DNA of 33,551 nucleotides from an uncultured Gemmatimonadota bacterium (GTDB lineage: Bacteria; Gemmatimonadota; Gemmatimonadetes; Gemmatimonadales; GWC2-71-9): assembly GCA_937871775.1 (NCBI GenBank), contig CALMOP010000051.1, positions 1-33,551 on the forward strand, written 5' to 3'. The translations under genes were made by a program, and so were the position numbers. This document shows, piece after piece, positions 1 through 33,551 of this stretch. A model generated the notes under the pieces. The model was not told where the DNA came from, made no database searches, and saw nothing but the letters and a program-made list of their open reading frames with translations. The stretch's first letter is position 1, and each line of letters starts with the position of its first letter.

Positions 1-710
<710 letters not shown>

Positions 711-887
711 TCATCAGGGGCTTAGGCAAGCCGCATACCCAGAAAACGCGCCGTTTTGGCAGAAACTGGCAGCTGCCTCCAGGGAGTATCCACCCCCGTC
801 AAGCCGGGACGTCGGACGCACACAGGATCTGCGGAAGGCAGGACCGGGCGGCAGGTATCCGTGCGATCTCGCGTTTAGGTTTTGTCC

Positions 888-1610
888 ATGTTCCCCATCC
901 GGGATGAGAATCCGACCCTGCATACGCCGGTCACCACGGTCCTGCTCATCGGCCTGAATGTCGCCGCCTGGGTGTTGCTGCAGGGGATGGGGCACGAGCC
1001 GGGGCTGTCCCGCTCGGTGTGTGAGTTGGGCCTCGTCCCGGGCGATTTCCTGGCGCGGCTCCCCGAGGGGTTCCAGATTCCGCTGAACGACGGCATGGCG
1101 TGCATCATCACGGCGGGCCGTGCCTGGTACGCGCCGCTGACCTCGATGTTCATGCATGGCAACTGGCTGCATCTCCTCGGCAACATGTGGTTCCTGTGGA
1201 TCTTCGGGAACAACGTCGAGGACGTGATGGGGCGGGGACGCTTCTTCCTCTTCTATCTGCTGTGCGGGCTGGCCGCCGTCGCGGCCCAGATTGCGGCGAA
1301 CCCCGACTCGGCCGTTCCGATGGTCGGTGCCTCCGGTGCCATCGGCGGAGTGATGGGGGCCTATACCCTGCTGTTCCCGCGAGCCCGCATTCACACCTTC
1401 GTCTTCCTCTTCTTTGTCGATGTTCCCGCGTTGTTCATGCTGGGCTACTGGTTCCTGCTCCAGCTGGCGGGCGGCGCGATGACGATGGATGGTGGGGGAG
1501 TGGCCTTCTGGGCGCACGTCGGCGGATTTCTGGCCGGTCTGCTCCTGGTTCCTGTGTTCCGGGACCGGGACCTGTACGCGGCCCACCGCCGGATGGCCCG
1601 CTTCGCGTGA
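888..1610 (+). CDS. Rhomboid family intramembrane serine protease
   Basis: Multi-TM protein with HGNWLHLLGNMWFLWIFG, catalytic GASGAIGG and late HVGGFLAG histidine; ATG at 888 preferred over TTG at 882. Confidence 0.9.
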   Translation: MFPIRDENPTLHTPVTTVLLIGLNVAAWVLLQGMGHEPGLSRSVCELGLVPGDFLARLPEGFQIPLNDGMACIITAGRAWYAPLTSMFMHGNWLHLLGNMWFLWIFGNNVEDVMGRGRFFLFYLLCGLAAVAAQIAANPDSAVPMVGASGAIGGVMGAYTLLFPRARIHTFVFLFFVDVPALFMLGYWFLLQLAGGAMTMDGGGVAFWAHVGGFLAGLLLVPVFRDRDLYAAHRRMARFA

Positions 1611-2335
1611 GCCGGGACCCTTCAACCTCCCTTCCCTGGCTGGCGCCGTTCATTCAGGACGGCCTGGCCGCGCGGGTCGATCACACCTGCCTCAGGCCCG
1701 AGGCCACCGACGCAGATATCGGGGCCCTCTGCCGGCAGGCTCTCGACCACGGGTTCGGTACGGTCTGTGTGAACGGCCAATGGGTCAGCACTGCCTCGTG
1801 CCGGCTCCACGGCAGCCCGGTCCGGGTGGCCGCAGTCGTGGGCTTCCCGCTGGGGGCTTCCGGCCCTGCGGCGAAAGTGGCGGAGACCCGGCTGGCAGTG
1901 ACCGATGGCGCCGGTGAGATCGACGTGGTCGCCGCCTTGGGATGGATCCGCTCCCGCCGCTGGGACCTGGTGCGCGATGAAATCGCAGGGGTCGTGGAGG
2001 CGGCCGCGGGTCGCCTGGTCAAGGTGATCCTCGAAACGGCGGCGCTTTCGCCCGAGGAGATTCAGCGGAGCTGTGAGGCGGTGCTGGCGGGTGGAGCGGG
2101 GATGCTCAAGACGTCGACCGGATTCCACCCGGCCGGGGGAGCGACTCCGGAGGCTGTCCGTTTGCTCCGCCGCTCGGTCGCGGATCGGGCCGGGGTCAAG
2201 GCGTCCGGTGGGATCCGGACAATGGCCGCCGCGGTGGAGTTGCTTCGGTCGGGCGCTGACCGTATCGGGACCTCGTCCGCCGTCGAGTGGGGCCTGGCTG
2301 TCGGGTCTCCGGCGCTCGGGGAGCTGCTCCGGTAG
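1607..2335 (+). CDS. deoC: Deoxyribose-phosphate aldolase
   Basis: VDHTCLRPEATDADI, VVGFPLGA, KVILETAAL, MLKTSTGF, VKASGGIRT motifs of DeoC; GTG start overlaps rhomboid stop (GTGA). Confidence 0.93.
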   Translation: MSRDPSTSLPWLAPFIQDGLAARVDHTCLRPEATDADIGALCRQALDHGFGTVCVNGQWVSTASCRLHGSPVRVAAVVGFPLGASGPAAKVAETRLAVTDGAGEIDVVAALGWIRSRRWDLVRDEIAGVVEAAAGRLVKVILETAALSPEEIQRSCEAVLAGGAGMLKTSTGFHPAGGATPEAVRLLRRSVADRAGVKASGGIRTMAAAVELLRSGADRIGTSSAVEWGLAVGSPALGELLR

Positions 2336-2348
2336 CGTAACGGGCTGG

Positions 2349-3902
2349 CTACACCGCGGGCTCGATCACGACCTTTCGGGCGACCACCCGGGTCAGCACG
2401 TCGGCCTGTTCGGTCGCCCCCCAGCATTCCAGCGCGAGATCCGCCTCGGAGAACCGGGGTACGGCGCGGATGGTGACCCGCGTGGGGCAGACCTCCAGGG
2501 CAACCTTTTCGACGCTCGCGGTGTGGCCCCGGTCCAGGCCTTCCGCGATCCGCAGAATCCCCGCCAGCCGACGGATGATGGCCTGATCCTCACGGGGCAT
2601 GCCGCGAAACACCCGATGCTTCTTTCGCGGGCCCCGGCGGCGGTGATACCGGCTGATCAGGGCCACCAGCTGGCGCTCACGCGGGCTAAACGGCAGTCGC
2701 TCGCCATGCATGATCAACTGGTAGCTGTGCTTGTGATGGGCGCGGTAGCTCACCAGCTGCCCCACATCGTGCAGCAGGGCCGCGGCTTCGAGCAGGGCCC
2801 GTTCCTCGGCCCCCGGGTCGAGCACATCCACCAGGAGATCAAAGAGGTTGAGCGCCAGCAGCCGGACGTGCTCGACATGGCGCCGATCGGAGTGACAGCG
2901 TTCGGCGAACTCCCGGATCAGTCGCAGCGGTTCCACCGCCGCGGGAGAGGCGTCGGCGCCGGCCATCTCCAGCAGCAGGCCCTCCCGCAGGCCGAAGGCG
3001 CTGATCTTCACCTCGCGCGCCTCGATCCGCTCCAGCAGCTCCGCGGTGACCGCGAGGCCGGCCACGATGATGTCGGCCCGCTGGGGATTGAGTCCCTCCA
3101 CCTGGGCCCGCTTCTCCGGACTCAGGCTGGCCAGCCAGTCCAGCAGATGTTCGACTTCGGCGATGCTGACGGTCGTCCCGTGCACCGGGTCGGCGGGAGA
3201 GAGGCCTCGTCGGGCCGCCACCATTCGCCCGAGGTTGGTGAAGGATCCCCCGGAGCCGATCAGGGTGCCGGCAGTCCAGTCGCGCATCGGCAGCTTGCGC
3301 CGGAATTGTCGCCGGGCGTACTCGCGGAGTTTGCGAACCGCCACGCGCTGCTCCGGCTTGCCGCCAAGGTGGAGCTCGGTGAGCCGTACCGCGCCGAAGG
3401 GCAGGGAGAGGGTGTGCTCGATCAGCCCGTCCACCGCGCTGATCAGCTCCAGGCTGCCACCCCCGATGTCGGCCACCACGGTCCGCCCGCCCTCCAGGGG
3501 AAAGTGGTGAGCCACCGACCGGTACGAGAGGGCGGCCTCGGTACCGGCGTCGATGATCCGGAGTCCGAGTCCGGTGTCGGCTCGGACCCGGGCCACGAAC
3601 GCCTCCCCGTTGGTCGCTTCCCGCACCGCGGCGGTGGCCACGGCGGCGATCCGGGTCACGCCCCGCCGCTCGCACACCCCCTGCATCCGGGTGAGCGCCT
3701 CCAGGGCGCGGTCCATGGCGGCCGGGTCGAGTCGCCCGGTCTGGGCGACCCCCGCGGCCAGCCGGGGTTGCTCCTTGATCTCGTCGATCACGCTCAGGCC
3801 GGAGTGGGGCCCGTATTCGGCCACCAGCAGACGGATCGAGTTGGAGCCGACATCAATCGCGGCCAGTCGCTCGCGGCGCTCCGGCAGGGGCACGACGGTC
3901 AT
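2349..3902 (-). CDS. ppx: Exopolyphosphatase / guanosine pentaphosphate phosphatase (Ppx/GppA) with C-terminal HD-like domain
   Basis: LAAIDVGSNSIRLLVAE, VVADIGGGSLELI, LIGSGGSFTNL motifs; C-terminal LLHDVGQLVSYRAHHKHSYQLI; ATGA overlap with phoU. Confidence 0.9.
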   Translation of the reverse strand: MTVVPLPERRERLAAIDVGSNSIRLLVAEYGPHSGLSVIDEIKEQPRLAAGVAQTGRLDPAAMDRALEALTRMQGVCERRGVTRIAAVATAAVREATNGEAFVARVRADTGLGLRIIDAGTEAALSYRSVAHHFPLEGGRTVVADIGGGSLELISAVDGLIEHTLSLPFGAVRLTELHLGGKPEQRVAVRKLREYARRQFRRKLPMRDWTAGTLIGSGGSFTNLGRMVAARRGLSPADPVHGTTVSIAEVEHLLDWLASLSPEKRAQVEGLNPQRADIIVAGLAVTAELLERIEAREVKISAFGLREGLLLEMAGADASPAAVEPLRLIREFAERCHSDRRHVEHVRLLALNLFDLLVDVLDPGAEERALLEAAALLHDVGQLVSYRAHHKHSYQLIMHGERLPFSPRERQLVALISRYHRRRGPRKKHRVFRGMPREDQAIIRRLAGILRIAEGLDRGHTASVEKVALEVCPTRVTIRAVPRFSEADLALECWGATEQADVLTRVVARKVVIEPAV

Positions 3903-4618
3903 GCGGGCTTCACCTTCCCGGTGGTGCCCGAGTTCCGGGGTTCGCCCCGGTCCTCGGCGTGGTGCTTGATCGATTTCCCCTCGACCAGGAAAACTACGTC
4001 CTCGGCGACGTTGGTCGCCAGATCCGCCACCCGCTCCAGGTTGCGGCTCACCAGGAACAGCTCCATGCCGGCGCCGATCATGTGCGGATCCTCCATCATA
4101 TGGGTGAGCAGGATCCGGAACACCGAGCGATGCAGGGCGTCCACCTTGTCGTCGCGGAGACAGATCTGGCGGGCCTCGGTCGCGTCACCGCGGATGAAGG
4201 CCTCCAGCGCGTCGGAGAGCATGTCCCGGGCCAGCCGGGCCATCTCGACGATCTCCGGTTCCGGGGCGATGGGCCGGGCCTGCGCCAGCCGCGCGGCGGA
4301 CTGCGCGATGTTCACGGCGTGATCACCGACCCGTTCGAGATCGTTGGCGATCTTGAGTGCCGAGGTGAGCATGCGAAGGTCTCGCGCCATGGGCTGCTGC
4401 AGGGCCAGCAGATTGATGCAGGTTTCCTCGATCTCCATCTCCATCCCGTCGATGATCCGATCATTGCGGATGACGATCTCGGCCTTGCCACTGTCCCGCT
4501 CCAGCAGGGCCTCGACCGCCAGGCCCAGGGCCGCTTCGGCCTCACCGGACATGGTGAGGAGCCGGACCTTCACGTCGTTCAGCTCGTCGTGAAAGTGGCG
4601 ATGCATGTCGGTGTTCAT
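3899..4618 (-). CDS. phoU: Phosphate transport system regulator PhoU
   Basis: [42 protein letters not shown]... [36 protein letters not shown]; two PhoU repeats; start overlaps the pstB stop. Confidence 0.95.
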
Positions 4619-5481
4619 CCGAATCTCCCGGTGATGTATGCCTCGGTGCGTTCCTGGGCCGGGGCGGTGAAAACCCGCTCGGTGTCTCCGAACTCGATCA
4701 GCTCGCCTCGGTCGAAGAAGGCGGTCCAGTCGCTCACCCGGGCGGCCTGCTGCATGTTGTGGGTGACGATGACGATGGTGTAGTCCCGCTTCAACTCGAC
4801 TAGCAGTTCCTCGATCTTCTGGGTCGCGATCGGGTCCAGCGCCGAGCACGGTTCGTCCATGAGCAGCACCTCAGGCTGGTTCCCCAGGGCCCGGGCCAGG
4901 CACAGGCGCTGCTGCTGGCCGCCGGAGAGGCTGGTGCCGGGCTCGTCCAGCCGGTCCTTGACCTCGTCCCACAGGGCAGCCTGGCGCAGGCTTCGCTCGA
5001 CCAGCTCGGGCAGGTCGCGCTGGCTCACCAGCCGGTTGAGCGCGGGGCCGTAGGCGACGTTGTCGTAAATGGACTTGGGAAAGGGATTGGGCCGCTGAAA
5101 CACCATACCCACGCGCTGCCGCAGGGAGACCAGATCCATGCTGCGGCTGAGCACTGAGGTAGTGCCCAGCAACAGGTCACCCTCGTACCGTGCCGTCGGG
5201 ATCAGGTCGTGCAGCCGGTTCACGGAACGCAGGAAGGTCGACTTGCCGCATCCGGAGGGTCCGATGATCGCGGTGACGGCCTTCTCGGGAATCTCGAGGC
5301 TGATGTCCCTAAGGGTCAGCTGGTCGCCACCGTAGGAGAACTGGAAGCCCCGGGCGGCGATGGCAGTCCGGGCCGGCCCGCCCGGTGGCGGGCTCCCCCT
5401 GCGCCGGGACAATGTGGTCCGGAACACTGGAAAAGCGGCCGAGGAGGCTGGGGCCGAGCGATCTGGGGTCATGGTGGTCAT
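4615..5481 (-). CDS. pstB: Phosphate ABC transporter ATP-binding protein PstB (copy 1)
   Basis: Walker [19 protein letters not shown], canonical PstB Walker [15 protein letters not shown]-terminus [10 protein letters not shown]; ~40-aa N-terminal extension if GTG/ATG at 5481 is the start. Confidence 0.95.
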
Positions 5482-6242
5482 CCGAATCGTCCCGTGATGT
5501 AGGCTTCCGTCCGTGCTTCCCTCGGGGTAGTGAAGAGCTGCCGAGTGGCACCGGTTTCGACCATGGTGCCCATGTAGAAGAAGCTGGTGGTGTCGCTGAC
5601 TCGCGCGGCCTGCTGCAGGTTGTGGGTGACGATCACGATGGTAAACTCGCGCTTCAGCGCGAAGACCAGCTCTTCGATCCGCTGGGTTCCGCCCGGATCC
5701 AGGGATGCGGTCGGCTCGTCCAGCAGGATCACCTCCGGCCTGGGCGCGAGGGTGCGGGCGATGCAGAGCCGCTGCTGCTGGCCGCCGGAAAGCGCCAGCG
5801 CGCTGCCGCGCAACCGGTCCTTGACCTCATCCCACAGCGCCGCCTGCTTCAGCGAATGTTCCACCACGCCATCGAGCTCGGAGCGCCCCGGCCGGCCGTT
5901 CACCCGCAGCCCCGCCGCCACGTTGTCATACACGGACATCGTGGGGAAGGGTGTCGGTTTCTGGAACACCATGCCTATGCGGCGACGCAGCTGCATCGGA
6001 CTGACCCGGCTGGCGTAGATGTCCTCGCCGTCCAGCAGCACCCGGCCGGTGATCCAGCCTTCCTCCGACAGCTCGTGCATCCGGTTCAGGGTGCGGAGAA
6101 AGGTCGACTTGCCGCACCCCGACGGGCCGATCAGGGCGTTGACGGTGTTCGCCTGAAATGTGATGGACACGTCCTTGACTGCGGTGAACTTGCCGTACAT
6201 CGCCGTGAGTCGGGCCGTCGCCAGCCGCACCGTCTCAGCCAT
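5478..6242 (-). CDS. pstB: Phosphate ABC transporter ATP-binding protein PstB paralogue (copy 2)
   Basis: [35 protein letters not shown], variant Walker [22 protein letters not shown]-terminus [10 protein letters not shown]. Confidence 0.93.
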
Positions 6243-7080
6243 TCAGGGTGAACCGCCGTCCGGTCGCCAGCCGCGCGAGCAGACTCAGGGTCAGCACCAC
6301 CAGGATCAGCACCAGCGCGGCCGCCCAGGCGAACCGATGCCACTCCTCGTAGGGGCCAGTCGCGTACTGGTACACGGTGAGCGGCAGCGCCGCCATCGGC
6401 TGGGTGATATCCAGTGAGAAGTACTGGCTGCCCAATGCCGTCAACAGGAGAGGCGCAGTTTCTCCCGCGATCCGCGCGATCGAGAGCAGGCTGCCGGTCA
6501 CGATGCCGGGCAGCGCCGTGCGGAGCACTATGGCCAGGCTGGTCCGCCATCTCGGATACCCCAGGGCCAGGGCTGCTTCCCGAAGCGAGTGTGGCACCAG
6601 CCGAATCAGCTCCTCGGTGGTGCGCATGACCATGGGGATCATGAGCATCGCCAGGGCACAGCTGCCGGCCAGACCGGAAAAGTGCCTTACCCGGGCCACG
6701 ATGAGGGTCCAGGCGAATACTCCCACGACGATGGATGGCGTGCCATTCATGACGTCCGCGAGGAACCGGGTCAGCTTCGCCAGCCGGGCTCCCGGGTATT
6801 CAGCGCAATAGATACCGGCTCCGACCCCGACCGGAACGCCCACCAGACTCGCCGTGCCGACGATGAGCAGGGTGCCGACGATCGCGTTGGCCACCCCGCC
6901 GCCGGTCTCTCCGGCAGGGACCGGCACCCGGGTGAAGAAGGCGATCGAGAGGCTGCCCGCTCCCTTGATGACCAGGTTCAGCAGGATGAAGACCAGGGGC
7001 AGGACCGCCACGATCACGGCGAGGATCATGAGGCCCACCATGCCGTTGCTGACCCAGCGCCGCAGGACGCGTCGGTTCAC
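6235..7080 (-). CDS. pstA: Phosphate ABC transporter permease PstA
   Basis: [16 protein letters not shown]..., [69 protein letters not shown] start overlaps pstC stop. Confidence 0.95.
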
Positions 7081-8048
7081 AGACCCTTGCCTCCGCCGGA
7101 GCCACGGGCGACCCGCCAGATCAGCAGCCGCGCCAGGGCATTGACCAGGACCGTGACCAGGAACAGCAGGAAGGCGACGTAGGCCAGGGCGCTGAAGTGC
7201 AGATCGGTCGCGGCCTCGGAGAACTCGTTGGCGATCACGGCCGCCATGGTGTAACCGGGTGCGAACAGGGAGGCGGAGATGGCGTTGCGGTTCCCGATCA
7301 GCATCGTCACCGCCATGGTCTCGCCCAGCGCCCGACCCAGGCCGAGGATGATGGCGCCGAGGATGCCCGACCGGGCGTAGGGGATGATGGCCGACATCAC
7401 CGCCTCCCACCGGGTCGCGCCCAGGGCGAGCGCGGCCTCGCGCTGACTTCCCGGGACCGCGATCAGGACCTCCCGCGCCACCGACATGATGAATGGCATG
7501 ATCATGATGGCCAGGATGATGCTCGCCGACAGCATCGACGGCCCGTAGATCGGCCCCTGAAAGAAGGGCAGGAATCCCAGCCCCGACCGGAGCACCGGAA
7601 ACACGAACTTCTTGAGGATCGGGATCAGGACGTAGATGCCCCACAGGCCGTAGACCACACTGGGGATCGCGGCGAGCAACTCGATCAGGAACGCGATCGG
7701 CTGGCGCAGGACTCGCGGGGCGAACTCAGTGATGTAGATCGCCACGCCCAGGGAGAGTGGCACCGCGATCAGCAGGGCCAGGAACGAGGACAGGAGCGTC
7801 CCCGCAATGAGTGGGAAGGCACCGAACTCCTCGGCTACCGGGTCCCAGGTGCTCCCGGTGACGAAGCCGAGTCCGTAGCGCGAGATCGCGAGCCTGGCCC
7901 CCGAGTGCAGCTCCAGCAGCAGGAACAGCAACAGGATGGGGATCGCGAGCGCCGCAATGGTCAGGGCGACCCGGAACATCCGGTCTCCCGCCCGGGAACC
8001 CTCCAGACCCCGGGCGGTGCTGGTACCTGGAAGGGATGGTGCGGCCAT
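7077..8048 (-). CDS. pstC: Phosphate ABC transporter permease PstC
   Basis: [98 protein letters not shown]. ATG at 8048 preferred over GTG at 8087, which lies inside the repeat array. Confidence 0.93.
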   Translation of the reverse strand: [323 protein letters not shown]

Positions 8049-8081
8049 GGCGGGCAGTGTACCGGGCCCTCCCCCGTGGGC

Positions 8082-8110
8082 GGTCACGTTGATGTAACGG
8101 ACCTGTCACG
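8082..8110 (-). promoter_or_regulatory. Predicted Pho box: three CGTKACM units at exact 11-bp period upstream of pstC
   Basis: Plus-strand GGTCACG (8082), TGTAACG (8093), TGTCACG (8104); minus-strand reading CGTGACA-N4-CGTTACA-N4-CGTGACC; 33 nt before the pstC ATG. Confidence 0.65.
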
Positions 8111-8129
8111 CCGGGGTGGAAATGACAGG

Positions 8130-8151
8130 CGGCGGGGGAAGACCCCCGCCG
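8130..8151 (-). terminator. Perfect 9-bp GC hairpin in the pstS-pstC intergenic region (terminator, attenuator or RNA-stabilising structure)
   Basis: CGGCGGGGG-AAGA-CCCCCGCCG (plus-strand reading), 33 nt downstream of the pstS stop; no U-tract on the minus strand. Confidence 0.6.
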
Positions 8152-8184
8152 CCCGATCCCGACAGCCCAAAGTCGTGTGTCGGG

Positions 8185-9210
8185 CTACTTCAGGCCCTTG
8201 ATACGCTCCTGCTCCAGCCTGATCACCTCGGCTGGCAGCGAGGCATACTGCAGCTGGTTCGCCATCTGCTGTGCCTCGTCGGTCAGCATCCAGGACAGAA
8301 AGTCCTTCAGCGCCTTGGACTTGGCGGCGTCCTTGAGCTTGGGACGCACCAGCAGCCAGGTAAAGGAAGAGATGGGATAGGAATCCTTGCCGGGTGCGTT
8401 GGTGATCGACACCCGGAAGTCGGTGCCCTTGTCGAATTTCGCGCTTGCGGCGGCGGCAGTGACACCGGCCAGCGATGGCACGATGTAGTCCCCTGCAGGG
8501 TTCTTCACCTGGGCATACGGGAGCTTGTTGGCGACCGCATAGATCAATTCGACGTATCCGATCGTTCCTTCAGTCTGCTTGACCTCCTGGGTCACCCCCT
8601 CGTTGCCCTTGCCGCCGAGTCCGACGGGCCAGTTCACCGAGGTGGCCTTGCCGACCTTGTCCTTCCACTCCGGCGAGACCTTGCTGAGGTAATCGGTGAA
8701 GATGTAGGAGGTGCCTGACCCGTCCGACCGGTGCACCACGATCAGGTCCGCGTTGGGAAGCTTCACGCCGGGGTTCAGGGCGGCGAGCCGGGAATCGTTC
8801 CACTTGGTGATGCGACCCAGAAAGATGTCGGCGATCGTCGGACCATCCAGCTTGAGCTGAGTGTCACCCAGCGCGGGGACATTCCAGGTCAGGACCACCG
8901 CACCCATGACGGTTGGCAGGTGCAGCACTTCCCCCTGCACGGTGGTCATCTGGTCGTTCGACATCGGGCCATCGGAAGCACCGAAGTCCACCGTGCCCTC
9001 GGTGTATTGCCGGATGCCGGCGCCGGAGCCGACCGACTGATAGTTGATCTGCACCCCGGTCTTCTGATGATAGGCGTCAAACCACTTGGTGTAGATCGGA
9101 TTCGGGAACGTGGCCCCGGCTCCAGTCAGGGTGGTCTGGGCTGTCGCGGGCGTGGCGCCGAAGAGCAGCGCCAGGGCGCCCAGCGTCAAGGGGGAGGAAA
9201 TGCGTCGCAT
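8185..9210 (-). CDS. pstS: Periplasmic phosphate-binding protein PstS
   Basis: Signal peptide then TTLTGAGATFPNPIYTKWFDAYHQKTGVQINYQSVGSGAGIRQYTEGTVDFGASDGPMS...VVHRSDGSGTSYIFTDYL. Confidence 0.96.
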   Translation of the reverse strand: MRRISSPLTLGALALLFGATPATAQTTLTGAGATFPNPIYTKWFDAYHQKTGVQINYQSVGSGAGIRQYTEGTVDFGASDGPMSNDQMTTVQGEVLHLPTVMGAVVLTWNVPALGDTQLKLDGPTIADIFLGRITKWNDSRLAALNPGVKLPNADLIVVHRSDGSGTSYIFTDYLSKVSPEWKDKVGKATSVNWPVGLGGKGNEGVTQEVKQTEGTIGYVELIYAVANKLPYAQVKNPAGDYIVPSLAGVTAAAASAKFDKGTDFRVSITNAPGKDSYPISSFTWLLVRPKLKDAAKSKALKDFLSWMLTDEAQQMANQLQYASLPAEVIRLEQERIKGLK

Positions 9211-9244
9211 CGATACGGTCTCCAACTTCGAAGGAGTAAGGAAC

Positions 9245-10285
9245 TCAGTAGGTGAACTGGCCCTGGACGTAGGCGGTGCTGCTGGTGGCCTTGAAGCCGT
9301 TGGGCTCATTGCCCCCCTGCCGACTTACGTGGTCCAGGTCGACCAGCAGTCGAAAATTTGGAGTGACCTGATAGGAAGCCCCTCCGATAATCCTGGTCAG
9401 CCGGTCGTTGGTCGCGGCGCTGGCGGTGTTCGGATCCGTGATGTCGACCCGGGCGAGGATGGCGATGGCGGAGTTGGGAACGTTGTAGACCCCGAAGGCG
9501 CTGAGTACCCGACCCTTTGCCACGCTGGTGCTGGCGGCGACGCTGTCCCGGGTCATGGCGTATTCCGCAGCCAGGGTGATCTGCTTCGACTTGTGGGACA
9601 GCATGCCGAGGTAGCGCTGGCGCTTGCCGCCCCCGGTCGGCTTGCCGTATTGGGCGTAACCGGTGAGCCGGAGGCCACCGACCTTTCCGGGGAGATCGGT
9701 GTTCATCAGCTTGTACGAGGCCCGGGCCATGAGGTCCTTGCGCTGGTCGCCGGGAGCGCCGCTGTAGTTCTCGCCGTTGTAGACCCCCACCTGGGCATTG
9801 AACTTCTCGTACCCCCAGTTCCCGTCGACGCCGGCACCGAAGTCCGAGGACGACACGTAGCCGCCCCGCTCCAGGGCCATCTGGCCCTGCATGCGGTAGT
9901 CCCACAGCGCCTCTTCCCAGTCGAGCCACGGGGTGTGGATCGCGCCCAGCTTGTAGGTCAGGTGGCTGTCCTCGGGGGTCCAGGCCAGGTAGGCGTATTT
10001 GATCCGGATGGCGAGATAGCTGGTGTTCGCCGAGCGGCCGGCCAGGTCCAGAGTGATGCGGGTGGTGAGTCCCTTGGGGAACTTGCCGATCGCGTTCACG
10101 TAGGCCCTGGTGACGTCGAAATTGTTCTGATGTCCGTTCAGGACGGTGTCCTTATTCAACTGGTACTGATACTGCACATACCCGACGCCGCCCACCGTGA
10201 CCGAAGGAGTCTGTGCGCCGAGCGCAACGCTCACAGCTGTGAGGAGCCCCAGGAGGGTGGCGAAGGAACGGAACCTGACTCCCAT
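9245..10285 (-). CDS. Outer-membrane beta-barrel porin, probably phosphate-selective (OprO/OprP-like)
   Basis: Signal peptide MGVRFRSFATLLGLLTAVSVALGAQ; alternating beta-barrel pattern; terminal aromatic residue (QGQFTY); first gene of the pst operon. Family assignment partly by context. Confidence 0.75.
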   Translation of the reverse strand: MGVRFRSFATLLGLLTAVSVALGAQTPSVTVGGVGYVQYQYQLNKDTVLNGHQNNFDVTRAYVNAIGKFPKGLTTRITLDLAGRSANTSYLAIRIKYAYLAWTPEDSHLTYKLGAIHTPWLDWEEALWDYRMQGQMALERGGYVSSSDFGAGVDGNWGYEKFNAQVGVYNGENYSGAPGDQRKDLMARASYKLMNTDLPGKVGGLRLTGYAQYGKPTGGGKRQRYLGMLSHKSKQITLAAEYAMTRDSVAASTSVAKGRVLSAFGVYNVPNSAIAILARVDITDPNTASAATNDRLTRIIGGASYQVTPNFRLLVDLDHVSRQGGNEPNGFKATSSTAYVQGQFTY

Positions 10286-10346
10286 GACATATTCCCCGAA
10301 ATTGAGTGGACCTGCTCTGACGCTGCTGAGGGATGTCTCAGCGCGC

Positions 10347-10405
10347 CGTAACAAAGCCCCGGCGCTGTAACGGGATGACCCGCGCCAGGTAACGACGGGG
10401 TAAAG
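10347..10405 (-). promoter_or_regulatory. Predicted Pho box array upstream of the porin
   Basis: Plus-strand CGTAACA (10347), TGTAACG (10366), GGTAACG (10388), GGTAAAG (10399); the last three lie on an 11-bp lattice (spacing 22 and 11). Confidence 0.5.
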
Positions 10406-10570
10406 GCACATTGTCCCGCCGTTACCGCGGGCTTGGCCCGACCCGACTGTAGGGATTCTCAAACAGTGCTTCTTCCGACATCGGCAGTGCTGTCGCCAGT
10501 GGCCGGGGGGGCGGCGGCGGTGGCAATTCCGCGCCGGTCGCGGCCACCGGCCCCGCCGGCGGGAGCCCCT

Positions 10571-11407
10571 TCATCCGCATACGGCCGCCGCGGTAAACGC
10601 TTCCTCGAGTACGCGCCCTCGGTAGGACGGTGGTGTCGGAGCTCCGAAGTGATGCAACACCGTGGGCGGCACATCCAGGAGGTGAGCAGGCAGGTCGCCA
10701 CCCCGTCCCGGGACCACGCGACCTCCCAGCAGCAGCAGCGGGATGGCATCATTGAGTGGATGTGGATGGTCATGATCCCGCTCGAGCACTCCGCCTCCGC
10801 CGTGATCCGCCGTGATGACGACCAGATGTTCCGGTGAGCTCACCAGCGACATCAGGCCCGCCAGGGACCGATCAATGGCGCCGGCGGCCTGAAGGTACGC
10901 CGGCGACATCCAGCCCCAGGCATGCCCCGCCAAGTCGGCATCGTTCAGATACGCCACCACGAAAGCCGGACCCTGCGCCTTGTCCAGAGTGTGCAGGGCG
11001 GTGTCCACCAGCCGGGTTGGCTCGCTGGCGCTGGCCTTGAGGCGGGCGACTCCCCCGAGTCGAAGCAGCGCACCGGCGAGCCAGCGTACCGAACCCGGCA
11101 ATTCTGGAGTAACCACAGTTGTCTCAACGCCATGGCGCCGCAACTCCCCCGGGAGGGGCTGCAGGCCGCGGAACCGCGGCAGGGTCCATCGTGACTGGTT
11201 GTCCATGCCATGGACACCTGGGGACACCCCGGTTCCGAGCGAGGTGAGGGCGGCCACCGTCACACTCGGTCGCACGGTGACCGCGGAACCGGCGACCCAC
11301 CCGAGACCCATCATCCGATGCAGCACCGGTGTGGTGTCGTCGCGGATGGCATCGGGCCGAAGGCCGTCGATGACCACCAGGATGGCGGTGCGCTGTCTGT
11401 ATTCCAC
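10571..11407 (-). CDS. Alkaline-phosphatase-superfamily phosphodiesterase / nucleotide pyrophosphatase-like protein
   Basis: AILVVIDGLRPDAI, PSVTVAALTSLGTGVSPGVHGM, LNDADLAGHAWGW, LVVITADHGGGG: type I phosphodiesterase layout. GTG start at 11407 is a best guess. Confidence 0.82.
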   Translation of the reverse strand: MEYRQRTAILVVIDGLRPDAIRDDTTPVLHRMMGLGWVAGSAVTVRPSVTVAALTSLGTGVSPGVHGMDNQSRWTLPRFRGLQPLPGELRRHGVETTVVTPELPGSVRWLAGALLRLGGVARLKASASEPTRLVDTALHTLDKAQGPAFVVAYLNDADLAGHAWGWMSPAYLQAAGAIDRSLAGLMSLVSSPEHLVVITADHGGGGVLERDHDHPHPLNDAIPLLLLGGRVVPGRGGDLPAHLLDVPPTVLHHFGAPTPPSYRGRVLEEAFTAAAVCG

Positions 11408-11441
11408 TCCTGATCCCCCGTCTGAGATTGTGCATGGACGC

Positions 11442-11481
11442 TGTCGGGGTCGTGTCACTTTCCGATGGTCCACGTGTCTCA
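11442..11481 (-). promoter_or_regulatory. Degenerate Pho-box-like repeats upstream of the phosphodiesterase
   Basis: Plus-strand TGTCGGG (11442), TGTCACT (11453), TGTCTCA (11475): 11- and 22-bp spacing; 34 nt from the proposed GTG. Confidence 0.4.
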
Positions 11482-11513
11482 AGCCCGCGACGACCGGACC
11501 GCTGTCGTGCCTC

Positions 11514-11531
11514 CGTGACCAGTCCGTCACC
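11514..11531 (+). promoter_or_regulatory. Predicted Pho box upstream of the GT4 glycosyltransferase
   Basis: CGTGACC-AGTC-CGTCACC, 11-bp period, 32 nt before the ATG at 11564. Confidence 0.45.
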
Positions 11532-11563
11532 CATTCGCGATGATGCGCAGGCATGGTATTCCC

Positions 11564-12733
11564 ATGCGAATCCTTTTCTGTACCGACACATTCCTCCCCG
11601 AGGTCAACGGGGTTACCACGGTCCTGGCGCAGATGCGGGAGGGCCTGGCTCGGCGTGGGCACCAGGTGCGGATCGCGGCCCCTCGATACCCGACCCCTGC
11701 CACGGACGAATCGGGTGTGTGGCGCCTGGGTGCCGTGGCATGCCCGGCCTATCCGCAGGTGCGGCTGTCATGGCCGTGGGGTCGTGGACTTGGAACCCAC
11801 TTCGACCAGTTCAGTCCGGAACTGGTACACGTCGTGACGGAAGGACCGCTCGGAGTCTTCGGCCGTCACTACGCCCAGCGTCGCGGCCTGCCGCTGGTTT
11901 CCTCCTTTCACACCGACTTTCCTCGTTACGCGGTGCGGTACCTGGGTCCGCTCGCGGCCGCCCCGACCTGGGCCTGGCTGCGTCGGTTCCATCAGGCCGC
12001 GGTCCTGACCCAGACTCCAAGCGATGTAACCCGCAATGAATTGCTGGTACACGGCATTCCCGGCGCGGTTGTCTGGGGCCGCAGTGTGGACGCGACCTGG
12101 TTCCGGCCGGATCGGCGCTCCGAGGGACGGCGGGTTGGGCTGGGTGCCGCGGGCCGGGCGCTGGTCCTGCACGTCGGCCGGCTGGCGGTGGAGAAGGACG
12201 TGGATACACTGGTGGCCTCGTTCACGGAGGCTCATCGGCGCCTTGGGGAGCAGGCGGTGTTCTGCGTCGCCGGCGACGGACCCCGCGGGCCCCAGGTGCG
12301 GGCGGCGCTGCCATTCGCGCGCCATGTCGGCTTTCTCGATCGCACGACGCTCGCCGATCTGTATGCGGATGCCGATGTCTTCGTGTTCCCCTCGCCTACG
12401 GAGACCTGCGGCCTGGTCGCGCTGGAGGCGCTCGCCTCGGGGATTCCGGTGATCGGGGCCAATGCAGGGGGAATACCCGAGAGCCTTCGCGAAGGCCTGA
12501 CTGGATATCTGATCGGCCCCGGGGACGCCGAGGCTTTTGCGGCGCGCATCGAAGAGCTGGTGCGGGATGGAGACCAGCGCCGGGCGATGGGGGAGGCGGC
12601 CCGGGGGTTTGCGGTCGGGCGTGATTGGGCTCGCGAGCTGGATGCGCTGGACGAGACCTACCGCAGGGTGAGGTGGACCACCACGGCGGCGGCCGCGCCC
12701 AGCGCCTGTCCCACCACGACGTCCGTGACGTAG
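11564..12733 (+). CDS. GT4-family glycosyltransferase (GT-B; SQD2/MgtA-like)
   Basis: MRILFCTDTFLPEVNGVTTVLAQMREGLARRGHQV, SSFHTDFPRYA, VWGRSVDATWFRP, LHVGRLAVEKDVDTLV, VFPSPTETCGLVALEALASGIPVIGANAGGIPE. Confidence 0.92.
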   Translation: MRILFCTDTFLPEVNGVTTVLAQMREGLARRGHQVRIAAPRYPTPATDESGVWRLGAVACPAYPQVRLSWPWGRGLGTHFDQFSPELVHVVTEGPLGVFGRHYAQRRGLPLVSSFHTDFPRYAVRYLGPLAAAPTWAWLRRFHQAAVLTQTPSDVTRNELLVHGIPGAVVWGRSVDATWFRPDRRSEGRRVGLGAAGRALVLHVGRLAVEKDVDTLVASFTEAHRRLGEQAVFCVAGDGPRGPQVRAALPFARHVGFLDRTTLADLYADADVFVFPSPTETCGLVALEALASGIPVIGANAGGIPESLREGLTGYLIGPGDAEAFAARIEELVRDGDQRRAMGEAARGFAVGRDWARELDALDETYRRVRWTTTAAAAPSACPTTTSVT

Positions 12734-13170
12734 TGCACCCGGAGATACACCCGGGAGGCGCCAACACCGAGGGCAACCGTCAGCGCCACGAGGCCGATGA
12801 GCGGGTTCTGCAGGAAGGTGGAGGCGGCCAGAGCCATGGCCGCGGCGGAATGCCCCGAGGGGAATGAGAACTGATCCGGCAGGTCCACCAGCGCCGTGAG
12901 GCCTGGCAGTCGGGCCGACGGGCGCTGGCGGATCACGGTGCGCTTGAGGAACTGCACGGCCAGGTGGGAAGACAGATTCGCGACCGCGGTCAGGATGCCG
13001 AGGTATCGAGTGTCCGGCCAGGACACCAGCAGCAGCGACACACCCACGGTGATCGTGGCGTCGCCCGCATGGGTGAGGGTGCGCAGTCCCAGGTCCATCC
13101 AGGGCGGCACGGTCCGCCGCGCCACCGCCACCATCAGTCGACCATCACCCGTGCTCACCCGCTCCAGCAT
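12658..13170 (-). CDS. PAP2-family membrane phosphatase
   Basis: KRTVIRQRPS, FSFPSGHSAAAMA, SRVYLRVHYVTDVVVG: the three PAP2 signature blocks; SD-like GGAGGAGGAG upstream of the ATG. Confidence 0.92.
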   Translation of the reverse strand: MLERVSTGDGRLMVAVARRTVPPWMDLGLRTLTHAGDATITVGVSLLLVSWPDTRYLGILTAVANLSSHLAVQFLKRTVIRQRPSARLPGLTALVDLPDQFSFPSGHSAAAMALAASTFLQNPLIGLVALTVALGVGASRVYLRVHYVTDVVVGQALGAAAAVVVHLTLR

Positions 13171-13210
13171 CGATCTCAGGGTCTCCTCCTCCAGGATCTG
13201 TGGAGGGAGG

Positions 13211-13251
13211 ATCGCCCGGGAGCGTCACGCTATCGCCCGGAGCTGGTCACG
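13211..13251 (-). promoter_or_regulatory. Possible Pho box within an imperfect ~21-bp tandem repeat upstream of PAP2
   Basis: Plus-strand ATCGCCCGGGAGCGTCACGCT / ATCGCCCGGAGCTGGTCACGAT; CGTCACG (13223) and GGTCACG (13245) are 22 bp apart. Confidence 0.35.
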
Positions 13252-14968
13252 ATTCCGTCTCGGATCGATCCGGGAGCCACACCCCGATCTCGGTACCCTG
13301 TCCAACGGTGCTGGCGGCCGTAATCCGACCCCCATGGGCCTCCACCAGATGGCGCACGATCGACAGCCCCAGGCCGGTCCCGCCCTCGGCACGAGACCGG
13401 TGGGGATCGGCACGATAGAAACGCTCGAAGATCCTGGGCAGGTGCTGGGAGGGGATCCCGCTGCCGGTGTCGCGGACGGCCAGGCTGACGCCTCCGGGCT
13501 CCCGGGACGCACGCACCGAGATCCGCCCGCCGGGCGGGGTGTAGCGCAGGGCATTGTCGTAGAGATTGCTGAGGACCTGACGCACCGCTTCGGGGTCGGC
13601 CCACACGCTCTCGGCGCCGGCTGTGATCTCGGTACTGAATCCGACACCCTGACGCTCGGCGCGATCGGTGAAGAAGCTCCAGCTCTCGCCGAGGAGGCTC
13701 CTGGTGTCGACCTCCTGTGGCTTCGGCTCCCAGCTTCCCGATTCGATCCGGGAGAGGTCGAGCAGGTCGTCGACCAGCCGCTGCATCCGCCGGGCGTTCC
13801 CGGCGATGACTTCCAGGAACCGCTGGGTGGTCTCGGCGTCGGGGGAATCGTTGACCAGGGTTTCCGCATATCCGGAGATCGAAGTGAGCGGGGTCTTGAG
13901 TTCGTGCGACACGTTGGCCACAAAGTCTCGGCGCACCGTCTCCAGGCGACGCAGGGCGGTCACGTCGTGCATGACCAGGAGCGCGCCCCCTTCCGGCAGC
14001 GGTCGTCCGGAGAGCAGGACGTTGCGGCCTTCGAGTTCCAGCTCCCGATCCGGAACGCTCTCGCCGCCCAGCGAGAGATCCACCACCTCCCGGGCCACCT
14101 TGGCACGGAATAACTGGGGCAGCGCGGGAAGCGGTTCCCCGGTTTCGTACCCGAGCAGCCGGCGGACCGCGGAGTTGGCGGTGACAATGCGACCGCGACT
14201 GTCCGCCGCCACCACTCCGTCCACCATCGCCTCCACCAGGGCGGCACTCTCGGCCCGCTCCTGGCGGAGCAGGCTGAATCGCTCGTCCAGTTGCTGGTGC
14301 ATGACCCGGAGGGCCTGCACCAGGTCATCGATGTCACTGATGCCAGACCGGGGAAATCGGGGGGAGACTCCCGCCGCGATCAAACGCGCCGAAGCGGTGA
14401 TCTCGGTCAGGGGGCGGGCGATCGAGCGCCCGGCCACGAACGCGAAGGCCGAGCCCAGCAGCAGGGCCAGCAGGGCGGCCGCGATGATGGCCCGCTGGGC
14501 CCGCCGGAAGATCTGCTGCGCCCCGTCCAGCGACGTCGCCACCCGGACCACGCCGGGTCCTCCCCGCACGGCGACGTACAGCATGGGCCGGTGCACCGTC
14601 CTGCTCTCCCGCTGGTCGGTCCCTACGCCGCTCAGGAGTGCTGCCTGGACCTCCGGGCGGCCGGCATGGTTCTCGATGCCTGACAGACTCTCCACCGGTG
14701 CGTCGCTCTCGGCCACCACCATACCGTCCGGGCGGATGAGGGTGATCCGGAGTCCGGTGCCCCGGGCGATCTCACGGACCGCCACCGGCCAGGCGGCGGA
14801 GTCCGCCGGCAGGGTGCGGGCAAGCAGCCGGGCGTCCCGCTCGAGGGCGCGCCGAATGTCGGCCTCGAGGTCCCGCCGCAGCGTGACATCGGCCGCCAGT
14901 GCCAGGGTGATGATCGCCACGACGCTGACCCCCAGGGTGCCAAGCACCAGCCGCCTGGCGAAGGTCAT
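13247..14968 (-). CDS. phoR: PhoR-type sensor histidine kinase (HAMP-PAS-HisKA-HATPase)
   Basis: Two TM segments, HAMP-like linker, PAS-like region, H-box FVANVSHELKTPLTSISGY, N-box VLSNLYDNALRYTP, DTGSGIP, GTGLGLSIVRHLVEAHGG. Confidence 0.9.
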   Translation of the reverse strand: MTFARRLVLGTLGVSVVAIITLALAADVTLRRDLEADIRRALERDARLLARTLPADSAAWPVAVREIARGTGLRITLIRPDGMVVAESDAPVESLSGIENHAGRPEVQAALLSGVGTDQRESRTVHRPMLYVAVRGGPGVVRVATSLDGAQQIFRRAQRAIIAAALLALLLGSAFAFVAGRSIARPLTEITASARLIAAGVSPRFPRSGISDIDDLVQALRVMHQQLDERFSLLRQERAESAALVEAMVDGVVAADSRGRIVTANSAVRRLLGYETGEPLPALPQLFRAKVAREVVDLSLGGESVPDRELELEGRNVLLSGRPLPEGGALLVMHDVTALRRLETVRRDFVANVSHELKTPLTSISGYAETLVNDSPDAETTQRFLEVIAGNARRMQRLVDDLLDLSRIESGSWEPKPQEVDTRSLLGESWSFFTDRAERQGVGFSTEITAGAESVWADPEAVRQVLSNLYDNALRYTPPGGRISVRASREPGGVSLAVRDTGSGIPSQHLPRIFERFYRADPHRSRAEGGTGLGLSIVRHLVEAHGGRITAASTVGQGTEIGVWLPDRSETES

Positions 14969-15672
14969 GGGCGACGAGCCCCCTTCTCGGCCGACTTGAA
15001 TCGGTACCCGAAGCCCCGTACCGTCTCGATCAGGTCGCCGGCGGCACCCAGCTTGGAGCGGAGCCGCTGGACGTGCATGTCGACCGTCCGGGTCTGGATG
15101 TCCGGCTGCGCTTCCCAGACCGTTTCCAGCAGCTGGGGTCGGGTCTGCACCCGGCCCCGCCGCTCGAGCAGCGTGACCAGCAGCTTGTATTCGGTGGCGG
15201 TGAGCTCAATTTCCGTACCCCCGACCGCGACCCGGTGTGCCGCGCGGTCGATGACGATACTCCCCGCAGACAGCGTGGACCCGCCGGCGACGGCCGGAGC
15301 GGCGAGGCGTCGGAGCAGGGCCTTCACTCGAAGGGCCAGCTCGGCGGGGGAAAACGGCTTGGTGAGATAGTCGTCGGCACCGAGCGAGAGTCCCCGGATG
15401 CGATCGGGCTCTTCGCGCCGGGCGGTCAGCAGGATCACTCCCACGTCCCGAGTCTCCTCGAGCCGCCGCAACTCGGCCAGGACGTCGTAGCCGGAGACCC
15501 CGGGCAACATCACGTCCAGTATGATGATGTCGGGTCGCTCCTCGCGAGCGGCCTTGAGCGCGTCGGGGCCGTTGGCGGCGGTGGAGACCCGATGGCCCGC
15601 CTTGGCCAGGTGATAGGCGACCAGCGCCGTGATGTCCGGCTCGTCGTCGACGACCAGGATGCGGTGAGTCAC
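14965..15672 (-). CDS. phoB: PhoB-type OmpR-family response regulator
   Basis: ILVVDDEPDITALVAYHLAKAGH, IILDVMLPGVSGYDVL, LTARREEPDRIRGLSLGADDYLTKPFSPAELALRVKALLRR plus winged-helix C-terminus; ATGA overlap with phoR. Confidence 0.93.
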   Translation of the reverse strand: MTHRILVVDDEPDITALVAYHLAKAGHRVSTAANGPDALKAAREERPDIIILDVMLPGVSGYDVLAELRRLEETRDVGVILLTARREEPDRIRGLSLGADDYLTKPFSPAELALRVKALLRRLAAPAVAGGSTLSAGSIVIDRAAHRVAVGGTEIELTATEYKLLVTLLERRGRVQTRPQLLETVWEAQPDIQTRTVDMHVQRLRSKLGAAGDLIETVRGFGYRFKSAEKGARRP

Positions 15673-16046
15673 GGGGAGCGTCCTTCTACGGGGGGCGCGG
15701 TGCGTTGGTGGGCGCGCCGCCGGCCTTCGGTCCAGGCATTGGCCCGCTCGGTGCGCAGTGCTGGCTCATCCCGGGCGGCGTCCAGCGCAGCGGCCAGCAG
15801 CCGGCCCAACGGCTCGGCCGGGCGGCGCAAGCGGTACAACACGAATTGGCCGATGGGTGTGTCCCGGACCACCCCCACCTCCCGCAGCACCCGGAGGTGT
15901 CGGGATACCGTCGGCTGCGGGACCCCGAGCAAGGCCTGCAAATCCGACACGAACAGCGGCGCCGCCGACAGGCAGTTTACAATCCGGAACCGGGTGGGCT
16001 CCGCCAGGGTCTCGAGCAGGCGTCGGGTAGACAGGGGTCCTGACAT
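15669..16046 (-). CDS. ArsR-family winged-helix transcriptional regulator
   Basis: TRRLLETLAEPTRFRIVNCLSAAPLFVSDLQALLGVPQPTVSRHLRVLREVGVVRDTPIGQFVLYRL; overlaps phoB by GTGA. Confidence 0.88.
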   Translation of the reverse strand: MSGPLSTRRLLETLAEPTRFRIVNCLSAAPLFVSDLQALLGVPQPTVSRHLRVLREVGVVRDTPIGQFVLYRLRRPAEPLGRLLAAALDAARDEPALRTERANAWTEGRRRAHQRTAPPVEGRSP

Positions 16047-16132
16047 ATGCGCCAAAACGAATACAACGCCGCCCCCGGAGATGCAAGCCGGAGCGGCGGA
16101 ATCGCCCGCGCGGCCTGTCTATATTGCACTCC

Positions 16133-18490
16133 ATGTCTCTCGTTGCCCTGCTTGCCGGACTGGCGATCGCGCCAGCGGACACCGCGCACCTGGTGCTGGT
16201 GGCGAGCACCGACCTGCACGGCACCGCGACCGACTGGAATTACGTCCAGAACCTCCCCTGGCCGGGCGGTCTGGCCCGGGCCGCGGCCGTCATCGACTCC
16301 CTCCGCCAGCTCTATCCCGGACAGGTGGTGGTGGTCGATGCGGGTGATGCCCTCGCGGGGAACGCGTTCGCAGCCTACTACGGCCGGGTGGGGAAGCGGA
16401 CGCCGCACCCGGTGGTCGAGGCAATGAGCCTCGCCGGATACGACGTCGCCACGCCCGGAGAGCGGGAATTCGATTTCGGCCTCGACCGGTTCAACCAGGC
16501 TGTCTCCGGCGCCACCTTCCGCTACGTCACGGCCAACATCCGGCTGCTTCCCGAGGATACGCTGGCCTTCCCGGCCTATGTCGTCCTGCAACGGGGCGGG
16601 GTTCGGATTGCGATTTCCGGTCTCACGACCCCGGGGGCAATGATCTGGAACGGGCCCCAGCTGCGGGGCAGGATCATGGTCGACCCGATCGAGGCCAGCG
16701 CCGCGCGGGTCCTGCCGCGGATGCGTCTGGATGCCGATCTCGCTGTGCTGCTGGTCCATAGCGGCATGTCCGGGGCTTCCTCCTATGATACGACCGGCCG
16801 GGGCGGTGAGCACGTCGCCGCCCGCCTGGCTCAGGGTGCCGACCGGCCGGACCTGGTCGTTGTGGGTCATTCGTACCAGGAAATCATCGACTCCACGATC
16901 AACGGGGTTCACTTCGTTCAGCCTCGCCCCGACGGGGTCAGCCTGTCGGTGGTTCACATTTCGCTGACCCGGGAAAACGGCCGCTGGGTCCCGCGCGAGA
17001 TCCGGGGTCAGCGTATCCTGCTGGCCGAGGTGCGCCCGCTGGAACGGGTGCTCCGCCGGCTGGACGAGCCCCACGGTGAGGTGCTGCGCTGGTCTTCGGT
17101 CAAGATCGGGGAGAACGAACGCCGCATTTCCCTGGCTGCCGCCCGGGTCGAGGACACGCCCCTGATGCGGCTGATGCTCAAGGCCATGCGCCAGGCCACC
17201 GGGGCTGACCTGGCGGCTCTCCCGGCCCCGGACCTGCGCATCGCGCTGGATCCTGGCGAGGTGACGCAGGGATCGGTGTTTCGGCTCTACCCCTGGGAGC
17301 ATCATCTCAAGACGGTGCGTATCAGCGGGGCCGAGCTCAAGGCCTACCTGGAGCAGGATGCGAGATATTTCTTCGTCGATGCCCATGCTCAGGTGTTTCC
17401 CAACCTGTATGTGCCTGGCTCATGGTACGACGTGGTTGGCGGTGCGACCTACATTGTGGACCTGGGCAAGCCGATGGGGTCACGAGTAGTGCGGCTCGCG
17501 GTCAAGGGTCGGACCGTCGCTCCGACCGACAGCTTCACGCTCACCATTCCCGACATTCGCCGGGAAGGCCAGGGCGCCTACGCCATGCTGACCCGAGCGC
17601 CGCTCGTCAAGGCCAGCGAGCCCTTGATCCAGGACGCGCTGCGGGCCGAACTCGCCCGCGCGAAGGTCGTCCGGGCCGCGGACTACGAAGGACAGGACTG
17701 GTCACTCACCCCGTCATACCTGGCCCGGCGTGCCCGGGCCCTCTTCATCGCGCCCACCGGGCCGGAAATCGCCGTGGCCGACACCGAGCCGGAGCGGTTC
17801 GAGATCCCTCAGGCGCCGACCCGGGTCGATCTGCTGCGGCAGGATTCGCTGGACCGGCTGCGGGAACGGGCCGACTCGACCGCCGGTGTGATCGTCACCA
17901 CCCTGCGGCTACCGGCGGAACGTGCGCCCGGGACCGGACTGCTCCGCCTGCTGGCCGACGCCTATCGCAACGATACCCGGTCGGACGTGGCCGTCGTCAT
18001 CCCGGAGGAAGGCGTCAACCCGCTGCCGGCGCGGGGCCTGAGCGCGGGGGAAGTGCGGGCCGCCGCGCTCGGAGCTGCGACCCTCCTGACGATTGGGTTG
18101 ACGGGGGCGGAACTCCGGGCCCTGCTGGAGACGGCGCTGGCACGCCGTGGCGGGCCCTGCTGCGAATTCTCGGGGCTGCGGGTGGAGTACGACGGGCGTC
18201 GGAAGCAGTGGGATCGGGTGCGCAAGGTCACGCTCAGTACCGGCAAGCCGCTGGATCCCAAACAGAACTACCTGCTGACGTTCAGCACCAGGCTGGTGTC
18301 GGGGGATGCGTTTCCGCTCGGCGCGACGGACTGCCGGCCAGTCAAGGGATGCCAGACCCCTGGCCGCCTGTCGCAATACGTCGTGGAGCGTTCGGAACGG
18401 CATCCGGCCGACGCGCTGCTTGAGTATGTCTCGAAGCTGCACCAGCCGGTGACGCCGCCCGATGACCTGAGGCTGGTGCCGATTCGCTGA
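16133..18490 (+). CDS. UshA/5'-nucleotidase-superfamily secreted protein with altered active-site motif and two 5'-nucleotidase C-terminal-like domains
   Basis: STDLHG, VVDAGDALAGN, GEREFDFGLDRF (canonical GNHEFD), LLVHSGM, VVVGHSY; two C-domain-like regions (~VEDTPLMRLMLKAMRQATGADLA... and ~APGTGLLRLLADAYRNDTRSDVAV...). Confidence 0.85.
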   Translation: MSLVALLAGLAIAPADTAHLVLVASTDLHGTATDWNYVQNLPWPGGLARAAAVIDSLRQLYPGQVVVVDAGDALAGNAFAAYYGRVGKRTPHPVVEAMSLAGYDVATPGEREFDFGLDRFNQAVSGATFRYVTANIRLLPEDTLAFPAYVVLQRGGVRIAISGLTTPGAMIWNGPQLRGRIMVDPIEASAARVLPRMRLDADLAVLLVHSGMSGASSYDTTGRGGEHVAARLAQGADRPDLVVVGHSYQEIIDSTINGVHFVQPRPDGVSLSVVHISLTRENGRWVPREIRGQRILLAEVRPLERVLRRLDEPHGEVLRWSSVKIGENERRISLAAARVEDTPLMRLMLKAMRQATGADLAALPAPDLRIALDPGEVTQGSVFRLYPWEHHLKTVRISGAELKAYLEQDARYFFVDAHAQVFPNLYVPGSWYDVVGGATYIVDLGKPMGSRVVRLAVKGRTVAPTDSFTLTIPDIRREGQGAYAMLTRAPLVKASEPLIQDALRAELARAKVVRAADYEGQDWSLTPSYLARRARALFIAPTGPEIAVADTEPERFEIPQAPTRVDLLRQDSLDRLRERADSTAGVIVTTLRLPAERAPGTGLLRLLADAYRNDTRSDVAVVIPEEGVNPLPARGLSAGEVRAAALGAATLLTIGLTGAELRALLETALARRGGPCCEFSGLRVEYDGRRKQWDRVRKVTLSTGKPLDPKQNYLLTFSTRLVSGDAFPLGATDCRPVKGCQTPGRLSQYVVERSERHPADALLEYVSKLHQPVTPPDDLRLVPIR

Positions 18491-18729
18491 TGGCGGAGAT
18501 CCGGGTCTTCCTCAACGAGCGGGGCCTCACCGTGCCTCCCGCCTCCACCGTCCGGGAGGTGCTGGCTGCCGCGCTGCCCGACCTGCTTCCCGCGATCACC
18601 GGCGGAACCGCCTTCGTGACCGATGGTCGCGGCCTGCCCATTGCCCTCGACGCGGTCCTGCCTCCCGGCGCGATCCTGCGGGCGGCCCGGTCTGGACGCC
18701 GCAGCGAAGCGGAACATGGCGGGACCTGA
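18490..18729 (+). CDS. Small ubiquitin-like (beta-grasp/ThiS-MoaD-like) protein, putative
   Basis: 79 aa, MAEIRVFLNERGLTVPPASTVREVLAAALPDL...AFVTDGRGLPIALDAVLPPGAILRAARSG...HGGT; start overlaps the upstream stop (TGATG), 3' end overlaps add. Confidence 0.6.
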   Translation: MAEIRVFLNERGLTVPPASTVREVLAAALPDLLPAITGGTAFVTDGRGLPIALDAVLPPGAILRAARSGRRSEAEHGGT

Positions 18730-19738
18730 ACGGTTTCGCCTGCTGCCCAAGGCGGAATTGCACGTCCATCTCGACGGCTCCCTCAGGCCGGCGACGCTGA
18801 TCGATCTGGCCGACGCCGCCGGGCTCCCCCTGCCGACCCGCGAGCCCGGCGCCCTGGCCCGCCACATGGCCGCCGCCGCTCGTGATCTCGAGGACTACCT
18901 CAGTCGGTTCGCTCTGACCGTGGCGGTGCTGCAGACCCCGCAGGCCCTTGAGCGGGTGGCGTACGAGATGGTCGAGGACGCGGCCGCCGATGGGGTCCGG
19001 TATCTGGAGGTGCGGTACTGTCCTGCGCTGAGCCGGGAGGCGGGGCTCACTCTCGACGAGGTGGTCGCCGCCGAACGCCGGGGTCTGGCCGCAGGCGAGC
19101 GGGCCTTCGGGGTGCGAACCGCCATCATCAACTGTACCCTGCGCCATTTCGCTCCCGACCTGTCGGAGGAGATCGCCGAAGCATCGGTGCGACAGGGGCC
19201 CCACGGCGTGGTGGGGTTCGATCTCGCCGGCGGCGAAGCGGACTACCCTGCAGCGCCCCACCGCGCTGCCTTCGCGATCGCCAGCCGGGGAGGGCTGGGA
19301 CTCACGGTGCACGCTGGTGAGGCGGCCGGCCCGGCCTCGTTGCGTGAAGCCATCTTCGAGTGTCAGGCGGACCGGATCGGTCACGGGACCCGCTTGCACG
19401 AGGATCCGGAACTCACCGAGCTGGTACGCGAGCGCGGGATTCCGATCGAGATCAACCTGACATCGAACGTCCAGACCGGAGTGGTTCGGGAGCCCGCCGT
19501 CCATCCGGTCCGGAGGTACCTCGACGCCGGTCTCCGGGTCACCCTGTGTACCGACAACTGGCTGATGAGTGGGGTGACGCTCTCGGGTGAATATGCCGTG
19601 GCCGCCGCGGCACTCGATCTGACTCCGGCTGAACTCCGGCAGCTCATCCTGGAGGGATTCCGCGCCGGGTTCCTTCCGCCCGCCGATCGCGACCGCCTGG
19701 TCGCCGAGGCGGCCGAGGCGCTGCGAGGGCTCGTCTGA
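18716..19738 (+). CDS. add: Adenosine deaminase
   Basis: LLPKAELHVHLDGSLRPATLIDLA, VVGFDLAGGEADYP, LTVHAGEAAGPASLREAI, DRIGHGTRLHEDPEL, IEINLTSNVQT, VTLCTDNWLMSG. Confidence 0.95.
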   Translation: MAGPERFRLLPKAELHVHLDGSLRPATLIDLADAAGLPLPTREPGALARHMAAAARDLEDYLSRFALTVAVLQTPQALERVAYEMVEDAAADGVRYLEVRYCPALSREAGLTLDEVVAAERRGLAAGERAFGVRTAIINCTLRHFAPDLSEEIAEASVRQGPHGVVGFDLAGGEADYPAAPHRAAFAIASRGGLGLTVHAGEAAGPASLREAIFECQADRIGHGTRLHEDPELTELVRERGIPIEINLTSNVQTGVVREPAVHPVRRYLDAGLRVTLCTDNWLMSGVTLSGEYAVAAAALDLTPAELRQLILEGFRAGFLPPADRDRLVAEAAEALRGLV

Positions 19739-19767
19739 TCCGCCGGGACATCGCCCAGGCCGCCGCG

Positions 19768-20550
19768 GTGGTCCGGACGTGGCTCGCCGCCGAGCGCCCG
19801 GATCTGGGGGTGGTGCTGGGATCCGGGATGGGCGGCTTCGCGACCCGGCTGAGTGGCGAGCGCCGACTCGACTTCGCCGCGATTCCCGGATTCGGGGAGG
19901 CCCGGATCCCGGGTCATGCTGGTGAACTGGTCATCGGACGACTCGGCGGCCGTCCGGTGCTGTGCCAAAGCGGACGATTCCACGCGTACGAGGGTCATCC
20001 GCCGGCCCAGCTCGCCTTGCCGATCCGGGTGATGGCCAGCGTGGGGGTTACGACGCTCTGCCTGACCAATGCCGCGGGGGGCATCGATCCGCGATTGGAG
20101 CCGGGTGGCCTGATGCTGCTGACTGATCACCTCAACCTCACCTTTCGGAATCTGCTGGCGGGGCCGGTTGCAGCGGGAGAGACCCGCTTCCCGGACCTGT
20201 CCGCCCCCTACCACGCCGGCCTCCGGGCCCTGGCGAGGGAAGTGGCCGCGGAGCGGCGCATTCCGCTGGCCGAGGGCGTGTACGCGGGCCTCACGGGACC
20301 GAGCTATGAAACCCCGGCGGAGATCCGGATGCTGGCGCGGGCCGGCGCCGCGGCAGTGGGGATGTCGACGGTCCTGGAGGTGATTGTGGCGCGGGCGTGC
20401 GGGCTCCGCTGCCTGGGAGTGTCGGTCATTGCCAACCGCGCGGCGGGCCTCGCAAGCGGTCGGCTGGATCACGCCGAGGTGCTCGCGATCACTCGGGCGG
20501 CCGAGTCCCGGTTGAGCGATCTGCTCGAGGGGGTCCTGGGTCGGGCCTAG
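19768..20550 (+). CDS. Purine nucleoside phosphorylase
   Basis: LGVVLGSGMGGF, IPGFGEARIPGHAGELVIG, QSGRFHAYEGHPPAQLALPIRVM, LTNAAGGIDPRLEPGGLMLLTDHLNLT, GPSYETPAEIRMLARAGAAAVGMSTVLEVI; the start may be slightly upstream (~19735). Confidence 0.94.
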   Translation: MVRTWLAAERPDLGVVLGSGMGGFATRLSGERRLDFAAIPGFGEARIPGHAGELVIGRLGGRPVLCQSGRFHAYEGHPPAQLALPIRVMASVGVTTLCLTNAAGGIDPRLEPGGLMLLTDHLNLTFRNLLAGPVAAGETRFPDLSAPYHAGLRALAREVAAERRIPLAEGVYAGLTGPSYETPAEIRMLARAGAAAVGMSTVLEVIVARACGLRCLGVSVIANRAAGLASGRLDHAEVLAITRAAESRLSDLLEGVLGRA

Positions 20551-21392
20551 GAGGACGAGGGGTCCGCTGCGCCCGGGCCCGTTGTACCTTGGGGGAGTCC
20601 CCCGTGGAGCCGTGCCGGAACCGTGTGGTTCAACGGGCCGTGCCCCTGTCCCAGCCCCGGGGCCGCCGCGATGGCCCGGTGGACGTAGTCGAGCCCGTCG
20701 GCGGTGGCCTGCTCCAGCGGGTAACCGGCGGCCAGCCCTGCGGTCAGCGCCGCCGAAAGGGTGCAGCCGGTGCCGTGGGTGGATCGGCCGGGCAGCCTGG
20801 GCCTCCGGAAATGGCGGATCTCCCCGGCGGTGACCAGGATGTCGGTGATCTCCTCACCCGCGAGGTGCCCGCCCTTGATCAGGGCCGCCCGCGCTCCCAG
20901 GGTGAGCAGGCGGCGTCCCGCCAGCTCCATCTGCGCCGGGGTCCTGACCTCGAGCCCGGTGAGCATGGCCGCTTCGGGAAGGTTGGGAGTCACCACCAGG
21001 GCCAGCGGCACGAGGAGATCCCGGATCACGGTCTCCGCCGCCGGGTCGAGCAGGCGATCACCGCTGGTGGCGGCCATCACCGGATCGAGGACGTACCGGG
21101 ACCAGCGGTATCCGGCGATGGCCCGGGCGATCTGGCGAACCAGTCCGGCATTGGCCAGCATCCCGGTCTTGAGGGCCGCCGGGGGAAGATCTTCGGCGAG
21201 GGCCGCGAGTTGCTCGGCCACCATCGATTCCGGAACCGGGTGGACAGCCCGTACCCCCCGGGTGTCTTGGGCGGTGAGCGCGACCACGACGGTGGTGCCG
21301 AACACCCCGAACTGATGAAAGGTTTTCAGGTCCGCCTGGATGCCGGCGCCGCCCCCGGAATCGGAACCGGCGATCGTCAGGGCGATCTTCAT
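20547..21392 (-). CDS. thiD: Hydroxymethylpyrimidine/phosphomethylpyrimidine kinase ThiD
   Basis: MKIALTIAGSDSGGGAGIQADLKTFHQFGVFGTTVVVALTAQDT, VLDPVMAATSGDRLL, TPNLPEAAMLTG, STHGTGCTLSAALTAGLAAG. Confidence 0.95.
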   Translation of the reverse strand: MKIALTIAGSDSGGGAGIQADLKTFHQFGVFGTTVVVALTAQDTRGVRAVHPVPESMVAEQLAALAEDLPPAALKTGMLANAGLVRQIARAIAGYRWSRYVLDPVMAATSGDRLLDPAAETVIRDLLVPLALVVTPNLPEAAMLTGLEVRTPAQMELAGRRLLTLGARAALIKGGHLAGEEITDILVTAGEIRHFRRPRLPGRSTHGTGCTLSAALTAGLAAGYPLEQATADGLDYVHRAIAAAPGLGQGHGPLNHTVPARLHGGLPQGTTGPGAADPSSS

Positions 21393-21411
21393 CCCCAACT
21401 CCTGGGTGGCC

Positions 21412-22176
21412 GTGTCGCTCATACGGACGATTCGCGATCTCCAGCGGCGGCGGGCCCGCGAGCGCCGGGGCCAGGCCCTGATCGAGGGGGTCCGGCTGGT
21501 GGAGGAGGCCCTCGCCGCCGGGTTGCCGATGGCGGGAGCGGTGGTGGCTCCGGGGCTGGAAAGTACATCGCGGGGTCAGGCCCTCCAACGGCGGCTCCGG
21601 GAGACGGCGGTTCCGCTGGAGCAAGTGAGCGATGCCGACCTGGCCCGGCTGGCCGACACCGACCAGCCACAGGGTGTGGTGGCAGTGGTCGACCCGCCCG
21701 TCTGGAGCCTGACACAGCTCCCGGTGGGCTCCGCCGGGGTGGTCCTGGTTCTGGACGGAGTACAGGACCCGGGGAATGTCGGGGCCCTGGCGCGGACCGC
21801 CCTGGGACTGGGCGCCGTCGGCCTGCTGGCGTTGCCGGGCACCGCCGACCTGCTGAACCCCAAGGTGCTGCGCGGCAGCATGGGGGCGCTGTTCCGGCTG
21901 CCGGCTCTGGCGGTCGAGCTGGAGGAACTGTACCGCTGGTCCGCCGACGCCGGCGTGGCCCTGTGGGTGACGGGGCCGGATGGGACGCCGGTGTCCGGCG
22001 TGGTGCGGCAGGGTCCGGTGGCGGTGGTCGTGGGCAACGAGGGGAGTGGGGTACGGCCGGAACTCGCGGCCCGGGCCACCCGATCGGTCTCGGTGCCACT
22101 GCGGGGGGGCGTGGAATCACTGAACGTGGCGGTCGCGGCGGGAATCATCCTCCACGAGGTATTGCGTGCGCATTGA
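21412..22176 (+). CDS. SpoU/TrmH-family RNA 2'-O-methyltransferase
   Basis: VVLVLDGVQDPGNVGALARTALGLGA, LNPKVLRGSMGALFRLP, VAVVVGNEGSGVRPE, VSVPLRGGVESLNVAVAAGIILHE; GTG start at 21406 or 21412. Confidence 0.92.
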   Translation: MSLIRTIRDLQRRRARERRGQALIEGVRLVEEALAAGLPMAGAVVAPGLESTSRGQALQRRLRETAVPLEQVSDADLARLADTDQPQGVVAVVDPPVWSLTQLPVGSAGVVLVLDGVQDPGNVGALARTALGLGAVGLLALPGTADLLNPKVLRGSMGALFRLPALAVELEELYRWSADAGVALWVTGPDGTPVSGVVRQGPVAVVVGNEGSGVRPELAARATRSVSVPLRGGVESLNVAVAAGIILHEVLRAH

Positions 22177-22939
22177 AACCCTGACAGCACTGGGCATGGG
22201 TGTACTGGGCGCCATGATCGGCAGTTTTCTCAATGTGTGCATCTACCGCTGGCCGCGGGACGAGTCGGTGGTCCGCCCCCGCTCCCGCTGCCCCGGCTGC
22301 GGCCAGAGTATCGCGTGGTACGACAACCTGCCGGTCTTTTCGTGGCTGCTGCTCCGGGGCCGCTGTCGTCGCTGCGGAACCGGGATCTCGCTGCAGTACC
22401 CGCTGGTGGAATTGGCGACCGGGCTGATCTGGGGCCTGCTGGCCTGGCGCCACGGCCTGACCCTGGCGGCGCTGATGGGCGCGGTGTTCTTCACACTGCT
22501 GCTCGGCATCACCATGACGGACGCGCGTGACTACATCATCCCGGATGAGTTCAGTATCGGCGGGCTGGTCCTCGGCATCTTGTTCAGCCTGCCAGGGGGT
22601 TTCCCCGTCATCGCCCATGCCCTGATCGGGGCTGCCGCCGGATTCTGCCTGCTGTGGGTCGTCGGTGCCCTCGGGACCCGCATCTTCAAGGAAGACGCCA
22701 TGGGTGGCGGGGACATCAAGATGATGGCCATGGTGGGCGCCTTCGTGGGCTGGCAGGGGGTGCTGCTCACGGTCTTCCTGGGTGCCCTGCTGGGGACTCT
22801 GATCTTCGTGCCCATCAGCGTTCTCAATCGCAAGCGACTGGTTCCCTTCGGGATCTTCCTCAGTATGGGGGCGGCGACCACTTGGGTAGCCGGTCCGACG
22901 CTGATCGCATGGTATCGCGACTTCGTATTGCGACCCTGA
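22166..22939 (+). CDS. pilD: Prepilin peptidase / N-methyltransferase (PilD-type A24 peptidase)
   Basis: GSFLNVCIYRWPRDESVVRPRSRCPGCGQSIAWYDNLPVFSWLLLRGRCRRC (CxxC pairs), DARDYIIPDEF, MGGGDIKMMAMVGAFVGW. Confidence 0.94.
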   Translation: MRIETLTALGMGVLGAMIGSFLNVCIYRWPRDESVVRPRSRCPGCGQSIAWYDNLPVFSWLLLRGRCRRCGTGISLQYPLVELATGLIWGLLAWRHGLTLAALMGAVFFTLLLGITMTDARDYIIPDEFSIGGLVLGILFSLPGGFPVIAHALIGAAAGFCLLWVVGALGTRIFKEDAMGGGDIKMMAMVGAFVGWQGVLLTVFLGALLGTLIFVPISVLNRKRLVPFGIFLSMGAATTWVAGPTLIAWYRDFVLRP

Positions 22940-24117
22940 TCATTCTCGCGGCCGCCGTCGCCGCGTGCCGGGGCCAGCCTCCGGCACGCGAGATCGATGA
23001 GGTCACCCGGATGATCGACAGCCTCACTCCCGCCGTGGAAAAGGCGGTGGGGCTGCCCTTCCGTACCCGCCCCCGGGCCACGCTGCGCAGCCGCGAGCAG
23101 GTTCGCGCCTACATTCTCCAGAAGCTCGACCAGGAGTTGCCCGCTTCCAAGGCCCGCGGGCTGCAGGCCACCTACCGGCTGCTCGGGCTGCTGCCTGACT
23201 CGCTGGACCTGCGGGCCCTGCTGCTCGACCTGTTCACCGAGCAGATCGCCGGCTATTACGAGCCGGACTCCTCGATGCTGTTCCTGGTCGCCAGCAGCGA
23301 TCCGGGCGCGCTCCGCGTGACGGCCGCGCACGAGTTGGTACACGCCCTGCAGCACCAGTATCTCCCGCTCGATTCGATCCTGCGGCAGCAGGGCGACAAC
23401 GACCGCCTCACCGCCGCCCAGGCGATTCTGGAAGGCCAGGCCACGATCGCCGGCATCCAGGTCATGGTGCCGGACCAGAACCTGTATGCCATGCCGATGT
23501 TCTGGGACACCTATCGGGAACAACTCAAGACCACCCAATCCACCATGCCCGTCTACGGCAAGGCTCCCAGCATCCTGCGGGAGAGCCTGATCTTTCCCTA
23601 CCTTGGCGGCGCCGATTTCCTGCGCTGGTGGTACGGCTCCGAACTCCACGACAGCCAGCCGTATGGGCCGCGCATGCCGGTCTCCACCGAGCAGATCCTC
23701 CACCCCTACCGCTACGGCCGGGGCGATCAGCCGGTCCGGCTCGAGTTCACGGCGGCCGAAGCTGGCGTGATCTACGAGGACGTGCTGGGGGAACTGGACC
23801 TCCGGATCCTGATTGCCGATCTGGGTGGGGTCGATCTGCAGTCCCCGATGGCCCTGGGATGGGGGGGCGACCGCTACCGGGTCTACGATACCCCTGCCGG
23901 TGCGGCCATGGTGTGGTACATCGTGTGGGACGACGCGGCCAGTCGGACCCGGTTTCACGCCAGCTCGGTTCCCCGCCTGGAGCAGCGCCGCCGGCTCGGC
24001 TATCGGATGGAGCTGACCCCATTCACTCTGCAGGGGCGCCCCGCGACCCGCGGGGTGATCGCCCCCGACCACTGGTCCGGGTGGAAGCAGCTCGCCACGG
24101 TGCGGATACCGCCCTGA
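22909..24117 (+). CDS. Lipoprotein with HExxH zinc-metallopeptidase motif
   Basis: Lipobox-like LIILAAAVAAC; AAHELVHALQHQYLPLD; downstream EGQATIAG (possible third ligand); start overlaps the pilD 3' end. Confidence 0.75.
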   Translation: MVSRLRIATLIILAAAVAACRGQPPAREIDEVTRMIDSLTPAVEKAVGLPFRTRPRATLRSREQVRAYILQKLDQELPASKARGLQATYRLLGLLPDSLDLRALLLDLFTEQIAGYYEPDSSMLFLVASSDPGALRVTAAHELVHALQHQYLPLDSILRQQGDNDRLTAAQAILEGQATIAGIQVMVPDQNLYAMPMFWDTYREQLKTTQSTMPVYGKAPSILRESLIFPYLGGADFLRWWYGSELHDSQPYGPRMPVSTEQILHPYRYGRGDQPVRLEFTAAEAGVIYEDVLGELDLRILIADLGGVDLQSPMALGWGGDRYRVYDTPAGAAMVWYIVWDDAASRTRFHASSVPRLEQRRRLGYRMELTPFTLQGRPATRGVIAPDHWSGWKQLATVRIPP

Positions 24118-24120
24118 CGC

Positions 24121-24381
24121 TCAGTGGACCAAGGGTCTGGAACTGCTGTCCGGCCGCTCGGCGAGGACCGACGCCATGGCCCGGGCCGAGCTGGAAGCGA
24201 CCTCCAGGACACTGGTGACGAAGTCGAGGCCCAGCCGGAGTTCTTCGTCCGACATGGACCGGGCCGTGCGCATGACAGCATAGGGCCCGTGGCTGACGGC
24301 TTCGGCGAGGGCATCCGCGACCCGGATGCCGATCGCGGCCCGGGGATCGGTGTCCGGCTCGAGGGTGAGGACCGGCTTCAT
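24121..24381 (-). CDS. Conserved-looking small hypothetical protein (86 aa)
   Basis: MKPVLTLEPDTDPRAAIGIRVADALAEAVSHGPYAVMRTARSMSDEELRLGLDFVTSVLEVASSSARAMASVLAERPDSSSRPLVH; stop 3 nt from the convergent gene's stop. Confidence 0.55.
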   Translation of the reverse strand: MKPVLTLEPDTDPRAAIGIRVADALAEAVSHGPYAVMRTARSMSDEELRLGLDFVTSVLEVASSSARAMASVLAERPDSSSRPLVH

Positions 24382-24617
24382 GGGCGGCTCCCGTGGTAGA
24401 AGGTCGCCCCCAGGATAGCCGCCGCGGCGAATAACCCCGACTCGTCCCGACGCAGACCGGGGCCACGCAACGCGGGGCCCGCAGTTGACCACCCGCCACT
24501 CGGCGTCGTCGCCCCGCTCCCCCCGGAGCTCCCCAGGCCACCCAAGCGCTCGGTCCTCCCCAGCGAGCTGGGCCGGGCCTTGCCGGAAGGGCGTAACCCC
24601 TCTATTTTCGGGGGCTT

Positions 24618-25961
24618 ATGTTCGAGGAGTTGGCCGCCAAACTGACCGCCGCGCTGGGCCGACTCACCGGCCGTGGCGTGCTGACCGAGGCGGCCGTCAA
24701 GGATGGGCTCCGGGAACTTCGCCGGGTATTGCTCGAGGCGGACGTGAGTTTCGAGCTGACCCGCCAGTTTCTGGAGCGGGTGGAAAAGAAGGCGGTCGGC
24801 GCCCAGTTGATCAAGGCGGTCCGTCCGGGTGACCAGCTGGTCAAGATCGTGTATGACGAGCTGGTGGTGCTGCTGGGGGAGAAGCAGGCCCCGGTGGCGT
24901 TCGCCTCGGTGCCGCCCACGGTGATTCTGCTGGTGGGCCTGCAGGGCTCCGGCAAGACCACGACGGCAGGCAAACTCGCACGGCGCCTCAAGCAGGAACA
25001 AAAGGCGCCGTTTCTGGTCGCAGCTGACGTGTACCGGCCAGCCGCGGTCGAACAGTTGGTCACGCTGGCACAGCAGGTGGTGGTAGGCTGCCACAGCGAG
25101 CCCGGCGTCACCGACGTTCCGGCGCTGGTGCGGCGGGGCATCCTCGAGGCGGGTCGGGCCCGGGCGCGGACTGTCATCGTTGACACCGCGGGCCGGCTGC
25201 AGATCGACGCCGAGATGATGGAGGAGCTCAAGGCGCTGAAGGCCGCCGTCCGGCCGCATGAGATCCTGCTGGTGGTCGACGGCATGACCGGTCAGGATGC
25301 GGTGCGGATCGCCAGCGGGTTCCATGAGGCGCTGGGAATCACCGGCGTCATCCTCACCAAGATGGATGGTGACGCCCGCGGCGGCGCGGCCCTGTCGATC
25401 TACGGTGTGACCGGGGCTCCGATCAAGTACCTCGGGCTGGGTGAGAAGCTGGACCAGCTGGAGCCCTTCCGTCCCGACCGGCTGGCCGGCAGGATTCTCC
25501 AGAAGGGTGACGTGCTGACGCTGGTGGAGCGGGCCCAGGCCACCGTGGATCACGCCGAGGCGGAACAGCTGGCCCGCAAGGCGGTCTCGAAGAAGGGACT
25601 GGATCTCCAGGACTTTCTGACCGCCATGAAGCAGATGCAGAAGCTGGGGCCGCTGAAGACTGTGCTGGGGATGCTGCCGGGGGTGAATGCCCAGGCGCTG
25701 CAACAGGCCAATCTGGACGAGCGGCGGGTCCGGCATGTGGAGGCCATCGTGCTCTCGATGACTCCCCGGGAGCGAGCCGACCCCCAGCTGCTCAACGGGT
25801 CCCGTCGGCTCCGGATCGCAAAGGGGTCGGGACGCACGGTGCAGGAAGTGAATCAGCTGCTGGTGCAGTTCAAGCAGATGCAGAAGATGATGAAGTCGGC
25901 CGGCAAGCCGGGAGTGCGGCTGCCCTTCGGCAAGGGGCCCGGTGGTGGCTTCGGGATGTAG
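24618..25961 (+). CDS. ffh: Signal recognition particle protein Ffh
   Basis: VGLQGSGKTTTAGKLARRLK, DVYRPAAVEQL, VDTAGRLQID, LTKMDGDARGGAALSI, GLGEKLDQLEPF, methionine-rich M domain. Confidence 0.97.
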   Translation: MFEELAAKLTAALGRLTGRGVLTEAAVKDGLRELRRVLLEADVSFELTRQFLERVEKKAVGAQLIKAVRPGDQLVKIVYDELVVLLGEKQAPVAFASVPPTVILLVGLQGSGKTTTAGKLARRLKQEQKAPFLVAADVYRPAAVEQLVTLAQQVVVGCHSEPGVTDVPALVRRGILEAGRARARTVIVDTAGRLQIDAEMMEELKALKAAVRPHEILLVVDGMTGQDAVRIASGFHEALGITGVILTKMDGDARGGAALSIYGVTGAPIKYLGLGEKLDQLEPFRPDRLAGRILQKGDVLTLVERAQATVDHAEAEQLARKAVSKKGLDLQDFLTAMKQMQKLGPLKTVLGMLPGVNAQALQQANLDERRVRHVEAIVLSMTPRERADPQLLNGSRRLRIAKGSGRTVQEVNQLLVQFKQMQKMMKSAGKPGVRLPFGKGPGGGFGM

Positions 25962-26024
25962 CAGCAGGACCGGGGCCGCGGGCCCGGGTCGAGACATCGC
26001 TCAACGGGGAAGGTCAGGACCAGC

Positions 26025-26288
26025 ATGGCAACCAGGATTCGGCTGCGCCGGGTAGGCCGGAAGGGTGTACCGCTCTACCGGATTGTGGTCGCGGACAAGG
26101 AAGCCCCACGGGACGGGCGCTTCGTCGCGACCATCGGAACCTATGATCCCCGCGCCAAGCAGCCGGCGGACAAGGTCCAGCTCGACCAGGAGCAGGCCAA
26201 GGTGTGGATCGCACGGGGCGCGACGCCCACCGATACGGTGCGCTCGCTTCTGGAGCGCGCCGGGGTCCTTGCGGCCCAGAAGGCGTGA
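26025..26288 (+). CDS. rpsP: 30S ribosomal protein S16
   Basis: MATRIRLRRVGRKGVPLYRIVVADKEAPRDGRFVATIGTYDPR. Confidence 0.97.
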   Translation: MATRIRLRRVGRKGVPLYRIVVADKEAPRDGRFVATIGTYDPRAKQPADKVQLDQEQAKVWIARGATPTDTVRSLLERAGVLAAQKA

Positions 26289-26818
26289 GCGAAACGGAGC
26301 GCCCCCGCCTGCTGGCGGTGGGGCGGCTCCGCAAGCCGCACGGGCTCAAGGGGGAGTGCGCGGTCTTTCCGCTCACCGATACGCCCGATCTGGTGTTCGT
26401 ACCGGGGCGGCCGCTGCAGCGTTTGGGTCTCGACGGCAGCCTGCTGGGAGAGGTGCTGGTCATTGAGCGGAGCCGTCCCTTTCACCGGGAATGGCTGCTC
26501 AAGTTCCAGGGCCTGGACCATCGGGACGCGCTGCAGGAGTGGCGGGGGCAGTTTCTGGGCGCTCCCGCGGACCAGTTGGAACCCCCGGCGGCGGATGAGG
26601 TCTATGTCCATGAGCTGGAGGGCTTCGCGGTCCGGGATAGCCAGGGGTCTGCGTTGGGCCTGGTGACAGCCCTGTACCACCTGCCGGCCGGACTGACCCT
26701 GGAGGTGCAGGGCCCCCGCCGAGAGTTCCTGCTGCCGTTCCGGAAGGAATTCGTGCGCCAGGTGGACCGCGCCGCGCGGGTGCTGGTGGTCGAGCTGCCG
26801 GAAGGGCTGGTGGAGTAA
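26285..26818 (+). CDS. rimM: Ribosome maturation factor RimM
   Basis: LLAVGRLRKPHGLKGECAVFPLTD...DEVYVHELEGFAV...LLPFRKEFVRQVD; GTGA overlap with rpsP; rps16-rimM-trmD-rplS synteny. Confidence 0.95.
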   Translation: MSETERPRLLAVGRLRKPHGLKGECAVFPLTDTPDLVFVPGRPLQRLGLDGSLLGEVLVIERSRPFHREWLLKFQGLDHRDALQEWRGQFLGAPADQLEPPAADEVYVHELEGFAVRDSQGSALGLVTALYHLPAGLTLEVQGPRREFLLPFRKEFVRQVDRAARVLVVELPEGLVE

Positions 26819-27517
26819 GTGCTCGGCATCAACGTGGTGACCCTGTTCCCGGAAGTGATCGCGCCCTACCTGGCGGCGAGCATTCCAGGCCGGGCGGCAG
26901 CGGCGGGACGAGTGGGGTACCGGCTGATTCAGCTCCGGGACTACACCCATGACCGGCACCATACCGTGGACGACGCGCCTTACGGCGGGGGTCCGGGCAT
27001 GGTGCTCAAGCCGGAGCCCTTCTTCGAAGCGGTCGCAAGTCTGGATCCGGCGAGTCGTGCCGGACCGATCGTGCTGCTGTCCGCGCGGGGCCGGCGGTTC
27101 ACTCACCGGGACGCGGTGCGGTTCTCGCTGGGCGAGCGGCTGACCCTGCTGGCGGGGCACTACAAGGACGTGGATCAGCGGGTGGCCGAGGGACTGGCCA
27201 CCGACGAGTTGTCGCTGGGTGACTTCGTGCTCTCGGGGGGGGAGCCCGCCGCGATCGCGATTGTGGATGCGGTGGTGCGGCTGCTGCCCGGGGTGCTGGG
27301 CGATCACGAATCGGCTGCCGGTGACTCGTTCTACGAGGGTCTCCTGAGTCCCCCGAGTTACACCCGGCCCCCTGACTACGCCGGCCGGCAGGTGCCGGAG
27401 GTATTGCTCTCCGGCAATCACGCGGAGATCGCCGCCTGGCGCCAGGCGGAATCGGAACGGCTCACCCGGACACTCCGTCCGGATCTGTGGCAGGAATACG
27501 AGACCCGCCAGCACTAG
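26819..27517 (+). CDS. trmD: tRNA (guanine-N1-)-methyltransferase TrmD
   Basis: [72 protein letters not shown]. Confidence 0.97.
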
Positions 27518-27547
27518 GGCGTCGCCCCGTGCGGGTGGCACGACGGA

Positions 27548-27572
27548 CCGGGGGGACCACGCGAGCCCCCGG
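27548..27572 (+). other. RNA hairpin in the trmD-rplS spacer
   Basis: CCGGGGG (27548-27554) pairs with CCCCCGG (27566-27572), just upstream of the GGAGGAG Shine-Dalgarno of rplS. Confidence 0.45.
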
Positions 27573-27588
27573 GATTCTGGAGGAGATC

Positions 27589-27951
27589 ATGGAACGGATG
27601 GCTGCGTTGGCCCGCGAGGGCCGCAGGACCGACATCCCGGCGTTCGAGCCGGGAGACACGATCAAGGTGATGGTGCGGGTGCGCGAGGGTGACAAGGAGC
27701 GCCTGCAGGCCTTCGAGGGCTTGTGCATGGGCAAGCGGGGCGGGGGCATCAGCGAGACCTTCCGGGTCCGCAAGGTGTCCGCCGGCGTCGGAGTGGAGCG
27801 GGTGTTCCCGCTGCACAGCCCGAGCCTCGCCTCGATCGAGGTGGTCCGCAAGGGCCGGGTGCGCCGCGCCAAGCTGTACTATCTCCGCAAGGTGAGCGGC
27901 AAGGCCGCCAGGATTCGCGAGAAGCGGGAGAACACAACTCCCGGTCAGTAG
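27589..27951 (+). CDS. rplS: 50S ribosomal protein L19
   Basis: [94 protein letters not shown]. Confidence 0.97.
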
Positions 27952-27974
27952 GGAGTCGGCCGGGGTTACGCCTG

Positions 27975-28634
27975 ATGCCTGGCGCTCCCGATCTGACGCA
28001 CGAGACGGCCGCTTGGTCGGCGGGTTCCCTGCTGATCGGAGTGGATGAAGTAGGCCGCGGTCCGCTGGCGGGTCCAGTGCTGGCCGCGGCCGTGGTGTTT
28101 CCCCCAGGGACGGCGCCGATCGAGGGTGTCCGCGACAGCAAGACCCTGAGTGCCAGGCAGCGGCAGGTCCTGGTGCCGTTGATTCGAGCCCGGGCCGCCG
28201 GACTCTGGGTTGCGGCCGCCTCGGTGCACGAGATCGATCGATTCAACATCCGCCGAGCCACCGCCCTCGCCATCCGCCGGGCGGTCTCCCGCCTCCTGGC
28301 CGCGGGCCGGGTCGCGGAGCAGGTGCGCGCCAGCCGGTTCACGGGGCACCGGGTGCTCCTGGACGGTCTGCCTCTGCCCGAGTGTGGCCTGGAGCATGAT
28401 GCGCTGGTCGATGGGGACGCACTGTGCTACACCGTCGCGGCCGCCGGCATCGTCGCCAAGGAAGTCCGCGATGAGCTGATGCTGCGGCTGGCGCGGCGCT
28501 ACCCCGACTACGGCTGGGCCAGCAATGCCGGGTACGGGACTGCCGAACATTGCATCGCGATCGATACCCACGGCCCTACCCCCCACCATCGCCGCAGCTT
28601 CACCCCTGTCTCCCAGATGAGTCTCGGCCTGTGA
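27975..28634 (+). CDS. rnhB: Ribonuclease HII
   Basis: IGVDEVGRGPLAGPVLAAAVV, DSKTLSARQR, YPDYGWASNAGYGTAEH. Confidence 0.95.
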   Translation: MPGAPDLTHETAAWSAGSLLIGVDEVGRGPLAGPVLAAAVVFPPGTAPIEGVRDSKTLSARQRQVLVPLIRARAAGLWVAAASVHEIDRFNIRRATALAIRRAVSRLLAAGRVAEQVRASRFTGHRVLLDGLPLPECGLEHDALVDGDALCYTVAAAGIVAKEVRDELMLRLARRYPDYGWASNAGYGTAEHCIAIDTHGPTPHHRRSFTPVSQMSLGL

Positions 28635-31078
28635 CGTTCCGCGGGACCCCATTGCTGCTGGGCCTGTTGCTCACGGCGCAGCTTGCCGCGCAGTCCAACG
28701 CCGAGCGGGTCGCGACCGACTGGTACACCCGCTCCCACGACTACGACCTGCTGCACCAGCGGATCCAGTTGTGGAGCTTCGACTGGGCCGGGCGCAGCTT
28801 CGAGGGACGGGTGACGGTGGAGCTCCGGGCGCTGCGGCCCGGGTTCGACTCCGTGGTGCTGGATGCCGGGGCCCTGCTGCGGATCGATTCGGTGGCCACC
28901 ATCGGCGCCCGCCCGGTGCCACTCCGGCAGACGCGTGAGCGGGATACCCTGGTGATCCATCTCCCGCGGCCCCTCGCGCTCGGGGATACGGCGCGCCTGC
29001 AGCTGCGCTATCACGGCGTGGTACAGAACGGCCGGGGTCTCACCTTCATCGATGGCGATTCGCAGCCGCCGTATCGGCCGGACCAGGTGTGGAGTCAGGG
29101 GGAATCGATGGACAACCATCTCTGGTTCCCTACCTACGACTCCCCCAATGACAAGGCGACCTGGGAATTCTCGGTCACCGTGCCGAAGCGATTCACGGTG
29201 GTATCGAATGGGCGCTGGATCGGCGACCGGCCAACCCCCCAGGGGAATCACACGGTCGTCTGGCGGCAGGATCGGCCGGCTTCCACCTACCTGGCATCGC
29301 TGATCATTGCGCCGCTCAGCCAGCTGCATGATCGGTGGCATGGCATCCCGGTGGACTACTATGTCTACCCCCGGGACACCCTGCTGGCTCGGCCCCTGTT
29401 CGCGATCACGCCGGACATGATCGAGGTATTCGGTCGGCTGACCGGGGTCGCCTATCCCTGGGCCAAGTACGCCCAGACCACGGTCGCGGACTTCTTCGGC
29501 GGCATGGAGAATGTCAGTGCCACCACACTGGTCGACTGGCTGCCTGACCCCGCTGCCTACGCCGACCGGCCGTGGTATCGGCACATCCTGATCCCCCACG
29601 AGCTCGCCCACCAGTGGTTCGGCGACTACGTCACCACGATCAACTGGGCCAACTTCTGGCTGAATGAAGGGTTTGCCGAGTTTCTCCCGGGCCAGTATTG
29701 GGGCGTGCGCCAGGGCCGGCTCGCGGAAGCGGAGTACTACCTCGATGAGTACCACCAGTTCATGAACATCGACGAGCGGCGACGGATGCCGCTCGCCGCC
29801 CTCAACTCCAACAATGCCTACCCCCGCGGTGCGCTGGTGCTGGAGATGCTCAAGCAGCGCCTCGGGCCGGAGCGGTTCTGGGCCGGAGTCCACCGGTACC
29901 TGACCGTCCATGCGTTTGGGAACGCCGGCAGCGACGACTTGCGCCAGGCGTTTCTGGATGCGACCGGAGAGAACCTCGAGGTCTTCTGGAATGAATGGAT
30001 CTACCAGGCCGGCTACCCGGAGTTCCAGGTCCACGCCACCTGGGACTCGACGCTGGCGACCGTCACGCTGCGGGTCCGTCAGCTGCAGCGCGACACGCTG
30101 GTCGCCGACAGTACCGGACTGCGGTACACCGTTCCCGAAGTCTATCATGGGCCGGTGACCGTCCGGGTGGGCGCCCCCGGTGGCGACGTCACGGTTCAGG
30201 CAGAGCTGACGGCGCGCGAACAGGAGATCCAGATCCCCGGGGTTCGTAGCGCCCCGGAGATGGTGATCTTCGATGAAGGCAACACCCTGCTCAAGGGCCT
30301 GCAGTTCGACCAACCGACCGCCTGGCTGGCAACCCAGCTGCGGCGAGACCCCGCGGTCTGGAATCGGGCCTGGGTCATCGGGGAGCTGGCCGGTCGCCGG
30401 GATGACCCGGAAGCGACCGCCGCGCTGATTCGGGCGCTGGCGGAGGCCGATCTGCCTCGCATCCGCGCCGAGGCCGCCACGGCCCTCGGCGGCGCGACGG
30501 ACTCCGGCACGGTCGCCGCTCTGCTGAAGGCACTCGGCGACACCGCATCCTCGGTGCGAACCGCTGCCGTGAGCGCCCTGGCCGGAGCCCAAGGGCCGGT
30601 GGTATTGGGAGAGGTGCTCCGGCGCTGGTCCGCCGATACCAGCTACGCCGTGCGGGCCGCGGCACTGGGCAGCCTGGTCTTGCTGGACCCCGCCCACGCC
30701 CACCAGCGCCTCGAATCGGCGCTGGGCACCGCATCGTATCAGGATCAGATTGCCGATGCGGCTCTGGGAGGAATCCTGCGGGTCGGAGATACCACTCTGG
30801 TCACCGCGGTGAGTGACGCTATGGCCCGGCTCGATAACGCCGGCCATGTGCTGGCGCTTCTGGGCGGTCGGGGGAACCGCCGTGCCCTGGAGCTGCTGGG
30901 GCAGCACGTCCTGGTGCCCCGGGCGGTGGTGCGGCGGCGGGCACTGCAAGGATACCGCTACTCGCTTCCCCCGGCGCTCTCGAGGCCAGCCCTCACCGCC
31001 CTGCTCGCCCAGGCTTCCGGGGCGGCGGCGGAGGAGATCCGCCGGACCCTGCAGCAGATCGGCACCACCCACCCCTGA
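28631..31078 (+). CDS. M1-family zinc aminopeptidase with C-terminal HEAT-like repeats, secreted
   Basis: Signal-like N-terminus, FFGGMENVSATTL, HELAHQWFGDYVTT...NEGFAEF (HExxH-x18-E), C-terminal alanine-rich helical repeats (AALIRALAEADLPRIRAEAATALGG...). Confidence 0.92.
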   Translation: MTFRGTPLLLGLLLTAQLAAQSNAERVATDWYTRSHDYDLLHQRIQLWSFDWAGRSFEGRVTVELRALRPGFDSVVLDAGALLRIDSVATIGARPVPLRQTRERDTLVIHLPRPLALGDTARLQLRYHGVVQNGRGLTFIDGDSQPPYRPDQVWSQGESMDNHLWFPTYDSPNDKATWEFSVTVPKRFTVVSNGRWIGDRPTPQGNHTVVWRQDRPASTYLASLIIAPLSQLHDRWHGIPVDYYVYPRDTLLARPLFAITPDMIEVFGRLTGVAYPWAKYAQTTVADFFGGMENVSATTLVDWLPDPAAYADRPWYRHILIPHELAHQWFGDYVTTINWANFWLNEGFAEFLPGQYWGVRQGRLAEAEYYLDEYHQFMNIDERRRMPLAALNSNNAYPRGALVLEMLKQRLGPERFWAGVHRYLTVHAFGNAGSDDLRQAFLDATGENLEVFWNEWIYQAGYPEFQVHATWDSTLATVTLRVRQLQRDTLVADSTGLRYTVPEVYHGPVTVRVGAPGGDVTVQAELTAREQEIQIPGVRSAPEMVIFDEGNTLLKGLQFDQPTAWLATQLRRDPAVWNRAWVIGELAGRRDDPEATAALIRALAEADLPRIRAEAATALGGATDSGTVAALLKALGDTASSVRTAAVSALAGAQGPVVLGEVLRRWSADTSYAVRAAALGSLVLLDPAHAHQRLESALGTASYQDQIADAALGGILRVGDTTLVTAVSDAMARLDNAGHVLALLGGRGNRRALELLGQHVLVPRAVVRRRALQGYRYSLPPALSRPALTALLAQASGAAAEEIRRTLQQIGTTHP

Positions 31079-31081
31079 TCC

Positions 31082-31843
31082 TCAGGGAAGCAGCCACCCG
31101 GCGACTTCCTTCAGTGCTTCGGCCGCCCGGGCCGGATCCGCCAGTCGGGGCACCGTCACGACCGGAACCTGCTCCGCCAGCCGGACCAGCGCGGCGGCGT
31201 TGGTCCGGGTGCTCTGGTCGGCTGCATCCACCTGGTTCAGCACGATCCCCAGGACCGGGATCCGCTCGGCCTGCAGCACCCGGAGCGCCAACAGCGTGTG
31301 GCTGAGCGTACCCAGCCGGTCCGCTGCGACGAGCAACACCCGGCTCTCCAGGCTGTGGGCCAGGTCCAAATGGTTGTCCGTCCAGGTGAGCGGGGTCAGG
31401 AGGCCGCCAGACCCCTCGACCAGCAGCAGGGTGTCCGGTGCCGCCAGGCTCCTGATCCGGGCCACCAGGTCATCATAATCCAGGACGATGCCGGCCTGAT
31501 CGGCGGCGATGGCCGGCGCGACCCGGCCGGGGAGTCGCACCAGCGACCGGCGGGGGCCGCTCTGCCCGGTGGCAGTGGCCAGTCTGGCGCCGTCCTCCTC
31601 CGAGTTCGGCTCCTCACCGCAGCCAGTCTCGATGGGCTTCACGGCGATGACTTGCTGACCGAGCTCCTTGAGGGCGCGGGCCACCGCGGCGGTAACCCAG
31701 GTCTTGCCGACGTCCGTATCGGTCCCGACCACCAGGGTGATCGGTGGGTGGGGCGGAGCCGCCGGGGGTTCGTCACGGCCCGCCGCAGTGGGCCGCGAGC
31801 TGCGGCCCGGCGAGGGGCGCTTGCGAGGCGGAGGCGAGGTCAT
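31082..31843 (-). CDS. bioD: Dethiobiotin synthetase
   Basis: LVVGTDTDVGKTWVTAAVARALKELGQQVIAVKPIETGC, LLVEGSGGLLTPLT, PVLGIVLNQVD. Confidence 0.93.
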   Translation of the reverse strand: MTSPPPRKRPSPGRSSRPTAAGRDEPPAAPPHPPITLVVGTDTDVGKTWVTAAVARALKELGQQVIAVKPIETGCGEEPNSEEDGARLATATGQSGPRRSLVRLPGRVAPAIAADQAGIVLDYDDLVARIRSLAAPDTLLLVEGSGGLLTPLTWTDNHLDLAHSLESRVLLVAADRLGTLSHTLLALRVLQAERIPVLGIVLNQVDAADQSTRTNAAALVRLAEQVPVVTVPRLADPARAAEALKEVAGWLLP

Positions 31844-31959
31844 GGGCAGGTCTCCCGGATGCCGTAGCCGATGGCCGCGACCAGGTGAGTGATTTCCGAT
31901 TCAGTGATGCTGAGCGGGCGCATGGCCACGATGGGACAGGTCGGCGAGGGCGTTCCCAT
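31840..31959 (-). pseudogene. Possible C-terminal remnant of a PLP aminotransferase (BioA- or BioF-like)
   Basis: Short ORF MGTPSPTCPIVAMRPLSITESEITHLVAAIGYGIRETCP overlapping bioD by ATGA; tail resembles the C-terminal helix of biotin-pathway aminotransferases. By-eye match only. Confidence 0.35.
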
Positions 31960-32031
31960 CGGGCATCGGCAAGGGGGTCGAAGGCGGAACCGCAATATCA
32001 GGGAAGGACACTCGGAGTACTGCCCGGGACG

Positions 32032-32442
32032 CTAGGGCTTCGGCGGGTGCACCAGCAGCACCTGCTGGATGGTGCGAAGCCGGGTAGCGAAATCCATTGT
32101 GACCATGTCGTAGACCTCATCGTCGCTGCCGGTCAAGGCGCTCATGGCGCCACCGCCCCCTTCGCCGAGGCGGACCACGGACTTGCGGATGAGGCGGAGC
32201 TCCCGCAGTTGTCCCACCCGGGCCGCCCCGACGGTGTCGGCCTGCCGGAACAGGAGTGAATCTCCACTCAGCCGCAGCAGGCGGATGTCCCAGATGTAGT
32301 CGCCGTTTTCAAGGGTGATTTGCCAGCGCTCATCTTCGTGGCCCCGGAAGCCGTCGTCCTGGGCGGCTCCCGGCAGAGTCCACGCCAGCAGCGCGAGGCC
32401 GGTCAGGATCAGCGGCACCAGCAACCGGCGCGGCGGGCGCAT
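32032..32442 (-). CDS. Secreted hypothetical protein (136 aa)
   Basis: Signal peptide MRPPRRLLVPLILTGLALLAWTLPGAAQ then soluble region ERWQITLENGDYIWDIRLLRLSGDSLLFRQADTVGAARVGQLRELRLI. Confidence 0.65.
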   Translation of the reverse strand: MRPPRRLLVPLILTGLALLAWTLPGAAQDDGFRGHEDERWQITLENGDYIWDIRLLRLSGDSLLFRQADTVGAARVGQLRELRLIRKSVVRLGEGGGGAMSALTGSDDEVYDMVTMDFATRLRTIQQVLLVHPPKP

Positions 32443-32505
32443 ACACACTCCATTGGCAGGTGGCTCTTGAGTTTCCCCGGCGGGAGCCACACGTTTCGGG
32501 CCGGC

Positions 32506-32578
32506 GGGGGCGTAGCTCAACAGGTAGAGCAAGAGACTTTTAATCTCTAGGTAGTGGGTTCGAGTCCCACCGCCCTCA
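32506..32578 (+). tRNA. tRNA-Lys (anticodon TTT)
   Basis: GGGGGCGTAGCTCAACAGGTAGAGCAAGAGACTTTTAATCTCTAGGTAGTGGGTTCGAGTCCCACCGCCCTCA; acceptor (one G-U), D, anticodon (AGAGA/TCTCT, loop CTTTTAA) and T arms all pair; CCA not encoded. Confidence 0.97.
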
Positions 32579-32764
32579 TGGTCAGTCGCCCCACCCGCAC
32601 GGTCTATTTACATCAGGGGAACGGCCGCCGGTAGGGGGCCGCGGAGCACCAGCGGTCCGTGCCCGACCGGGGTCCGCCGGTTTCCACCTTCCGTCCTGTC
32701 GGGAAGCCGGCCACATTCCGTTCTCCGGCATCCCGCGGCTCCACCCATCGGCAAGGAACGGTTC

Positions 32765-33551
32765 GTGACGCTGATCTACCTCGACGGCCAGTGGCTCGAC
32801 AAGGCCTCCGCCAAAGTCTCGGTGTTCGACCATGGGCTGTTGTACGGCGACGGGGTGTTCGAGGGGATCCGGGTGTACGACGGGAAGATCTTCCGACTCC
32901 GGGAGCACATGGACCGGCTGTACGATTCAGCCCAGGCCATCCTGCTGACCGTGCCCATGACTCGGGAGCAGATGATGGCGGTGACTGAAGAAGGGGTGCG
33001 GCGGGCCGGGCTGAAGGAAAGCTACCTCCGCCATGTGGTGACCCGCGGGGTGGGCGACCTGGGTCTCGATCCCCGCAAGTGCGCCGCGGCATCGGTGATC
33101 ATCATTTTCGACACGATCGCGATCTGGCCCGCTGAGCGCTATGAACAGGGGTTGACCCTGGTCACTGCGGGCACCCCGATCAATCAGCGCGAGGCACTTT
33201 CCCCACGGGTGAAGTCGCTGAACTACCTGAATCACATCCTGGCCAAGATCGAGGCCACCAACGCAGGGGCAGACGACGCCATCATGCTGGACGCCTCGGG
33301 ACACGTCGCGGAGGCTACCGGCATGAACCTGTTCGTGTGGAAGCGCCAGGTGCTCCACACCCCACCGGCCCATGCCGGCCTCCTCCGGGGGGTGACGCGG
33401 GACGTCGTCGTCGAAATCGCGGCGGCGGCCGGATACCGTGTCCAGGAAACCATCCTGAACCGCTACGACCTCTACACCGCTGACGAGGCCTTCCTCACCG
33501 GGACCGCGGCCGAGGTGGCCCCCATCCGGATGGTGGATGGGCGGGTCATCG
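32765..33551 (+). CDS. ilvE: Branched-chain amino acid aminotransferase (class IV), truncated by window edge
   Basis: GTG start; LIYLDGQWLDKASAKVSVFDHGLLYGDGVFEGIRVYDGKIFRLREHMDRL...LSPRVKSLNYLNHILAKIEA...EATGMNLFVWK...LTGTAAEVAPI. Confidence 0.93.
   Translation, partial: MTLIYLDGQWLDKASAKVSVFDHGLLYGDGVFEGIRVYDGKIFRLREHMDRLYDSAQAILLTVPMTREQMMAVTEEGVRRAGLKESYLRHVVTRGVGDLGLDPRKCAAASVIIIFDTIAIWPAERYEQGLTLVTAGTPINQREALSPRVKSLNYLNHILAKIEATNAGADDAIMLDASGHVAEATGMNLFVWKRQVLHTPPAHAGLLRGVTRDVVVEIAAAAGYRVQETILNRYDLYTADEAFLTGTAAEVAPIRMVDGRVI

Follow-up and report, generated by a model that had tools for sequence, protein, structure and literature searches.

The DNA upstream of pstC in the window, a stretch of 33,551 nucleotides from the metagenome-assembled genome (3.06 Mb, 68% GC) of an uncultured Gemmatimonadota bacterium, harbors an array of three tandem units. 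This array is very probably the Pho box of the pstC promoter, i.e. the phosphate-sensor switch of the phosphate importer, to which a PhoB-like regulator would bind. The minus strand at 8082 to 8110 reads CGTGACA-GGTC-CGTTACA-TCAA-CGTGACC with an exact 11-bp period, just as an earlier note on this DNA had described it, and all units point in the sense orientation of pstC. A -10 element TACACT (8056–8061, minus strand) follows 21 bp after the GTGAC of unit 3. Unit 1 (CGTGACA, 8104–8110; TGTCACG on the plus strand) takes slot -48, counted from where the -10 element begins, unit 2 (CGTTACA, 8093–8099; plus strand TGTAACG) slot -37, and unit 3 (CGTGACC, 8082–8088; plus strand GGTCACG) slot -26, the expected place of a -35 element. 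The array reaches 36.3 of a maximum of 45.2 bits with a matrix that was trained on the pstC promoters of relatives and from which the window was left out. The best scores in 200 block-shuffled windows average 6.1 bits (sd 3.3), the highest being 17.2.

The main support for this assignment comes from conservation in the family. The nearest named pstC relatives of the window are Gemmatimonadetes MAGs, and pstC is detected in most family genomes; 60 loci were retrieved, and together with the window 58 have readable pstC upstream DNA. An array on the 11-bp period precedes pstC in 38 of the 58 genomes, with three units in general and two in one group, and the box occurs in 14 genera. The array is followed by TAnnnT at a distance of 21 bp (n = 27), 22 bp (n = 3) or 10 bp (n = 8), and no other offset scanned yields TAnnnT. 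Among 39 box-bearing promoters the only exception is locus L127, whose array is weak and lacks a -10 element. In the genus-weighted profile of the promoters with 21-bp spacing (class A), the information sits in GTGAC, CCGTTACA, GTGAC and the -10 element, with almost none in the linkers and the 21-bp spacer. GTGAC of unit 1 is conserved in class A, GTTAC of unit 2 is found at about 98% in the family profile, and GTGAC of unit 3 is in most cases followed by G. In L128, L129, L139 and L141, pstS ends within the box, and its TGA stop codon forms part of the GTGAC of unit 1.

The exact two-unit core YYGTTACANNNNYGTGAC has 49 matches in 102 family genomes, compared to 4 for the reversed pattern. At least 44 of the 49 are located upstream of pstC (34), the porin-pstS operon (8), pstS (1) or phoB (1); two further matches are found where contigs break off, in surroundings like those of pstC, and the remaining three are followed by other genes or by no gene. 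The matches are thus concentrated at phosphate genes instead of being as common at random ones, and the array is kept in related pst operons with its spacing to the -10 element locked, as the earlier note had expected of a genuine site. Its proposed motif scan was borne out at the level of the family but not in the source genome, where the exact core occurs only once, as the array itself, and where 38 matches with up to two mismatches against 55 for the reversed control represent background without enrichment. The source genome alone would therefore not show significance, whereas conservation does, and loose matches in this genome were dropped as evidence. The unit CGTKACM-N4 was also drawn too narrowly: a strict consensus is ruled out by the GTCAC and GTAAC of glycosyltransferase boxes (see below), and the last base varies. 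The tandem unit itself stands, and its spelling in the Gemmatimonadota family is (C)GTnAC, with a fixed middle CCGTTACA.

Where pstC lacks a box, the site is usually found farther upstream. Of the readable loci, 19 lack a pstC box, and 15 of these have a site of at least 10 bits 1.2 kb or 2.2–2.4 kb upstream, where pstS or porin-pstS begins. Among the four remaining loci, three end before the operon head. In genus g37, pstC mostly follows directly after pstS among the loci listed. Such relocation would be expected of an operon promoter that may occupy either the head of the operon or a place inside it. The porin-pstS promoters of seven loci (L157, L165, L170, L177, L179, L243 and L251) read GTTACA-N5-GTGAC, often with a further GTGAT-like unit 22 bp on, and lack a clear TAnnnT at the distance seen in pstC promoters.

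The gene arrangement in the window agrees with an internal promoter between pstS and pstC, as had been proposed. A stem-loop (8126–8155, minus strand) with a 13-bp GC stem and a UCUU loop separates the pstS stop from the box; it is terminator-like (-34.2 kcal/mol, z -5.3) with a poor T tract. The open reading frame of pstS (TIGR00975, 399 bits) extends from its first ATG over 8185–9309 on the minus strand, with the true start probably nearer ATG 9210, and the ORF of a phosphate-selective porin (PF07396, 9245–10462, minus strand) lies ahead of it. The DNA upstream of the porin has no convincing box, as a weak core with two mismatches at 10356–10373 is at background, and no box was found upstream of phoB in the window. 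On the other side, pstC (7077–8048, minus strand; TIGR02138, 315 bits, above cutoff) is followed by the rest of the transcription unit, pstA, pstB, pstB, phoU and ppx (2349–7644, minus strand). Two different pstB genes stand in tandem within this one pst operon (4615–6242, minus strand).

The ATG of pstC at 8048 comes 7 nt after the -10 element, and the corresponding gap in the other relatives with a box is 5–10 nt. A -10 element that ends about 5–10 nt before the start codon is one mark of a leaderless gene, so that a leaderless pstC mRNA with ATG 8048 as its start is predicted. The GTG at 8087 lies inside the box and upstream of the -10 element and thus cannot serve as start codon on a transcript from the predicted promoter, which supports ATG 8048 as the start, the codon that had been preferred before.

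The presumed binder is a PhoB-like response regulator encoded 7 kb away (14965–15672, minus strand), next to a PhoR-like histidine kinase (13247–14968, minus strand). When phosphate is low, PhoR would phosphorylate the regulator, which would sit head to tail on the units, each molecule taking up 11 bp and the last lying over the -35 region. The bound regulator would recruit the housekeeping sigma factor, and transcription of a leaderless pstC-pstA-pstB-pstB-phoU-ppx mRNA would begin at or beside the ATG. The permease, ATPase and PhoU part would in this way be transcribed apart from porin-pstS, which would end at the stem-loop just upstream.

The array carries four of the features by which Pho boxes are defined: tandem direct repeats of about seven bases with an 11-bp period and a conserved column profile, non-random placement at phosphate-acquisition genes (at least 44 of 49 core matches, control 4), a constant placement across the -35 region with respect to the -10 element (38 of 39 promoters; 10 bp in E. 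coli phoA and phoB), and a PhoB/PhoP-type regulator and a PhoR encoded in the same genome (13247–15672). Counted against the assignment are the last unit of the commonest class, which lies one turn farther from the -10 element than in E. coli phoA, the score of the PhoB-like protein, the lack of a convincing box at phoB and the porin in the window, and the unenriched loose matches in the source genome. The regulator is named PhoB-like and not PhoB because its best model, TIGR02154 PhoB, gives 250.9 bits and stays below the cutoff of 296.2.

This score, together with matches to the CreB, MtrA and RpaB models, leaves some room for another OmpR/PhoB-type regulator that controls the pst genes from the array in place of the neighboring protein, and OmpR-family regulators often bind tandem units of 10–11 bp. 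Such a binder is nevertheless improbable, as nearly all core matches belong to porin-pstS, pstC and phoB, TIGR02154 is the best of all models, and phoBR lies near the pst genes in the window and in several sister-family genomes. The regulator is 44% identical to E. coli PhoB, and the recognition helices are close (RTVDMHVQRLR and RTVDVHIRRLR, respectively), with RTVDxHxxRLR in common.

The orientation of the box can be questioned on the grounds that the plus-strand CTGTCACG and CGGTCACG resemble E. coli CTGTCAY letter by letter. Plus-strand TGTNACG units of this CTGTCAC-like kind would serve plus-strand transcription or repression of pstC, but the -10 element with its locked spacing and the start codon are on the pstC side, in E. 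coli register on the pstC strand, and the plus strand leads only into DNA antisense to pstS. The opposite-strand reading was dropped on the register of the -10 element and is given a very small probability. Smaller still, close to negligible, is that of a chance or structural repeat, for instance a segment of the pstS terminator or a signal for translation. The strong stem-loop directly upstream, the near-palindromic GTCAC/GTGAC and the abundance of loose arrays in the source genome would fit such an origin; the conservation data in effect refute it, given that 14 genera keep the fixed period and the fixed -10 distance and that 49 core matches face 4 in the control.

Within the Pho-box assignment, which largely upholds the first reading, the comparison of promoters adds two features to it, the predicted leaderless start codons and an 11-bp lattice tied to the -10 element with an apparent slip of one turn. 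The lattice has slots at -48, -37, -26 and -15, counted from the start of the -10 element, of which class A fills the first three and class B the last two. Their spacings of 21 bp and 10 bp differ by one 11-bp unit. The 10-bp class B is found in one clade (g4, g5 and g8; support 99/97), while class A is the more widespread. Class A is probably the older state, since it occurs on either side of the midpoint split in the pstC tree, and class B probably stems from one slip by a turn.

Residues W184, G185, V190 and D192 in a loop of E. coli PhoB have been implicated in polymerase binding (PMC3348028). This loop is WEAxPDIQT-like in all sampled Gemmatimonadota, among them the regulator of the window and PhoB proteins of the sister family, versus WGTNVYVED in E. 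coli. It is conceivable, at slightly less than even chances for the two parts jointly, that phosphate promoters of Gemmatimonadota follow a rigid lattice locked to the -10 element of leaderless genes, whose geometry slipped by exactly one DNA turn with function kept, perhaps with an altered sigma-contact loop in PhoB, and that the use of slots varies by gene and clade, with -48/-37/-26 at pstC, -26/-15 in one clade and all four at the glycosyltransferase.

The closest known counterpart is the Pho box of E. coli phoA, phoB and pstS, in which PhoB binds CTGTCAY-N4 units. Both have 11-bp direct repeats over the -35 region in sense orientation, a GT-N-A-Y core and the same kind of target genes. 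In the E. coli K-12 genome record, phoA reads GTCAC-GGCCGAGACT-TATAGT and phoB GTCAT-AAATCTGACG-CATAAT, and this N10 spacing between GTCAY and the -10 element is identical to that of class B. The box, which had been called lineage-specific, thus deserves the term for its consensus and not for its register, which is that of E. coli. Unlike in E. coli, the unit is C[CT]GTnAC with the middle CCGTTACA, promoters of the most frequent class contain three units of which the last is 21 instead of 10 bp from the -10 element, the start codon follows 5–10 nt after the -10 element, and an internal promoter precedes pstC. The PhoP box of B. subtilis consists of AT-rich TTAACA-type tandem units near an 11-bp period; it shares this period, and TTnACA resembles GTTACA, but it differs in its AT-richness and its spacing to promoter elements. 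The PhoP box of Streptomyces, with GTTCACC direct-repeat units in operators of varied unit number and organization (PMC4415409), shares the 11-nt direct repeats, the high-GC host and a similar GT..AC-like unit. It differs in the unit consensus and in its varied operators, compared to the uniform pstC array of Gemmatimonadota.

The second-best site in the window (20.8 bits) is a further Pho box on the plus strand, CGTGCC-N5-CGTGACC-N4-CGTCAC (11503–11530), in slots -48, -37 and -26, with a degenerate unit GCGAT (11537–11541) in slot -15. A putative -10 element CATGGT (11552–11557) follows 21 bp after GTCAC (TATCGT, CATCGT and CATCCT in relatives), and 6 nt later starts the ATG of a GT4 glycosyltransferase gene (11564–12733, plus strand). 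Eight genomes from the genera g3 and g8 (L266–L273) carry orthologues with 46–53% identity, and in several of these genomes the gene is near the pst genes. All eight orthologue promoters read GTTAC-N6-GTnAC-N6-GTCAY-N6-TTGAC-N10-[TC]ATC[GC]T and fill all four slots, and the GTG start codon lies about 6–7 nt beyond the -10 element, so these genes are predicted to be leaderless as well. In the same-genus genome L265, the second box is only degenerate. A type I phosphodiesterase family gene (10571–11410, minus strand) is divergent from the glycosyltransferase gene, and the DNA upstream of it may hold a degenerate minus-strand box, which L265 has in part.

The glycosyltransferase is, judged from these promoters, a likely member of the regulon. 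It is lipid-glycosyltransferase-like, as its best NCBIfam models include GlcN-phosphatidylglycerol synthase (129 bits) and alpha-monoglucosyl-diacylglycerol synthase (87 bits), both below cutoff. In other bacteria, phospholipids are swapped for other lipids under phosphate limitation (PMC4796936, PMC9239053). By analogy, the second box suggests phosphate-controlled lipid replacement via the glycosyltransferase.

A related, more variable box also exists outside the family. In 30 pst loci of the sister family f2, the mean best score is 15.2 bits on the pst strand versus 6.8 bits on the other strand (p = 2e-6), and many of these loci have GTTACA-type pairs ahead of pstS or pstC, which together argue for such a box. 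In a phylum-wide scan, genomes beyond the family contain the exact core far less often. The best forward matches in a sample of 80 named loci from several phyla, restricted to close pstC relatives, belong to Gemmatimonadota.

The array belongs to the known Pho box class as a variant of this lineage, with a spelling for which no earlier description in Gemmatimonadota was found. In the literature collection searched, no paper names both "Pho box" and "Gemmatimonadetes", and a survey of the phylum (PMC10581226) names, in the relevant passage, only the pst and PhoR-PhoB genes. A usable definition of the Pho box is thereby provided for a large and hardly cultured phylum, with which phosphate-starvation genes become predictable from MAGs. 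It flags the glycosyltransferase as a likely member of the regulon and points to possible lipid replacement under phosphate limitation, and the natural one-turn variants of the promoter offer material for studying how PhoB meets RNA polymerase.
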